64,000 nucleotides of DNA. Source: a bacterium. Its GTDB lineage: Bacteria > Bdellovibrionota_C > UBA2361 > SZUA-149 > JAEUWB01. The stretch lies in contig JAEUWB010000045.1 in the NCBI GenBank assembly GCA_016786595.1, positions 62,001-126,000 of the forward strand. Reading direction: 5' to 3'. Numbering within the stretch: position 1 is the first letter of the stretch; the number at the start of each line of letters is the position of its first letter. The notes beneath the pieces were generated by a model. The model saw only the letters and a list, made by a program, of their open reading frames with translations, had not been told where the DNA came from and searched no databases. The position numbers were made by a program, and so were the translations under genes. Below, piece by piece: positions 1-64,000 of the stretch.

Positions 1-2809
1 AGTTGGCGAGACCGCAAGGTTTTTCATCAAAAATCCCTTTCCTGGAGCACGCGCTCTAATCACAACCGAACGTTACGGCGTGATTAAGCATTGGGTAAAA
101 ACACTCAGCGACAATACTGAGATTATTTCAATTCCAATCGATCAAGATTTAATTCCAGGATTTTATTTGTCAGTAGTTGCAGTGTCTCCCAGAGTGGACC
201 AGCCAGTTGAGGGCGAGATCGATCTGGGCAAGCCGGCCATGCGCATGGGCTATGCAAAAATTGAAGTTCGTGATTCCGCCAAGGAACTCACTGTAAAAGT
301 TAACCCCGAAGTAAAAACAGTTAAGCCTGGAGCAAGTATTAAAGTTAACTTAAGTGCCCGGGCGAAGACTCAAAATCAGGAGCCAATTCAATTTGCTGTA
401 GCAGTGTTAGATCAAGCAGTTTTTGATTTAATACAAACAGGCATTAAGTTTTTTGACCCCTATGCTGGGCTCTACAGCCTCGACGCACTTGATCTTTCAA
501 ACTACAATCTACTGCTGCAACTTGTCGGAAAGAGAAGTTATGAGAAAAAGGGCGCACAAATTGCCGGGGATGGCGGTGGAGATTTTGCAACCCGTTCAAA
601 TTTTAAATATTTGGCCTATTGGAATCCAGGCGTTAAAGCCACGAATGGCTCAGCCAGTTTTGAGTTTAACGCCCCAGACAATCTAACCAGTTGGAAGATT
701 TTAGCAATTGCCGTTACTCCGACAGATAAGTTTGGTCTTGGTGAAGGCGCTGTTGCCGTGAACCAAAATACTGAAATTCGCCCAGCCTTACCTAACCAAG
801 TGCTTGAAGGAGATAATTTTACAGCCCGCTTTACCATACTTAATAGAGGAGCGGCAGAGCGCACGATAAACGTTCGAGTTAAAGTCAGCGGACCACTTGA
901 AAATACGGTTAATCAAGAATCGCAATTAACCCTTAAGCCTTTTGAACGCGGTGATGTAACTTTCCCAGTTAGTGTAGTTAAAGACGGAGAGCTTAAGTTT
1001 GAAGTTGAGGCAAAAGATGAGCAGGACCGTGATGGACTAAGCACAAAACTTAAAGTGCATAAACGTTATACTCTCGAGATTGGTGCTTCAACTAATTCAT
1101 TTGATGATCTTTCTTCGTTTACTCCAGTAAAAATCCCAGAAAACATTCGCACTGACGTGGGTGGATTGCGTGTAATTTTAAGTCCAACAATCCTCGGAGG
1201 ATTAGAAGGGGCGTTTCGCTATTTACGCGATTATCCTTACCTCTGTCTCGAGCAGCGCTTAACAAAGTCCGTCTTAGCAGCACAGTTTCAACGTTTAAAA
1301 CCATACTTGCCTGCAACATTTGCCTGGGATGGTCATGAAACTCTGCCCGAGCAATTCTTAAAAGACGTTCGATCATTTCAAGCACCAAATGGCGGGATGT
1401 GCTACTACACAGCCCAAGATCGCTATACTGACCCTTATCTCAGTGCCTTTGTCGCAGTCGGGTTTAATTATTTCCGTCGACTTGGAAATTTCGAACCACC
1501 TCGCGATGTTGAGGAAAATCTCCATCAGTACTTAGCTAATTTGCTACGACAAAACATCGGCGCCGATTTTTATTCTGCTGGAATGGCGGCAACTGTCCGT
1601 GCCGTTGCTCTAGCAGCCTTATCCGAACATCAAAAAGTTTCCAGATCTGACTTAATGCGCTTCAAAGAAGCAATCCCGCAGATGAGCCTCTTTGGTAAGG
1701 CTCACATGCTCTTGGCAAGTCTAAACTCAACCGACAATGCTGAGGATCTACAGAAAGAATTAACCAGCATGCTGCTTGGGCAAGCAAATCAAACTGGAGA
1801 TAAACTCCAATTTATTGAGCCAATCGAGACTCTAGGCTTTGATTTATTGCTTACGACACCACTACGCGATAACTGCGCAGTGCTACAAGCTCTACTTAGT
1901 GCTGAGAGAAAAGCTCGAGCAAGTAACTTAGCAAGCATTCTCTCAACGACAATGGCACCAAAGATCGTGCGCTTTATTACAGAGAGTAGAAAGAATAGAG
2001 ACCACTGGGAAAACACTCAAGAAAATATCTTCTGCATGCAGGCTTTGGCTGATTATAGTGATTTGTTTGAAGCAGTCCCACCGCAAGGGGTTTGGACTGT
2101 TAATCAGCACATTGGCAGTCAATATCGAAGCGTTCTGGGTAAAATTTCCTTTAGCGATCAGCGCTCGCCAACCCAAGAGCTAACTCGTCCATTTTCAGCA
2201 AACGATCTTGGTCAATCAGGCTCTATTGAAGTTTTACGTAGTGGCGTTGGCCGAACCTACTTCACCACACAACTACAATTTGCCCCGCTGACTTTAAAAA
2301 GTGAGCCCACAGTTGCTGGTCTTGAAGTTCGTCGTGAGTATAGCGTTGAGCGAAACGGGAAATTTGAACTCTTGCAAAGCCCCTTTAAAATCAAACGCGG
2401 AGAGATTGTCCGTGTTGATTTATTTGTGTCACTACCTGCAACTAGACACTTTGTTGTTGTCAGCGATCCAATCCCGGCAGGACTTGAGCCCGTCAATCGC
2501 GACATAAAAACAGCTTCTACGGTAGACGCTGACAAAGACGCAGGGACCTATGCTGGAGGTTCTTATTGGCACCGCTTCTATGATTGGAGAGACTTTGCTA
2601 GCACGCGTTATAGTTTTTACCACCAAGAGATTAAACACGACGTAGTGCGCTTCTACTCGGATTACTTGCCGCCTGGGAACTACCATTTGTCTTACGTCGC
2701 ACAGGCAATTGCTGAAGGGAATTTTACCGTACTAGGTAGTCAAGCCGAGGAAATGTATCACCCTGAAACTTTTGGTGCTTGGGGTGCTGAAAAACTTATT
2801 GTCGAATAA
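1..2809 (+). CDS. Alpha-2-macroglobulin family protein, C-terminal part (5' end outside window)
   Basis: The frame is already open at base 2, and the residues before the first possible start (GTG at 80) read as family sequence (GETARFFIKNPFPGARALI), so the gene starts upstream of the window. About 935 residues are visible. The block around nt 640-720 (PDNLTSWKILAIA) is the conserved A2M core. The thioester motif CLEQ lies at nt 1244-1255, inside an alpha-helical thioester domain (roughly nt 1150-2050), and a receptor-binding-like beta domain closes the protein. Bacterial homologues are periplasmic protease traps that bind attacking proteases through the Cys-Gln thioester. The gene ends 6 nt before pbpC, the usual partner; the pair is thought to protect and then repair the cell wall. 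The thioester residues are intact, so it is probably active. Confidence 0.93.
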   Translation, partial: VGETARFFIKNPFPGARALITTERYGVIKHWVKTLSDNTEIISIPIDQDLIPGFYLSVVAVSPRVDQPVEGEIDLGKPAMRMGYAKIEVRDSAKELTVKVNPEVKTVKPGASIKVNLSARAKTQNQEPIQFAVAVLDQAVFDLIQTGIKFFDPYAGLYSLDALDLSNYNLLLQLVGKRSYEKKGAQIAGDGGGDFATRSNFKYLAYWNPGVKATNGSASFEFNAPDNLTSWKILAIAVTPTDKFGLGEGAVAVNQNTEIRPALPNQVLEGDNFTARFTILNRGAAERTINVRVKVSGPLENTVNQESQLTLKPFERGDVTFPVSVVKDGELKFEVEAKDEQDRDGLSTKLKVHKRYTLEIGASTNSFDDLSSFTPVKIPENIRTDVGGLRVILSPTILGGLEGAFRYLRDYPYLCLEQRLTKSVLAAQFQRLKPYLPATFAWDGHETLPEQFLKDVRSFQAPNGGMCYYTAQDRYTDPYLSAFVAVGFNYFRRLGNFEPPRDVEENLHQYLANLLRQNIGADFYSAGMAATVRAVALAALSEHQKVSRSDLMRFKEAIPQMSLFGKAHMLLASLNSTDNAEDLQKELTSMLLGQANQTGDKLQFIEPIETLGFDLLLTTPLRDNCAVLQALLSAERKARASNLASILSTTMAPKIVRFITESRKNRDHWENTQENIFCMQALADYSDLFEAVPPQGVWTVNQHIGSQYRSVLGKISFSDQRSPTQELTRPFSANDLGQSGSIEVLRSGVGRTYFTTQLQFAPLTLKSEPTVAGLEVRREYSVERNGKFELLQSPFKIKRGEIVRVDLFVSLPATRHFVVVSDPIPAGLEPVNRDIKTASTVDADKDAGTYAGGSYWHRFYDWRDFASTRYSFYHQEIKHDVVRFYSDYLPPGNYHLSYVAQAIAEGNFTVLGSQAEEMYHPETFGAWGAEKLIVE

Positions 2810-2815
2810 ACACTG

Positions 2816-5017
2816 GTGAAAGCACGTATTTCTGCTGTCATTTCTGGGATTTGTATTGGGTTTCTCACCCAATTATTTATTGCAGATTTGCGTCCCTTGC
2901 CAGCTAGCTTGGTGCTAACAAATAACGTGACAGGAAAAGTTCGGCTGCTCGACCGCTCTGGCACGGCCCTGACTGAATCTTATTTAAATCGCTGGAATAT
3001 TAATTACCAAACTCCTTTACATTTAATTCCTGAAACTCTTCAGATGCTTTTTATTTTTTCCGAGGATCAACGCTTTTTTTCTCATCAGGGAAATGATTTT
3101 AAAGCTTTAGCTAGTGCTGTCTTTAATCGGCTAATGGATAAGTCAGCTTCACGTGGTGCAAGTACAATTAGTGAACAAGTTGTGCGCATGTTACATCCGC
3201 GCGAAAGGACCTTTTGGTCACGTGCTTTAGAACTAGTTGAGGCTCGTAAGCTTGAGAAAAAATTTACTAAAGCACAAATATTAGAGTTTTACCTGAACCA
3301 AGTCCCGTACTCACGCAACCGCCGTGGCGTTACGCAAGCTGCCTTAACATATTTTAACAGAGACTTAGAAACGCTTTCACTCAAAGAAATGCTAGCACTT
3401 GTCGTATTTGTTAGATCACCGAGTAAGTTTGACCCAACAATCAATCAGAGTGGTAGGAAATTACTTGAACGCCGCATCGAACTTCTCAGTCAGCGTCTAG
3501 CTTCAAGTCAAAGCATACTGGCTGCTAGACTTGCAGAGCAGGATTTATTGCAACCACTTGGATTTGCAGCCCCGAGTGCTGCCGTTGATGCCTCACATTT
3601 TATCCACTTCGCAAGACAGTCCATTCAAGACAAGACAGATAACGCAGCAGCTCTGCGCACCAGCTTAGATTTAACACTGCAGAAAAAACTTAATAGAATT
3701 TTAAGAACGCGGCTAAAAAATCTCGCTACTCTCGGCGCTAAGCACGGCGCATTACTCGTCGTAGAAAATCAAACTGGCGAAATTCTAAGCTGGGTCACTG
3801 CAAGCGCCTCCAAAGCAGCGCCGTCTTATGATGCTGTACTAGTCAAGCGCCAACCGGGGTCAACGCTAAAACCTTTTGTCTATGCAGAAGCCTTAAGCCA
3901 AGGCTATCAAGCAAATACAATCATTAACGACTCGCCGCTTGCCTTAGGGATGCAAGCTGGTCTTAAGGAATATAAAAATTTTAGCGAGATTTATTATGGC
4001 CCTGTCAGCATGCGTCAAGCTTTGGGAAATTCGTTAAATATCCCTGCAATTCTTACCGCTCGTACAATCGGCGTAGCTAAGCTTTATAACACTCTCAGGC
4101 AGCTTGGCTTTGATTCACTCATGCAAGATGCAAATTATTATGGAGAAGGTCTGGCACTCGGCAATGGTGAAGTCAGCCTCTATGAATTAGTGCGCGCGTA
4201 TTATACCCTAGCTTCTGGAGGTCTAAGACGTGAGTTAAAAGCCTTAATTAGCCAGCCCGAAGCTAAGCCGCAAAGGATTTTCTCCCCTGAAGTAAGCTCC
4301 ATTATTGCCAACATTTTGTCTGACCCAAGTGCTAGGCTTCTAGAATTTGGCCACAACAGTTTGCTAAATTTCCCTGTGCAAACTGCGGTAAAAACTGGAA
4401 CATCATCCAATTTTCGCGATGCTTGGGCAGTTGGTTTTTCCAGAAATTATACAGCTGGAGTTTGGCTGGGCAATTTAGATGGCACTGCAATGACCGAAAT
4501 CACCGGTGCAACAGGCCCAATTTTAGTGCTACGTGCGATTTTTGCAGAACTAGAAAGGCAAAGTATTTCTAAACCACTATGGCAAAGTCCTAAATTAATC
4601 AAAAAAGAGATTTGCTTAAATTCCCAACAGACAAGTAACTGCAAGTCTGCAACTGAGTATTTTATTTCGGAAGCAGAGGCAAGCAGCCAAGCTGCCTTAG
4701 ACAACAACTTGCATAGTGATGCTCACTGCACTCGACCTGTGCATCTTGAATTACCATCACCAGGATTAATCCTTGCCCGCGACCCGCGCATTCCAGATGC
4801 AGATGAAGCTTTTCCTTTTACTATTGAAAGAAGCGTTGAGCCCAGCGAAGTAATCTGGTTTGTCGATCATAAAGAAGTAGGAAAATCTATCCCTAACGGT
4901 AGAACTTTTTTGTGGAATCTCGAAAAGGGGCGCCACATAGTTCACGCCGATTTGAAGCTTGCTAATTGTAACAACAAAACTATACAAACACCGCAAGTCG
5001 CTTTTACTGTGAAGTGA
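2816..5017 (+). CDS. pbpC: Penicillin-binding protein 1C (bifunctional transglycosylase/transpeptidase)
   Basis: Peptidoglycan polymerase of 733 residues, GTG start 6 nt after the A2M stop, so the two genes are surely co-transcribed. An N-terminal hydrophobic segment (about residues 5-22) anchors it in the inner membrane. The GT51 transglycosylase motif is SEDQRFFSHQG (about residue 82), followed by GASTISEQVVRM. The transpeptidase domain has SxxK in QPGSTLKPF, SxN in GNSLN and KTGTS in AVKTGTSSNFRD. The C-terminus continues as a beta-rich BiPBP_C-like domain with several cysteines. Length is within the PBP1C range (about 700-800). Both catalytic centres look intact. The family is known; its physiological role with A2M (wall repair after protease attack) is inference. 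Confidence 0.95.
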   Translation: MKARISAVISGICIGFLTQLFIADLRPLPASLVLTNNVTGKVRLLDRSGTALTESYLNRWNINYQTPLHLIPETLQMLFIFSEDQRFFSHQGNDFKALASAVFNRLMDKSASRGASTISEQVVRMLHPRERTFWSRALELVEARKLEKKFTKAQILEFYLNQVPYSRNRRGVTQAALTYFNRDLETLSLKEMLALVVFVRSPSKFDPTINQSGRKLLERRIELLSQRLASSQSILAARLAEQDLLQPLGFAAPSAAVDASHFIHFARQSIQDKTDNAAALRTSLDLTLQKKLNRILRTRLKNLATLGAKHGALLVVENQTGEILSWVTASASKAAPSYDAVLVKRQPGSTLKPFVYAEALSQGYQANTIINDSPLALGMQAGLKEYKNFSEIYYGPVSMRQALGNSLNIPAILTARTIGVAKLYNTLRQLGFDSLMQDANYYGEGLALGNGEVSLYELVRAYYTLASGGLRRELKALISQPEAKPQRIFSPEVSSIIANILSDPSARLLEFGHNSLLNFPVQTAVKTGTSSNFRDAWAVGFSRNYTAGVWLGNLDGTAMTEITGATGPILVLRAIFAELERQSISKPLWQSPKLIKKEICLNSQQTSNCKSATEYFISEAEASSQAALDNNLHSDAHCTRPVHLELPSPGLILARDPRIPDADEAFPFTIERSVEPSEVIWFVDHKEVGKSIPNGRTFLWNLEKGRHIVHADLKLANCNNKTIQTPQVAFTVK

Positions 5018-5537
5018 GCTGATTGTTTGAATGCATAAAGCCGATGCGTCTTTTTTCCGGACATTTTTCTGGGGCCATGATTTGACGAATCGCATCAAAA
5101 ACAACCCTAAAATTTTGATCGTACTTTTGCTCGAGGTTGTTTAATTTTTTTGCCAAATCTTCATGGGTCAAAGCAAGATTTCGCAACTTTACGAAAGTGC
5201 GCATGATCTCGATGTTAACTTGAATTGCATTTTTGCTTTTAAGCACGCTTGAAAGCATTGCAACGCCCTGTTCTGTGAAGGCATACGGTGCGGTGCGTCG
5301 TCCTCCGCGAGGGTCACTTTTTGAGGTCACAATTTGTGACCTCAAACTTATAACCTCTTGAAATGTAAGCATAAAAATGAAATCTTGAGGAAACCTTGCT
5401 TTGTTACGCTTAATTGCCTGTAAGAGGACCTTAGTCTGTACGCCATATAACAACGCTAGATCGCTGTCCAAAATAACGCGCTGGTCTCTGACCAGGTGTA
5501 TTAAACTCTCTGTATTTGTTGATGATTTTGTTTTCAT
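5004..5537 (-). CDS. ORF6N-domain DNA-binding protein
   Basis: A 177-residue protein. Residues about 10-100 match the ORF6N domain: VRDQRVILDSDLALLYGV, then KRNKARFPQDFIFML, then PYAFTEQGVAMLSSVL. The C-terminal third is charged and coiled-coil-like (LAKKLNNLEQKYDQNF). ORF6N proteins are predicted DNA-binding regulators found in phages and scattered in bacterial chromosomes, often as single genes. Here it stands alone, convergent with pbpC and overlapping its 3' end by 14 nt. No phage genes surround it. Start is ATG at 5537; the target is unknown. Confidence 0.85.
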   Translation of the reverse strand: MKTKSSTNTESLIHLVRDQRVILDSDLALLYGVQTKVLLQAIKRNKARFPQDFIFMLTFQEVISLRSQIVTSKSDPRGGRRTAPYAFTEQGVAMLSSVLKSKNAIQVNIEIMRTFVKLRNLALTHEDLAKKLNNLEQKYDQNFRVVFDAIRQIMAPEKCPEKRRIGFMHSNNQLTSQ

Positions 5538-5622
5538 ACCCCCCTCAATTCTCTTTTAATCTAAATTACCATTACGTAATTATCGACCGCTTGAAGGGTA
5601 ATGTTGCGTCGGTGAGGCTTTT

Positions 5623-6330
5623 TTACTTCAAATCGAAGAGCAAAAATTCTGCGCCATTTTTGCTTTCGAGCTTAATTTGCTCTGTGTTCTGAATGGCAGC
5701 GCCGTCTCCACTGAAAAGTTCTACATTTCCAAGCTCAACATCGCCGGAAATGACTTGAATGTATAAACCGCGTTCTAACGCAGTTTGATACTCGATTGTT
5801 TTGCCTGAAGTCAGAATAGCTCCGTAGATATATGCATCCTGGCCGATGCGGATTGAAGCGTCTTTACCAGTTGGACTAAGTAAAGTCATGAGTTTATTTG
5901 TTCTCTCCTCTCGATTAATTGCTTTTTCTTCATAGCGCGGAGCATAACCATCTTTCTCCGGCATAATCCAAATTTGCAGCAAATGCAGTGGCTCTGTCTC
6001 CGAAGCATTATATTCACTATGGATTACGCCTTTTCCGGCAGACATAAATTGCACTGTACCTGGTTTTAATCTACCGATTGATCCCAAGTTATCTTGATGA
6101 GTTAGTGCGCCGGAAATAACATATGTAAAAATTTCCATATTCCGATGTGGATGTGGGTCGAAGCCCATCCCAGGCTGCACAATATCTTCGTTAATTACGC
6201 GCAGTGAGCGAAAGCCCATGTGATTTGGATCGTAGTAATCGCCGAAGGAGAATGTGTGTTTAGCATTTAGCCAGCCAAAGTTTCTGCCACCTCTGTCTGC
6301 GGATTTTCGATGTGATATTTGCATAGACAT
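5623..6330 (-). CDS. Pirin family protein (YhhW-like bicupin)
   Basis: A 235-residue bicupin. The N-terminal cupin carries the pirin signature: GFDPHPHRNMEIFTYVISG supplies two His ligands and HSEYN (about residues 104-108) the third His and the Glu. The start of the protein (RGGRNFGWLNAKHTFSFG) is also typical. Pirins bind one Fe or related metal. Some (YhhW) cleave quercetin in vitro, but the natural substrate is usually unknown. The gene is monocistronic on the minus strand, with ATG at 6330 preceded by an AGGAGA-type ribosome site. Metal ligands are present, so metal binding is expected; the physiological role is not known. Confidence 0.93.
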   Translation of the reverse strand: MSMQISHRKSADRGGRNFGWLNAKHTFSFGDYYDPNHMGFRSLRVINEDIVQPGMGFDPHPHRNMEIFTYVISGALTHQDNLGSIGRLKPGTVQFMSAGKGVIHSEYNASETEPLHLLQIWIMPEKDGYAPRYEEKAINREERTNKLMTLLSPTGKDASIRIGQDAYIYGAILTSGKTIEYQTALERGLYIQVISGDVELGNVELFSGDGAAIQNTEQIKLESKNGAEFLLFDLK

Positions 6331-6502
6331 TTCTCCTGATAGAGCTTGTAAGCACTAACTACGAATTGAGCAAGTTCCCACAGACGGACACAAAAAAATC
6401 CTCAATCAATTTTGAAAACTTTGTTGAGATCGTTCAAGATAATTTTTACTGTAAAAACGAACATAAAAGTTCGGCACAAATAAAATGTGGCCACGTTGTG
6501 TG

Positions 6503-6630
6503 ATTAAAGGGCTGAGGTCGAGGCAAGATCGAGGAACGGGAATTTTTTGGGCCCCGACTTTATTGAAATAAACGAGGGGACCATAAAAATTTCCCGTGAC
6601 GAAGAGGTTGTCCGAGATCGGCCCTTTAAT
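6503..6630. repeat. Structured palindromic repeat element, copy 1 (128 bp)
   Basis: Imperfect terminal inverted repeats (about 24 nt) begin ATTAAAGGGC at 6503 and end GCCCTTTAAT at 6630. Inside is a second stem (ACGGGAA against TTCCCGT) and an apical stem TTTATT/AATAAA flanked by CCCC/GGGG. The inner blocks recur at 59981-60140 (opposite strand) and more loosely at 21335-21460. The element ends exactly at the stop codon of the 6631-6939 gene, so it would form the start of that gene's 3' untranslated region. It also fills most of the 300-bp gap downstream of the pirin start. The remaining part of the gap (6331-6502) shows nothing I can name. Confidence 0.8.
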
Positions 6631-6939
6631 CTATCTGAGGATTTTTTGACCAGGTCTCACTTTAAAGCAAACTGAATGTCTACCATCGGAAATCGAGCCG
6701 CAGCGCTGGCTGCCTGGACAATCTGAATCTTCTTTGCAAGGAATCTGACAAGCCTTGAACTGCATTTTAAGATTTGAAATATGCATAAAGCCCATACAAA
6801 CCGAGCCTGCCTCACAACGCACTCCAGACTCATTGCAACGTTCTCCTTGGCTAACAATGCGACTTGCATATTGCACTGGCTCTTCAGCTAGCAGGCAAGA
6901 ACTAGTAAAGAGCGCAAAGAAAACAAGAAAATATTTCAT
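6631..6939 (-). CDS. Small secreted cysteine-rich protein
   Basis: A 102-residue protein, not recognised as a named family. Residues 1-18 form a signal peptide (MKYFLVFFALFTSSCLLA, cleavage probably before EEP). A lipobox is not convincing, because the residues before the Cys are TSS. The mature part has about eight cysteines, spaced as in small disulfide-bonded knots (GERCNESGVRCEAGSVC, then CQIPCKEDSDCPGSQRC, then VCF). The dense CxxDxDC-like pattern suggests an extracytoplasmic disulfide-rich fold. The gene stands alone; its stop codon abuts the palindromic element at 6503-6630. Confidence 0.75.
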   Translation of the reverse strand: MKYFLVFFALFTSSCLLAEEPVQYASRIVSQGERCNESGVRCEAGSVCMGFMHISNLKMQFKACQIPCKEDSDCPGSQRCGSISDGRHSVCFKVRPGQKILR

Positions 6940-7026
6940 AGCATAGTTATCGGTGTGAATTAGTTAGCAAGCAACTTCATTCATCCTAAACTATCGGCAA
7001 TTGATGATTTTTTCTTTAATTGATTC

Positions 7027-7449
7027 TCACTCTCCAATAATTTTTACAAGGATGCGCTTGTCACGCTGTCCATCATATTCGCCGTAAAAAATTTGTTCCC
7101 AGGGTCCGAAATCAAGTTCGCCTTTGGTAATTGCCACTACAACTTCGCGGCCCATGATTTGGCGTTTAAGATGGGCGTCGGCATTGTCTTCGCCGGTGCG
7201 ATTGTGATGGTAGTATTCAGGGCTTGGATTAAAAGGAGCAAGTTCTTCTAACCATTTTTCAAAATCATGATGTAGGCCAGATTCGTTATCATTAATAAAA
7301 ACACTTGAAGTGATGTGCATGGAATTAACCAAGCACAAGCCTTCTTGCACTTTACTTTGAAGTAGAGCTTTCTCAACTAAAGCAGTAATATTGACGTATT
7401 CACGCTTGCGTGGAGTTTTGATTGTTAAATAAGTAGTAAAGCTTTTCAT
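7027..7449 (-). CDS. yjbQ: YjbQ family protein (UPF0047, secondary thiamine-phosphate synthase-like)
   Basis: A 140-residue protein of full family length. Visible hallmarks are [36 protein letters not shown] and the end [18 protein letters not shown]. The clustered His/Asp/Glu residues form the conserved pocket. E. coli YjbQ has weak thiamine-phosphate synthase activity, but its true function is unsettled. It lies 19 nt downstream of the M24-family gene and is probably the last gene of a minus-strand operon starting at the B3/B4 gene (9196). Confidence 0.93.
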
Positions 7450-7468
7450 AGATAAGTTCGGCCTGGAT

Positions 7469-8155
7469 TTATGTTAATAACTGCTCAAAGAAGCCGCCGA
7501 TTTCTTTTTTACGATCAACAAAATGAATTTCTAAAATCCAATCCCGTGAATTCCCCTGGTTGTCTGGACTGCGCATCCGCTCTTTATTTTCAGAGTGAAT
7601 ATAATTGATGATTTCCTCACCTTGAATTTTTTCGTGTGGGAAATTGCCAATTAAGTGCCCGGCGATATCTTGGCCAAATTCCCAGCCGTATTTTTCCGCT
7701 AAGAGCCGAACATAGCTATATAGCTCAGCTCCTGTAATATTTGGATTAGAGTCAAAAAAGACTTTACCTTCATACCAGGCAGCTTCAATATCACACATGA
7801 TTTTTAACTTAGCAGCATCATTTCCCAGCACATAAGTGCGACCAAAATCTGCCTCCCACTCTTCAAATACAGGGCCAAAGTCGAAGAAAATTATGTCATC
7901 AGTTGCGATCACTAAATTCGGTGGATTCTCTCGGTATGGGCAGAGAGTATTTTTACCTGCGCGGACAATGCGTTTGTGCCAATATTTTTTGATTCCAAAT
8001 AACTCAAAGGCTAGATCGTAAATTTTTTGATTTAATTCTTTTTCGGAGATTCCGGGCTGAATAAATCCCCGTGTCTCGACCTCATGAAAAAGCGCTGCGG
8101 CATTTTTTTGCACAGCTAAGAGCGCCGTCTTTTTTAATTCTTGTTGTGATGGCAT
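7469..8155 (-). CDS. M24 family metallopeptidase-like protein (creatinase/aminopeptidase fold)
   Basis: A 228-residue protein containing only the pita-bread catalytic domain. Candidate metal ligands occur in the M24 order: two Asp in [20 protein letters not shown] (about residues 92 and 103), His in AGHLIGN, Glu near HEKIQGEE, and Glu in ILEIHFVD. M24 members are methionine or X-Pro aminopeptidases, or non-peptidase relatives. The N-terminal lid domain of prolidases is absent, so the substrate cannot be told. It sits 4 nt after the CHMI-like gene and upstream of yjbQ, which supports co-expression. Confidence 0.85.
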
Positions 8156-8159
8156 AGAA

Positions 8160-8531
8160 CTACATTTCCGGAGACAATATTTTTGTGTAGCAAGCTTTAT
8201 TTAATTCTCTAATATCTACAGTGATAGAATAATCTAGTCCCTGCAGAGCTTGCTCAAATTCATTGAGCAATAAGTCTCCCAGCGCCTTACTGACTTGGCT
8301 CTTAAGCTCATCTGGCCTACCACTTAAAATCGAAAGCTCGAGGTGAATAAATGCTTTGTTTTTTGCGCCATCCCCACAGCAATAGTGATCATGATAAATC
8401 ATACGGCTTTTAATGTCTCGCTGATTAAATGGTCCAAGCTGAGGCAATAGATTAGCGATCTTTTTTAAGAGTAGAATTGGCTCTGGACGAGAACTAATAT
8501 TGGCGGAGCATTCAATTAAAACGTGCGGCAT
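8160..8531 (-). CDS. 5-carboxymethyl-2-hydroxymuconate isomerase-like tautomerase
   Basis: A 123-residue protein beginning MPHVLIECSANI, the typical start of CHMI (HpaF). The Pro after the initiator Met is the catalytic base once Met is removed. The rest (FIHLELSILSGRP, then TVDIRELNKACYTK) also follows the family. True CHMI acts in homoprotocatechuate degradation, but no other gene of that pathway is near, so the substrate here is uncertain. It is packed between the B3/B4 gene (2-nt gap) and the M24 gene (4-nt gap), which makes an operon nearly certain. Confidence 0.85.
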   Translation of the reverse strand: MPHVLIECSANISSRPEPILLLKKIANLLPQLGPFNQRDIKSRMIYHDHYCCGDGAKNKAFIHLELSILSGRPDELKSQVSKALGDLLLNEFEQALQGLDYSITVDIRELNKACYTKILSPEM

Positions 8532-8533
8532 AA

Positions 8534-9196
8534 CTAAGATAGACTTGAATAAAAATCGCCAAAAATAGGCTTTAAATAACTACTGAATTTCGACATTTCA
8601 GCTTGAGCTTGCTCAAAAGAGTCGGCCGTTATATCCGCAACGAAAATAAGCTCACGAGTAGAATCTTGAATACGGCTTAAGTGCGAGTCTTTATTATTCC
8701 AAAATCGACAAATTACTTTCTCGCTGTCGACATAGACAACTTCCGTCGTTAACGGCACCTCAACCGATTCGGGTTTGCCAAGCGGCGTAAATCTATCCGC
8801 TTCACGTCCAAATCTTACAACCAGGTCCCCGTTAATCCCGCTTAAGTCATAAGCTGCCATGGGAGTTAAATTTAAAAGCGAAGTCCAGTTATAGAAATCA
8901 ACAATGGGGTTAATCTCCCAAAGCATGTGCTTCATTTTGTAGCGTTTAAAAAGTGCGGCCACTGAGGCTTCAGTTCCGCCAGGAGCTTGCATCTGCGCAT
9001 ACAGCGCGCGCCAGTGTTTGACTTGCTCAGGCAGCGCAATTGAATCTTTAGGAAATTTTGCCTCGCAAGCTTTAGCTAAAGATGCGCTAAGATCTTTAAC
9101 CAGCATTAAATCTTGTGGGACTGTCACCGGCCCAAAGACTGCAGAATATTGTCGCGGGAAAGCCTGTTTTACATCGTCAGCAAATTTAATTTTCAT
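8534..9196 (-). CDS. B3/B4 tRNA-binding domain protein
   Basis: A 220-residue protein. Its second half (about residues 95-215) matches the B3/B4 domain of the phenylalanyl-tRNA synthetase beta chain: VDFYNWTSLLNLTPMAAYDL, GDLVVRFGREADRFTPLG, EVVYVDSEKVICRFWN and STRELIFVADI. In PheT this region holds the editing site. Free-standing copies are widespread and have been proposed to act on mischarged tRNA or another amino-acid substrate, without firm proof. It is the first gene of a tight cluster with the CHMI-like, M24 and yjbQ genes. Confidence 0.85.
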   Translation of the reverse strand: MKIKFADDVKQAFPRQYSAVFGPVTVPQDLMLVKDLSASLAKACEAKFPKDSIALPEQVKHWRALYAQMQAPGGTEASVAALFKRYKMKHMLWEINPIVDFYNWTSLLNLTPMAAYDLSGINGDLVVRFGREADRFTPLGKPESVEVPLTTEVVYVDSEKVICRFWNNKDSHLSRIQDSTRELIFVADITADSFEQAQAEMSKFSSYLKPIFGDFYSSLS

Positions 9197-9284
9197 ACTT
9201 TTTCCTAATACAGTTGCCTGAAGTTTCTACACTAGGGAATATTTTTTGAACGTTTAACGCGCCAAATACCAATGTCCATACAAA

Positions 9285-9458
9285 TTACCGCGGCCAAAGT
9301 GTCAGTGCGCATAATAATCCTGGCCTAACTGGATTGGGATTTGGATCTGACCAAATTTCAAGTTCAGCTAAAATAATAATTGCAATCAACGGGCCTGAGC
9401 CGAAAATAAAAAGTATTAACCCAATACGAAATGGCCAATCACTTAGATACTTTTTCAT
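9285..9458 (-). CDS. Small conserved membrane protein (57 aa)
   Basis: A short protein starting MKKYLSDWPFRIG at the ATG at 9458, 4 nt after the stop of the SDR gene; an upstream in-frame start at 9479 would overlap that gene. One membrane segment (about residues 11-32: IGLILFIFGSGPLIAIIILA) is followed by a SDPNPNP motif and a GLLCALTLWP end. I recall similar tiny proteins with an SDPNPNP-like motif in other bacteria, with no known function. The tight spacing suggests translational coupling to the SDR gene. Confidence 0.65.
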   Translation of the reverse strand: MKKYLSDWPFRIGLILFIFGSGPLIAIIILAELEIWSDPNPNPVRPGLLCALTLWPR

Positions 9459-9462
9459 GCCC

Positions 9463-10203
9463 TTACTTGACCTCAACAATTAATGAATTCTTTTCTTCAA
9501 CCGTCACCAGTTCGCACAAAGCTTCAACCGCCTCCTGCGGAGTGCGCCAATCTAGTTTCTTTTGGTCTGCCCCTGACAAGCCATCGGGTGGGAGAATATT
9601 TCCCAAAACAAGTCCATGCACGCGCACATTTCCTGCTAAAGCTTTCGCTGCAAGCTTTGTCACAGCAAAAAGCCCTGATTTTGCTACACTGTGCGCAGCG
9701 CGCGAAAGAAAAGGGTCATCAATTGATTCATCTAAAACATTTACCACCACCCCATAGGGACTTGTGGTTAACTGGGGAGCAAAGCGCTGAATTAAAAAAA
9801 ACGGCGCGCGGCAATTAATCGCAATCGCCTGATTGAAAGTCTCAACGTCTTCTTCTAAAAGTGAGTGTCGTGCCAGTAATAGTTCCGGATCTGGGTATGG
9901 ACTAGATGAATTAATCAGCGCATCAATTCTCGTAAAGCGCTGATAGAACTCGCGCTGCAATGTTTCAATTCCCTCAACCGTCGTTAAATCTGCACAAATT
10001 GTCTCTGCCCGCACATTATAAAGCTCGACCATCGACTTTGTATCACGTGCACCGGCCTGAGAAGTAAAATAGTGGACTGCGACATCAAAGCCTTTTTTTG
10101 CAAGTCCAACAGCAAAGGCCTGCCCTAAACGTCTGCCAGCGCCTGTCACTAAGGCAACTGGTCGAAATGCGCTGGAAGATTTTGATTCCATTGGTTCAGT
10201 CAT
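9463..10203 (-). CDS. SDR family oxidoreductase, pteridine-reductase-like, with altered catalytic Tyr
   Basis: A short-chain dehydrogenase of 246 residues from the ATG at 10203, which overlaps the end of the RluA gene by 8 nt; a longer reading to 10260 would overlap it by 65 nt and is less likely. The NADP-binding motif TGAGRRLG stands near the N-terminus, and the RR suggests NADPH preference as in FolM/PTR1. The usual YxxxK active site reads HSVAK, so the catalytic Tyr is His; the codon is CAC on the minus strand near 9690. The Lys is kept. The family reduces dihydropteridines or other carbonyls; this variant may be altered or inactive. Confidence 0.85.
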   Translation of the reverse strand: MTEPMESKSSSAFRPVALVTGAGRRLGQAFAVGLAKKGFDVAVHYFTSQAGARDTKSMVELYNVRAETICADLTTVEGIETLQREFYQRFTRIDALINSSSPYPDPELLLARHSLLEEDVETFNQAIAINCRAPFFLIQRFAPQLTTSPYGVVVNVLDESIDDPFLSRAAHSVAKSGLFAVTKLAAKALAGNVRVHGLVLGNILPPDGLSGADQKKLDWRTPQEAVEALCELVTVEEKNSLIVEVK

Positions 10204-11104
10204 TTTCAAATAAAAATTCCCCAGCCTCAGCCTGAATAACTTTGGGCAAACTAGTATCAAGATTAAACTCTAGTTTGATAGATCGCAGCAAAAAACCCTG
10301 ATTTTCTCCAAGCCCTAATTGACTAAGCTCTTGCTCTGATCCATAGAGAGCATCACCAACTAGCGGATGTCCAAGCTCACTGGCATGACGCCTGATTTGA
10401 TGGCGTGCAAAGCGAGTGCTTTGCGCTTCGAGAATTGCACAAGGAGAATCATACAAAGAGAAATTCTTGACAAGTTTAAACTTAGTTGGTGCCTGACTAC
10501 GGTCTAAATCTTCAGTGTAAATCGGAGTAGCAACTTGAGTTTCGTCGAACTGGGCATGCCCTTCGACTAAAAGTAGATAGGTCTTTGTAATTTGCCCTGC
10601 AAGCGAGGCTTCGCGAAATTTTTTGTAGCTTTCAGCATTACGTGCCGCAAGAATTAGTCCAGAGGTATAAAAGTCTAAGCGATTTATTAACCCAGCCTCC
10701 CGTAAATCTGCTGAGGCACTTAGCGTCTCGGGATGAAAGTGTGCGATCAAATCTGCTAATGTCAAACTAGCATCGAACTTTAAGCGTATACAATGCAGCA
10801 TTCTTGGCTTATCAATTACTAATAGCTCTTCATTTGCAACAATAATTTCAAGTTTTTCGTGACTACTGACAAGTTCCGGTCGTAACCTAATTTTTTCAGG
10901 AAATTCTATGATTGCAATTTCCTGCCCCCCAGTTACTTCCGCGCCAGCTTGAACGGCTCTACCATTTAAGAAAATTAGTCCTGCCTCAGACAGTTCATGA
11001 ATCTTACGCCGACCCAGTTCTGGATAACGATCTCGCACTGCCTTATCGATTCTGGTTGGAGGACCAGTATAAATAAAACGCTGGCTTTTACTCTGACTTG
11101 TCAT
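10196..11104 (-). CDS. RluA family pseudouridine synthase
   Basis: A 302-residue rRNA or tRNA pseudouridine synthase. An S4 RNA-binding domain covers about residues 15-75 (RDRYPELGRRKIHELSEAG, FLNGRAVQAGAEV). The catalytic motif is GLINRLDFYTSGLILAARN, with the essential Asp in RLD. The C-terminal signature is FARHQIRRHASELGHPLVGD followed by ALYG. RluA-type enzymes isomerise specific uridines in 23S rRNA (RluA/C/D) or tRNA (TruC); the target cannot be chosen from sequence alone. It is divergent from trxB and shares a transcript with the SDR gene. Confidence 0.93.
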   Translation of the reverse strand: MTSQSKSQRFIYTGPPTRIDKAVRDRYPELGRRKIHELSEAGLIFLNGRAVQAGAEVTGGQEIAIIEFPEKIRLRPELVSSHEKLEIIVANEELLVIDKPRMLHCIRLKFDASLTLADLIAHFHPETLSASADLREAGLINRLDFYTSGLILAARNAESYKKFREASLAGQITKTYLLLVEGHAQFDETQVATPIYTEDLDRSQAPTKFKLVKNFSLYDSPCAILEAQSTRFARHQIRRHASELGHPLVGDALYGSEQELSQLGLGENQGFLLRSIKLEFNLDTSLPKVIQAEAGEFLFEND

Positions 11105-11171
11105 CTAGATTATTTCCATATAACGTTATGAAGTTCTCAAAAGAATTCTGCAAAAGAACACTGGGAGGCAT

Positions 11172-12095
11172 ATGACTCGTGAAGTAATTATTCTTGGTTC
11201 CGGGCCTGCAGGGCTAACCGCCGCAATTTATGCCTCCCGCGCAAATCTTAACCCGTTAGTCATTCATGGTCCACAGCCCGGCGGGCAGCTCACAACGACA
11301 ACCCTGGTTGAAAATTTCCCAGGCTTTGCTCAGGGCATCATGGGCCCAGAATTAATGGATCAAATGCGTGCTCAGGCTGAGCATTTTGGCGCAGAATTTC
11401 TACAAAAACCAGCAACTTCAGTAAAACTCTCTGCTGAACGGAAAACCGTAGTTTGCGACGACCAAACTTTTGAAGCAAAAACAGTCATTATCGCAACAGG
11501 TGCCTCAGCAAAAACCCTTGGCCTAGACCGAGAATGGGAATTAATGGGTTATGGTGTATCAACTTGCGCGACTTGCGATGGGGCATTTTTTAGAAATCAA
11601 ATAATTTTAGTTGTTGGCGGCGGCGACTCGGCCTGCGAAGAAGCTTTATTTCTGACCAAGTTTGCCTCAAAAGTTTATCTCGTGCACCGCAGAGACTCAC
11701 TACGTGCATCAAAAATTATGGCTGAGCGCGTAATTGCCCATGAAAAAATAACAGTACTTTGGAATACTGGAATAGCAAAGCTTTTGGGAGACAAAAAATC
11801 TGGCTTAACGGCTGTGATCTTGAAAGATACCGTAAACGGCAGTGAAAAAGAAATGCCCGCTACGGGGCTATTTTATGCGATTGGCCACCAGCCAAATACG
11901 GACCTTTTTAAAGGCCAACTTGAAATGGACAATAACGGCTATTTAGTAACAACAGGTGCAAGCACAAAAACAAATATCCCAGGCGTATTTGCCTGTGGGG
12001 ATGTGCAAGATCACGTCTTTAGGCAAGCGATCACTGCTGCCGGCTCTGGCTGTATGGCTGCAATTGAAGCTGAACGACACTTATCTGGACATTAG
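11172..12095 (+). CDS. trxB: Thioredoxin reductase
   Basis: A 307-residue FAD/NADPH enzyme that reduces thioredoxin in the cytoplasm. FAD motif GSGPAGLTAAIYASRA is at residues about 8-23. The redox-active disulfide CATC is at about 134-137 (STCATCDGAFF). The NADPH motif is GGGDSACEEAL at about 154. The final FAD motif is GVFACGDVQDHVFRQ. The start is ATG at 11172, with GGGAGGC just upstream. It is monocistronic and ends before the bidirectional terminator at 12223. Confidence 0.96.
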   Translation: MTREVIILGSGPAGLTAAIYASRANLNPLVIHGPQPGGQLTTTTLVENFPGFAQGIMGPELMDQMRAQAEHFGAEFLQKPATSVKLSAERKTVVCDDQTFEAKTVIIATGASAKTLGLDREWELMGYGVSTCATCDGAFFRNQIILVVGGGDSACEEALFLTKFASKVYLVHRRDSLRASKIMAERVIAHEKITVLWNTGIAKLLGDKKSGLTAVILKDTVNGSEKEMPATGLFYAIGHQPNTDLFKGQLEMDNNGYLVTTGASTKTNIPGVFACGDVQDHVFRQAITAAGSGCMAAIEAERHLSGH

Positions 12096-12222
12096 AACGT
12101 TCACTATTTACGCCAGATAAAAACTTGAATTGCTCTAAATTCACAGTTTCCTCAAGTTTCGAAGATATATCTCTAATTTATTGCGTCGGCATGACAAGTT
12201 CAAAGATGTTCATACAATAAAA

Positions 12223-12258
12223 AACCCGCTGGACTTTACGCCACAGCGGGTTTTAATT
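12223..12258. terminator. Bidirectional rho-independent terminator between trxB and atpE
   Basis: Stem AACCCGCTG (12223-12231) pairs with CAGCGGGTT (12244-12252). On the plus strand it is followed by TTAATTTTTT; on the minus strand by TTTTTATTG. It sits about 130 nt after trxB and 92 nt after atpE, which converge here, so it can end both transcripts. The rest of the gap shows nothing clear. Confidence 0.85.
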
Positions 12259-12350
12259 TTTTATCGCCCTTCGCCCAATTAAGAAATTAGGGCTACGGGA
12301 GATAAAGTATTTTCTAGAACTTGCCTCAAGGCAAGATGCTGAAAATAACT

Positions 12351-12662
12351 TTAGAAAATGCCTACTAATTTCATTGCGATAACTAGCGCATAGATTACAA
12401 GTGATTCAATCAAAACTAAACCAAGAATCATTGGAGTAAATGTTTGATCGGCAGCACCAGGATTGCGACCAATGCTTTCAAGCGCACTAGAGGCAGTGCG
12501 TCCTTGACCAATTGCACCGCCAAACGCAGCGATACCAATCGCAAGGCCTGCAGCAAGTGCAGCAAAAGAATCCATGCCCCCTGCAGTTGCTCCTTCAGCA
12601 GCTAATGCTGGAGCAGCGACTCCAAACAATACAAATAAAACTGTACAAACTTTACGTAGCAT
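12351..12662 (-). CDS. atpE: ATP synthase F0 subunit c
   Basis: A 103-residue proteolipid starting at the ATG at 12662, which has AAGGAG 6 nt upstream; an in-frame start at 12683 lies before that site and is rejected. Residues 1-22 look like a signal-peptide extension (ending APALAA), seen in several Gram-negative c subunits. Two transmembrane helices follow, joined by the polar loop ESIGRNPGA. Helix 2 carries the ion-binding Glu in LIESLVIYAL. Helix 1 has Gln in AIGQGR. Gln, Glu, Ser and Tyr occupy positions that bind Na+ in Ilyobacter, but Thr67 is replaced by Leu. It lies 48 nt after atpB. Confidence 0.93.
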   Translation of the reverse strand: MLRKVCTVLFVLFGVAAPALAAEGATAGGMDSFAALAAGLAIGIAAFGGAIGQGRTASSALESIGRNPGAADQTFTPMILGLVLIESLVIYALVIAMKLVGIF

Positions 12663-12710
12663 ATTTTTCTCCTTAATTTTCAAACTTACGTAATAACTAA
12701 AAAACGTTTT

Positions 12711-13484
12711 TTAAGCGTGTTGTTCTACGCCTCCATGAGAACTTTTGTGTTCATCGTGACCGTGCTCATCATGCTCATGAGCAACGGCAAAGCGGATATA
12801 CACCATTGTCAGAAGCGTGAACACAAACGCCTGCATAAAGCAGACAAAAGTTCCAAGGCCGTAGAAGATTACTGGAATGATTACCTTAGTCAAATCGGTA
12901 AAGACAGAAAGGACAATATGATCCCCCGTCATATTGCCAAATAGTCGCAAACTTAGTGATAAAGGGCGCACAAAATGGCTGATTAATTCAATCGGAAATA
13001 ATAAAAACCCCGCCCACCAAATTGGGCCCCACATATGCTTGAGGTAGTTCTTTAGCCCGACTTCCTTAAGTCCCCAAAAATTGTAGTAGAGAAACACAAC
13101 CGCAGCAACGCCAAGATTAAAAACTAACGAATCGGTTGGTGCGGAGAACCCAGGAATAAGCCCGAGTAAGTTCATAAAGAACAAAAAGAAAAATAGTGAT
13201 CCAACAAACGGCAAATGCTTGCGGTTTTCTCTGCCCATTACAGAGTCAGAGAGTGAACGTAAAAAACTAATCAATACGTCAAGAAAAGAGTGGCACGATA
13301 ACTTAGAATCAGGAACCAAGGCGTTGCTATCAGTATGGCTCTTAGCTAAAGCTTTTGTTACGACTGACTTACCGACTAGAACAATTACCGAGATTAGTCC
13401 TGTAGCAACCAAAGCAGATCCAATAGTCTCGTAATCAGATCCAACAAGAGCCTCAACAAAATTTAATCCGTGTCCGCCAGCCAT
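12711..13484 (-). CDS. atpB: ATP synthase F0 subunit a
   Basis: A 257-residue polytopic inner-membrane protein forming the ion half-channels against the c ring. The essential Arg lies in LSLSLRLFGNMTGDH. Other family marks are PFVGSLFFFLFFMNLLGLIPG and the last helix with FVFTLLTMVYIRFAVAHEH. About six membrane helices are visible. The C-terminus is unusual: a His-rich tail (HEHDEHGHDEHKSSHGG). It is followed by atpE, and the atpI-like gene is 114 nt upstream. Confidence 0.95.
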   Translation of the reverse strand: MAGGHGLNFVEALVGSDYETIGSALVATGLISVIVLVGKSVVTKALAKSHTDSNALVPDSKLSCHSFLDVLISFLRSLSDSVMGRENRKHLPFVGSLFFFLFFMNLLGLIPGFSAPTDSLVFNLGVAAVVFLYYNFWGLKEVGLKNYLKHMWGPIWWAGFLLFPIELISHFVRPLSLSLRLFGNMTGDHIVLSVFTDLTKVIIPVIFYGLGTFVCFMQAFVFTLLTMVYIRFAVAHEHDEHGHDEHKSSHGGVEQHA

Positions 13485-13598
13485 AGATTCCTAATAAAAT
13501 TATTCCTGAATAAAAATTTCAGAGCTAGTTAATAAAATTTGCCCTGCCTAGCTCTTGCCTACTTCTAAGCATAAAGCTTCGCTCTGCGCGCAAGCTGT

Positions 13599-13976
13599 CT
13601 ACCGAATTTTCCGCTTCCGCTCAAGTAGCCCCCAAATTACGGTCCCAGACGTTAAAAGTAAGGCATTTCCCAGTAAAATCAGAGCAGCTTCATTAGGAAA
13701 GCTCACTAACAAGGAAACCAAGATTAATGCAAAAGAGATGTTTTTTAGTGCCATAATACCCACAACGCCAGCAGCATTTCTGTCGCGGGAAAAAAATACT
13801 TTACTCATCACGAGCTCCCAAAACCAAACGTTAAGAACAGTCAGCAATAGTGAAAAAATTAGCGGTAAAATTTGATAGGAAATAATTTCTTGTACACACA
13901 GCGCAAAAATTATTTCCACGCAGGCAACGTAGACAAGAGTTGACGAGAAAGTGCGAATTTTAAAAACGTAAGACAC
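13599..13976 (-). CDS. atpI: AtpI-like membrane protein (ATP synthase subunit I family)
   Basis: A 125-residue protein made of four predicted membrane helices (about residues 12-31, 36-58, 72-92 and 96-115) with the basic end ERKRKIR. Topology, size and position directly upstream of atpB are those of AtpI, an assembly factor for the c ring. Sequence conservation in AtpI is weak, so the assignment leans on context. An in-frame internal Met (MSKVFF) exists but would delete two helices. The 114-nt gap to atpB holds no clear signal. Confidence 0.7.
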   Translation of the reverse strand: MSYVFKIRTFSSTLVYVACVEIIFALCVQEIISYQILPLIFSLLLTVLNVWFWELVMSKVFFSRDRNAAGVVGIMALKNISFALILVSLLVSFPNEAALILLGNALLLTSGTVIWGLLERKRKIR

Positions 13977-14162
13977 TGATTTTCTTGTACAGATTTTTTA
14001 TTTTGTCCCAGACGATTTCCAGGGTCCTGCCTTTATAGCGTTAATAATTTTTTCTTCAAAATTTTTTTTCGTACGCAGTACCTTGAAATGTCTAAAACTT
14101 CAACTTTAAGTGTACTCAACTAAGTTTGCACAAGATTGCAACTGCACTCAGGAGGAGTAAGA

Positions 14163-14192
14163 ATGTCAGACGCGCAAAATGGTAAAACTTAG
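14163..14192 (+). other. Possible leader peptide upstream of dnaA (MSDAQNGKT)
   Basis: A nine-codon reading frame ending in TAG, preceded by a very strong ribosome-binding site (GGAGGAG at 14151-14157, 5 nt from ATG). It lies in the 573-bp gap 13977-14549 between the atpI-like gene and dnaA, where I see no other gene. A DnaA-box-like TTATTCACA is at 14344-14352. It may be a regulatory leader or the remnant of a gene start. Confidence 0.35.
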
Positions 14193-14549
14193 TACTTAGC
14201 CATGAACCGCGGTAGAAGTAAAATGAAGGTCTAAGGGTGTATAAGCGTATGATTCGTCAACAGAATGAGCTACATGATAGACAAGGTAATTCTAGAAATT
14301 TTATGATCGGAAGCCTTTTTTCATCATTTAGATCGTTGCTTAATTATTCACACGCGCTCGTGCTCTCCAGTCTAAGGTCGCACCTAAATTTACCTTATAG
14401 TAGTGCTCCATGTTGCACGCTTAATTCCAAGCATCTTTTAGCTTACAAGCTTGGGAAGCATCTGCCTTAAGCGTTTATCATCAACGTTTTTCCCTCTAAT
14501 AATTTTATTCGCTTATTGTTGTTTTTGTAGTGTTGTTAAGTTGTTAATT

Positions 14550-15998
14550 ATGAATCTTGGAGTCGAATTCGACAGCCGAGGAGCGTTTACAGTAAGGCCA
14601 AAAGGGTCGATCTGGTCTGAAGCGCTGTTAGTCCTCGAAGAAAAAATTGAAAAATCGTTATTTGCTGCCTGGATTAAGCCGTTAAGGGTTACAACTGCGG
14701 TTAATAATCAAGATATACAAATTACGATTGCATGCCGTAATACTTTTACTAAGGAATATATTAAGAATGAATATGGCAGCTTGATAACTGCTGCGGTTAA
14801 TGATGTTCTACATGATTCTAACTTAGTCCCTTCAATCATTTATACCGTTGGCGCCTCGTCAGCTCAGACTGAGATAACTGACAGCAAATCCAAACTAAGT
14901 TCACCAGCTCTAACTACTGAAGGGCTAAAAGAAACACAAAAAGAAACGCGTCATCTAACTGATAACACCTCCACACTTAATCCACGTTATAATTTTTCAA
15001 ACTATGTAGTTGGACCTTGTAATCAGTTTGCGCATGCCGTGTCGCTACGCATTTCTGAAAATCCTGGCACGTTTTACAATCCACTTTTTATCTATGGTGG
15101 CGTAGGGCTGGGTAAAACCCATTTAGCGACTGCAATTGGAAATGCCGCTAAGCGTCGTGGCAAAAAGGTTCTCTTTGTTTCATCTGAGCTTTTCGTTAAT
15201 GAGTTAATCACTGCACTTCGCACGAACCGCATGCAACAGTTCAAGGAGCGTTATCGCTCACTGGATTTGCTAATCATTGATGATATTCAGTTTTTAGTTG
15301 GCAAAGAATGTACCCAGGAAGAATTTTTTCACACCTTTAACGTGCTCCACAGCAAACGCGCCCAGATCATTCTAACTTCGGACAAGATTCCGCAGCAATT
15401 AACTGGCTTAGAAGAGCGTCTACGTACTCGGTTTGCTTCGGGAATTTCTGCTGATTTACAAAGTCCAAGTTTTGAGACGCGCTTAGCAATACTAGAAAAG
15501 AAGGCAGAATTAGAAAATATTATCCTTCCTCGAGAGGTTTCAGAATTACTTGCGAAAAGAATTACCAGTAATATCAGGGAATTAGAGGGGGCACTAAACC
15601 GCGTTCTTGCTTTTACGTCTCTTAGCAACTTACCGCTTAATCTTGACACTGCTACCTCCTGTCTTGATTCATTTGCTCCTGAAGAAACCGGCCCTGTGAC
15701 AATTGAACTTGTGCAGCGTGGTGTTTCTGATTTTTACGGTACCACAGTTAAGGATTTACTAGGGAAGAGACGCACAAAAAATATTGCTCAACCACGCCAA
15801 GTAGCAATGTTTTTATGTCGCAAACTTACTCCAGCTTCGTATCCTGAAATTGGCGTTTTATTTGGCGGTCGCGACCATTCAACAGTTATCCACGCAATCC
15901 AAGTAGTTGAGGAGAGAATTAAAACAGATTCTAAGTTTTCTAGTGAGTTGCGTAGTGTGGAGGACAAGTTACGCTGTGGAAAAAATCTATTTCAATAG
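14550..15998 (+). CDS. dnaA: Chromosomal replication initiator protein DnaA
   Basis: About 482 residues from the ATG at 14550 (MNLGVEF), chosen because the next residues lead into domain I (LEEKIEKSLFAAWIKPL); the frame is open to 14451, but that extension is hydrophobic and unlike DnaA. Domain III starts at YNFSNYVVGPCNQFAHA, with Walker A GGVGLGKTH at about residues 183-191 and Walker B in LLIIDDIQFL. Domain IV ends with the DnaA-box recognition segment GGRDHSTVIHAIQVV. It binds oriC and opens the duplex. A TTTTCCACA-type box (15975-15983, minus orientation) overlaps its last codons. Confidence 0.96.
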   Translation: MNLGVEFDSRGAFTVRPKGSIWSEALLVLEEKIEKSLFAAWIKPLRVTTAVNNQDIQITIACRNTFTKEYIKNEYGSLITAAVNDVLHDSNLVPSIIYTVGASSAQTEITDSKSKLSSPALTTEGLKETQKETRHLTDNTSTLNPRYNFSNYVVGPCNQFAHAVSLRISENPGTFYNPLFIYGGVGLGKTHLATAIGNAAKRRGKKVLFVSSELFVNELITALRTNRMQQFKERYRSLDLLIIDDIQFLVGKECTQEEFFHTFNVLHSKRAQIILTSDKIPQQLTGLEERLRTRFASGISADLQSPSFETRLAILEKKAELENIILPREVSELLAKRITSNIRELEGALNRVLAFTSLSNLPLNLDTATSCLDSFAPEETGPVTIELVQRGVSDFYGTTVKDLLGKRRTKNIAQPRQVAMFLCRKLTPASYPEIGVLFGGRDHSTVIHAIQVVEERIKTDSKFSSELRSVEDKLRCGKNLFQ

Positions 15999-16318
15999 AC
16001 TTTTTATGTGCTTAACTTATTGAAATAACTTAAATTTTTCGTTGTAATATATCGATTATTTTCTGTTGATAAGTTGTTTATAAGTATGTTGGCTAACTGT
16101 TATTTCACTACTGATAAGGCTCAGTTTAGTTTTATGTTAAATTTTATGGCTGTGAATTAGCGTGGGTAAGTTCAGTGATTTGCTTTTATCTTTCCACAAG
16201 CAGTATTTATGATTTTCAAGATGTTAACTTCTTTTTCAACACATCCACAGGAACTACAACTAATACTAGTTTTTAATATATACTAATTAATAATTATCCG
16301 TAGAGTGAGGACATCGAT
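15975..16318. other. oriC: Putative oriC (dnaA-dnaN intergenic region)
   Basis: A 320-bp A+T-rich gap between dnaA and dnaN. DnaA-box-like sequences are TGTGGAAAA at 15975-15983 (reverse of TTTTCCACA), CTTTCCACA at 16190-16198 and ACATCCACA at 16241-16249; the last two have one and two mismatches to known boxes. A/T-only runs such as TTTTTAATATATACTAATTAA precede dnaN and could be the unwinding element. No box is a perfect TTATCCACA, whereas perfect boxes occur in the palindrome downstream of gpsA, so the true origin could be at either place. Confidence 0.5.
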
Positions 16319-17437
16319 ATGCAGTTAGAAGTTTCCACCCAAGCCTTAAGTAAACTTTTAAGTCTAACCACAACAATCGTTGAAAAGCGTAACACCATGC
16401 CAATTCTGGCAAACGTGAAACTCACTGCGCAAGATTCTAATCTACAAGTCACAGCTACAGATTTGGAAGTTAGTTTTCAGGGCTCAGCAGAGGCAACAAT
16501 TAAAACCCCAGGAAGCATTACCGTAAACGCAAGATTTTTATTTGAAATCGTCCGCGAACTTCCTGCCCCAACAGTTACCTTAAAAGCACAAAAAGGCGAA
16601 CGTCTAGAAATTGAGTCTGGCGCTTCGCATTTTAAAATTAATGGCATTTCATCCGACGAATTCCCATCAATCATGGGAACCAACGCTAAAACGCTTTTTA
16701 GTCTGGATGCCAATGGAATTGTCCAAGCCATTGATAAAACAATTTATGCGGTTTCTAGCGATGAAACACGTTATAATTTAACAGGCGTTTTTCTAGAGAC
16801 AGTTGATAGTGATAAAACACTACGCTTTGTCGCTACAGACGGACATCGTCTAGCCGTGGTCGATCGCCCCTCGCAAGGCATGACTTCTCCAAAAAAGGGC
16901 GTAATCGTTCCGCGTAAGGGTATTTTAGAACTTAAAAAGATACTCGAAGGTAACGAAGGTGCTTGTCAGCTTGGCCTCGATGAAGGCTTTTTGACTGTGA
17001 AAAGTGGCAATCTCACCTTAGGAATTAGGTTAATTGATGGGGAATTTCCAGATTATCGCCAGGTAATTCCCAATGAAGTCAAAACAACAATTAAGGTGGC
17101 AAAGGAAGATTTTTTAGCTGCTGTTCGGCGCACTTCGCTTGTAACTACAGATAAATCAAAAAGCCTTAGGGTTAAACTTGCACAAGGCCAAATGTCTTTT
17201 ACTTCACAAAGTTCAGAATTTGGAGAAGCCGAGGAATCGATTCCAGTTGAAATTGATGGCGAAGAAATTAGCGTTGCTTTTAGTGCCCGTTATTTAATGG
17301 AAATGCTTACGGCAATGGGTAAAACTGAATCCGTTACCGCGAAATTAAATGGCGAATGGGGACCGGGAGTTTTTGCTACTGATAGTGGTGAGGATTATAC
17401 CTGCGTGATTATGCCCATGCGTTTTGATGCCGAATAG
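16319..17437 (+). CDS. dnaN: DNA polymerase III beta subunit (sliding clamp)
   Basis: A 372-residue clamp, the normal length, made of three repeated domains. Typical blocks are KRNTMPILANVKL near the start, DEFPSIM, the Leu-rich pocket region (FVATDGHRLAV, PRKGILELKK) and the C-terminal end DYTCVIMPMR. It encircles DNA and tethers the polymerase and other partners. Start ATG 16319 has GTGAGG 9 nt upstream. It follows dnaA and oriC and precedes recF by 18 nt, the ancestral gene order. Confidence 0.97.
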   Translation: MQLEVSTQALSKLLSLTTTIVEKRNTMPILANVKLTAQDSNLQVTATDLEVSFQGSAEATIKTPGSITVNARFLFEIVRELPAPTVTLKAQKGERLEIESGASHFKINGISSDEFPSIMGTNAKTLFSLDANGIVQAIDKTIYAVSSDETRYNLTGVFLETVDSDKTLRFVATDGHRLAVVDRPSQGMTSPKKGVIVPRKGILELKKILEGNEGACQLGLDEGFLTVKSGNLTLGIRLIDGEFPDYRQVIPNEVKTTIKVAKEDFLAAVRRTSLVTTDKSKSLRVKLAQGQMSFTSQSSEFGEAEESIPVEIDGEEISVAFSARYLMEMLTAMGKTESVTAKLNGEWGPGVFATDSGEDYTCVIMPMRFDAE

Positions 17438-17455
17438 TAGGCAACAGACCGAGCA

Positions 17456-18604
17456 GTGCAAATTAGAGATTTAAGGTTACGCTGGTTTAGAAATTACGAC
17501 GAGCGCGTTTTTCACTTTGATTCGCCCAGCGTGCTCTTAGTCGGACAGAATGGCTCTGGGAAGACAAATGTCCTTGAAGCACTTTCTGTGCTTGCAGTTG
17601 GAAAATCCTTTCGTAGCGGAGTGCAAATCCGCGATTTAGTGCACTGGCAAAAGCCGGACTCCCTGCCGACAAGCGTTGAAGGCAGTATTCAAACTCGCGA
17701 TGGCCTTAAACAAGTGCGCTTTCAAATTGAAAATGGCCGCAGATCATTTTTTGTTAACGATAATCGACAAAAGAGCTTAAGTGATTTCTACGGAGTTGTG
17801 CGAGTAGTTGATTTTTCGCCCGATGATTTGTTTTTAATTAAAGGCCCTCCCGCTGACCGGCGTGATGCCTTTGACCGCATCTTTACGATGACAATTCCGC
17901 TTTATGGCCTAAGCCTGACAAATTATGAAAAAGCGCTACAGGAACGAAATGCTTTACTGCGCGAGGTCAAACATCATCCCATCTCTGAACGAGAATTAAA
18001 CGCTCAGCTTTCCCAATGGGAGAGTATCTTAATTAATGAAGGTTTAAAGCTTGCAGCAATTCGCCGCGAAGAACTCACTAAACTTTCTCCACTATTCTCA
18101 AAATTTTATGCTCATCTTGCAGACCACGCTGGGGAGCAAGCCGCGCTAAACTATGAAACAATCTTCATTGACCAGTCAGGAAATATTATTTCGGAACTAG
18201 CTGCAGAAAAACTTTTTGCAGAGAGTCGCCTCGGAGATAGAAGTGCGGTGCGCACTGCTATCGGCATCCATAGAGACGATTATGAGTTTTTGCTTGATGT
18301 CGGTCAGGGACTGCGTTCGGCAAAAGGCAACGCTTCGCAAGGTCAAACACGAAGTTTGGTGCTTGCGCTTAAATTTGCCTTTATCGAATACATCCGAGAA
18401 AAAACAAAAGAAGACCCTGTGCTACTACTAGATGACATCGAATCTGAGCTTGATGAAAAACGGAAAAAAGCTCTCTTTGAACTTGTGGAGGCACTCGATA
18501 CACAGCTTTTTTTGACCCACCCTGAACTTTCAGAAATTGGAAAAAATTCGATCAAAACAGACCCTGGAAACTCGCAAAAAGGCTTACAATTGATAGAGCT
18601 TTAA
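17456..18604 (+). CDS. recF: DNA replication and repair protein RecF
   Basis: A 382-residue SMC-like ATPase that loads RecA on gapped DNA with RecO and RecR. Walker A is GQNGSGKTNVLEAL (about residues 30-43), the signature motif is in NASQGQTRSLVLALK, and Walker B is VLLLDDIESELDE. It begins FRNYDERVFHF, the usual RecF start (IRDLRLRWFRNY). The start is GTG at 17456, 18 nt after dnaN. The 183-bp gap after it, before gyrB, holds only a weak CCCAAT/ATTGGG hairpin (18714-18736). Confidence 0.95.
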   Translation: MQIRDLRLRWFRNYDERVFHFDSPSVLLVGQNGSGKTNVLEALSVLAVGKSFRSGVQIRDLVHWQKPDSLPTSVEGSIQTRDGLKQVRFQIENGRRSFFVNDNRQKSLSDFYGVVRVVDFSPDDLFLIKGPPADRRDAFDRIFTMTIPLYGLSLTNYEKALQERNALLREVKHHPISERELNAQLSQWESILINEGLKLAAIRREELTKLSPLFSKFYAHLADHAGEQAALNYETIFIDQSGNIISELAAEKLFAESRLGDRSAVRTAIGIHRDDYEFLLDVGQGLRSAKGNASQGQTRSLVLALKFAFIEYIREKTKEDPVLLLDDIESELDEKRKKALFELVEALDTQLFLTHPELSEIGKNSIKTDPGNSQKGLQLIEL

Positions 18605-18775
18605 AAAAGCTTTATTTCAATTAAAAAAATGCTTCTAACTATCTGAATTTATTAATGATATTGATTTGCTATATCTGCCTCAGACTGCTATAAGAAATCT
18701 TTGAATTTCCTAGCCCAATCTATTGAAATTATTGGGTTCTACATACGTATATGAAGTTTTTTTCTCAACAATTAA

Positions 18776-21256
<2,481 letters not shown>

Positions 21257-21334
21257 AGCTGAAAGGAGCTGTCTTTGAAATCTGCAGAAGCAGTAATGTT
21301 TAAATTTTAAAAATATTAAGCGCTTTAATATTTC

Positions 21335-21460
21335 GTTTTGGCTTTGAGATGGCTCAAAGACCAGGCGCGAAAATTTCGAGGACCGCAAATGTATTGTAAT
21401 ACATGCGGACCGGAAAAATCTTCCGTAACGAAGTATTTGAGTCAAAATCAAAGCCGAAAC
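21335..21460. repeat. Structured palindromic repeat element, copy 3 (126 bp), in the gyrB-gyrA gap
   Basis: Terminal inverted repeats of about 27 nt, beginning GTTTTGGCTTTGA at 21335 and ending TCAAAGCCGAAAC at 21460. The apical hairpin is ATGTATT/AATACAT within GGACCGC/GCGGACC. The segment GGACCGGAAAAATCTTCCGT then AACGAAG matches copy 1 (6503-6630) at 22 of 27 positions over the aligned stretch. It lies just upstream of the gyrA start and may form a hairpin in the gyrB-gyrA transcript. Confidence 0.7.
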
Positions 21461-21468
21461 AAAATATT

Positions 21469-23982
21469 ATGGATGATACAACAAACGTAAACATTATCCC
21501 CGTCACAATCGAAGAAGAGATGCGAGGTTCTTATCTTGATTACGCAATGAGCGTAATTATTGGACGAGCACTGCCCGATGTCCGTGATGGACTTAAGCCT
21601 GTGCATCGCCGCATTCTTTATGCGATGCTACGTGAGGGACTGCTTTCTAATCGCAAATTTTCAAAGTGTGCCGGTGTTGTCGGTGAAGTTTTAAAACACT
21701 TTCACCCGCACGGAGATGCTCCGGTTTATCAGGCGCTGGTGCGCATGGCTCAAAGCTGGAACTTGCGTTATCCGCTAATTGACGGGCAAGGAAACTTCGG
21801 GTCAATCGATGGAGACTCAGCGGCGGCGTATCGTTATACAGAGTCACGTATGACAGCTCTTGCCGAAATGCTTCTGGCTGATATCGACCAAGATACGGTT
21901 GACTTTAGCCCTAATTTTGACGGCTCCGTTGATGAGCCGGTGGTCTTGCCATCGCGCATTCCCAATCTCTTAATTAATGGTGCTGAGGGTATCGCCGTGG
22001 GTATGGCTTCAAGTATCCCACCGCACAATCTTCAAGAAATTACCCGTGCAGCAATTGAGCTTGTTAAAAATCCGGATCTATCTGTTTCGGAATTAATGGA
22101 ATTTGTTCCGGGCCCTGATTTTCCAACGGCTGGAATTATTTATGGCGCAGCTCCAATCCGCCAAATGTATCAAACTGGCCGAGGGCTTTTGCAGCTGCGT
22201 TCAAAAGTGCACTACGAAACACTAAAGACCGGCAAGCGCGAAGCCGAAGCAATTATTATTGATGAAATCCCCTACCAGACAAACAAGGCAAAGCTGATTG
22301 AAAAAATTGCCGAGCTTGTGAATGAAAAGAAAATCGAAGGCATCTCGCGGTTACGTGACGAATCGGACCGCCGCGGAATGCGGATAGTGGTAGAACTTAA
22401 GCGCGATGCAGTTGCCGATGTAGCACTCAATCAATTGATGAAGTTAACCCCAATGCAGCGCACCTTCGGGGTGATTATGTTGGGGATTGTTGACGGTAAG
22501 CCCCAGGTGATGGGCCTCAAAGAGCTTTTACAAGAGTTTATTAAGCATCGCCAAACCGTAATCATCCGACGTTCTCGTCACCTGCTAGGCAAGGCCGAGG
22601 CGCGTTTACATATTTTAGAAGGCTTAAGAACTGCACTTGATCATATCGATGAAGTAATTAAGGTAATTAAAGCTTCTGATTCAACTGCAGACGCAAAACT
22701 TGCCTTACAACAGCGCTTTAAACTTTCCGAAGTGCAGTCTCAGCATATCCTCGATATGCCACTACGTCGCTTAACTGGACTTGAGCGTAAAGCAATTGAG
22801 GATGAATACCAGGAAGTTGAGCTGACAATTCAGGCTTTAAAGAAAATTCTCTCCAGTGCAAAAGAAGTCGACAATGTTGTGATTACAGAACTTGAGGAAG
22901 TGATCGAGAAATTTGGCGACCCACGTCGCACTCAAATCGAGACAGATGCCTCGGACATTGGCGTTGAAGATATGATTGCTGAAGAAGACATGGTGGTGAC
23001 AATCAGCCACAAGGGTTACGCCAAGCGCTGCTCACCGTCGCTTTACCGAGCGCAAAACCGTGGCGGTAAGGGTGTGCGTGGCACGAAAAAGCTTGATGAA
23101 GAGGCTGAAGATTTTGTTTCTCAGCTCTTTGTTGCTTCAACCCATGCTTACCTCTTAGTCTTTACTAGTCAGGGCAAACTCCACTGGCTTAAAGTTTATG
23201 AACTGCCTGAATCTGCGCGCACCGCGCGTGGGCGGGCTTTAGTCAATATGATTAAGCTGCAGGAAGGTGAAAAAGTTTCGGCAATCCTTCCAGTGCGCAC
23301 CTTTGAGCACGAAAAACAGGTCGTAATGGTTACACGCGAAGGCTATATTAAGCGCGTTGACTTGATGGATTTTTCTAATGTGAGAAACGGCGGAATTCGT
23401 GCCACAAATCTTGACGAAGGCGACGAGTTGATTGGCGTCATGTTAACCGATGGCAAGCGCGATATTATCGTACAAAGTAAAGATGGCATGTCGATTCGTT
23501 TCCACGAAAGTGAAGCGCGCGTGATGGGACGCACTGCACGCGGAGTGCGGGCCATGAACCTGAATGAGGGTGACTATGTTGTAAATATTGTCACAGTCTA
23601 TCAAGAAGAGGCCGAAGGTAAGGTCAGCGCTGAGCATGAAGCTGAGCTTAAAGATTCAGTTGCCTTACTCACAGTCTCTGAAAATGGCTACGGCAAGCGC
23701 ACCTTAATTGATGAATATCGCACTCAAGGCCGCGGTGGTAAGGGTGTCATCGACATCAAGACCGATGAGCGTAATGGTAATGTTGTAAGCTCTGCTGATG
23801 TTAAAGATAACGACCAGGTTATGATTATCACCACAAGTGGTAACGTCATTCGTATTCCTGTTAAGACGATTTCGATCATTGGCCGTAACACCAAAGGCGT
23901 GCGCTTAATTAACTTAGAAGAGAACGAAAAAGTTGCTGCCGTTGCCAAGCTTGCTGAGTCAGAAGAAGAGGCCAGTGAATGA
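21469..23982 (+). CDS. gyrA: DNA gyrase subunit A
   Basis: About 837 residues from the ATG at 21469; the frame is open further back, but that stretch is the palindromic repeat. The family start [20 protein letters not shown] follows. The catalytic Tyr is in [11 protein letters not shown]. The quinolone-determining region reads [17 protein letters not shown], so E. coli positions 83, 84 and 87 are Ala, Pro and Gln. The GyrA-box of the DNA-wrapping domain appears as [10 protein letters not shown], with beta-pinwheel blades to the end. The stop overlaps gpsA by 4 nt. Confidence 0.97.
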
Positions 23983-24974
23983 AAATCGCGGTCCTAGGCG
24001 CTGGTAGTTGGGGCACAGCACTTGCAACCCATCTTACGCGCGCTGGGCAGAAAGCTATTCTCTGGGGCAGGTCGTCTGAGCTCGTCGAAGCGATTAAAAA
24101 AACCCACACCAACGCGCGTTATCTCAAGACTGAAACGCTTCCTGACTTTGAAGTTACTGCGGACCTCCAGCAAGCCTTGCAGCATGTGGGCATGGTTGTT
24201 TTTGCTATTCCCTCCGAAGGCATTCGCGAGCTTGCGCAAAAGATTAATGGAAAAATTCCTTCAACCGCACCACTGGTTTCTACCTCTAAGGGACTTGAAC
24301 ATGGTTCGCTTAAAACAATGAGTGAAGTTTTAGCCGAGGAATTTTCTGATCAGCTAACTGATTCGCGCATTGCTGTTTTATCTGGCCCAAGCTTTGCGAT
24401 TGAAGTCATTCGCTCACTACCGACAGCTGTAACTGTAGCCAGTAAGTCCCCTGATTTAGCTGATCTTGTATCTTCGGTCTTTCATGCTGAGACTTTCCGT
24501 GTTTATGCCTCGGATGATGTGGTTGGAGTGGAGCTTGGTGGAGTTGTTAAAAACGTAATTGCAATTGCCATGGGTATAGTGGACGGACTGGGCTCGGGGG
24601 CAAATGCTCGAGCAGCGTTGCTTACTCGTGGAATTGCTGAAACTGCGCGCTTAATGAATGCCTGTGGGGCTAAGCCTGAGACGGTGACAAGTCTTGGTTG
24701 TTTGGGGGATTTGATTTTAACGGCGATGACGGACTTAAGTCGTAACCGTCGCGTCGGCTTAGGCCTTGCCGAGGGCAAGAGCTTGACGGCAATTTTGCAG
24801 GAATTAGGACAAGTGGCAGAGGGGGTAAAGTCTGCTGAGCACGTCTCGGAGCTTGCTTTACGTTACAGCGTAGAGATGCCGATTACTAAAGAAGTTTATT
24901 CAATAATTCGTGGGGAAAAGACTCCCCAACAAGCCATGAAATCCATCCTCTCCCGCCCGCGTGGGAGCGAGTAG
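23979..24974 (+). CDS. gpsA: Glycerol-3-phosphate dehydrogenase [NAD(P)+]
   Basis: A 331-residue cytosolic enzyme that makes sn-glycerol-3-phosphate for phospholipids. The NAD-binding motif GAGSWGTALATHL opens the protein. Family signatures are STSKGLEHGSL, LSGPSFAIEV, and GVELGGVVKNVIAIAMGIVDGLGSGANARAAL, broken here as VELGGVVKNVIAI and GLGSGANARAALLTRG, with the catalytic Lys in VVKNV. The start codon overlaps the gyrA stop (ATGA), so the two are translationally coupled, an uncommon gyrase-gpsA pairing. Confidence 0.96.
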   Translation: MKIAVLGAGSWGTALATHLTRAGQKAILWGRSSELVEAIKKTHTNARYLKTETLPDFEVTADLQQALQHVGMVVFAIPSEGIRELAQKINGKIPSTAPLVSTSKGLEHGSLKTMSEVLAEEFSDQLTDSRIAVLSGPSFAIEVIRSLPTAVTVASKSPDLADLVSSVFHAETFRVYASDDVVGVELGGVVKNVIAIAMGIVDGLGSGANARAALLTRGIAETARLMNACGAKPETVTSLGCLGDLILTAMTDLSRNRRVGLGLAEGKSLTAILQELGQVAEGVKSAEHVSELALRYSVEMPITKEVYSIIRGEKTPQQAMKSILSRPRGSE

Positions 24975-25008
24975 TTTTTTTGGGTTTAGATTTAACCCAT
25001 TGGCCTAG

Positions 25009-25151
25009 GCTTGAACTTATACTTCCCCTTAACCTTAACTCTTATCTTTTTGGCTACTACTAACTTGTGTGGACAAATTTCAGGACGGGACAAAATTTAT
25101 CCACACGAGTTAGTAGTAATCTAACGGATCAGGGAAAGGATTAGTTCAAGC
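25009..25151. repeat. Large palindrome with two DnaA boxes downstream of gpsA
   Basis: Near-perfect 26-bp arms (25055-25080 and 25093-25118, two mismatches) around a 12-nt centre, with outer arms GCTTGAACT (25009-25017) and AGTTCAAGC (25143-25151). Each inner arm holds a DnaA box: TGTGGACAA at 25068-25076 (reverse of TTGTCCACA) and a perfect TTATCCACA at 25097-25105. It could be a DnaA-binding control site, part of the origin, or a strong terminator; no T-run follows the stem. Confidence 0.75.
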
Positions 25152-25220
25152 TGAAGAGAAAGATGCCGCATAATAATTCTTTTGCCTTAGACTGTATTTA
25201 TCATATACTTCACGAGCACT

Positions 25221-25370
25221 ATGACCTATTTACGTTTTATCGCCTTTATGTTGGTGATTGTATTTTTTACCCAGCTTTTAATTCTTTACAGAATCGAAAC
25301 TGGTGTTTCCATTCGCGACGCGGCACGCTCGGTCGTTGAAAAGGGCAAAACCATTCATTCGGATTTTTAG
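25221..25370 (+). CDS. Very small single-span membrane protein (49 aa)
   Basis: The frame begins MTYLRFIAFMLVIVFFTQ at 25221 and ends TAG at 25370. Residues about 5-23 form one hydrophobic helix, followed by a polar tail (YRIETGVSIRDAARSVVEKG). Codon choice looks like neighbouring genes, and the amphipathic, ordered composition supports a real gene, but the ribosome site is weak and no family is recognised. It lies between the DnaA-box palindrome and the convergent ATPase gene. Confidence 0.45.
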   Translation: MTYLRFIAFMLVIVFFTQLLILYRIETGVSIRDAARSVVEKGKTIHSDF

Positions 25371-25436
25371 TCTGAGTGCCAAAATATTTGTTGTTTAAGC
25401 TGTAGTCGAGACAATCAGTCTGACCGAAGATTGACC

Positions 25437-26624
25437 TCAAATTAGCTCCGAGAAGAATTTTTCATAGCTCACAATCCGGACACCTTGCTCTGCTAGTTTC
25501 CGGTCAAAATTCTTTGCTGTAACTAGCTGCAGGCTGTATTGCGGGTTAAGCAAATTTTTAAAATAGAGCAGGTTTTTTGCTGGGCTTGTTGTATTTGATT
25601 TGCATTCAATTAACATCCAGGGCTGCTTGTCTTTGACAATAATAAAATCAACTTCCCGGTCTTGTTTATCACGGATGAAATGCAAATTAAATTCGCCTTG
25701 AGCAGTATCTGTCCAATAGTTGCAGAGTTTTAATAAGTGCAGCGCTGTAAGATTTTCTAACCTTTGGCTTGTGTTTCCTTGGGGGATTCGTAAAATATCG
25801 TAAAGATACAATTTAGGTTGAGCCTTAAGTGAGCGCGCAATTTTTTGTGCCCAGGGCTTAATCGTAAATGAATAATAAAGAGTCTCTAGCACCTGGGCCC
25901 AGCTTCTGACTGTTGCGTAGGCCTTCCCGACATCTTCCCTGAGGGCTTCGATTGACAGCAAAGATCCCACACGCAGTGGCAGTAAGTCAGCTAATACACC
26001 AAAAGCTTGGATGTCAGAGATATTAAGAATATCGCGGGAGTCGCCAATAATTAGTTGGTCTAATCTTAATCTGCTCCAACGCGCGGCCAGTTCATGTTTT
26101 CCAGTTAGCAAGGGTTCAGGAAATCCTCCCAAGTTGAGTAAGTCTTCCAAGGGGTATTTTAGATTTGATCTGGTGAATAATTCTTTTACTGAAATTGGGT
26201 TATTTGTTTCGGCGACAGTTAAAGGATGTAGTCGATAGGGTAAATAGCGGCCAAGCAAACTGTCGCTCCCCTTTTTATATAAGTCTAGCCTGGCACTGCC
26301 AGTCACGATGAATTTAATTTTTTCGCCGTGTTGATCGTATAATCCTTTAAGCTTTCTTTTCCAAAGCCGGTCTTTATGGATTTCATCAAGCACAATTGTA
26401 TTACTGCTACGTGTGGCAATTGCAGATTCGGGAGACTTACTCCAGGCGCGACGAAACTCTTCGTGTTCGTATAAGAAATAATTCTCTAATTGTTGTTTGA
26501 GAATTGATTTTGCCAAAGTAGACTTTCCTACCTGACGCGGCCCAGAGATAAAAGCCATTTTATTCTGTGCGAGTGCATCAGTAGTAATGATCTGCTCTAG
26601 ATAGCGCGTAGCTCGGTGTTCCAT
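25437..26624 (-). CDS. AAA ATPase with DUF4143 domain
   Basis: A 395-residue protein. Walker A is GPRQVGKSTLAK (about residues 28-39), Walker B is TIVLDEIHK, and sensor motif VTGSARLD precedes GSDSLLGRYLPYRLHPL. A winged-helix-like middle leads to the C-terminal DUF4143 domain with a PD-(D/E)xK-like pattern (REVDFIIV, then LIECKS). The family is abundant in bacteria and archaea as single genes; its function is unclear, with links to mobile or toxin-like elements suspected. Two tandem dyads lie directly upstream (26642-26709), suggesting autoregulation. No partner gene is adjacent. Confidence 0.9.
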   Translation of the reverse strand: MEHRATRYLEQIITTDALAQNKMAFISGPRQVGKSTLAKSILKQQLENYFLYEHEEFRRAWSKSPESAIATRSSNTIVLDEIHKDRLWKRKLKGLYDQHGEKIKFIVTGSARLDLYKKGSDSLLGRYLPYRLHPLTVAETNNPISVKELFTRSNLKYPLEDLLNLGGFPEPLLTGKHELAARWSRLRLDQLIIGDSRDILNISDIQAFGVLADLLPLRVGSLLSIEALREDVGKAYATVRSWAQVLETLYYSFTIKPWAQKIARSLKAQPKLYLYDILRIPQGNTSQRLENLTALHLLKLCNYWTDTAQGEFNLHFIRDKQDREVDFIIVKDKQPWMLIECKSNTTSPAKNLLYFKNLLNPQYSLQLVTAKNFDRKLAEQGVRIVSYEKFFSELI

Positions 26625-26641
26625 AGACTCTATATCCTTAA

Positions 26642-26709
26642 CATGACTTTTTATCAGTTAATTGATAAAAAGTCATGACTATTTATCAATTCGCTGATGG
26701 AAAGTTATG
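26642..26709. promoter_or_regulatory. Two tandem dyad-symmetric sites upstream of the DUF4143 ATPase gene
   Basis: Dyad 1 has perfect 15-bp arms CATGACTTTTTATCA (26642-26656) and TGATAAAAAGTCATG (26663-26677) with a 6-nt spacer. Dyad 2 (26674-26709) repeats the same 15-6-15 geometry with four mismatches and shares the CATG with dyad 1. The ATPase start codon is 18 nt away, so a bound regulator would block its expression. The shared geometry points to cooperative binding of one dimeric protein. Confidence 0.7.
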
Positions 26710-26956
26710 CTGAATGTTTCCCATGGGTAGATAATTTACATAACTAACTGTAATTATAATGAAATTATGCAAATCCTTTAACTAGCTATATTTACTCACT
26801 AAACCTATCAATTTTTCTAAAAAACCAATATAATAGCTCACGAATTTCTGACTAGTGCCCATAACAGGGTACTACAGTCATTACCTTTTAAAAAAAAGAA
26901 CGGCTGTATTGTTCTTTACATTTTTCATATGGGTATCTCACGTTTAATTTAGGTTT

Positions 26957-27031
26957 TGAAATTTCCGAACAGGAAATTTCATCCACCAAAGTCCCTAAGC
27001 TTGTCGAAGGGCATAGGTGGATAGGTTTTTT
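26957..27031. repeat. Palindromic repeats including a GTCCCTAAGCTTGTCGAAGG-type REP motif
   Basis: A perfect 10-bp inverted repeat TGAAATTTCC/GGAAATTTCA (26957-26966 and 26972-26981) is followed by ATCCACC (26981-26987) pairing with GGTGGAT (27016-27022) and a T-run. Between them lies a form of the widespread CCCTGAGCTTGTCGAAGGG intergenic repeat. It belongs to the 897-bp gap 26625-27521, which otherwise holds dyads, the 27171 repeat and no convincing gene. Confidence 0.65.
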
Positions 27032-27170
27032 CATTACTCGGGTGCTTTTGAGAAAGTGCCAGTGAGTGTGAATGTGAGGTACGATCATCGTATAGTCGTC
27101 ATTGTGAGGAACGAATCTGATACGTTCTGCTTTGCTCCCTTGTGCGTGCCGCAATCTGTTTGCGTTACTT

Positions 27171-27282
27171 GTCATTGCGAGCGAAAGCGAAGCAATCTGT
27201 TCACCAATTAATATTATACTTTCATATTAAGTTAACAGATTGCCGCAGTCGAACAAACAAGTTTGTTCTCCTTCGCAATGAC
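27171..27282. repeat. Dispersed GTCATTGCGA palindromic repeat
   Basis: Left arm GTCATTGCGA with GAAGCAATCTGTT, right arm AACAGATTGC with TCGCAATGAC. This is the common bacterial intergenic repeat whose translation gives the spurious 'SRAKRGN' peptides. The central loop is A+T-rich, and a small palindrome GAACAAAC/GTTTGTTC sits in the right arm. Degenerate half-copies occur at about 27090-27120 and 27340-27390, and a second full copy at 33498-33600. Confidence 0.8.
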
Positions 27283-27471
27283 ACGAAGCGCAAGCAGATA
27301 GCCGCGTTTCCCAAACTGCTTTTAGGTCGTTGGCAATGACAGTAAATTCTTTCGTCATTGTTAAACTGTGTCATTGCGAACCTGCTCTAGCGGGCACTAC
27401 CAACCCACATTCTCTTCACTTCAGCTTTTTGAAAAGCACTCGAGTAAAGCAATTTCCCCCAAGGAAGAGCT

Positions 27472-27495
27472 ATGCTCAGTGACATCTCATCGTGA
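27472..27495 (+). other. Possible leader peptide MLSDISS before the secreted-protein gene
   Basis: Seven codons from the ATG at 27472 to TGA at 27493-27495, with AAGGAAGAG 2-10 nt upstream. It ends 26 nt before the main start at 27522, which has its own AAGGAA site. It may be a translated upstream frame tuning expression, or chance. Confidence 0.25.
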
Positions 27496-27521
27496 GGCTC
27501 CTTGCGCAAGGAAACACTAAG

Positions 27522-28595
27522 ATGAAGTTCAATAGCAGCAAGACGGGCTACCGCTTCGGCGCCCGCAATCTCGTCACTCTCGCGCTCATGGCTATCATGG
27601 CCACGAGCGCTTTCGCCCAAACTAACCAGCCTCCGGCTGGTGGCCGAGCTGGCCAGACCTTCGACGAATGGCGCCAGGCGCGTGTTCAGCAGAACACGAC
27701 GGCGCACCCCCAGACGGGAGTCTTCGAGCTCTCGCCTGGCGCCAAGGCAATCGCATCGGTTGCCGTCGAATTCCCGACGAGCACTCCGATCCGCAATATC
27801 ACGCTTAAGGATGCGTGGGTTGCGGCCGGGCAGAGCCGAGACCACATTCAGAACATTTACGAATATCTGGCGTGGTTCAAGGCTTACGTCGACGCCAAGT
27901 GCGTAGGCGGAGGTTCGCCGGCCGATGTTCAGTGCAAATGCGCGCTGGATGCCCTGCTGGCAAATCCAAATCCGACAGTCGCAGACCTTCAGAAATACCC
28001 CATCCTCTGGAACCTCCTGCAGGATGTGGAAAACCTCAAGGCCGACATGACGGTCGTTAAGGCCAACATGGGTCTCGTCAAGGTCATCGCCCCGGACGGG
28101 AGCGAGATCTACATGACGGTAGACGAATGGTACAAGGCAAAGATGGGCGGCGGTGTCACGATGAACGGCGGTGTCGGTGTTCCGAAAAAGAAGGACTGGT
28201 TCAAGCAGAACTCTGCTTGGCTGATCCCGCTCGGAATCCTCGCCCTCGACCTAGTCACCGGCGATGGGATCGACTTGTTTGGTCTCATCAACAACGGCGG
28301 CGGCGGTCGCCACAGCCAATCCGGCGGTGGAACGGGACGATCTCCCTCTACGGCGTCGCTTGTCGGAATGGCAATGAACATCGCTGCAGTCGGTGACGAT
28401 GGAACGGTGCGCGAAACCGTTGGCACTCTTGGTGCTCCTGGGCGCAACGCTCAATTCACTCAGGCTGCCATGACTCTTCTCGGAGCGAACGGTCGTCAAG
28501 GCCATAGTTCCGGTCGCAGTTCAGGTCATCGCTCCGGAACCACAGCCCCAGTCACAACGGGCGCTCGTGGAAACGGCCATCGCTCCGGCGGATAA
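27522..28595 (+). CDS. Secreted protein with Gly/Ser/His-rich tail, function unknown
   Basis: A 357-residue protein from the ATG at 27522 (MKFNSSKTGYRFGARN), which has AAGGAA 8 nt upstream; a GTG start at 27492 is open but less likely. Residues 1-34 are a signal peptide ending ATSAFAQ. The mature part contains FDEWRQARVQ, a Cys pair in VQCKCALDALLANP, a coiled segment, a hydrophobic stretch (WLIPLGILALDLVTG, about residues 230-245) and a Gly-rich region ending in repeats GHSSGRSSGHRSG. Base composition and C-ending codons differ sharply from neighbours, which suggests transfer or very high expression. No family recognised. Strong hairpins follow it. Confidence 0.75.
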   Translation: MKFNSSKTGYRFGARNLVTLALMAIMATSAFAQTNQPPAGGRAGQTFDEWRQARVQQNTTAHPQTGVFELSPGAKAIASVAVEFPTSTPIRNITLKDAWVAAGQSRDHIQNIYEYLAWFKAYVDAKCVGGGSPADVQCKCALDALLANPNPTVADLQKYPILWNLLQDVENLKADMTVVKANMGLVKVIAPDGSEIYMTVDEWYKAKMGGGVTMNGGVGVPKKKDWFKQNSAWLIPLGILALDLVTGDGIDLFGLINNGGGGRHSQSGGGTGRSPSTASLVGMAMNIAAVGDDGTVRETVGTLGAPGRNAQFTQAAMTLLGANGRQGHSSGRSSGHRSGTTAPVTTGARGNGHRSGG

Positions 28596-28607
28596 GTTAA
28601 GCTCATG

Positions 28608-28727
28608 GTCAGTGGTGCTCTGGATTTTCCATCACCACTGACTTGAAGCTTCGCTTACGATCTTCATTGGGGATCTTGCACTAGTTCGACCACAAGGTTT
28701 AATGAATGTGAGATCCCCTCTTTTTTC
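28608..28727 (+). terminator. Hairpin plus rho-independent terminator after the secreted-protein gene
   Basis: A first stem GTCAGTGGTG (28608-28617) pairs with CACCACTGAC (28633-28642). A second stem GGGGATCT (28669-28676) pairs with AGATCCCC (28711-28718), followed by TCTTTTTTCT, a good terminator tail. Two stacked stems fit a strongly expressed gene. The rest of the gap to 28870 shows nothing else. Confidence 0.75.
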
Positions 28728-28870
28728 TAATTATTCATAAAAATCTCGGAATTTTCAAATCAGCCAACCAATACTAATTGAATGTACACTACGCACATCC
28801 GTGTTTATGTCAGTGCATCTGCAATGATTGATGCAGCCAGTTTCTGCCTAGGCAAAATAGCTGTCTTGAT

Positions 28871-28896
28871 TAATTGTATGATTTGTCATACAATTA
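28871..28896. promoter_or_regulatory. Perfect operator-like dyad at the start of the winged-helix gene
   Basis: Arms TAATTGTATGA (28871-28881) and TCATACAATTA (28886-28896) with a TTTG spacer, an 11-bp perfect inverted repeat ending 4 nt before the GTG start. This is the expected site for self-repression by the encoded DNA-binding protein. Confidence 0.7.
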
Positions 28897-28900
28897 ATGC

Positions 28901-29281
28901 GTGAAATCTACTCTACTATCAAACCTTATTTCTCCTGCCTGGATGCAAGTTGTAAGAGTTTTATTTCTTTCTAAACATGAAAAAACTCTAAGAGAACTCG
29001 TCGACCTTACCGGACTGTCTCCTGGCGGCATTCAAGATGCGCTCAGGCGCTTACGCACGGAAAAAATCATCAAGACTAAACGAAAGGGCAACAAGCTTTT
29101 TTGTAAATTAGTAATTTCCGAAAGCGAACAAGAAATCTTAGGTAAAATTTTCTCCGAGTGTGCAAGCCAAGAAATTAAAATACGAGCACTTAAGCTCAGT
29201 AAAAATTTCGAATCTACTATCGGCTGGATTGATCAGACTGCTCAGACCTATCAGCAACTTAAAAAAGTTGATAACGCTTAA
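28901..29281 (+). CDS. Winged helix-turn-helix regulator, likely antitoxin-like partner of the nucleotidyltransferase
   Basis: A 126-residue protein with a GTG start. Residues about 15-75 form a winged HTH of ArsR/MarR type (VVRVLFLSKHEKTLRELVDL, TGLSPGGIQDALRRLRTEKI, then the wing TKRKGNKLFCKL). The C-terminal half is helical (IKIRALKLSKNFESTIGWID). Proteins of this build commonly pair with minimal nucleotidyltransferases in two-gene modules. Here the partner candidate begins 268 nt downstream, separated by palindromes. A perfect dyad overlaps its expression start. There is little or no leader and no clear ribosome site. Confidence 0.75.
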   Translation: MKSTLLSNLISPAWMQVVRVLFLSKHEKTLRELVDLTGLSPGGIQDALRRLRTEKIIKTKRKGNKLFCKLVISESEQEILGKIFSECASQEIKIRALKLSKNFESTIGWIDQTAQTYQQLKKVDNA

Positions 29282-29299
29282 AGCGCAGGAGCGATGACT

Positions 29300-29413
29300 A
29301 TAGCGTTTCCCATAACTATTTTGGATATGTAGCAAACACAGCTGAGCTATAAAAAATATTCCCTCCGGGTGGATCAGCTATGTATGAGTTTATTTTTAAA
29401 AGGGAAACGCTAT
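29300..29413. repeat. MITE-like element with 12-bp terminal inverted repeats
   Basis: Perfect ends ATAGCGTTTCCC (29300-29311) and GGGAAACGCTAT (29402-29413) enclose 114 bp with an inner AGCTGA/TCAGCT pair (29340-29345 and 29374-29379). It carries no coding potential and has the size of a small non-autonomous element. It separates the winged-helix gene from the nucleotidyltransferase. No second copy was found in the window. Confidence 0.55.
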
Positions 29414-29423
29414 TTATTTACTG

Positions 29424-29501
29424 GTTGTGTCTGCGACACAACTTATATACCAGTTTGCAAAAATCGTCAGTTTTATCCAAAATCTTTTTGCAAACTGGTA
29501 T
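29424..29501. repeat. Two perfect inverted repeats upstream of the nucleotidyltransferase gene
   Basis: GTTGTGTC/GACACAAC (29424-29431 and 29435-29442) is followed by 17-bp arms ATACCAGTTTGCAAAAA (29447-29463) and TTTTTGCAAACTGGTAT (29485-29501) with a 21-nt loop. They lie 48 nt before the nucleotidyltransferase start and could be a terminator/attenuator or binding sites. Confidence 0.7.
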
Positions 29502-29549
29502 AACATGGGGAAATGATGGCTGCTGTGCCGACGCGCTATTGCAAATTTT

Positions 29550-30155
29550 ATGACACCACTTCAACTTTTAGAAAAAGTATATCAGGAAATTAATAAAACA
29601 GACTGTCGTTATGCAGTCTGTGGAGGCCTTGCAGCAAGTTATTACCGCAGCCGACCGAGGCTTACAAACGACGCAGACCTACTTTTTAAAGATCGTTCAC
29701 TCGAACAAACTAAAAAAACGGCGGAAAAAATCATCAATAAAATTGGCTATAAAGTCGTAGTTGGTTGGATTAGTTCGCAGCGAAGAGATTTCCCCTCGAA
29801 AGTCGCGTTGATAATTGGTCAAATGCCGGGTCAAGAACTCAGCTCGACAATAGATTTTTTATTGCCGGTTTTTCCCTGGTTTGAAAATGCTTTAGAGCGG
29901 GCCAAAGATAATTTACTTAATTATGGCTTTGCTAAATTGCCGACAATTACGATAGAAGATATCATCGTAGCCAAGCTTTTTTCCCTCGCTATCGAGCCTT
30001 CACGCTTTAGCGACCTGGATGATTTAAAGTCTATTTTCCTTGCCAACCACAACCTCGATTTAGCTTATTTATCGGGACAATGTGAAAGCTTAGCGTTAAT
30101 CGTTCCACGAGAAATATCATCCTTTGCCCCAAAAGCATTAAAGCGATTTAAGTAG
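29550..30155 (+). CDS. Nucleotidyltransferase-fold protein (MNT/AbiEii-like)
   Basis: A 201-residue protein with the nucleotidyltransferase fold: YAVCGGLAASYYRSRPRL then TNDADLLF, giving the GG pair and the DxD-type metal ligands, followed by EDIIVAKLFSLAIEPSRF and SDLDDLKSIF, typical of AbiEii-like proteins. Such enzymes are toxins that modify tRNA or a partner with nucleotides, or are antitoxins that AMPylate toxins. The third catalytic acid may be the Asp of STIDFLLPV. Context with a winged-helix gene upstream suggests a two-part module, though the gap between them is long. Confidence 0.82.
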   Translation: MTPLQLLEKVYQEINKTDCRYAVCGGLAASYYRSRPRLTNDADLLFKDRSLEQTKKTAEKIINKIGYKVVVGWISSQRRDFPSKVALIIGQMPGQELSSTIDFLLPVFPWFENALERAKDNLLNYGFAKLPTITIEDIIVAKLFSLAIEPSRFSDLDDLKSIFLANHNLDLAYLSGQCESLALIVPREISSFAPKALKRFK

Positions 30156-30195
30156 TATTTTGATTGATGAGCAAAAAGTAGGGAGTTGGATTCAT

Positions 30196-30240
30196 TCAAA
30201 AAAATAGTGCCCAGGGTAAGAGATAATCGAAACCCTGGGC
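30196..30240 (-). terminator. Rho-independent terminator of the 30283-30780 gene
   Basis: Read on the minus strand, GCCCAGGGT (30240-30232) pairs with ACCCTGGGC (30217-30209), followed by ACTATTTTTTTG. It lies 43 nt after the stop codon. A stable stem with a good T-run. Confidence 0.85.
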
Positions 30241-30282
30241 TGATTGTAGGGACAGGAGATATTGGATCAGTTTATATCCGCA

Positions 30283-30780
30283 TCACCTCCTTCTTCCTGC
30301 CGAATTGCGCGAAGTCGAATTACGCAGTGTCGAATTGCACGGCTGCATAGTCGTTTTATGTCCATACGGCGACTGATTAGGGTCGTAAAACCCCGCATGG
30401 CCGCCATACCCATAGTAGCTAGCGTTGTTGCACCTGCCACTTGGGGAATAGCGCGGACTTGCATAAGCCGGCGGGCATTCGTCGCGCACCACGCGATAAC
30501 GATCGTAGCGGTTTCGGTCGCGCTGGTAATCGCTGTAGCGCAGGCGAGTGACGAGACGATTTCCGTCGTAGATTGCAACGTAGGTGTCGCTACTACGAAC
30601 GGAAGACCAATCGTTGGCGATCTGGAAGCGTTGCCGAATTTGGACATCGCCAATCCGTGCGCCGACGTCGATCGTTTGTCGCCTGTAGTTGTACGTGGGG
30701 CCTCTCGTTTGGGCGAGTGCCGAGCCAATCAGGCCCAAAAGCATCGCCATCAGGAGAGCCCATTTTAGCGGGTTCTTCAT
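30283..30780 (-). CDS. Small secreted Tyr/Arg-rich protein, function unknown
   Basis: A 165-residue protein starting MKNPLKWALLMAMLLG at the ATG at 30780, with GGAG 9 nt upstream. A clear signal peptide ends SALAQ (about residue 24). The mature part starts with a beta-like stretch (QTIDVGARIGDVQIRQRFQI), then runs of Tyr and Arg (YSDYQRDRNRYDRYRVVRDE), two Cys, and a low-complexity basic end (NSTLRNSTSRNSAGRRR). Like the gene at 27522 it is clearly richer in G+C than its neighbours and has a strong terminator. No family recognised. Confidence 0.75.
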   Translation of the reverse strand: MKNPLKWALLMAMLLGLIGSALAQTRGPTYNYRRQTIDVGARIGDVQIRQRFQIANDWSSVRSSDTYVAIYDGNRLVTRLRYSDYQRDRNRYDRYRVVRDECPPAYASPRYSPSGRCNNASYYGYGGHAGFYDPNQSPYGHKTTMQPCNSTLRNSTSRNSAGRRR

Positions 30781-30973
30781 ATTTTCGAACTCCGCGGCCA
30801 GGACTTAGCGCTTTGCCTCTAGGGGCAGAACTATTCACTGGACGCGTTTAAAGTGCTTAAAATCAATCAGCAACCTTAAACACGCCCAGCTCTTGAAAAC
30901 CTTAATTGAATCCAACTACCCAAAAGAGAAATGAGAAAGATTGACAGAGTTTAGCGTATTTTTAAAAAACTTA

Positions 30974-31795
30974 CTACCTTTGGTCGGCCTGGCTTAAAAG
31001 TGACCCTAGATAAAGCACCGAAGTTAAAAGAATAATACAGGGGCCCGTGGGGAGATTTAAATTAAACTGCACGGAAGCTTGATAAGCCAATAAAATGCCT
31101 AAAATACTTGTGCCTAAGGCTAGAAGAGTTGCCACAAAAATCATGCCTTTTAAGCTCGTCGTATAGCGCCGGGCAATTACCGCAGGAAGCGTTAAAAGAG
31201 CAATTGTTAAAACCACTCCAACAATTTTCATCAAAAGCACAACACTAATTGCAATCAACACAAACAAAAGCATTAGCTCACGCTTGACCGGCAGGCCAAT
31301 TACCGTTGAATACTCTTCATCAAAAGTCACAGCTTGAAGTTCCGGAAATCTTAAATAAACAAGACCCAGCACTGCAACTAAAGTTAAAAGAGTAATTAAA
31401 ATATATTCCGGAGAAACAAGTAAAATATTGCCAAAAAGAAATCCCATCAGGTCTGGCGCATATCCCGGGGTCAGTGCAATAAATAAAATCCCAAGCGACA
31501 TCCCAATTGACCACAACGCAGAAATTAAGGTCTCTAAAACCTCACCACGACGAAGATAGATTTCAGTAATAATTAGCGCCGCAGCAACTGCAAAGCAAAG
31601 CGCCCCAAACATTGGATTAATCCCCAGCGCAAACCCCAGTCCAACTCCACCAAAAGCAGCATGGGAAATTCCTCCGGCAACAGAAGACATGCGTTTAGCA
31701 ACAACAAACGTGCCAATCAGGCCAGCATAAAAAGCAGTTAATACCGCAACAATCAGCGCCCGCTCAAGGAAACTCAGTGAGGCAAAAAACTCCAT
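30974..31795 (-). CDS. Metal ABC transporter permease (ZnuB-like)
   Basis: A 273-residue polytopic protein of the ABC-3 family (zinc/manganese permeases) with about eight membrane helices. Family features are GISHAAFGGVGLGFALGI near residues 37-54 and LLTLPAVIARRYTTS, with the ATPase-coupling loop between. It is the last gene of a three-gene minus-strand operon (binding protein, ATPase, permease), 2 nt after the ATPase gene. The 193-bp gap upstream on the plus side (30781-30973) holds only the leader of the secreted-protein gene. Confidence 0.92.
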   Translation of the reverse strand: MEFFASLSFLERALIVAVLTAFYAGLIGTFVVAKRMSSVAGGISHAAFGGVGLGFALGINPMFGALCFAVAAALIITEIYLRRGEVLETLISALWSIGMSLGILFIALTPGYAPDLMGFLFGNILLVSPEYILITLLTLVAVLGLVYLRFPELQAVTFDEEYSTVIGLPVKRELMLLFVLIAISVVLLMKIVGVVLTIALLTLPAVIARRYTTSLKGMIFVATLLALGTSILGILLAYQASVQFNLNLPTGPCIILLTSVLYLGSLLSQADQR

Positions 31796-31797
31796 CT

Positions 31798-32616
31798 CTA
31801 ACAGCAGCCTCCTTTGGGTTTTCCATCTGGGCCAAGCTGGTGTGCAGCATGTGGCCCGAGGACACGGTGCGGGTGGACCTGGTCTGGATGAGCATGGGCA
31901 AGTAGTTCAATCGGACAACCATAGACTTTTTCAAACACATCGTGTGGAATTTCCCCTTGCCCGTGAAAATGTAAGCACTTATTGAGACAGGCAATTGTTT
32001 TCACATATTTCGCAATTACCCCGATATCATGCGAGACCAGGATAATGCTTAACTCTTGAGCAAGTTCTTCGAGTAGCTGGTAAAGCCCTTGACCACGCGG
32101 CAAATCAAGATTTGCCGTTGGCTCATCGAGTAACAAAAGCTTTGGTTTAAGCACTAAGGCCCGAGCGATTAGTGTGCGCTGTAATTCCCCGCCCGAGATT
32201 TTGCCAATTTCTCTCTTACTCAGAGATTCGAGTTCTAAGCGCTTGAGGCTTTCTTCGACACGATCCCTTTTTTCCTTCGCACTTAAAGTTTTAAGGGCAA
32301 GTGTGCTCATCTCGACCACTGCCCGAACTGTGATTGGAAAAGTTCTGTCAAATGAAGCAAATTGTGGCACGTAGCCGATTAAGCCACGCGCGGCAGTGAC
32401 GCTTTTGCCAAAGATTTCAATCGTGCCAGTGCTTGGTGTGATTAGTCCGAGGAGCGTTTTTAAAAAAACAGATTTACCTGCCCCGTTTGGTCCAATAATC
32501 CCGACAAAAGAATTTGCTTCAAGATTAAAACTTATATCTTCGAGAATCACCCTACCACCGAGCGTTACGCTTAGATCTTTCACGGTTAGATCGTTTACAG
32601 TGGGGGTTGTTTCCAT
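31798..32616 (-). CDS. Metal ABC transporter ATP-binding protein (ZnuC-like)
   Basis: A 272-residue ABC ATPase. Walker A is GPNGAGKSVFLKTLLG (about residues 41-56), Q-loop YVPQFASFD, signature ISGGELQRTLIARAL and Walker B LLLLDEPTANLDLP, then the switch His in LVSHDIGV. The C-terminus has an extra His/Cys-rich tail (HAHPDQVHPHRVLGPHAAH, ending GGCC), which suggests binding of a transition metal. It powers the adjacent ABC-3 permease; zinc is the most likely substrate, manganese or iron possible. Confidence 0.93.
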   Translation of the reverse strand: METTPTVNDLTVKDLSVTLGGRVILEDISFNLEANSFVGIIGPNGAGKSVFLKTLLGLITPSTGTIEIFGKSVTAARGLIGYVPQFASFDRTFPITVRAVVEMSTLALKTLSAKEKRDRVEESLKRLELESLSKREIGKISGGELQRTLIARALVLKPKLLLLDEPTANLDLPRGQGLYQLLEELAQELSIILVSHDIGVIAKYVKTIACLNKCLHFHGQGEIPHDVFEKVYGCPIELLAHAHPDQVHPHRVLGPHAAHQLGPDGKPKGGCC

Positions 32617-32630
32617 TTTTGCTTTGCTTA

Positions 32631-33515
32631 CTAGGAAGCTGCCTGAGTTAGTAAGATCGTCATTAACTCTATATTCTTAGCATAATCTGGGGCTAAGGGA
32701 TCAATCACCTGAACCGAGCCCACTTTAGCGCTAGTTCCAAGTTTTTGTGCAATTTGGCGAGCGTTTTCAACCGGAATTTGTGGCTCAATAAAAACAGTTC
32801 GTAAACCTTCGGCTCGTGAAGTTTCAATTAATTTGTCGAGGTACTTTATGCTTGGCTCCTTGCCATGTTCCTCAATCGGAATTTGTTTGAGGCCATATTG
32901 CTCGGCAAAGTAACCCCAGGCTGGGTGAAAAACAATAAATGACTTTAGCTTTAAATTTTTAAGGCGTTCTCTGGTTAGTAGATCGAGGCTCTTGATTCCG
33001 GCAACAACCGTATTTAAGCGCTTCTCAATTTCACTTTGTTTTTCTGGAAAAATTTTAATTAGTTCGGCCGTTGAATAGCGCACAAGTTTCAACATATTTA
33101 AGGGCGCAAGCCAAAGATGGGCATCCTCTGAGTTTAGACTTGCAAACTCGCCAATATTATTGACGACTTTGATTGAAGGGTTTTGCGCTTGCGTGTATTC
33201 AAGCCACTTCTTTTCAGCCGCAAGATTCTCATGGCCAAGTATCACCAAAACTTTTGCAGCAGCTAGATTGTTGACTGTAGCTAAATTTGGCTCAAAAACT
33301 TCATGACCCTGATTTGCAGTTAGTAGCGACACGAAATCATACTCTGAGCCAAAAATCTCAGCTAAATAATTAGCCAGTGGAGGAAGCGAGACCAAGACGA
33401 CAGGTTTTAATTGACGAGGAGGTTCTTGACAGCCTGCTAGAAAAATAAAACAGCAAATAATGCCGAGTAGGTAAAGACAGCCATTAAGATAAGACTTGTC
33501 ATCGCGAGGGAGCAT
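32631..33515 (-). CDS. Metal ABC transporter substrate-binding lipoprotein (ZnuA-like)
   Basis: About 294 residues from the ATG at 33515. The frame is open to 33626, but the added N-terminus (SSRAKRGNLPQSG) is a translated intergenic repeat, so the shorter start is chosen; it gives a normal lipoprotein signal with lipobox FLAGC (about residue 29). Likely metal ligands: His in NQGHEVFEP, His in DAHLWLAP, His in FHPAWGYFAEQYG and the acidic residue near VFIEPQIP. The His-rich loop of many ZnuA proteins is absent. It delivers metal to the permease encoded downstream. Confidence 0.9.
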   Translation of the reverse strand: MLPRDDKSYLNGCLYLLGIICCFIFLAGCQEPPRQLKPVVLVSLPPLANYLAEIFGSEYDFVSLLTANQGHEVFEPNLATVNNLAAAKVLVILGHENLAAEKKWLEYTQAQNPSIKVVNNIGEFASLNSEDAHLWLAPLNMLKLVRYSTAELIKIFPEKQSEIEKRLNTVVAGIKSLDLLTRERLKNLKLKSFIVFHPAWGYFAEQYGLKQIPIEEHGKEPSIKYLDKLIETSRAEGLRTVFIEPQIPVENARQIAQKLGTSAKVGSVQVIDPLAPDYAKNIELMTILLTQAAS

Positions 33516-33600
33516 CGGCGATCGTGGCGCCCTGTTAATTATTACGGGCAGCAATGCTGGCCCGCTCTGCGGGAGATTGCCACGCTTCGCTCGCGATGAC
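33498..33600. repeat. Dispersed GTCATCGCGAG palindromic repeat
   Basis: Ends GTCATCGCGAG (33498-33508) and CTCGCGATGAC (33590-33600) are perfect inverses; GATTGCCACGC and GGCGATCGTGGC form inner arms. It is the same broad family as 27171-27282 but with C in place of T in GTCATYGCGAG. It overlaps the start of the binding-protein gene and fills the gap to secA. Confidence 0.8.
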
Positions 33601-33625
33601 AGTTGTTGAGAGTTCCGTAAACACA

Positions 33626-36304
33626 TTAACGATTGCGGCGCTTAGTTTTTCTGCTTTCTCGTGCCAGGCGACGGCGGTCGTGGCGGTTCCCAGAAAGCTC
33701 TTCTTCGTTTTTTTCTTCAGGATTTTGAGAACTTGCCCCAGGCAGTTCCTCATGAATTGTCGCCGCACGCTTCTCTTGTTCTTCCTGATGGCGACGTTCC
33801 CGTTCTTCTAATTCTCTAATTTCTTGATCACTTGGAAGTTCTGGCACATAGACGTGCTGAGTTACAGCAGTCTTGACTGAGTGCATCATGCTAGTGAACA
33901 TATCAAAAGCTTCTTTTTGATACTCCTGTAGTGGATTTTTCTGGCCATAGCCGCGAAGTCCAATGCCTTCTCTGAGGTGTTCCATATTTGTCAGGTGTTC
34001 TTTCCAGAAATGATCAAGCGCTTGTAGAAATACAATTCGAGCCAGCTTATCTAAGCGGTCTTGGCCGAAATGTGTGGCGCGCTCTGCCAGGCGCGAAAGC
34101 GCAATTTCATGCGCATGATCATAAATTTCTTGGGCAAATTCTTTACCGGCATGCTCTTGCCTGTCTTTTAATTCCTCACGTGGCAAATCTACTCCGAAGA
34201 TATTTTTGAAACTGTCAAAAATCCCTTGCAAATTCCACTCAAATGTAGGGATTTTTTCGTCAGCATGTAGCATCACGATATTTTCGATGACATCTCCCGC
34301 CATTTGCTCGATTTCTTCGCGGACTCCCACGGATCGTAGAATTTTATTACGTAAAGAATAAACAACTTCACGCTGCTTATTCATCACATCATCATATTCA
34401 ATCAGGTGCTTACGAATATCGAAATGATAGCCTTCAACTTTCTTTTGGGCGCGTTCAATCGAAGCTGCTACGATTTTACCTTCAACGGCATCATCTTCAT
34501 TCACGCCAACGCGTTCCATGAAGGCTTGCATTTTGTCACCACCGAAGCGCTTCATTAAGTCATCCTGTAGGGAAACGTAAAACCTGGATGATCCCGGGTC
34601 GCCTTGACGGCCTGCTCGCCCACGCAGCTGATTGTCGATGCGGCGGCTTTCATGACGCTCGGTGCCAAGCACATGTAGCCCGCCTGCAGCGATTACTTCT
34701 GCGTGCTCGGCCTCGCACTCGGCGCGATATTTGACTAATGCAGCTTGAAAATTTGGGTCTGCTGGATCCTTAGTCTCTGCTTCAGCTGCCGCTAAAAATT
34801 CAGCATTACCCCCAAGCAAAATATCAGTTCCACGGCCGGCCATGTTTGTAGAGATTGTCACTGCCCCGAGGCGCCCAGCTTGCGCGATAATCTCTGCTTC
34901 ACGCTCATGGTTTTTAGCGTTAAGCACATTATGCTCAATGCCACGCTCACTTAGCATTTTAGCAATCAATTCGGACTTTTCAATGCTTGCAGTGCCAACA
35001 AGTACGGGCTGCCCCTTTTCATGGAGCTCTTCAATTTCATCGCAGACAGCACGAAGTTTTCCGCGCTCGGCCGGGAAAACTACATCGGGGTTATCTGTGC
35101 GCACCATGGGCTTATTGGGCGGGACAACGACAACATCAAGCTTATAAATTTTCTTTAATTCAACAGCTTCCGTGTCTGCTGTGCCTGTCATACCGGAGAG
35201 TTTTTTGTAAAGCCGGAAATAATTTTGAAATGTAATTGTCGCTAAGGTTTGATTTTCCTGCTGGATTTTTACCCCTTCTTTAGCTTCAATTGCTTGATGT
35301 AGTCCATCGGACCATCTGCGTCCGGGCATCATGCGTCCCGTAAATTCATCGACAATAATAATCTGGCCGCCGCGCACAACATATTCAACATCACGATTCA
35401 TCGTTGCATGGGCTTTTAGGGCTTGAGTTACATGGTGAACGGTCTGGGTGTTTTGCAGATCGTAAAGATTGTTTATTTCCAGGAGCTCTTCAACGCGCTT
35501 TACGCCTTCATCGGTCAGTAAGACCTGTTTAGATTTGAGCTCAACCGTGAAATCACGATCAACTGAAAGTTTGCGCACAATTTTATCTGCTTGAAGATAT
35601 GATTCAGTTGCATCATCAGCTGGACCAGAGATAATTAAAGGTGTGCGCGCCTCGTCAATTAGAATCGAGTCGACTTCGTCAACGACGGCAAAGTTATGCG
35701 GCCGCTGCACCATTTCTTCCAGTTCAAGCTTCATATTATCGCGCAGATAATCAAAACCAAACTCGTTATTTTGACCGTAGGTAATGTCGGCATTGTAGGC
35801 GATCTTACGTTCACTATGCCCCATGCTATGCACGACAACGCCAGTAGAAAGTCCGAGGAAAGAATAAATTCGACCCATCCACTCGGAGTCACGTTTTGCC
35901 AGATAATCGTTAACGGTGACCACATGCACTCCAAGTCCAGAGAGTGCGTTAAGGTATGCTGGTAGAGTCGCGACAAGGGTTTTACCTTCGCCGGTTTTCA
36001 TTTCAGCAACTTTGCCTTGGTGCAGAATAATCCCGCCAAGTAGCTGCACATCGAAGTGCCGCATGCCCAGCACTCGCTTAGAAGCTTCGCGAACTGCAGC
36101 AAATGCTTCAGGCAGGACCTCGTCTAATGTTTCACCTTTACTGAGGCGTGATTTTAATTCGAGTGTTACTTGTTGCAAGTCGCTATCGGACTTTTGTTGC
36201 ATTGTTGATTCGAAAGTATTAATCCGTTCAACAATCGGCCAAAGGCGCCTAAGTTCGCGTTCATTTTTTGATCCAAAAATTTTATATACAAGTGATTTAA
36301 TCAC
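33626..36304 (-). CDS. secA: Preprotein translocase ATPase SecA
   Basis: An 892-residue motor that drives unfolded proteins through SecYEG. Walker A is in [14 protein letters not shown] (about residue 100), Walker B in [19 protein letters not shown], then [25 protein letters not shown] and [13 protein letters not shown]. The C-terminal linker is acidic and ends in a basic stretch ([20 protein letters not shown]). The usual zinc-binding CxC...CH tail that binds SecB is absent. The SplB-like gene lies 3 nt upstream, so the two may share a transcript. Confidence 0.97.
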
Positions 36305-36307
36305 AAT

Positions 36308-37525
36308 CTAAAGCTCTCCTCCCGAAAGTATTTGCTGGGCCGGCTTTTTCTTACGGGAAAATATTTCTACTAGTTCGGGACGCGTTCCTGGAAGTCCTGC
36401 GAAGCTTAGTTCCTCCCCAGCTAGCCCTTCCCCATCACTACCGAGTTCTTTCCAGGCTGTGCTTGATTCCATACAAAGATAGACAGGTAGATTGGGGTTA
36501 CGCGCTTTTAGCTCGCGCCACATAAAACGCAGCATTTTCAGGCGTAGTGGTTGGATGTAGCGAATCTTTTCGTCAGCCGCAAGAAACTGCTCACCATAAG
36601 GGATTTTACTCTGCGGAAAGCGGGATTTCATAATTTCTTGCATTTTAGGCTTATATCTTAAGGTCGAGAGACTCACCCATGCAATGCGCCGAGAATCAAT
36701 CGTGTTAAAAATTTCTTTAACTGTCTCAAGATATTCATCTTCCCAATTAGCAAAGTGTATCATCGGGTCAAAATGAAATCCCACGCGATATCCAGCAGCC
36801 ACAACGCGTGCAGCAGCTTGAATGCGACTAGTTAGAGGTGCTGTAAAGGCTTCATCTTTCTCGGTGATAGAACGCGCATTAACTGACCAGGAAACAACAG
36901 TATTCCCGCGGTGATCGTTTTTTAAGTTAACTAGATTCTCGACATAATCAAATTTACTTTTTAATTCTAAAGTCAGATTTTTTTGGCGACCAAAAAAAGG
37001 AACTAAATCCGTAGTCAGACCCGTTAACTCATCCCAAACCAAACTATCAATCACCTCTCCTGTGCCCACGCGGAAAAATCTCTCTGGTGCTCCAAGTGCT
37101 TGAGTCTCAAGTGCACCTAGCAGTGAATCAATATTAGAATAAATTTTAAGTGTTGGATTTCTTAATAAGTAATTTTGTAAATAACAGTAAGTGCAATCTA
37201 GCGGGCAGCCTTCTCCGGGGTTAACAATCCAAAGATTACAGCAGACGTGTTCTTGCGTGCCTGGGCAGGGTTTTAGCCACTGGCCCTTGTAGTGAGAAAT
37301 TAAAAGCGTGCGCTTACCTTGATTGAAGCGTGAAATGGGGTTTTCATTTGTCGAGTTTGCTCCAAGTGGGTCGCCTTCGAGGGGATGGTCTAGGTAAACA
37401 AGCTCTCTTTGCGTTCCATTGATTTCGGTGTGCTTATTTAATCCATGAATTACACGCTTTGTGATCGCATCATCTTTGGCTTCAGGTGAAATTAGGATTT
37501 TACTTGGCCAAAATTCTCGGGTCAT
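36308..37525 (-). CDS. Radical SAM protein of the spore photoproduct lyase (SplB-like) family
   Basis: About 405 residues from the ATG at 37525; a TTG start 9 nt upstream is possible. The radical SAM cluster motif CPLDCTYCYLQ (CxxxCxxC) is at about residues 110-120. Family blocks include VNPGEGC, SWSVNARSI, GFHFDPMIHFANWEDEY and WVSLSTLRY. SPL repairs the thymine dimer of UV-irradiated Bacillus spores. The cysteine that completes H-atom transfer in Bacillus SPL may correspond to the late VYLCMESS. In a non-spore former the substrate is open: a DNA lesion or something else. Confidence 0.85.
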   Translation of the reverse strand: MTREFWPSKILISPEAKDDAITKRVIHGLNKHTEINGTQRELVYLDHPLEGDPLGANSTNENPISRFNQGKRTLLISHYKGQWLKPCPGTQEHVCCNLWIVNPGEGCPLDCTYCYLQNYLLRNPTLKIYSNIDSLLGALETQALGAPERFFRVGTGEVIDSLVWDELTGLTTDLVPFFGRQKNLTLELKSKFDYVENLVNLKNDHRGNTVVSWSVNARSITEKDEAFTAPLTSRIQAAARVVAAGYRVGFHFDPMIHFANWEDEYLETVKEIFNTIDSRRIAWVSLSTLRYKPKMQEIMKSRFPQSKIPYGEQFLAADEKIRYIQPLRLKMLRFMWRELKARNPNLPVYLCMESSTAWKELGSDGEGLAGEELSFAGLPGTRPELVEIFSRKKKPAQQILSGGEL

Positions 37526-37612
37526 AGTGTTCAATCTAGTCCGTTCGGGCGCTTTTTCACGTAAAAATAAGCAATGAAACTAATGCATCAAGAGAGCTTC
37601 CCGCGAGCACTT

Positions 37613-38137
37613 CTAGACACCTCTTAATAGCGAAAACATCTTTTTGATGGTAGAGGCATTCCCCAGCAATTCTAGTTGTTTTGCTACGGTTATAAGTTCT
37701 TCTGGGGATTTGATTTTTAATTCTAAATTAAGTTCTGTGCCTTCGAGGTCTTGCGGGAATTCAATTTTTAACCCGTATTCATTAACGATTTCTTTTTGAG
37801 CTACTGCAAGCGCTTCGAAAATTTTTAAGCGCTCAGGATAGCGTAGGCGCTCTAGGTTCAAGCGCAATTTTTTAAGTTTATCTTTGGTCGATAAGTTTTC
37901 AAGCGCAATAATTTCTCTGAGTTGGCACTCAGTCAGTATGAGCTCAACTTGTTTCCCATCTCTAGTGGCGAGGTCAGCTAGTAGCCTTGAAATCTCATCA
38001 AGATTCCCGATACTTGGTTGTAATAGCGAAATTGCATCAACAAGTTCAATTCGTGTTTGGCTAGAGTAGAGCTCTAAGAGGCGTTTGATCAGTGTTTCTG
38101 GGGCGCGTTTTTCTTTGGCGTAATCGAGGAGCTGCAT
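37613..38137 (-). CDS. Helical hypothetical protein
   Basis: A 174-residue protein I do not recognise. It is charged and alpha-helical throughout, with heptad-like leucines (LKKLRLNLERLRYPERLKIF), and has no signal peptide or membrane segment. The C-terminal part (ELNLELKIKSPEELITVAKQ) may form a small beta-alpha domain. It is 6 nt after the cyclophilin gene and followed 87 nt later by the SplB-like gene. The position suggests a shared transcript but no function. Confidence 0.65.
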   Translation of the reverse strand: MQLLDYAKEKRAPETLIKRLLELYSSQTRIELVDAISLLQPSIGNLDEISRLLADLATRDGKQVELILTECQLREIIALENLSTKDKLKKLRLNLERLRYPERLKIFEALAVAQKEIVNEYGLKIEFPQDLEGTELNLELKIKSPEELITVAKQLELLGNASTIKKMFSLLRGV

Positions 38138-38143
38138 TTGCGC

Positions 38144-38716
38144 TTATTCTGAAACTTTCACAGAAAGAATTTTATCGCCAACAGTCAAAGCGTCAACAAC
38201 ATCCATGCCCAGAGTAACTTTACCAAATACAGTATAGAGTCCATCGAGGTGTGGAGTTTTTTCAGCAAGTACTACGTAAAATTGACTGCCATTTGATTTC
38301 CGCTCAGGGTTTACTTGGTCGGGAAGTCGCGCCATACCTAGCACCCCGCGTAGATGCTTAAGTGTGTCAGAGTGTTCAGGCGGTAGGGTATAGCCGGGCC
38401 CACCTAGGCCTGAGCCTTTGGGGTCTCCACCTTGCACCACAAATCCAGGGTCGTGGCGGTGAAATGTTAAGTTTTCGTAAAATCCACGCTCTGCAAGGAA
38501 CTGAAAATTTCTGACAGTTACAGGTGTTTCATCAGCGTAGAGCTCTGCCTCAAACGTACCTTTAGAGGTTTTTATTACTGCCTTATGCGGCAAGCCCTTG
38601 CCATCTTTAGGAATGGGGAAAGGCAATTTATCTTCAGCTTGAGCAGTGCTTGTTGTCATTAAAATACATCCAATTATTAGAGCTATTTGTGATCGTGTTT
38701 TGAATAGCGGATTCAT
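38144..38716 (-). CDS. Periplasmic peptidyl-prolyl cis-trans isomerase (cyclophilin type)
   Basis: A 190-residue protein with a signal peptide (residues about 1-28, ending TSTAQA). The cyclophilin core is clear: FHRHDPGFVVQGGDPKGSG (with the catalytic Arg of FHR), GVLGMARLPDQVNPERKSNGSQFYVV and HLDGLYTVFGKVTLGMDVVD. The drug-contact Trp of eukaryotic cyclophilins is Tyr, as in many bacterial forms. It assists folding of exported proteins. It is the first gene of a minus-strand group with the helical hypothetical gene. Confidence 0.93.
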   Translation of the reverse strand: MNPLFKTRSQIALIIGCILMTTSTAQAEDKLPFPIPKDGKGLPHKAVIKTSKGTFEAELYADETPVTVRNFQFLAERGFYENLTFHRHDPGFVVQGGDPKGSGLGGPGYTLPPEHSDTLKHLRGVLGMARLPDQVNPERKSNGSQFYVVLAEKTPHLDGLYTVFGKVTLGMDVVDALTVGDKILSVKVSE

Positions 38717-38852
38717 AGCCCATGATTTTACTTGGCTCTGATTGAATATGCAAGATTTTGAACCTATCTTCCTTTACTTAGTTAAGTTATACGTACCCTC
38801 ACTTAAATTGGCAGAGATTGTCTGTTACCAGCACAGAAAGGAATAATATTAT

Positions 38853-39461
38853 ATGAAAAAAGTCTACAGTTTGTTAATCATCTGCGCTTTGGCTTTTGGC
38901 GTTTGCACTCCAAGCGCAGAGGCGATTGTTTTATGCGCAAAGAATAAACAAAAGTATTCAGTAAAGAATCGTAAAGTCGAAGTTAAAGCTTCGCGATTAT
39001 TAGTATCTCAAACTTCAACATGCCCATCTGGCTATACTGCGGTAATGACCACGGAGTCTGCCGGAGGAACTCTTTCTTCGGGAGTTACGCTGACTGGATT
39101 CTGGAATATTAGTGGACTGGAGAGCTCTACTGTATCTTATGAGGCAGGAACAATTTCGTTTCCAAAGCCCCTTGCTACTGCGCCGGCAGTCGAGATTATC
39201 CGACTGGCTACTTATGGCGGTGCTCCTACTGCAAATTGTGCAGGGAGTGCAAGTAACCCAACTGCGGCGCCAGGCTATTTGTGTATCTATGAGGGCTATT
39301 CTGGAAATATTGCTGCGGGTAGCACCGGCTATCATGTTTTTGATGCGAATGGAGGAGCTGGGACTTTGGCATCTCCACAAGGAGTAGCTCTTTACGCTTA
39401 TCGCAATAGTGGCTTATTACCAATATATGCCTGGGGTACTTGGGCCGTAACTGCGCCGTAG
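38853..39461 (+). CDS. Secreted hypothetical protein with beta-rich C-terminal domain
   Basis: A 202-residue protein with signal peptide (residues 1-24, ending PSAEA) and AAGGAA 12 nt before the ATG. After a short basic region (KNRKVEVKASR), the rest is rich in Gly, Ser, Thr and Ala, with alternating beta-like pattern (LTGFWNISGLESSTVSYEAG, ISFPKPLATAPAVEII) and four Cys. The closing GTWAVTAP resembles ends of proteins with small beta-sandwich domains in other Gram-negatives, but I cannot name a family. It is a single gene, convergent with the VirD4-like ATPase. Confidence 0.7.
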   Translation: MKKVYSLLIICALAFGVCTPSAEAIVLCAKNKQKYSVKNRKVEVKASRLLVSQTSTCPSGYTAVMTTESAGGTLSSGVTLTGFWNISGLESSTVSYEAGTISFPKPLATAPAVEIIRLATYGGAPTANCAGSASNPTAAPGYLCIYEGYSGNIAAGSTGYHVFDANGGAGTLASPQGVALYAYRNSGLLPIYAWGTWAVTAP

Positions 39462-39486
39462 CCAGCTTTGCTATCGAGCGTTAGTC

Positions 39487-39522
39487 TTTCAAGGAACCCT
39501 TTAAATCAAGGGTTCCTTGAAA
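39487..39522. terminator. Strong hairpin between converging genes
   Basis: Perfect 15-bp arms TTTCAAGGAACCCTT (39487-39501) and AAGGGTTCCTTGAAA (39508-39522) with a 6-nt loop. The right arm encodes the last residues of the ATPase (FKEP). No T-run follows, so it may work as a bidirectional end signal or mRNA-stabilising stem. Confidence 0.6.
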
Positions 39523-41738
39523 TCAGCACTCTCTAAATTATTTTTCTTCAATTCTTCTCTGCTTAGAAGTTTTTTCCCTGACTTAAAGCCCGGTGCTAAA
39601 ATTTGCTCGACCTCTTTAAGCGGCCGCGCGTAATTTGCACGTGAGAAGTTTATACAGGCAGCACAAAAATTTTCTGCAGGTGGCTTAATCGTCAAGGTTT
39701 TGCCTGAAAAAGCCTCCCTAACCTCGCCGTCAATTGAGATTTTGGTAATAAAATCTCGCACCCCAAGATTAATAATATCACGTGGACTAAAGCGTGGCTT
39801 AAACTCTAAACTTAAGTGCTCAGCATCTTCAGCGCCAACGCGAAACGTAACAAGCGAGCCAACGTTGCCAAACACAGTGCTACGCATCTTTTCATCAAGC
39901 TGACCCAGGAATTGATTGGCAATTGTTAAATTTAAGCGATATTTACGTGCTTCGCTTAAGATTTCACCAAAAGTTTCAGTAGCAAAATTTTGAAACTCAT
40001 CAACATAGAGATAGTAGTCGCTGCGTTGATTTTCTGGCGTATCTGCTCGCGAGAGCGCCGCTTGATAGAACTTTGTGACTGCGATTGCTCCGAGCAGTGA
40101 GGCATTTTCTTCGCCAAGAATTCCTTTGGAGATTTTCATCAAGAGGATTTTTTTCCGATCCATGATTTCTCGGAAATTAAAACGGTTAACTGGCTGACCG
40201 ACAATATTTCTGATCATATTTGTAGCCACAAATTGCCCGACTTTGTTGATTAGCGGAGTAATGGCTTCGCTATCGAATTTTTCAGACCAACCCGCAAATT
40301 CCGTAGTCCAAAAACTTTTTACCACTTGGTCTTTACAGTTGCTGACAATAATTTGGCGAAATTGCTTGTCAGTCAGCATTTGTAGAATTGAAAGCACTGA
40401 CGTGCCTGGCGTATCGAGTAAGGCCAATGTGGTGTAACGCAGCACGTGCTCTAGCCGTGGGGTCCAATTTGATCCGAAGAGTTTTTTAAAAATTTCAATA
40501 AATCCAAGCGTCACCCGCATTTTTAATTCCTCAGGGACCTGCTCGAGAGGATTAAAACTTGCTGGATACTCGAGATCGGCAGGATTAAAAATAATCACAT
40601 CTTGAATACGACGCTCAGGAATGTAGCTTAGAATATTATCTACCAAGTCTCCATGTGGATCGATCACGGCAACCCCTTGCCCATGCATAATATCGTTACG
40701 AATTAAAAGCTCTAGTAATTTTGACTTACCCGAGCCAGATTTACCTGAAATGTATAAGTGCCTGCGGCGATCGTTACGCTTGATGCCAAAAATCGTTTTT
40801 TGATCGCGATAATTTGTAGCCCCGAAGAATGATATCTCTGGATCGCGTTTGTCGCTGGGCAGTTCTTTTGGCGGAGCCTGTCTAGTCGAGAGCACATGCA
40901 CTACATTGGGAAAGTCTTTCTCACTTGGTAAGTGAAATAATCCAGCCAACTCTTGAGTTGAAAGCAAGTAAGGACTTACTAACTTTCGTGCCAGAAATGC
41001 TCCAGGAATATGGCGATATTTTTTCTTAGTAAATTGATTTAAATCAAGTGTGTTGAAATTTGAAAGCGCTCCATCAAGTGCAGCAGCAATTGGATTGAGG
41101 TCTAAATCAGTGTCAGTATTATGCTTAACTGCCTGAATAATAATTCTCAAATTTGCGTAATATAGACGTTTGCGACTTTTCTCACTCAGCCGCCCAAGGA
41201 TTGTTGCAGCTAGTCCGCGCTTAAACCAATACTTAGGAATGCACTTAAGTGTCAGGGCAATTAATTTTTTCCACAGTTCTACGCGTAGATAGTAGAGCGC
41301 ACTTTCCTCGGCAGGCTTAAGCAGAATCTGATAGACGATACTGACCTCGGGCAGACAACGCGACAATGCACTCAGTAGGCTTGCCAATGAATCACCTTGA
41401 AACTCGCTATAATCTTTGAGAGGCAAAAGTTGGTTATGCTTAAGCCTGTAGTCCAGCGCAAGTGATTGTGTTTGGCTACTGAGCTTGTCTAATTCTAAGA
41501 AGTCTTTAGCTGTCTTGATATTGGCACTGGGTGCATGGGCATAAAGCAGTCCCTTAGTTAGCTCACTTACAGCTGGAGATTTTGTAGCAAATCCAAATGA
41601 CACGTTCTGAGACGTTGCCGCAATTTCAAAGGCAATTTCTTGCTGCTGTAATGCTTCGTGCAAGCGCGAGAAAAAATCATCGAAGATTTCCGCTGGCGTT
41701 GCTTCAGATTGAGGAATTTCGATTAGTGAATTGATCAT
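39501..41738 (-). CDS. VirD4/HerA-like type IV secretion-family ATPase
   Basis: A 745-residue P-loop ATPase of the VirD4/TraG/HerA class. Walker A is SGKSGSGKSKLLELL (about residue 333), followed by GVAVIDPHGDLVDNIL. Walker B is YYLYVDEFQNFATETF (about residue 578), and ANQFLGQL is a typical sensor block. An N-terminal domain of about 270 residues has no clear membrane segments, unlike classical coupling proteins. Relatives are common in CPR and other uncultured genomes, annotated as conjugative DNA transfer ATPases. No relaxase or pilus genes are near. Its start overlaps the stop of the Cys-rich gene by 4 nt, so the pair is translated together. Confidence 0.85.
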   Translation of the reverse strand: MINSLIEIPQSEATPAEIFDDFFSRLHEALQQQEIAFEIAATSQNVSFGFATKSPAVSELTKGLLYAHAPSANIKTAKDFLELDKLSSQTQSLALDYRLKHNQLLPLKDYSEFQGDSLASLLSALSRCLPEVSIVYQILLKPAEESALYYLRVELWKKLIALTLKCIPKYWFKRGLAATILGRLSEKSRKRLYYANLRIIIQAVKHNTDTDLDLNPIAAALDGALSNFNTLDLNQFTKKKYRHIPGAFLARKLVSPYLLSTQELAGLFHLPSEKDFPNVVHVLSTRQAPPKELPSDKRDPEISFFGATNYRDQKTIFGIKRNDRRRHLYISGKSGSGKSKLLELLIRNDIMHGQGVAVIDPHGDLVDNILSYIPERRIQDVIIFNPADLEYPASFNPLEQVPEELKMRVTLGFIEIFKKLFGSNWTPRLEHVLRYTTLALLDTPGTSVLSILQMLTDKQFRQIIVSNCKDQVVKSFWTTEFAGWSEKFDSEAITPLINKVGQFVATNMIRNIVGQPVNRFNFREIMDRKKILLMKISKGILGEENASLLGAIAVTKFYQAALSRADTPENQRSDYYLYVDEFQNFATETFGEILSEARKYRLNLTIANQFLGQLDEKMRSTVFGNVGSLVTFRVGAEDAEHLSLEFKPRFSPRDIINLGVRDFITKISIDGEVREAFSGKTLTIKPPAENFCAACINFSRANYARPLKEVEQILAPGFKSGKKLLSREELKKNNLESADFKEPLI

Positions 41739-43411
41739 TGGGCTTCAGTTTTTTCTGTTTGTTGCTTCCAAACCTGAGCTTGATAGCACTCCATGCATAA
41801 GGTCTGAGCTTGGGGTAGCAGGAGGTGGGCACTATTAATGTTAGAGTTACATTTTTTACATTGCCCTAGGCTTAACTTACGCATGGTGCGTAAGCACATA
41901 CGGAGTTCGTGACGCCTGTCGGGACAGAGCTTGGAAAGCGGCAAGCCCTCTTGACGATAAAATGCAAGTTCTTGTGGGATAATTCGATAAGCCTTTCCAG
42001 AATCAGCGCAACTAAATTGTTGCTCTAAAATTTGGTTTTCTACTGCACTAATATTTTCAAAATTCAAGTGGGGCTTAGAGAATCTTACTTCGCTGGTAGT
42101 TTCATTTTTCCAGTGTAGCCCACGCTTTTCTGCTTCAGCTTGGCTTAGCGGTAGATACTCATTAGCAATGGATTCGTTATACGCAAAAGGCGCATCTTTT
42201 AATGGAAAAAACTCACCCCACTCGCCACGTTGATGCATTGCCGCGATTAGTTTTGCTTTAACTTCAAAGTATTTTTCTTTTGTATATTGCTGATTGAGAA
42301 TGCAATAGGCAGCGTTACGTAATCCATTACAACCAAATAAATCATGCGAACCATAGCAGTGCTCAGAGTAATAGACATCATAGCAATTATTAATTACTTG
42401 TGAATAATAGACGCGTTCTGCATTAAAAAGTGTCAGCGCATCGACGCAGTAGCGGGTTGGCGAGCCAGTAAACGAAATATCAGCTGAATTTTCAACACCC
42501 CAAACCGTAAAACAGTGACTTGCGCACTCGGATTTTTTTGCATCAAAGCAATTTTCTAGATCTTTTGCCTCGTAAAGATGATTCCCCGAAACGTTTTCAA
42601 CTTGTGAACCAAAAAACTCTGGATAACTAGCTTGTGGCATTGCTGCTTGAACGAGCCACTCCATTCCCTGTCGCACGGCTCCATCTGTAAGTGGGAAGAT
42701 TTTATCCAGCCGTTTAAAATATTCGTCTGCCGTGCATTGCTCGCCAAAGAAGCAGTATTCGGCATTTCTTAAATTTACCCCGCCAAAGCAATGCTTGCAG
42801 TTTTGACAATCAAAGAGAAAGTAGCAATTTTGACAATTAATTGCTTCAAGTGAGTAGAAAACTTTATAGCAATTTACGATATCAACTGAGTGTGCTGAAA
42901 GCTCTGAGCGATAGGCATAAAGACAATCAATACAGTCTCTTGAATCCCAGACAATGTGCCCATAGAGGCAGTCTTCATTGCGCACGCAACCAAATACTAG
43001 ATAGCAATTCTTCGATTCAAAGGCGAAGTTCGAATAATCGCTATTTTCGCACTTTACATTAAGTAGTCCGTAGTGCGGCACCACTTCAGCCAATGCTCGA
43101 TATTGATCAAAAAAGGACTGGCTTAAGTCTAAATCCCGAGCATAGTCTTTTGCATCCCAGGCATCAGACCACCACCATGCGTTATCCACTACCACGCGCG
43201 GAGACTGGGGATGATACATCGAGATTAATGCTTTTTGGGTTTTGGAGCATTGACGGTGATAAAGACTTCTAAAGTTTCTATGCCCGATACGCCTGCGTAA
43301 TCGCTCCTCAGGGCATAATGTTGGTGGGTTAAGGCCCAGTGAATCATAGAGGCTTAAGTCTCTGTCACTTATAGTAAAATTTGTATTTGTAAGCAGACAG
43401 TTTTTGGTCAT
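41735..43411 (-). CDS. Cysteine-rich beta-helix-like repeat protein with zinc-ribbon ends
   Basis: A 558-residue protein. Residues about 125-370 are imperfect repeats of roughly 20-25 residues with NCY/DC motifs (FESKNCYLVFGCVRNEDCLY, IVNCYKVFYSLEAINCQNCY, FGCNGLRNAAYCILNQQY), suggesting a right-handed beta-helix with stacked Cys. The C-terminal end has a CxxC...CxxC zinc ribbon (QCKKC, CMECY). The N-terminus (PTLCPEERLRRRIGHRN) aligns in my memory with a zinc ribbon whose second Cys of each knuckle is lost here. Such proteins are frequent in CPR bacteria with no known function. It is coupled to the VirD4-like ATPase. Confidence 0.8.
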   Translation of the reverse strand: MTKNCLLTNTNFTISDRDLSLYDSLGLNPPTLCPEERLRRRIGHRNFRSLYHRQCSKTQKALISMYHPQSPRVVVDNAWWWSDAWDAKDYARDLDLSQSFFDQYRALAEVVPHYGLLNVKCENSDYSNFAFESKNCYLVFGCVRNEDCLYGHIVWDSRDCIDCLYAYRSELSAHSVDIVNCYKVFYSLEAINCQNCYFLFDCQNCKHCFGGVNLRNAEYCFFGEQCTADEYFKRLDKIFPLTDGAVRQGMEWLVQAAMPQASYPEFFGSQVENVSGNHLYEAKDLENCFDAKKSECASHCFTVWGVENSADISFTGSPTRYCVDALTLFNAERVYYSQVINNCYDVYYSEHCYGSHDLFGCNGLRNAAYCILNQQYTKEKYFEVKAKLIAAMHQRGEWGEFFPLKDAPFAYNESIANEYLPLSQAEAEKRGLHWKNETTSEVRFSKPHLNFENISAVENQILEQQFSCADSGKAYRIIPQELAFYRQEGLPLSKLCPDRRHELRMCLRTMRKLSLGQCKKCNSNINSAHLLLPQAQTLCMECYQAQVWKQQTEKTEAQ

Positions 43412-43501
43412 GTTCCCTCGTATTTCGCTTGTTTTTCCTGGAGGAAACTATACTGGGCTTTTTCTGCATAACCTAGAGTAAGGATTCAGATTAGAATTCA
43501 G

Positions 43502-45223
43502 ATGAGCTTCAGTTCAAACACATCTCGAGTTAGCATCGGGCAGGCAAAAATTTTGCATCGAGAAGATGCGGGAGCATTTTCGCTTGCTGATGAAGTTATG
43601 TCTAAACTGACACTAAGATTTTCCACCAATTCAACTCCTGAACTTCAAGCGGTGTGCTTCCGCCACGTCTTACTAGGTGTTGAAGAAAGACGCTCAATGC
43701 GGGGGAAAAATGGTGGCGCATTTAACGAGCGCTTTACCTTTCAATGGACTTCAGCGGTTCAAGCGACGGCACTTTTAATTTTAAAAGCAAAGCTAAATTT
43801 ACTTAACGGTGAAACTGAAGAGGCCTTTATTGAAGGTGCACAAGGCAGCTTTGCAGCTTCGCTAGACTATGCATTAACAAAGCAGCCACGCTGGCTCGAG
43901 GAGATTTTTGGAAGAGACCGGCGCGATAATTTAATTGCTTTACGCTTATTTCGGCGCAGCAATAGTGAGCGTAAAAATGGCGGATTAGTGCGCATTGCCC
44001 TCAACCAGCAGATGCTACCATATGACCGCATTCAAATCCTTGGTCGCGACCGCGAATTAGTTCAAGCCCTAGAGTTTGACCAGTTGATTCTAGCAATTCA
44101 GCGCAACTGGGAAATTCATGGTAACGTTAAGACTACTGCAAGTGATTCATTGCTTGGATTAAAGGCACAAACCCCGGCAGCAGCAGCTCTTGAGCAGGAA
44201 CGAAAAATCATTGCGGCAGAGTTATGCCGCGATACTGTATCAATGCTTAAGCACACAGATATTTTTGATCCAAAATTCATCACTGCAAGCCTGAGAGGTC
44301 TCTACCAAAGTCCTTCATTTATGAAAGTACTCGGTAGGGATAAAGACAAACTTTTTAGGATACTTTCTGAAGTTAACCACTCACTCCTCGTCAGTGAGCG
44401 TCTTGGTATCGAGGATAATATTTTTGCTGAGCGCATTTTAGATCGCAAAGAACCGCTTTATTTTGCTGCACCTGCTAGCGCGCCTGCAACCTGGCCACTC
44501 TTAATGTACCTCAAAGATGTTCGTGCTTATAATTTAGTACTTGAATATCGTTTTCCTCACGCAATCGACATTGTGCGACGCTTCCTTAAGGGCCAATTCA
44601 CGCGCCTTCCAGACATCTGTATTTTGGGAATTGGGCCCACCGGGACCTTACTTGCCCGAGACCAAGGCAAGACCTATCGACCACTGATGCTGATGCCCGC
44701 TTTAAGTCATCGTATGCTTGCGCCGGAAGAAGCATTAAACAATAAAAAAGAAAACTCAGCTGCCCAGATTTCTTATCTCAAAGATGATCCTTCAACTTCT
44801 TCTTTTTATTACGACAGCCTTGTTTCTAGTGGAGCAGTGCCGGGGAGAAAGTTTAAGACTTTTCACATGGAACCTGATGAAGCTGCAAAAGTACTTGCTA
44901 CGGGCGATCCAGAGCGCCGGGCGATTTTATTCTTTCCACACTATGCGCTCAATCAAGCCTATAATCGCACAGTCACTTTAGATCAGGAAAATAATCCTGC
45001 ACGCCTGCAAGAGTCAGTTTTATTTGTGCATCAACGTATTTATGAAGATCAGAAACTCTGTCAGGCAATTGAGATTGCGATCCGTAATGCCTGGCTTACT
45101 TTGAGTGCTGACCATGCTTTGCTTGAAGAGCTCGTGCAGCGCTTGTCGAGCAATGATGAATTTATTCGCTTTTTGCTGCGTATTTCTGGCACACAGTACA
45201 TGCGTAACGCAGGAAATGGATAA
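43502..45223 (+). CDS. Orphan protein of unknown function, divergent from the Cys-rich/ATPase operon
   Basis: A 573-residue cytoplasmic-looking protein with no signal peptide and no family I recognise. It appears alpha-helical in the first 300 residues (EERRSMRGKNGGAFNERFTF, KQPRWLEEIFGRDRRDN). A more mixed C-terminal half contains ICILGIGPTGTLLARDQGK (about residue 375) and AILFFPHYALNQAYN. The GxGxxG-like stretch hints at a nucleotide-binding turn, but no Rossmann pattern follows clearly. It starts 90 nt from the Cys-rich gene on the opposite strand, so a shared control region is possible. The 180-bp gap after it shows nothing. Confidence 0.7.
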   Translation: MSFSSNTSRVSIGQAKILHREDAGAFSLADEVMSKLTLRFSTNSTPELQAVCFRHVLLGVEERRSMRGKNGGAFNERFTFQWTSAVQATALLILKAKLNLLNGETEEAFIEGAQGSFAASLDYALTKQPRWLEEIFGRDRRDNLIALRLFRRSNSERKNGGLVRIALNQQMLPYDRIQILGRDRELVQALEFDQLILAIQRNWEIHGNVKTTASDSLLGLKAQTPAAAALEQERKIIAAELCRDTVSMLKHTDIFDPKFITASLRGLYQSPSFMKVLGRDKDKLFRILSEVNHSLLVSERLGIEDNIFAERILDRKEPLYFAAPASAPATWPLLMYLKDVRAYNLVLEYRFPHAIDIVRRFLKGQFTRLPDICILGIGPTGTLLARDQGKTYRPLMLMPALSHRMLAPEEALNNKKENSAAQISYLKDDPSTSSFYYDSLVSSGAVPGRKFKTFHMEPDEAAKVLATGDPERRAILFFPHYALNQAYNRTVTLDQENNPARLQESVLFVHQRIYEDQKLCQAIEIAIRNAWLTLSADHALLEELVQRLSSNDEFIRFLLRISGTQYMRNAGNG

Positions 45224-45402
45224 ATCTAGCCTGTGCATGATATTTCTCAGATTTAAGATTGCTAATTTTATTAATCTTTGTATGAATATCAAGCATGAAC
45301 GCCTCTTTTCTTCGAGTGCGCATGCCTTTTGGCGGCTCACATTTGTAAAATACAGCTATAAAAAGCAGCAGCTTATCCTGAAACGCTGGTAGCGGATCTG
45401 CT

Positions 45403-47859
45403 CTAGAAATCTTGATTTGTTAAATAGTCTTGGGGAATTTCTGCTTGATAGTCTCCCATACCCGGCTCAGTCCCAGCTTTGAAATATTCAATAAATGCCT
45501 CAGCACTACTCGGGTCGACTTGCTGCCCTGAACTTACATTTACAGCAATCGGAATAACTCCATCAGGAGGTTGGAAATCAAGTGCAGGGGTATCTTTCAA
45601 AAAATCCTGCATAAAATATAAAAATATCGGAGCCGCTGTTTTGCCACCAGTTTCCATGCGCCCAACTGTGCGCTTTTGTCCAGCAAATCCAACCCAAACT
45701 CCAGCAGTCCACTCAGGGGTGTAACCAATAAACCAAGTGTCCATATGCTCATTGGTTGTTCCAGTTTTTCCTGCAATCGGACGATTCAATTGTTTCAAAA
45801 TAGTTGCAGTGCCACGGTCAATTACACCTTTCATCATGTGTGCCATGATAAATGCCGAGTCTTCATTAATGACTTTTTCTTGCTTCGGCTTTTGTTCGTA
45901 AAAGACATTGCCATGACGGTCGAGTATACGCTTAATCACAAGCTGGTCAGCTAAATAGCCTCCCGAGGCAAACACCCCATAGGCTTGCGTCATTTCAATC
46001 GGATGCACTTCGGCAGTCCCCAATGAAACTGATAGATCTTCATTGATTGGCGTAGTAATTCCCATTTTATGAGCATTCTCGATGACTGGCTGCAGTCCGG
46101 TGCGGCGAATTAGATATACTGAGACCACGTTTCTTGATTTTTGCAGTGCTGTGCGTAGTGTAATTGGACCAAGAAATTCTCCGTCAAAGTTTCCTGGGCT
46201 CCAAATCTGACCATTCCCAGCAACAAGACTAATTGGCGAATCGGGAACGATTGTGGAAGGAGTATAATTTAGGCGATCAACTGCCGTATAATAAACAAAA
46301 GGTTTAAAGGAAGACCCGGGTTGACGTAAGCCTTGAGTTGCCAGATTAAACTGATTGCGTTTGTAATCATAGCCGCCAATGATGACTTTGACCTCGCCAG
46401 TTAAGGCATTGATTAAACTAAAAGCTCCATCAAGTTCTGGTGTTTGATTAAGAATTAAATGAATTTTCCCCGATGCTGTCAGTTGTTGTTTAATTTCTTC
46501 AGCAGCAACTGCTTCCTCCGTAGTAAGTTGAGCGCCTGACTCTGGATCAATTTCTCCGGTTTGCTTAGCTTCTTGCTTAGGTTCAAACAATGAGACTTCA
46601 ATTAAATCCCCCGGGCGTAAGAAACTTGGTAGTTCAATCCCTCGTGAATTGTCTGCTGCGTTAATTAGCTTTTTGGCCCAGTTATTTTCTTTGGCAAATA
46701 CTTCTCCTTCACGGTCACCCAGTGAAACGACAATTGCTCCTGATTTTTTATCAATGCTTGAAACTAATGCTCGATAAATTTTTCGTGGCACTAATTTTTG
46801 CAAATCAGTCTCAGTAGTAAACTGCTTGGCCAGCTTTTCCAGCGTAGTTTCCACTTCAGCTGCTTCGTAGTGTTTGATTGGTCCACGAAAACCACGGCGC
46901 TTATCCGACTCCTCCACTCCACGCTTCACTGCAGCCTCGGCAAGTTGATAGGCTTTTAAATCTAAAGCTGTTTCAATGCGAAACCCACCTGGTGATTGCA
47001 TGCGGGTGCCAAATTTCTCCTCACTCAGCCTGAGCACATGGCTGACATAATACGGAGCATGGAAAATTCGATTATCGTCAGGAGGGAAAATTATTAACTC
47101 CTCTGCGAGTGCTTGCTCATGCTCCTCCTTACTGATGAATTTATTAGCGAAAAGTTGTCGCAAGACATATTTTCTGCGATTTAAGGCATCACTGCGATGC
47201 TTTTTATCAGCGTAATAACTTGGCTTAGGGGGAAGTCCAGCAATAAAAGCTGCCTCACCGATTGTTAAATCTTTTAATTCTTTGTGAAAATAGACTTGGG
47301 CTGCGGCTTTAACACCGTATGCAGTTGCCCCCAAATAGATTTCATTTAGATAAATTGAGAAAATTTCATCCTTAGTTAGATGCTGTTCGAGTTTGTAAGA
47401 TAAAATTGCCTCTTTAGCCTTGCGCTCGTATGTTTTTTCACGTGAAAGCAAGAGAGATTTTACAACCTGCTGAGTGATTGTTGATGCGCCTTGCTTATGA
47501 TCCTTGTGACGTAAATTTACCCAGACCGCACGTAGGATGCTAATCAGATCGATTCCTTTGTGATGGTAGAAATTCTCGTCCTCTGCTGCTAGAAAGGCAT
47601 TTTTTACTAATTGCGGAATTTCACTGAACTCTACAGGGTAGCGACGCATGCCGTCTTTTGAGATTTCTGCCACAAGTGTTCCATCTTCAGCATAAATTGC
47701 ACTGACAGCTTCTGGTTCATAGTCACTTAAGCGCTCAATCTTTGGCAAGTCGCGCGTGAGACGGTGATAATAGTATGAACCGATGAAGAAGGCTGTAACT
47801 CCAGCAAGCACACTTGCAATCAATCCAAGAATAAAGAGAATTTTTAAAATACGCTTCAT
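45403..47859 (-). CDS. mrcA: Penicillin-binding protein 1A (bifunctional)
   Basis: An 818-residue class A PBP. An N-terminal membrane anchor covers about residues 7-30. The GT51 motif is AAEDENFYHHKGIDL (about residue 92), followed by GASTITQQVVKSLLLS. An OB-like insertion precedes the transpeptidase domain, whose motifs are SxxK in RQPGSSFKPF, SxN in KSRNVVSVYL and KTG in AGKTGTTNEHMDTW. It polymerises and crosslinks peptidoglycan. Its start overlaps the DUF4340 gene by 4 nt, so it is the last gene of an ABC/Gld-like operon, which is unusual for PBP1A. Confidence 0.95.
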   Translation of the reverse strand: MKRILKILFILGLIASVLAGVTAFFIGSYYYHRLTRDLPKIERLSDYEPEAVSAIYAEDGTLVAEISKDGMRRYPVEFSEIPQLVKNAFLAAEDENFYHHKGIDLISILRAVWVNLRHKDHKQGASTITQQVVKSLLLSREKTYERKAKEAILSYKLEQHLTKDEIFSIYLNEIYLGATAYGVKAAAQVYFHKELKDLTIGEAAFIAGLPPKPSYYADKKHRSDALNRRKYVLRQLFANKFISKEEHEQALAEELIIFPPDDNRIFHAPYYVSHVLRLSEEKFGTRMQSPGGFRIETALDLKAYQLAEAAVKRGVEESDKRRGFRGPIKHYEAAEVETTLEKLAKQFTTETDLQKLVPRKIYRALVSSIDKKSGAIVVSLGDREGEVFAKENNWAKKLINAADNSRGIELPSFLRPGDLIEVSLFEPKQEAKQTGEIDPESGAQLTTEEAVAAEEIKQQLTASGKIHLILNQTPELDGAFSLINALTGEVKVIIGGYDYKRNQFNLATQGLRQPGSSFKPFVYYTAVDRLNYTPSTIVPDSPISLVAGNGQIWSPGNFDGEFLGPITLRTALQKSRNVVSVYLIRRTGLQPVIENAHKMGITTPINEDLSVSLGTAEVHPIEMTQAYGVFASGGYLADQLVIKRILDRHGNVFYEQKPKQEKVINEDSAFIMAHMMKGVIDRGTATILKQLNRPIAGKTGTTNEHMDTWFIGYTPEWTAGVWVGFAGQKRTVGRMETGGKTAAPIFLYFMQDFLKDTPALDFQPPDGVIPIAVNVSSGQQVDPSSAEAFIEYFKAGTEPGMGDYQAEIPQDYLTNQDF

Positions 47860-49217
47860 TGATTATTTATCGTGAGTAGATTAGCGAGCGTTTTCTCTAG
47901 CGCTTGCACATCTGCTGCTGCGATGATTCCTCTGACTTCAGGCTGACTTGGGCTCCGCATTTTTACATAGTGCGGGGCATCAACACTTTCAACCGCAGTT
48001 TTAACTTTAGAACCCAATTGAAGAAAGTAGCTATCTTTATTATCAGCTACCTGAAGTTTAAATGTTCCGCGCTGCTCGTCATTTTCTTCTAGCTTTGCTT
48101 CGCCCACATAATTTATGACTTGAATTGTGGATAGCAGGCTAACAACTTGCTCAAGAGAGCTTTTAAAATTCTTGTCGGATTGCCCTATAGACTTAGTTTT
48201 TTTGCTAGAGTCGCTTAATTCAATCTGCCTAATCTGGTTCGGATGCAGGTCTGCAAAATAATTGTTTGAGATATAATTTAGTGGATGCTCAAGTAGACGA
48301 GCAAGTCCAGTGGCTCGAATTTGACTAATAATTTCTTGTCCTTCAATCTTAAGTACGTAGCGATTAGGAGTTTTACTCTTGCCTAAGGTGGCAATTTTTT
48401 TACCTACTTCCGAAACTATTTCAAGTTCTAATAAGGGGTGATCAAATCCCGCCGAATGAAGCTCGGAGATATTTGGATGATCAACAAAATTCAGCACTTC
48501 AAAGTTAGAAATTATATCGATCAGCTGATTAAAAATTTCAGGGCTTGTCTGATAGCTGGCTAGTTCAGCTTGAACTTGAACCTGCTGGCCAATTACTTTG
48601 AAATTAATTTCTCCAGTTGCCGCACGTTTGAGTTTAATACTTTTAATTTTTTGCTTACTAAGGTCCAAGGGTAGTTTATTACGAATCTCATACTCTGACT
48701 TGTTGAATACGGCTGCATTACGCGCATCGATGAGATAGATTTGCTTGGAGTTATTCACACTAGCAAAGACTCGGCCTGAAAGTTGATGAACTTTACCAAG
48801 CTTGATGTTGCTGGAGCTCTGATTTGTACTAATTTGGATCTCAAGACTGGGTTCGGCGAGGCCAGTTTCGCTTGGATTAGCTTGATCGAGCGTGTTTTCA
48901 ATGCTGGTATTGCTCAGCACGTGAATTAAGTAATTGGCAGCTTTTTGGTCGACTAGCTCAGAGCTGTCTAAGCCAGTTGTGAGCTCGGCTTTATCCTGGA
49001 AAATCCATTTTGCGTTTTGATTCCTACTAAGCGCCCAACTTCCAGCGTTAGACCGCAAGCTAATGCTTTGAATCTCTGCTTCGTTGATCCCTTGAAGTAA
49101 GGCAGAGTTACGAAATGCTTGCTGGCTTTGCTCAACTCGGCTTTGGTTAACTTTGGCGAAAAGCAGCAGTAAACCAAAAGCAAGTGCAAGCATATAGAGT
49201 GATTTAGCGAGCGACAT
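47856..49217 (-). CDS. DUF4340 domain protein
   Basis: A 453-residue protein with a single N-terminal membrane anchor (about residues 5-22) and a large extracytoplasmic part. DUF4340 features are visible as repeated beta-rich modules: KLGKVHQLSGRVFASVNNSK, QIYLIDARNAAVFNKSEYEI, then a second module around NRYVLKIEGQEIIS. DUF4340 genes regularly follow GldG-like genes in ABC operons of unknown role in Gram-negatives. Here it is 5 nt after the GldG-like gene and overlaps PBP1A by 4 nt. Confidence 0.85.
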   Translation of the reverse strand: MSLAKSLYMLALAFGLLLLFAKVNQSRVEQSQQAFRNSALLQGINEAEIQSISLRSNAGSWALSRNQNAKWIFQDKAELTTGLDSSELVDQKAANYLIHVLSNTSIENTLDQANPSETGLAEPSLEIQISTNQSSSNIKLGKVHQLSGRVFASVNNSKQIYLIDARNAAVFNKSEYEIRNKLPLDLSKQKIKSIKLKRAATGEINFKVIGQQVQVQAELASYQTSPEIFNQLIDIISNFEVLNFVDHPNISELHSAGFDHPLLELEIVSEVGKKIATLGKSKTPNRYVLKIEGQEIISQIRATGLARLLEHPLNYISNNYFADLHPNQIRQIELSDSSKKTKSIGQSDKNFKSSLEQVVSLLSTIQVINYVGEAKLEENDEQRGTFKLQVADNKDSYFLQLGSKVKTAVESVDAPHYVKMRSPSQPEVRGIIAAADVQALEKTLANLLTINNQ

Positions 49218-49222
49218 AAAAT

Positions 49223-50737
49223 TTAACTTTTACGTTTAATCCAAAAAATCAATCCGCTCAGCAAAATCAACTCAGGAATAATAATTGTAGTTAGCAGAAA
49301 AAGTCGCTGGATTGTTGACGCCGGAATTTCTGTGCGCGATTCAGCAAATGTTCTTGCGCGGATGACAGTTGGTGGTTTTTCTCCAAGTGTCCAACGCAAG
49401 GCATTGAGCACTAAATCGCGATTAAAATGCTCACGGATTGATTTATTTCGTGCAAAATCCGAGTCTCCGATCACAACAACACGCTGCCCATCTCGTTCAA
49501 TTGCTGCAGCTACTGTAATTGGGCCTTTGATATCGGTCTCGTCTAATCCTGCTTCCGCGGAGTCACTTAAGAGTTTTGTTAAATTTGTCTCAGCCCAACT
49601 CTCAGGACTAGTTTGTAAGAGTTTGACAATTTTCATTTCAGGCAAAGACTTGTTAACAAGAATGGAGCTTGCTGAAGTCAGGCGCACGGCTCCCTTTAAA
49701 GCTTCCGTAATCTCATGAATGCTAAACTCTTTGACTAAAGGTCGAATTCCATAAGACCCATCCTCTTCACTGGAATCAACTACCAAATCTGAACCAAGTT
49801 TTAAGCCAAATTCTTCCGCAATCGTATTCAGTAAATTAGACTTAAGCGGTTCATAGAGTAGCACCCCCGAACCGCCAGCTTTAAAATGAGCTAAAGCTTG
49901 CTCTCTGAATAGAGTCTCGTCTCTTTCGCCGGAGACGAGTAGTAAAGGTGCAGCTGATTTTGGACTAGCACGAAACTCTAATTTGTCCAAAGTTGTGAAT
50001 CCTTCCTCTTTAAGTGAATCACTCAGCGTGCTGAAGCCTTTTTCCGAAACATCACTTAAATCAACTGCAATTTGTAGAAATCTTTCTCTGGTTTGCACTA
50101 AGCGTTCAAGGGCATTTACGAATTCTTGTTCACTTAATTCTTTATCAACCAAAACTGACTTTTCTTTATAACTAACGACTGCCACTTCTGGTCGCGGAAT
50201 TGAAAATCGAAGTGCCTGTTCCTGTTCTTGCTCAGGATCGAGAAAAATTGCTTTAATTTGCTTGGATTCTGCGGAAAGTTGTTGAACTAGATCGCGCACA
50301 AAACCAGGAGGCATGCGGTTTAAAAAAAATGTGCGGATTGTTAATTCTGAGTCTAGATTTTTTAGTAATTCTTTGGTTTGTGGAGCAAGAGTATTTACGC
50401 CTTGTCGAGTAGTATCGATACGCAGCAGTGAATAATTTGCTCCCCCGTAGTTAATGATTGCAACAAGTAGTAAAAAAATCCCGCTATAAATTGAAGCTTG
50501 AATGCTATGGACTAAGTGTTTTTGCCGCCTTTCTGAGCGAAAAATCTTTAAGCCGTGTGCGAAAAAATATATCCCTAAACAGATTACGCCTGCGACAAAG
50601 TGAATCGTTGTCAGATAATATATTTCACGCTTAAAGATTAGACTTAGTACCAAGGCCATGCCAAGAAAAACAATTCCAGCAACTCCTAGAGAGATACTGC
50701 GCAGAGCTTGGCGATTGTAAGAATTTAGCTCACTCAT
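49223..50737 (-). CDS. GldG-like ABC-associated protein
   Basis: A 504-residue membrane protein. Three N-terminal helices (about residues 17-36, 42-60 and 83-100) precede a large GldG-type extracytoplasmic domain starting DTTRQGVNTLAPQTKELLKN. A single C-terminal helix follows (LLTTIIIPELILLSGLIFW). The block LLVSGERDETLFREQALAHF and the late VVIGDSDFARNKS are typical. In Flavobacterium, GldG works with GldA and GldF in gliding; in other phyla the set is of unknown function. The gene overlaps the permease gene by 4 nt. Confidence 0.88.
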   Translation of the reverse strand: MSELNSYNRQALRSISLGVAGIVFLGMALVLSLIFKREIYYLTTIHFVAGVICLGIYFFAHGLKIFRSERRQKHLVHSIQASIYSGIFLLLVAIINYGGANYSLLRIDTTRQGVNTLAPQTKELLKNLDSELTIRTFFLNRMPPGFVRDLVQQLSAESKQIKAIFLDPEQEQEQALRFSIPRPEVAVVSYKEKSVLVDKELSEQEFVNALERLVQTRERFLQIAVDLSDVSEKGFSTLSDSLKEEGFTTLDKLEFRASPKSAAPLLLVSGERDETLFREQALAHFKAGGSGVLLYEPLKSNLLNTIAEEFGLKLGSDLVVDSSEEDGSYGIRPLVKEFSIHEITEALKGAVRLTSASSILVNKSLPEMKIVKLLQTSPESWAETNLTKLLSDSAEAGLDETDIKGPITVAAAIERDGQRVVVIGDSDFARNKSIREHFNRDLVLNALRWTLGEKPPTVIRARTFAESRTEIPASTIQRLFLLTTIIIPELILLSGLIFWIKRKS

Positions 50738-51495
50738 GAGGGCCTTTTTACTTCAACTACGCGTTCAGCCAAAAAAACGCCGCAAGCGATTACACTAAAA
50801 AAGTAAATGATATTTTTAGAATCAAGCACTCCTTTTAAAAAACTATCCAGTTGGGCAGTCGGTGAAATGTAGGAAATAATCGGAGCCCATAGCGGTGGGA
50901 GTTTTCCCACAGCACCTTCAATTAAAAATAACATAAAAAATAAGATAAAGCTTAAAAGTGCCGCCAGTAATGGGCTTTTGGTTATTGCCGAAACAAATAG
51001 TCCAAGTGCTGAGAGAGCTAAGGCATAGAGCACAATCCCCAGACTACTTGTGAAAAGTGGAGCAACCTCGGTGGCACTTAAAAAGACTTGCAGTAGTGGA
51101 AAAATAAATGCGGTAGAGAGAATTACTAGTGTAATAAAAACAGTTCCAAGAAACTTTCCCCAGACGAGCTCTTGGTTGGAGATTGCTGATGTAAATAAAA
51201 GCTTGAGTGTTCCCCGCTGAGCTTCTTCGGCAAAAGAGCGCATGGAAAGCAGTGGCAGCATAAATAATAAGATTACACTTAGTGTTTTATAGAATGGGTA
51301 AACGATCCAAATTTGTGTTTGCGGCGCAATCCCTGGAATTTTCGCAGTTTGCACCACTGCCTGGTTAAACTGAGCGACAAATGAAAAGAAAAAGTACCCA
51401 GATAAAAATAAAACACTAGTAATCACTACCCAACCCAGCGGTGCATAGAAAAACGAACTGAAATCTCTTTTGGCAACTACTAGAACTGGTTTCAT
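50734..51495 (-). CDS. ABC-2 type permease (GldF-like)
   Basis: A 253-residue permease with about six membrane helices. The motif PLLSMRSFAEEAQRGTLKLL (about residues 79-98), followed by SNQELVWGKFLG, is the conserved ABC-2 loop that contacts the ATPase. The N-terminal helix FFYAPLGWVVITSVLF is also typical of GldF-like members. It overlaps the ATPase gene by 4 nt upstream and the GldG-like gene by 4 nt downstream, so the set is tightly coupled. Confidence 0.9.
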   Translation of the reverse strand: MKPVLVVAKRDFSSFFYAPLGWVVITSVLFLSGYFFFSFVAQFNQAVVQTAKIPGIAPQTQIWIVYPFYKTLSVILLFMLPLLSMRSFAEEAQRGTLKLLFTSAISNQELVWGKFLGTVFITLVILSTAFIFPLLQVFLSATEVAPLFTSSLGIVLYALALSALGLFVSAITKSPLLAALLSFILFFMLFLIEGAVGKLPPLWAPIISYISPTAQLDSFLKGVLDSKNIIYFFSVIACGVFLAERVVEVKRPS

Positions 51496-52256
51496 GCTTG
51501 TTGGCCTTGTTTAATCAGCTGAAGATTGTGGTCAGCGTTATTTTTTTCTCTAATTCCTGAAGTTGCCTTAAAGAATAGATCTTCTAAAGAATGTTCACGG
51601 GTCAATTCAGCAACACTCCCTCGAGCTGAAATCTCTCCATGTGACATAACAAGCACCTCAGTGCAGGTCGTTTGGACTTCGGCAAGTAGATGTGAACTTA
51701 AAATCACTGTATGCCTTGTTCCAAGTTCACGAATGTAGTCTTGAATTAAAACAATTTGCTGAGGGTCAAGCCCTGAAGTTGGTTCATCAAGCAGAATTAG
51801 TTTGGGTTTGTGCAAAACTGCTTGTGCTAGTCCGACTCTTTGCTTAAAGCCACGGGATAAAGTGTGAATCAATTTATTTTTTACTTCAGTCAGAAGGCAG
51901 CGTTCTAAAACCTCTTCAATGCGATAATTGAGCTCGGGTTTTGAGATTTGGTGCAAACGCCCTACAAAATTCAAATACTCGTTAACTTTTAGCTCAGGGT
52001 AGAGCGGCGGTTGGTCGGGTAAATAGCCAATTAAGTGTCGAGCTGCTCGAGGGTTTTTGTATAAATTAATTCCGGCGATTTCAATCTTCCCGCTATCGGG
52101 CCGCAAGAGCGAGGCCAGCATCTCAAGTAGTGTTGTTTTCCCGGCGCCGTTTTGACCAAGTAAGCCAACGACTCGGCAAGAATCAACTTGAAATGAGACC
52201 TGCTTTACAGCAAATTGGGAACCATAAGATTTTGATAGAAGCTCTGTGGTTATCAT
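51492..52256 (-). CDS. ABC transporter ATP-binding protein (GldA-like)
   Basis: A 254-residue ABC ATPase. Walker A GQNGAGKTTLLEML (about residues 34-47), signature LSRGFKQRVGLAQAVL, Walker B LILLDEPTSGLDP and switch His in LSSHLLAEV are all intact. It is the first gene of the five-gene operon ATPase-permease-GldG-DUF4340-PBP1A and starts 89 nt from the divergent pepA gene. The final 30 residues are polar and lack a recognisable domain. Confidence 0.93.
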   Translation of the reverse strand: MITTELLSKSYGSQFAVKQVSFQVDSCRVVGLLGQNGAGKTTLLEMLASLLRPDSGKIEIAGINLYKNPRAARHLIGYLPDQPPLYPELKVNEYLNFVGRLHQISKPELNYRIEEVLERCLLTEVKNKLIHTLSRGFKQRVGLAQAVLHKPKLILLDEPTSGLDPQQIVLIQDYIRELGTRHTVILSSHLLAEVQTTCTEVLVMSHGEISARGSVAELTREHSLEDLFFKATSGIREKNNADHNLQLIKQGQQA

Positions 52257-52345
52257 TTACTGCGATTATTTCAACACCTTGTTCTTGCCTGGTTCTTTTG
52301 CCAAATTATGCTAAATCAGTAGGGCAATTGATTTGGTATAAATAT

Positions 52346-53917
52346 ATGAAAATCTCAGCAAAAAACAATCTTCACATAAACTCTAGTCAATTCTCACAAG
52401 GAGACATCTTTGTTGTCCCGGTTTTTAAGTCTAATATTAAGGGGGCAAAAGGCGGGATGCTTCCCGGTGCCGATGAGACAAGTCTCAAGTATCTTAAAAA
52501 ATATGAGCACGAATTGAATGGTGCCATCACTCGCGAGGTCAAGCGCACAGATTATAAAGTTCTTGCTGGCAAGCGCCTGAATGTGCCTGCTGGGAAATGC
52601 AGCTTAAGAATCTCTGGACTTTCGCATCAGGCATTAAGTCTTACCGGGCCGAGCTTAGATGAATGGCGTAGACTTGGTGGTGATGCGCTACGACAAGCTC
52701 TGAGTTTAAAATCTGAACATTTAGTGATCGATCTTTCCCAAGTTAAGGGCTCGATTTCTAGCCAAATTCTTCAGGCCATAGCTGAAGGGCTAGCTCTTGG
52801 AGCTTATGAATTTAATCAATATCGTAAAGCTACAGATAAAACCAAAGCTTCCCTACAAGTTATTATCTTTGGTCTAAATCTATCTCCTGCTGAGAGCCGT
52901 AAGGTTTTAGATTCAGCACGCGCGATTTCCGAAGCAACCTGTTTTGCGCGCGACCTTGTAAACCTTGGGCCAAGTGATTTGGTTCCTGCAGATCTTGTAA
53001 CTCATGCCAAGAAAATCGCACGTGCTAGTAAGGGGCGAGTCAAAGTCAAAATCTATGACCGTCGTGGCTTGGAGCGACTTGGGGCGGGAGGCATTCTTGG
53101 GGTTGGTAAGGGCAGTGATTACCCGCCTTATTTAATTCACTTGCACTACAAGGGAAAAACTTCAGCTAAGAAAACGAAGAAAAAAACCATTGCCCTAGTT
53201 GGTAAAGGGGTCACTTTTGATAGTGGAGGCTACTCAATTAAGCCGGCCAAGAGCATGGAAGATATGAAATGTGACATGTCTGGTGCTGCAGCGGTGCTTG
53301 GGACGATGTCATATTTAACAAGCCTCAGTGGAAAGGAAGTTTTGGAGCATGACGTGCATGTAATTGTGCCAACAGTTGAAAACATGCTTAACGGAAAAAG
53401 CGTTAAACCGGGGGATGTGCTCAAGGCGCTAAATGGAAAAACCATGGAAGTGCTAAACACGGATGCAGAAGGCCGACTAATTCTTGCTGATGCTTTAGCA
53501 TATTCTGAGCGGCTCAAGCCGGATGTGGTGATCGATCTGGCAACACTTACTGGTGCCTGCATTGTGGCACTTGGTTCAGATATCACAGGATTATTTTCTA
53601 CTGACGAAAAGCTCGCGCACACGTTAAAAGATTTAGGTGCAAAGTCAGGCGAGCTTTTTTGGGAACTTCCAATTGCTTCTGACCAGTACCGCGGGAACAT
53701 TAGTAGTCTAATTGCTGATATAAAGAATACTGGTGATGGTGGACCGGGTGCGATCATCGGTGCGCTATTCTTAAAAGAATTTGTTCCGCCCGATGTAGAT
53801 TGGGCGCATCTAGATATTGCCGGGCCTGCCTTTGTGACCAAAGAAAGCGATTACATTAAGAAGGGTGGCACAGGCTTTGGAGTTAGAACTTTAATTGCTT
53901 ATTTACATTCACTTTAA
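52346..53917 (+). CDS. pepA: Leucyl aminopeptidase (M17)
   Basis: About 523 residues from the ATG at 52346; the frame is open upstream to 52130, but that part lies inside the divergent ATPase gene and is not family sequence. The catalytic domain shows LVGKGVTFDSGGYSIKPAKS, MKCDMSGAAAVLG and the signature NTDAEGRLILADAL, which hold the two-metal site (Lys, Asp, Asp, Glu) and active Arg. It cleaves N-terminal residues, often Leu, in the cytosol; some members also bind DNA. The DUF3187 gene follows 20 nt later. Confidence 0.95.
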   Translation: MKISAKNNLHINSSQFSQGDIFVVPVFKSNIKGAKGGMLPGADETSLKYLKKYEHELNGAITREVKRTDYKVLAGKRLNVPAGKCSLRISGLSHQALSLTGPSLDEWRRLGGDALRQALSLKSEHLVIDLSQVKGSISSQILQAIAEGLALGAYEFNQYRKATDKTKASLQVIIFGLNLSPAESRKVLDSARAISEATCFARDLVNLGPSDLVPADLVTHAKKIARASKGRVKVKIYDRRGLERLGAGGILGVGKGSDYPPYLIHLHYKGKTSAKKTKKKTIALVGKGVTFDSGGYSIKPAKSMEDMKCDMSGAAAVLGTMSYLTSLSGKEVLEHDVHVIVPTVENMLNGKSVKPGDVLKALNGKTMEVLNTDAEGRLILADALAYSERLKPDVVIDLATLTGACIVALGSDITGLFSTDEKLAHTLKDLGAKSGELFWELPIASDQYRGNISSLIADIKNTGDGGPGAIIGALFLKEFVPPDVDWAHLDIAGPAFVTKESDYIKKGGTGFGVRTLIAYLHSL

Positions 53918-53937
53918 TTGGGCAGTGATAGTTTCTG

Positions 53938-54912
53938 ATGTTAGCAAAGATTTTTTTGCTGAGAGCAATACGCTTTAAAGCGCTATTTGTTTTATCTTGT
54001 CTATATACTTCGATTGCCTGCGGGCAAGACCGTGTAGTTATGCCACTGCGCAATAATTACCCGCTCGCTTTAATGCACAGCTCATTTCGGGCTGACACTG
54101 CACAATTAATTGCGGCTGATTCCCAGCAACTCTCAGCATTGTGGAGTTGGTCCAATACTTTGTCACTGCACCAGCAAGGTACTTTTCTGATTGATGCCGA
54201 GTCGCGTATTTTAGATTTATATTTCAAGTATGGCTTAAGCCAAAATTTAGAGCTTAGTTTTTTTCTTCCGTTAGTTTGGCTTGGTTCTGGTCAGCTTGAC
54301 CCGCTAATTGATGATTGGCATAAGACTTTTGGACTTCCACGAGGAAATCGAGACCAAATCTTAGATGGTGGTTTTGAATTCTTTGGGGAAACCAATGAAG
54401 GCGATACGTTTTCGCTGAGTCCAGGAGGCGCACGTTTAGGACTACCTGAGGTGGCATTTAAATATCCTGCAAGTCAGAGTTTAAGTTTTGTATTTTCTAC
54501 GGCCTTTCCGCTTCAGGGCGGTTATCTTGGTAACACCGGAATTGACCTTGGCGTTGGGGCACTCTATGATTTTGATTTTGAAGAATTTAAATTTTCATCT
54601 GGGGTATCAGCACGTTATTTTACTGATCAAAAAAGCTATGAGCTGATTTTTCCTGAAATGCTCTACGAGGCGTTTTTGTCAAGTTCGTATCCCCTCACCG
54701 ACAAACTTTACTTCGCCGTTCAGATTATGTTTCACTCTGCGCTTAGTGAGAATATTAAATACTTTCCCGACTACGGGACTTATCTAGATACAGGATTTCG
54801 TTACGTGTTCAGCGATTCAATAAGTCTAGATTTGATCTTACGCGAAAATCCAGCTCCAAGACGTGGCACTACGGATGTTACGTTTAGCCTTGGTTTAAAC
54901 TATAAATTATAG
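53938..54912 (+). CDS. DUF3187 family outer-membrane protein
   Basis: A 324-residue protein with a signal peptide (about residues 1-29, ending IACGQ; a lipobox is possible but weak). The mature part begins VMPLRNNYPLALMHSSFRAD, then alternates polar and hydrophobic residues as in a beta barrel, with GGARLGLPEVAFKYP and PLQGGYLGNTGIDLGVGAL, and ends in an aromatic/Leu strand (FSLGLNYKL). DUF3187 proteins are predicted outer-membrane barrels of unknown function. It is likely co-transcribed with pepA. Confidence 0.85.
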   Translation: MLAKIFLLRAIRFKALFVLSCLYTSIACGQDRVVMPLRNNYPLALMHSSFRADTAQLIAADSQQLSALWSWSNTLSLHQQGTFLIDAESRILDLYFKYGLSQNLELSFFLPLVWLGSGQLDPLIDDWHKTFGLPRGNRDQILDGGFEFFGETNEGDTFSLSPGGARLGLPEVAFKYPASQSLSFVFSTAFPLQGGYLGNTGIDLGVGALYDFDFEEFKFSSGVSARYFTDQKSYELIFPEMLYEAFLSSSYPLTDKLYFAVQIMFHSALSENIKYFPDYGTYLDTGFRYVFSDSISLDLILRENPAPRRGTTDVTFSLGLNYKL

Positions 54913-54925
54913 AACTGCTCTCGGG

Positions 54926-54946
54926 ATCGCTTGAAAAGCGATTTTT
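54926..54946 (+). terminator. Rho-independent terminator after the DUF3187 gene
   Basis: ATCGCTT (54926-54932) pairs with AAGCGAT (54936-54942), then TTTTAA. It is short and only 14 nt past the stop. A second inverted pair GTGCATC/GATGCAC (55002-55031) follows and may serve the convergent rsmG. Confidence 0.65.
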
Positions 54947-55072
54947 AACTACGCAAATCTTAAAACGCTCTAGAATTACCTTGTAACGTGAGATACTCTT
55001 TGTGCATCAATATTATTTCGAGTAGATGCACTACAAATGGCCATCAAGCCCTGGTGAACACGCGTCTATATT

Positions 55073-55777
55073 TTATAGGTTTTTACAGAATCCAGTATCT
55101 GAGCTGGTCGGCGACATTCTCTGCTGAACGCTAATGCGTCTTCTAATTCCGGACGGGAGTGTATAGACGTGGGTGGTTTTTGCTACAAGGGATGTCACGA
55201 CTGGAGCGTCAACGGGTGATGCTTGGGTTTCTGATTCCATCGAAAGTAATTTGCCACTTGGAACGAGAATTTCTTTAAGTGCTTTCAAGGCACTTTGATC
55301 AAGCTTGAGTGCACGGTGAATAGCCAGGTCGATTCCTCGAAACTCTTGCCCCAAGTCTTCTAGTCGTTTTTCAACTACCTCAAGCTGCGCTAAAGCTAAA
55401 ACACGCCGGGCTTCCTTAAGAAAACTCACGCGCTTGGCACGTGGCTCTACAAGGATTACGCGACGTTTTGGATTTAAGATTGCGATAATTAACCCAGGAA
55501 GTCCGGCGCCGGAACCAATATCTAGCACTGATGCAGCAGTCCCAAACTCTCTCTCGAGAATGATTCCAGCCGCAGCTGAATCAAGTAAATGGTGCTCAAT
55601 CCAATATGAAGTTGTATTCGGTGCAACTAAATCAACCTTTGGATTCCACTCCGAAAGTAGCGCAAGATATTGAGTTAGACATTCAATCACGCTTGCTTCA
55701 AATTCGGGGTGCTTCGGATTTAGCTCCTGCCTTAAAACCTCAAGACCTGTGTGGATAGCTTGATTTACTTTGGTCAT
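55073..55777 (-). CDS. rsmG: 16S rRNA (guanine-527-N7) methyltransferase
   Basis: A 234-residue AdoMet enzyme that methylates G527 of 16S rRNA. The AdoMet loop is SVLDIGSGAGLPGLIIAI (about residues 82-99), with NPKRRVILVEPRAKRVSFL following, and the early LVAPNTTSYWIEHHLLDSA is family-typical. It lies 14 nt downstream of mnmG, the common gidA-gidB arrangement. The C-terminus carries about 20 extra residues (RRRISVQQRMSPTSSDTGFC) that look unstructured. Confidence 0.95.
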   Translation of the reverse strand: MTKVNQAIHTGLEVLRQELNPKHPEFEASVIECLTQYLALLSEWNPKVDLVAPNTTSYWIEHHLLDSAAAGIILEREFGTAASVLDIGSGAGLPGLIIAILNPKRRVILVEPRAKRVSFLKEARRVLALAQLEVVEKRLEDLGQEFRGIDLAIHRALKLDQSALKALKEILVPSGKLLSMESETQASPVDAPVVTSLVAKTTHVYTLPSGIRRRISVQQRMSPTSSDTGFCKNL

Positions 55778-55791
55778 GTCAAGCAGCCATA

Positions 55792-57678
55792 TTAATCAAT
55801 TCGTGTGGCAGTGTTGTTTTGCCCACGTTTGACAAGCACACTTAATAAAGAGACTGCGGCGGGCGTAACCCCATAAACACGAGAAGCTTGGCCCAGTGTT
55901 TCAGGGCGAATTGTTTCCAGGCGGTCGCGGATTTCCATACTCAATCCGGGCACGGCTGTATATGAAAAATGTTCAGGGATCTTTACATTCTCTAAATATT
56001 TTAACTTCTCAACATCTAACTCTTGGCGCTTTAAATAGCCTGCAAACTTAATTTCCGTTTCAACTCGCAGTGCTTCAAGGTCGTCTAAAGCTTCAGCTGC
56101 AGGCAAGAGATTTTCAAGGTCGCGGTAGCTAATCTCAGGACGGCGCAATAGTCCCGCCAGAGAAATACGATCTAAAAGTTCAGCACTATTTTTAGATTTT
56201 AACCAGGCTTGAGTAGTGCTTGAAGGTTTTAAGAAAGAATTTTCTAAACGCGCCCGCTCGGTTGTAATGCGAGTTTGTTTGGCTTCAAAGTCTCGCCATT
56301 GCTGATCTCCGACAAGGCCAAGATTTTTGGCTAAGGGAGTCAGGCGGCTATCAGCATTATCTTCACGCAAATGTAAGCGATATTCGGCACGTGAAGTAAA
56401 CATGCGGTAAGGTTCGATTGCGCCTTTCGTTACTAAATCATCAATCATCACCCCAATGTAGGCTTCACTGCGACTCAGCACTAAACTGGTTTGTTGTTTG
56501 ACATACAGCGCAGCATTAATCCCTGCCATTAATCCTTGGGCGGCAGCTTCTTCATAGCCAGTTGTGCCATTGATTTGACCTGCAAGGTAAAGACCAGTTG
56601 CCGCTTTAACTTTTAAGGTGTGATCTAATTCTGTCGGGTCGACATAATCATACTCGACGGCGTAGCCGTATTCTAGAAATTTAACCTGCTCTAACCCGGG
56701 AATGCTGCGTACAAATGCTTCCTGCACGTCAATCGGTAAGCTTGTTGAAATTCCATTGGGATAGACAATCTTTGAAGTAAATCCTTCCGGCTCAAGGAAA
56801 ATGTGATGCGTTTCTTTATCGCGGAAGCGATGAATCTTATCTTCGATTGAAGGACAGTAACGTGGTCCAGTTGAATTAATTTGTCCGTTAAAGAGTGGAG
56901 ATCTCTCGACGCTTGCTGCAATAATGTCATGCGTGGCTTTACTGGTGTGGGTAATCCAGCAGGAAATTTGCTCGCGCTTGATTCGAGAAGTTCTAAATGA
57001 AAATGGGCGAATCGGCTGATCACCGGGTTGTTCTTCGAGTTTAGAGTAATCAATCGAATCACGATCAAGCCGCGGCGGAGTTCCTGTCTTTAAACGACCC
57101 ATGCGTAAGCCAAGGGATTTTAAAGCACTACTCAAGCTCAAGCTTGAAGCTTCACCGACCCGGCCACCAGGAGTTTTCTTTTCACCCGTGTGCATCAATC
57201 CGCCAAGAAATGTTCCAGTTGTGATTACTAAGGCTTGGCAATTAATGCTTTGGCCTTGCTCAGTAGTGATTCCTGAGATCTTATTGTTTGTATCAAAAAT
57301 TATTTCAGCGCAGGCAGCTTCAATTACGGTCAGCTTGGGGGTGTTAAAGATTACTTGCTGAATACGGTCGCGATAGAGGTCGCGGTCTGCTTGGGCACGT
57401 GAGGATCTTACGGCTGGCCCTTTTGATTCATTCAGAGTGCGAAATTGAATGCCAGTGTCATCAATCGCCAGCCCCATTTCCCCAAAAAGCGCATCGACTT
57501 CTTTTACAAGTTGCCCCTTACCTAGTCCTCCAATCGCTGGATTGCAGGACATCTGCCCGATAGTATTTTTTTTGAGAGTGACTAGCGCAGTTTCCAGTCC
57601 AAGACGTGCAGTCACAAGACAGGCTTCAACCCCTGCATGGCCTCCGCCGATAACAATGACGTCAAATTTATTATTCAT
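55792..57678 (-). CDS. mnmG: tRNA uridine 5-carboxymethylaminomethyl modification enzyme MnmG
   Basis: A 628-residue FAD protein that with MnmE modifies the wobble uridine of several tRNAs. The FAD motif is [19 protein letters not shown] (about residues 10-28). Signatures are [28 protein letters not shown] and [20 protein letters not shown]. The C-terminal helical domain ends [20 protein letters not shown]. Length matches the family. It is divergent from the lytic transglycosylase gene and followed by rsmG. Its partner mnmE is about 2.5 kb away on the same strand. Confidence 0.97.
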
Positions 57679-57868
57679 ACTTTATTAATCGATTATTGTG
57701 GGAACTCTAAGTATCATAATTTGAAATTATTTCATAGCCCATAATTAGCCGTAATTATTAGATAATTCCACTGAAGCAAACTCCCTCGGTGCTCCGATTA
57801 GTGAATAGTGAACATCTTAATAACTGTGGCCTCGCAGTTTTTGGACTTAGTCTAGCAAAGGAGAGGCA

Positions 57869-58990
57869 ATGAATTTAGGTTTGATTCGACATTTTCTGGC
57901 AATTCTAAACGGATCTGTTCCTAGTGGGTCTTTTTTGCCGGGAGACGCAGCTTCGCGTTTTGGATTACTTGCAGGAGTTGTTTGCGGAGTGACTTTTAGT
58001 CCCTTTGTTTTGCGGGGCAGTAATTTTCAGGAATCGCATGTTACCCTCAGTCAAGAGGAAGCTATCTCTCGTGAACTACTTAACACCTTTATGCAAGATT
58101 CGCGACAGTCAAGCGCTCAGGGTTTTCACGGCTTTTTCCAAGATTCTGTGACAAGTCCACTTAGTGAGACCAATGAACAACTGCCAAATGCAGCGCTTAA
58201 GCCTAGCGAGACAAGCGACGTTAGCTCATTTGCCGTCAATTCCATTGTTCCGCAAATTGAAAATTCTACCTCTGCTAATTCAAATAGTAGCTCGGGCAGC
58301 TCCACTCAGGAAGTAATCGATCGTCAAAACTCTGCGGCTAATCCAACAAGCACACAAGTTGCCACGCACTCATCGGCTCGAGCTATGCAAGTTGCAACTC
58401 ATGCACTAAAACGCGAATCGGCACTGAAATCACAAGTGAGTTTTATTGCCGGGCTAATTGCGGTGCATCGCCCAGAATTGCATGATGTTCCAGATTTGGC
58501 GCGCGACATTGTGGAAATTAGCTTACGTTCCGGAATCGATCCGTTTTACACAGCAGCAATTATTTCCGTAGAAAGCCGCTTTGGAACTGAGGCTAAATCG
58601 CATAAAGGGGCAACGGGCTTGATGCAACTTATGCCCGGTACAGCACGTGAGGTATTTGAATCTAAAACTGGTCGTAATACTAATCCGCGCTTAACTGATG
58701 AAAGAATCAATATCGCCCTTGGGATTGAATATATTAAGCAGCTGGAAAAACAATTCTCGGGAGACCATTTTAATGTGCTTGCCGCATATAACTGGGGACC
58801 TGGAAACGTTAGTTCGGCTTTGGATCGTGATAAAAAATTCCCTAAGTCTGTAGAGAAATATGCTCAAACTATTCTTACTCGAGCAGCGAGCTGGCGTAAG
58901 CACTTTCTTGGTGCGGCAAAACAAGGCGCAGCACTGTCAGAAGATCTGGCTGCAGTAAGCTTGCCTTTGAGCCATCACAATTTAGCTTAA
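57869..58990 (+). CDS. Lytic transglycosylase (SLT domain)
   Basis: A 373-residue protein with AAGGAGAGG 5 nt before the ATG. The SLT domain occupies about residues 225-345: DPFYTAAIISVESRFGTEA (catalytic Glu in VESRFG), GATGLMQLMPGTAREVF, and ALGIEYIKQLEKQF with LAAYNWGPGNV. It cleaves peptidoglycan glycan strands. The first 180 residues are Ser/Asn/Gln-rich and low-complexity; a weak hydrophobic stretch (FGLLAGVVCGVTFSPFVL, about residues 31-48) may be the membrane signal. Confidence 0.92.
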   Translation: MNLGLIRHFLAILNGSVPSGSFLPGDAASRFGLLAGVVCGVTFSPFVLRGSNFQESHVTLSQEEAISRELLNTFMQDSRQSSAQGFHGFFQDSVTSPLSETNEQLPNAALKPSETSDVSSFAVNSIVPQIENSTSANSNSSSGSSTQEVIDRQNSAANPTSTQVATHSSARAMQVATHALKRESALKSQVSFIAGLIAVHRPELHDVPDLARDIVEISLRSGIDPFYTAAIISVESRFGTEAKSHKGATGLMQLMPGTAREVFESKTGRNTNPRLTDERINIALGIEYIKQLEKQFSGDHFNVLAAYNWGPGNVSSALDRDKKFPKSVEKYAQTILTRAASWRKHFLGAAKQGAALSEDLAAVSLPLSHHNLA

Positions 58991-59085
58991 AAACTTGAGC
59001 GCTACTCAGTCCCTACTGAAACACACTTGTTGTGTGCACAGAATAAATTTATAAGAACAAGATGCGATTTAAGTAGACTGCAAAA

Positions 59086-59526
59086 ATGCGCGTTATTCTT
59101 CAACGAGTTACAAATTCATCGGTTAGTGTAGAGCAGCAACAGCTTGCCAAAATTGACTATGGCGCGCTCCTTTTGGTTGGTTTTGGCGCCAATGATACTG
59201 AGGCCCTACTCGAGAAAGCCGCAAATAAGATCGCCAATCTCAGAATTTTTCCTGACGGGAATCAGAAATTTCATTATTCACTTTTAGATCTCAAAGCGGC
59301 CGTGCTCTCGGTGTCGCAGTTTACGCTTTATGCTGATACTTCAAAAGGAAGGCGGCCCGAGTTTTTTCAGGCTTTAGCGCCAGATCTCGCGCAAGTTTAT
59401 TTTGATAAGTTTAATCAATGCCTTGTTCAAGCTGGAATTGCCAATGTTCAGAGAGGAGAATTCGGCGCGTATATGCAAGTTGCACTTATTAACGATGGTC
59501 CTGTGACAATCATTCTCGAGTTTTAA
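59086..59526 (+). CDS. dtd: D-aminoacyl-tRNA deacylase
   Basis: A 146-residue enzyme that removes D-amino acids (and Gly from tRNA-Ala) from mischarged tRNA. Family marks are MRVILQRVTNSSVSV at the start, the active-site motif SQFTLYADTSKGRRPEF and the end NDGPVTIILEF. The Gly-cis-Pro element, which enforces chirality, is the GP of DGPVT. It is 2 nt ahead of the lipoprotein gene. Confidence 0.97.
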   Translation: MRVILQRVTNSSVSVEQQQLAKIDYGALLLVGFGANDTEALLEKAANKIANLRIFPDGNQKFHYSLLDLKAAVLSVSQFTLYADTSKGRRPEFFQALAPDLAQVYFDKFNQCLVQAGIANVQRGEFGAYMQVALINDGPVTIILEF

Positions 59527-59528
59527 TC

Positions 59529-59981
59529 ATGAAAAAAATTGCTTTAATGATATTAATTTTACTAACTGCCTGTGGCCAAGAGCCAAATGAAGCGAGTAAA
59601 AATTCCCAACAAAGTGACAAGCCAGTTAAGGGTAAGCTTGAAGCCGTAAAAGAGATCGGGAAAACAGTAACAGACACCGTGACGACTACTGCAGATCAGG
59701 CCGTAAAACAGGTAGATAAAGTCGTTGAAGGATTAAAGTCAGCTCCAGAGGACATTAAAAGCATGGCTGAAGGTGAGGTCGAGAAATTGTTTGCACTTGA
59801 GTATAAAGTCTTTGAACTTGAGACGCTTGCAACGAGTGCCGCTGATCTAGAGAAAAAGTTAATTGAACTCGGTAAGGAACGTTGGGATTGCTTCCATACG
59901 CAGCAGCATCAAACCAAGACCTTTTTCTTATGTAAACGCTACCCTAAGACGTATTTGCGGTATCTGCCTAGAGTATTTTAG
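59529..59981 (+). CDS. Lipoprotein with conserved C-terminal domain, function unknown
   Basis: A 150-residue protein with a lipoprotein signal (MKKIALMILILLTACGQ, lipobox LTAC, Cys at residue 15). A polar, helix-forming middle (VTDTVTTTADQAVKQVDKVV) leads to a compact C-terminal domain ending ERWDCFHTQQHQTKTFFLC and KRYPKTYLRYLP. I have seen this WDCFH...FFLCKR ending in other deltaproteobacteria-like genomes, but know no function. It is coupled to dtd. Its TAG stop abuts the palindromic repeat at 59981. Confidence 0.8.
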   Translation: MKKIALMILILLTACGQEPNEASKNSQQSDKPVKGKLEAVKEIGKTVTDTVTTTADQAVKQVDKVVEGLKSAPEDIKSMAEGEVEKLFALEYKVFELETLATSAADLEKKLIELGKERWDCFHTQQHQTKTFFLCKRYPKTYLRYLPRVF

Positions 59982-60140
59982 TTAAGTCCGATCTTGGCCA
60001 ATCTCTTCCGGCTACGCGGCTTAGCCGACTGCGGCGGACAAGTCGTCACGGGAGATTGTTGTTGAACCTCGTTTATTTCAAATAAAGTCGGTTCCCCAAA
60101 AATTCCCGTTCCTCGATCTTGGCTCAACCTCGAACTTAAT
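59981..60140. repeat. Structured palindromic repeat element, copy 2 (160 bp)
   Basis: Terminal inverted repeats GTTAAGTCCGA (59981-59991) and TCGAACTTAAT (60130-60140) continue to about 20 nt with a few mismatches. On the minus strand, AAGATCGAGGAACGGGAATT, then CCGACTTTATT, AAATAAACGAGG and CTCCCGTGACGA match copy 1 closely. Relative to copy 1, an extra hairpin segment (about 60005-60037, GGCTTAGCC in its core) is inserted. It follows the lipoprotein stop codon directly and fills the convergent gap before mnmE. Confidence 0.8.
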
Positions 60141-60156
60141 CAGACCTTACAAGGCT

Positions 60157-61563
60157 TTATTTGCCAATACAAAATTTAGAAAAAATCCGTCCTAGAATTT
60201 CTTCAGTGTGAGTAACGCCGATGATTTCATCTAGTTGCGATAATGCTTCACGCACTTCAAAGGAGATTAATTCTGGCGCAAGATTAGTTTGCGACCCCTG
60301 CCTTGCTCGCTCTAGTGCGGATTCGGCTGATTTTAATGCCTGGAAATGCCTGGCTGTGCAAATCATCACTTCAGTCCCATTTTGTCGACGCGCTTGGAGC
60401 AATTGCTCAGGAATGCTTTGACAAAGTTCTTTAATTCCCTGCCCAGTTAGAGTTGAGATTTTTGCAACGCTAATCTCTTTAAGCTTATGCAGGGCATCAA
60501 TTTGCTCAATCTCGCTCAGTAAATCAACTTTCGTTAACACTGCGAAAACGGACTTGTTTGTTTGAGTAACTTGGCGATAGAGTTTTAATGTTGTAGCGAG
60601 TTCTGCGGGAAGCTTAAGCGCTACGCAGTCGATTAAAAATAATACAAGATCAGCCTTTTCAATTTGCTCACGCGAACGCGCAATGCCCAGTTGCTCAACA
60701 GGATCAATCTCCCGTGTTTGCTCAAGCACGATTCCAGCAGTGTCGGTAAGGCGGATCAGCAATCCTTGGAGGGAAATTTTCTCTTCAATCGTATCGCGGG
60801 TAGTTCCGGGAATGGGGGTGACGATTGCTCGGTTTTCCCCGAGTAGTGCATTGAGCAAGCTAGACTTTCCTGCATTGGGAAGCCCTGCAAGGACAACACG
60901 CGCCCCTTCACGAAAAATTCTACCTTGATTAAAACTTGAGCTTAAGTTGAAAAGCTCAGCTTGTGTTTTTTGAAGTGCCGACTGCCACGCAAGGTGTGTT
61001 TGTGGATCAATATCTTCTTCAGGGAAATCAATAAAAGCCTCAATCTCTGAGAGTAAGTCGCGTAAAGGCTCCCCTACCTTATCAACTGCACCTGAAAGTT
61101 TACCTTCGAGTTGCTCGCGGGCAACTCGCACTTGCTCTGCAGATTCGGCATGGATTAAATCGGCGATTGCTTCTGCCTGGCTTAAATCCATCTGACCATT
61201 TAGATAAGCGCGGCGTGTAAATTCTCCTGGCTCTGCTAAGCGTAATCCACGTTGGCTTAAATCATCGAGTAGGTTTTTTAAAATCACCGGACTTCCGTGA
61301 ATTTGAAATTCGCAAACATCTTCTCCAGTGTATGATTTTGGCCCCTCAAAGAATGCGCACATGGCAAAGTCAATTACTTGCCCTGCTAAATTATCGAGAC
61401 GTGAATAAACAAAAGTTCTGGGCTTTTTTAGAATTTCTTCTGCGCGGTGCGTATTGGAGAGAACAAGTTCTTTTACTCCTGGTCCGCTGACGCGCACTGC
61501 GTGGATTGCTGCGTGACCTAAGGCCGTGAGCGGGGCAAAAATTGTAGCATTAATGCTAGTCAC
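60157..61563 (-). CDS. mnmE: tRNA modification GTPase MnmE
   Basis: A 468-residue GTPase that works with MnmG on wobble uridines. The N-terminal folate-binding domain has ALGHAAIHAVRVSGPG and GSPVILKNLLDDL. The inserted G domain shows G1 GLPNAGKSSLLNAL (about residues 227-240), G2 PGTTRDTIEE, G3 DTAG and G4 TKVD. The C-terminus ends FCIGK, the catalytic CxGK. All key residues are kept. It lies 15 nt downstream of yidC in the classical rnpA-yidD-yidC-mnmE order. Confidence 0.97.
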   Translation of the reverse strand: MTSINATIFAPLTALGHAAIHAVRVSGPGVKELVLSNTHRAEEILKKPRTFVYSRLDNLAGQVIDFAMCAFFEGPKSYTGEDVCEFQIHGSPVILKNLLDDLSQRGLRLAEPGEFTRRAYLNGQMDLSQAEAIADLIHAESAEQVRVAREQLEGKLSGAVDKVGEPLRDLLSEIEAFIDFPEEDIDPQTHLAWQSALQKTQAELFNLSSSFNQGRIFREGARVVLAGLPNAGKSSLLNALLGENRAIVTPIPGTTRDTIEEKISLQGLLIRLTDTAGIVLEQTREIDPVEQLGIARSREQIEKADLVLFLIDCVALKLPAELATTLKLYRQVTQTNKSVFAVLTKVDLLSEIEQIDALHKLKEISVAKISTLTGQGIKELCQSIPEQLLQARRQNGTEVMICTARHFQALKSAESALERARQGSQTNLAPELISFEVREALSQLDEIIGVTHTEEILGRIFSKFCIGK

Positions 61564-61578
61564 ATTTAATTTGGATAG

Positions 61579-63309
61579 CTATGAAATTTTAATAAAAATT
61601 GTAGCAGCAACTATAATCGCAAATGAAGCAATCAAGGACCAGCGCATTGCAACTTGTGGGGTATGTAAGCGTAGACCTTGTTGTTGGGTAATTGCTAAAA
61701 TATTACTAACCAGCCAGTAAAGAGTTACTCCTGCAGGGAAACTTGCAAACATAAAGCCAAAAATAAATGGCATGATCAGCATCGCTTTCTTTTGTGCAGG
61801 CTCCATGTTGGAAGGCATGGTCCATTGTTGAATTAACATGGAGGCAATCATCAGCAGTACCATCACCGGCACACCAACACCTGCTAGATGCAGTTTTTCT
61901 GGTGCCGACAAATCCTGAATCCAGAGTGCAAATGGCGCGTGCCTAAGTTCAATGCCAAGTAAGAGCGCTGAATAAAGTCCAATGAAAATTGGAAACTGTA
62001 ATAACATTGGGAAACATCCGCCGAGTGGGTTGACGCCACGGCTACGATAAAGTTCCATCAACTGCGTTTGCTGAGCTCGAGCATCCTTAACTGTTTCGCG
62101 CAGGCGTTTAACTTCAGGCTGAATATCTTGCATTGCCTTCATTTGTTTAAACGAGGCAGTATTCAACGGGAAGCTTGCTAACTTCACTAGAATTGTCAGG
62201 AGGATAATCGCCAGGCCATAATTTCCGACTAGTTTATAAAAGGCATTAAGCAGCCAGAGTAGTGGTGCCGAAAGAAAAGCAACTTTTCCAAAATCAATAT
62301 TACGCTGCAATTCACTACCTGCTGAACTCAAAATGGAGTAGTTTTTAGGCCCAATCCAAAGCTTGAAATTGCCCTCAGTCTCCCCGCCCTTGAGCTTCAG
62401 TGAGTGAATATGATTGTCTACAGCAACATTACTTTCAGTGGGCTCACTTGCAAGATTGAGGATTGTTGAAACAAAATATTTATTTGAGATTGAAACCCAG
62501 CGTACGTTTCCGGGACTAAATACTTGACCTTCAATTTCGTTGACCTTCTTATGAAAGGCCTTTTGCCCGTCAAACCAATTAAATGTGGTGATGTCATATG
62601 GGTCGAGCAGCGAATTTGAAGCTTGCGTAATAGCTTTTGTCCATTCAAGCGTGGTGCGGTTTCGCGCAGAGTCAGGCGCAGAAGTTTGAACCTTGCAATT
62701 AAACCCATAGCCAAGCCCAAAGAATGTCAGCGTTTTAGTGATGCTCCGCCCGTCTGGCAAATTACCGGTAAAGGCAATATTTTTCTCAGCGCTTCCTGAA
62801 ATCTTAAAGCCCTCTGTTTCTGAAGCTAGATACTGCACATAGCGATCGTCTGTTGCTCCCTGAGAAATCCCCAGTGGATAAGCTTGCCCTTCGATATGCA
62901 ACACGGCCTCGTAATCAGCGCTATTTTTTTGGACAGTTTCTTTGTAATTTTTAAATTTAACAGAGGTAACTCGTGCTCCGAGTTTTGAAATCGTAACTAT
63001 TAGGTCATCGGTTTCAATGCGAATAAATCCTACTTGGGCGATTTCGCCGTCGGTTGGGGCGAGGTGCTTAGTTGTTGGAGCTTCAGCTGAGGTTTGTCCG
63101 ACAGTTGGATTTGCTGTTGCTGAGCTTGTTACAGTAGCTGATACGGGTTGCGTGCCTTGGCTTGCTGGTTCGATTTGTCCAGTTTGACTTTGCGGGATTT
63201 GGGGTTGGATTTTAGATTTGAGGTAAGGGTCTAAAATTGTCGTTTTGTAGATAAAAAACAGACAAAGACAAATTAAAATCGCAAAAATTCGTTTACTATT
63301 TTGTTCCAT
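61579..63309 (-). CDS. yidC: Membrane protein insertase YidC
   Basis: A 576-residue insertase of the Gram-negative type: N-terminal helix (about residues 8-22), a Gln/Ser/Thr-rich linker (about 35-85), a large periplasmic beta domain (about 90-345) and the conserved five-helix core. Core marks are FPLNTASFKQMKAMQDIQPE, GVNPLGGCFPMLLQFPIFIG and MPFIFGFMFASFPAGVTLYW. The hydrophilic-groove Arg is probably in the segment KLASFPLN/LRETVKD. It inserts and folds inner-membrane proteins with or without SecYEG, and notably the c subunit of ATP synthase. Confidence 0.97.
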   Translation of the reverse strand: MEQNSKRIFAILICLCLFFIYKTTILDPYLKSKIQPQIPQSQTGQIEPASQGTQPVSATVTSSATANPTVGQTSAEAPTTKHLAPTDGEIAQVGFIRIETDDLIVTISKLGARVTSVKFKNYKETVQKNSADYEAVLHIEGQAYPLGISQGATDDRYVQYLASETEGFKISGSAEKNIAFTGNLPDGRSITKTLTFFGLGYGFNCKVQTSAPDSARNRTTLEWTKAITQASNSLLDPYDITTFNWFDGQKAFHKKVNEIEGQVFSPGNVRWVSISNKYFVSTILNLASEPTESNVAVDNHIHSLKLKGGETEGNFKLWIGPKNYSILSSAGSELQRNIDFGKVAFLSAPLLWLLNAFYKLVGNYGLAIILLTILVKLASFPLNTASFKQMKAMQDIQPEVKRLRETVKDARAQQTQLMELYRSRGVNPLGGCFPMLLQFPIFIGLYSALLLGIELRHAPFALWIQDLSAPEKLHLAGVGVPVMVLLMIASMLIQQWTMPSNMEPAQKKAMLIMPFIFGFMFASFPAGVTLYWLVSNILAITQQQGLRLHTPQVAMRWSLIASFAIIVAATIFIKIS

Positions 63310-63311
63310 AA

Positions 63312-63554
63312 CTATTGATTACTTTCAGCAGTAGATACTGAGCTCCAAGGGTTGCATTTGAGGATGCGCCTGAATCCAAGATACGTTCCATGAAGTAAGC
63401 CATGCGCTTCGATTGCTTCAGCTGTATAAATTGCGCAGCTTTTTTCAAAGCGGCAGTGCTGTCCGAAAAAAAGTGACAAACTTGGTGAGGCTAGGATATG
63501 CCAAAGCCGACAAGCACTGGATCCGATTTTTCTTAAATTAATAAAATAGCTCAT
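63312..63554 (-). CDS. yidD: Membrane protein insertion efficiency factor YidD
   Basis: An 80-residue protein with the YidD signature: [20 protein letters not shown] then [15 protein letters not shown], three conserved Cys included. The N-terminal amphipathic stretch lies on the inner membrane. It helps YidC-dependent insertion. It lies 2 nt before yidC and 14 nt after rnpA, the usual order. Confidence 0.93.
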
Positions 63555-63568
63555 GATTGGTTGCGACC

Positions 63569-63985
63569 TTACTCCTTGGTTGTTTGTCTTAGCATTTGCT
63601 GCGGTGGGAGTATTTTCGCACGCCCCAGCAGATAGCCAAGTTCTCGCGCAATTAGCCTGTAACTTAAGGTGCAGGCGCCTTCCTGAGCGATAATAATTGT
63701 GGTCATGCAGCTGCTCATGATGGGGCGTTTTTTCCTGTAGAATTCTCGAATTCTTCGCTTTAGTAGATTGCGGGCAGTGGCGCGCTTATCGACTTTCTTT
63801 GTGATCGTAATCCCTAAGCGCTGTTTACCGCTGGGTTCATCTTGGTAAATAAGAAGAAAATGCTCTGAGCGTAGTTTTCTCCCCGAACTTTGTAACTGCA
63901 GAAAATCCCGCCGCTTTTTTAGCCTGCGCTCGGGTCCAAACTTTCTGTCGCTAGTCTTAGTTGTTGTCGTTTTAGCTGCGGCCAA
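63569..63985 (-). CDS. rnpA: Ribonuclease P protein component
   Basis: A 138-residue basic protein that helps the RNase P RNA process tRNA 5' ends. The signature [20 protein letters not shown] (about residues 69-88) is the conserved RNR-type RNA-binding helix, and [17 protein letters not shown] is the usual start. A TTG at 63985 is the only in-frame start ahead of that block and adds about 16 Thr/Lys-rich residues. The gene is followed by yidD. rpmH should lie just beyond the window edge. Confidence 0.93.
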
Positions 63986-64000
63986 GAATCGTTATTTCTT

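Follow-up and report, generated by a model that had tools for sequence, protein, structure and literature searches.

Comparative analysis of the window, by which we mean the whole 64,000-nucleotide stretch of DNA studied here, revealed a widespread gene partnership, not described before, between one motor ATPase and a family of cysteine-rich coil proteins. The gene for the Cys-solenoid protein (41735..43411, minus strand; 558 aa, 32 Cys) was identified as an open reading frame with tblastn and profile homologs in relatives and in CPR bacteria, and that for the VirD4/HerA-class ATPase (39501..41738, minus strand; 745 aa) was assigned using Pfam, AF2 and Foldseek. Both lie exactly where a preliminary description had placed them, and by ORF coordinates and sequence the stop of the Cys gene overlaps the start of the ATPase gene in a 4 nt ATGA (41735..41738, minus strand), which points to translational coupling. 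The window holds the minimal version of the partnership: one solenoid in apparent translational coupling with one motor. As had also been described, no relaxase or pilus gene was seen among the ORFs adjoining the pair, either by reading or with Pfam. PF03135 (VirB4-type) had 0 matches in the window genome, which is 96.8% complete, and none in eight of nine relatives from its order. A nuclease, Sir2 or DUF4297 partner was neither seen in the window ORFs that were read nor recurrent in CPR loci. On the plus strand lies a divergent gene of unknown family (gene X; 43502..45223, 573 aa). Within the order, its homologs adjoin the nearest Cys orthologs in G001, G007, G008, G009 and G012; it was dropped as an obligate third component because its family is class-wide and occurs also where Cys genes are absent. 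A phage or mobile-element origin was likewise rejected, as 50,697 phage records gave 0 Cys matches; viral contigs gave a single partial Cys-family match, and the ATPase has only distant matches in phages and plasmids.

The preliminary description had made its pairing depend on the two genes being neighbours elsewhere, and they are: of 30 genomes, most of them CPR, 25 have a Cys-ladder gene ≤1.5 kb from the best homolog of the window ATPase. All 31 adjoining Cys genes are co-directional with the ATPase gene, and none of 20 loci of paralogous ATPases from such genomes has a Cys gene within about 3 kb. The attribution of the Cys family to CPR bacteria also holds, since its distribution is overwhelmingly CPR. 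The idea of a two-component pair survives only in part; linkage recurs and is common, but it is not universal, as some genomes of the window's order have Cys genes without the ATPase, and it is not one-to-one, because the CPR genomes searched encode one tail-bearing ATPase (see below) and 2–29 Cys paralogs each. Tandem arrays of Cys genes are found in other CPR genomes, without any recurrent defence partner, such as a nuclease or methylase, next to them. In four loci (L261, L262, L264 and L102), membrane-anchored N-domain proteins precede the motor. Some CPR clusters sit between dnaK and dnaJ, and paralogous motors are located after hrcA; these dnaK/dnaJ/hrcA links stem from a few related lineages. 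Searches of the freely readable literature found no paper on the Cys family.

The Cys protein is symmetric: two homologous solenoids lie between terminal treble-clef zinc modules. The predicted repeat coil agrees with a confident AF2 model (pLDDT 84.5, pTM 0.88) and a 12-residue period, and the ladder itself is beyond chance, since over 51 homologs Cys and small residues return at every third position of the 12-residue coils. Solenoid A (42740..43051; residues 121–224; this and all further features of the pair are on the minus strand) consists of 12-residue coils with an inward Cys or small residue at every third position and has autocorrelation peaks at 3, 9 and 12; the inward phase of the solenoid is 42% Cys, 68% CSAG and 3% charged. 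It ends in a helical cap (42638..42739; residues 225–258; model helices 228–238 and 243–257). Solenoid B (42293..42595; residues 273–373) is homologous to solenoid A plus its cap (hhalign 99.9%, E 2.8e-34), and its own helical cap (42224..42292; residues 374–396; model helix 378–395) is among the most conserved regions. The flanking N-terminal (43217..43411; residues 1–65) and C-terminal (41777..42016; residues 466–545) zinc modules are also homologous to each other (hhalign 99.8%, E 4.5e-30), and the window protein fits the family order of zinc module, solenoid, cap, solenoid, cap and zinc module.

Residue-by-residue inspection bore out the earlier observation that the N-terminal knuckles lack their second Cys while the C-terminal ribbon is whole. 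All three N-terminal pairs are affected (C5..T8, C33..E36 and C55..T58), whereas the two C-terminal pairs, CKKC (518–521) and CMEC (539–542), are intact, and the same CxxC...CxxC ribbon occurs in 199 of 230 CPR family members. The loss is no peculiarity of this bacterium, because the same CPEE-type module is found in the closest orthologs and in Gracilibacteria. In intact family members the Arg-rich terminal modules match the treble-clef fingers PF23477 and PF13451 (zf_Tbcl; 23 and 8 of 51 members, respectively); the N-terminal module of the window protein has lost half of its ligands, and the window copy matches neither. The solenoid core is absent from Pfam families. Neither Pfam nor PADLOC gave a match for the Cys protein, and NCBIfam gave a below-threshold match at best. 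A known fold was rejected, since no PDB structure matched the model at E<5 and a viral structure library returned only weak zinc-ribbon matches. The Tenebrio antifreeze protein (1ezg) also has 12-residue coils with inward C/S/A, and its profile match to the Cys protein is weak (E 0.87), a similarity that does not demonstrate relationship; it differs from the Cys protein in being a secreted, disulfide-bonded ice binder without zinc modules. A hydropathy scan found no TM segment in the window Cys protein, and most of the solenoid proteins are acidic, with a net charge that averages −5.9 and is −10 for the window protein.

Like the coupling proteins VirD4 and TrwB, the window ATPase is a P-loop motor that bears the Walker A/B and TraG/TraD-C signatures. 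Pfam matches are T4SS-DNA_transf (PF02534; E 9e-10), DUF87 (7e-7) and TrwB_AAD_bind (7e-5), and the AF2 model (pLDDT 88.9) matches VirB4, HerA and TrwB in Foldseek (TrwB TM 0.66 by target length). Walker A, GKSGSGKS (40722..40745; residues 332–339), is near-invariant in 33 homologs, and in the Walker B region around VDEF (39993..40013; residues 576–582) D580 is invariant and E581 near-invariant. Unlike VirD4/TrwB, however, the ATPase lacks an N-terminal membrane segment (none by hydropathy scan; an anchor is present in 1 of 37 tail-bearing ATPases), has no relaxase beside its gene and no PF03135 match in its genome, and carries an extra N-terminal domain and a unique C-terminal F-x-E-P-L-I tail. 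It shares with HerA and its NurA, Sir2 or DUF4297 partners a soluble HerA-superfamily ring, supported by structural match, and a separately encoded partner, but here the partner is a multi-paralog Cys solenoid and not a nuclease or NADase. It scores 10.4 bits against the HerA equivalog NF040819 (cut-off 970), and PADLOC matches to HerA and to mad8, the ATPase of MADS defence (E 1.7e-14), are weak.

A motif at the C-terminus of the ATPase, overlooked in the preliminary description, is the strongest sign of a probable interaction with the Cys protein. Residues 719–745 (39504..39584) form a linker that is predicted to be disordered (AF2 pLDDT 35–45) and end in a candidate docking tail, ...ESADFKEPLI. 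On ATPases of Cys-bearing genomes the motif is conserved as F-x-E-P-[LIM]-[ILV]; it is present in 37 of 79 ATPases, every one in the Cys-linked subfamily. The ...DFKEPLI of the window also fits the broader ending x-P-[LIMFV]-[ILVMF]. Counted per genome, tail and Cys genes occur together in 39, the tail alone in 0, Cys genes alone in 2, and neither in 39. The association extends to genomes not used for motif discovery. In an evenly drawn CPR set, all four genomes with the Cys family have the tail and 25 Cys-less loci have neither, and within the class the tail is present in G069, which was picked out by its Cys genes, and absent from Cys-less G075. Exceptions are G059 (L167), which has Cys genes but no ATPase tail, and L153, in which the tail is degenerate. 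On the tree, the association amounts to about two independent changes, too few pairs for a phylogenetic sign test. Since the tail is found only in genomes with coil proteins, motor and coil proteins are probably parts of one machine.

Further evidence comes from the window's own order. Five members (G003, G004, G010, G013 and G014) carry Cys genes and lack an orthologous ATPase, and their Cys proteins also lack the C-terminal zinc ribbon; ribbon and ATPase were lost together in these genomes. G009 is an exception, with ribbon-bearing Cys proteins and no ATPase found, and the Cys gene of G007 is truncated. The protein architecture, the tail motif and this ribbon–ATPase correlation are new here.

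A mechanism is proposed, which we consider about evenly balanced between right and wrong, where a mostly cytosolic motor hub uses its tail to recruit interchangeable, zinc-bracketed solenoid adaptors. The ATPase would be an orphan VirD4/HerA-superfamily motor that has departed from conjugation, probably hexameric by analogy with its family, so that up to six copies of the F-x-E-P-L-I peptide could extend from each ring. Co-occurrence and the joint loss of ribbon and ATPase suggest the C-terminal zinc module as the most likely docking site. A single motor could be served by many solenoids, whose faces would select clients for the motor to pull, unfold or move. Protein is slightly favoured over DNA as substrate because of the dnaK–dnaJ clusters, the motors after hrcA and the acidity of most solenoids. 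A cytosolic location may not hold everywhere, given the membrane-anchored N-domain proteins in some clusters. That these would constitute a new class of modular motor, with one VirD4-type ring per cell and plug-in zinc-capped solenoids for protein unfolding, sorting or holding in CPR, and passed to a diderm lineage, is a tentative and rather doubtful extension. Thousands of CPR VirD4-like ATPases have been reported without nearby transfer machinery (PMC12102498, Microb Genom 2025). The window ATPase resembles these orphan homologs, which occur in the same organisms and far from virB4; the accessible part of that report names no partner and leaves exaptation open. Here, one subfamily is set apart by its tail and by its link to the Cys family (up to 29 copies per genome in the lineages searched), which gains a domain architecture. 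If true, two "hypothetical" families become one testable machine, with the eight-residue motif and the zinc ribbon as mutable test points and the window organism as its one-plus-one version.

Other readings of the pair were weighed. The motor could translocate DNA, as its HerA and TrwB folds, the weak mad8 and HerA matches and the Arg-rich zinc modules might suggest, with modules and solenoids binding nucleic acid or invader features and the arrays providing recognition diversity; the acidity of the solenoids and the missing defence partners make this unlikely, and the loci are chromosomal, with family copies essentially absent from phages. Alternatively, the solenoids could be cargo, a diversified effector or surface repertoire fed to an envelope channel by a VirD4-like coupling ATPase. 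A single coupling-type ATPase accompanied by numerous tandem paralogs that diverge from one another does resemble a receptor and its effector repertoire, some clusters encode membrane-anchored N-domain proteins, and Patescibacteria possess a T4SS and many VirD4-type proteins (PMC12102498). The same paper, however, places only 148 of 5,713 Patescibacteria VirD4 homologs near virB4; PF03135 has no match in the window genome or in most order relatives, neither window protein has a TM segment, and it is the ATPase rather than the cargo that bears the conserved tail, so we judge this account quite improbable.

The two families might also merely share a neighbourhood, having occupied the same CPR islands and moved jointly to the window lineage, with the tail serving another partner. 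The window ATPase does nest among Gracilibacteria-type ATPases of CPR bacteria (100*), and a Gracilibacteria Cys protein stands about as near to the window protein (47–48%) as do those of order relatives, as joint transfer predicts; the small number of independent changes and the order members that retain Cys genes alone fit as well. Yet the tail persists, behind linkers that vary, in lineages that have diverged widely, and a partner common to all is therefore needed, adjoining genes are always co-directional, and ribbon and ATPase disappear together, which leaves little room for proximity without contact. The proposed motor hub remains our preferred reading. Two variants of the arrangement bear on it: against it, Parcubacteria have a second, tail-less ATPase beside Cys genes within the same cluster; in its favour, the ATPase homolog of Cys-less G036 carries a C-terminal fused LRR repeat instead.

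Both ORFs of the pair lie on the minus strand at 39501–43411, as the preliminary description had it, with a 4-nt overlap (ATGA) in which the end of the Cys gene (41735–43411; 558 aa, 32 Cys) is also the start of the VirD4/HerA-class ATPase gene (39501–41738; 745 aa). The ATPase matches the Pfam families T4SS-DNA_transf (E 9e-10) and DUF87 (E 7e-7), and the Cys-solenoid protein gave no match in Pfam or PADLOC. The reported absence of relaxase and pilus genes holds among the neighbouring ORFs, which by reading are housekeeping and envelope genes (SecA, spore photoproduct lyase, cyclophilin, PBP1 and ZnuA/ABC), and the 2.58-Mb, 96.8% complete genome, whose 128.9-kb contig contains the window, has no match to PF03135 (VirB4-type). 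A divergent gene on the plus strand, gene X (43502–45223; 573 aa, no Pfam match), also adjoins the closest Cys orthologs in five genomes (G001, G007, G008, G009 and G012), and its N-terminal domain additionally occurs in many stand-alone proteins of ~190 aa across the class. The ZnuA-type metal-binding protein and ABC ATPase at 31798–33626, ~8 kb from the Cys gene, are likely a zinc importer.

The best Cys matches in 84,980 genomes are nearly all from CPR (Gracilibacteria, Peregrinibacteria, Peribacteria, Nomurabacteria and others), in agreement with the CPR-centred family first described; no publication on it was found among the papers searched. The CPR genomes searched carry 2–29 copies each, and in the window's class the family is present in 14 of 46 genomes, with at least 25 copies in G001 and G069. 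The genes form co-oriented tandem runs (same strand in 166 of 170 consecutive pairs, median gap 63 nt), often beside a divergent TrmB-type regulator. Of 77 loci, 29 have such regulators interspersed in the arrays, and most of these are transcribed divergently to the Cys gene (L074, L080, L083, L119, L133 and other CPR loci).

To what extent the two genes are neighbours elsewhere was scored from the best window-ATPase homolog per genome in 31 genomes reached from Cys loci. This homolog has a Cys gene no more than 1.5 kb away at 25 of the 30 loci scored; rarity of the arrangement, which would have spoken against a coupled pair, was thus not found. As the genomes were picked for having Cys genes, these counts measure linkage rather than frequency. 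All 31 Cys genes near ATPase homologs are co-directional with the ATPase. Additional to the 25 is G064, where the ATPase is a contig-edge fragment ~0.6 kb from a Cys gene. No Cys gene was found within ~3 kb at 20 loci with paralogous VirD4-type ATPases in the same genomes, one of which (L175) also holds the ortholog and its Cys gene further away.

In the alignment of the Cys-linked ATPases, the very C-terminal end is conserved as F-x-E-P-[LIM]-[ILV] (ESADFKEPLI in the window) and follows a variable linker. AlphaFold predicts a confident fold resembling VirB4, HerA and TrwB for the window ATPase, with residues 719–745 disordered (pLDDT 35–45). This tail is present in 37 of 79 distinct ATPases, with none among class homologs from Cys-less genomes or CPR paralogs in that set. 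With each genome represented by a single ATPase, tail and Cys family occur together in 39, the tail alone in none, the Cys family alone in two and neither in 39; one of the first group (L218) was assigned by hand, its tail lying in the next frame past an apparent frameshift. In an evenly drawn CPR sample, the tail is present in all four Cys-family genomes, and both tail and family are missing at 25 Cys-less loci. G069, picked out by its Cys genes, later proved tail-bearing, and the ATPase of Cys-less G075 has no tail. The tree requires only three changes, and the association falls short of phylogenetic significance because two concordant independent pairs are too few; conservation of the tail across deep splits is a stronger argument than the co-occurrence counts. 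Tail-less second ATPases share a cluster with Cys genes at four Parcubacteria loci, so the specificity of linkage for one ATPase subfamily is not absolute.

The AlphaFold model of the Cys protein, built from an alignment of 51 homologs (pLDDT 84.5, pTM 0.88), had no Foldseek match in the PDB at E<5. It contains two solenoids, residues 121–224 (A) and 273–373 (B), of 12-residue coils with Cys or a small residue at each third position (inward phase of A: 42% Cys, 68% C/S/A/G, 3% charged), a repeat pattern that accounts for the predicted model. The solenoids, each with a helical cap, are homologous to each other (99.9%, E 2.8e-34), as are the N- and C-terminal zinc modules (99.8%, E 4.5e-30); Pfam treble-clef zinc fingers match the ends of other family members (23/51 and 8/51). 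Each pair in the N-terminal module does lack its second Cys, as had been noted, but this is not peculiar to the window: the closest orthologs and one Gracilibacteria protein share the loss, which indicates an old feature of the subgroup.

The C-terminal module carries a CxxC...CxxC ribbon (CKKC...CMEC in the window) that tracks the ATPase within the window's order. It is missing from the Cys proteins of five genomes with no orthologous ATPase (G003, G004, G010, G013 and G014) and kept in those examined from five tail-ATPase genomes (G000, G001, G002, G008 and G012). The exceptions are G009, which has the ribbon but whose 300-contig assembly yielded no ATPase, and G007, whose Cys gene is truncated. 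This distribution hints that the tail may dock on the C-terminal zinc module. Suggestive too is Cys-less G036, where an ATPase homolog (L030:1417–4140) has a fused C-terminal LRR repeat in the tail's place.

The window ATPase nests with Gracilibacteria-type ATPases (tree support 100), and a Gracilibacteria Cys protein scores 47–48% against the window's, about as close as those of order relatives. Both proteins point to CPR, and the simplest reading would be joint transfer into the diderm lineage, followed by co-loss of tail and Cys family in other orders. Matches were also found in two phage protein families that lack annotation, phrog_5156 and phrog_15341: the ATPase match is at E 1e-55 and the Cys solenoid match, a weak one, at E 4e-4.

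In some Parcubacteria, dnaK and dnaJ flank or adjoin the Cys/ATPase cluster (L263, L265–L268), and in Peribacteria-type genomes the gene immediately after hrcA encodes a tail-less paralogous ATPase (L172, L174, L176–L179). Together with the acidic solenoids, these neighbourhoods weakly favour protein handling over DNA. At L261, L262, L264 and L102, a membrane-anchored N-domain protein of ~450 aa precedes a short tail-bearing ATPase, with an additional ~170–260-aa TM protein at three of them; this arrangement is a split form of the motor and makes a membrane role possible in some CPR. A 2025 study (PMC12102498) reports 5,713 VirD4-type proteins across 2,918 Patescibacteria genomes, only 148 of them near virB4, and leaves exaptation possible; for one subset of the proteins covered there, the Cys-solenoid family is now a candidate partner.

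Single-copy Cys orthologs without the ribbon occur in genomes without the ATPase at L055, L056 and L057, beside phosphatidylserine decarboxylase and hemC type genes. A MAG labelled Micrarchaeota (G068) has 16 Cys genes and no close ATPase (L135), and a 0.9-Mb MAG labelled Nitrospirota (G053) contains a Cys/ATPase cluster (L096); both labels may be wrong.
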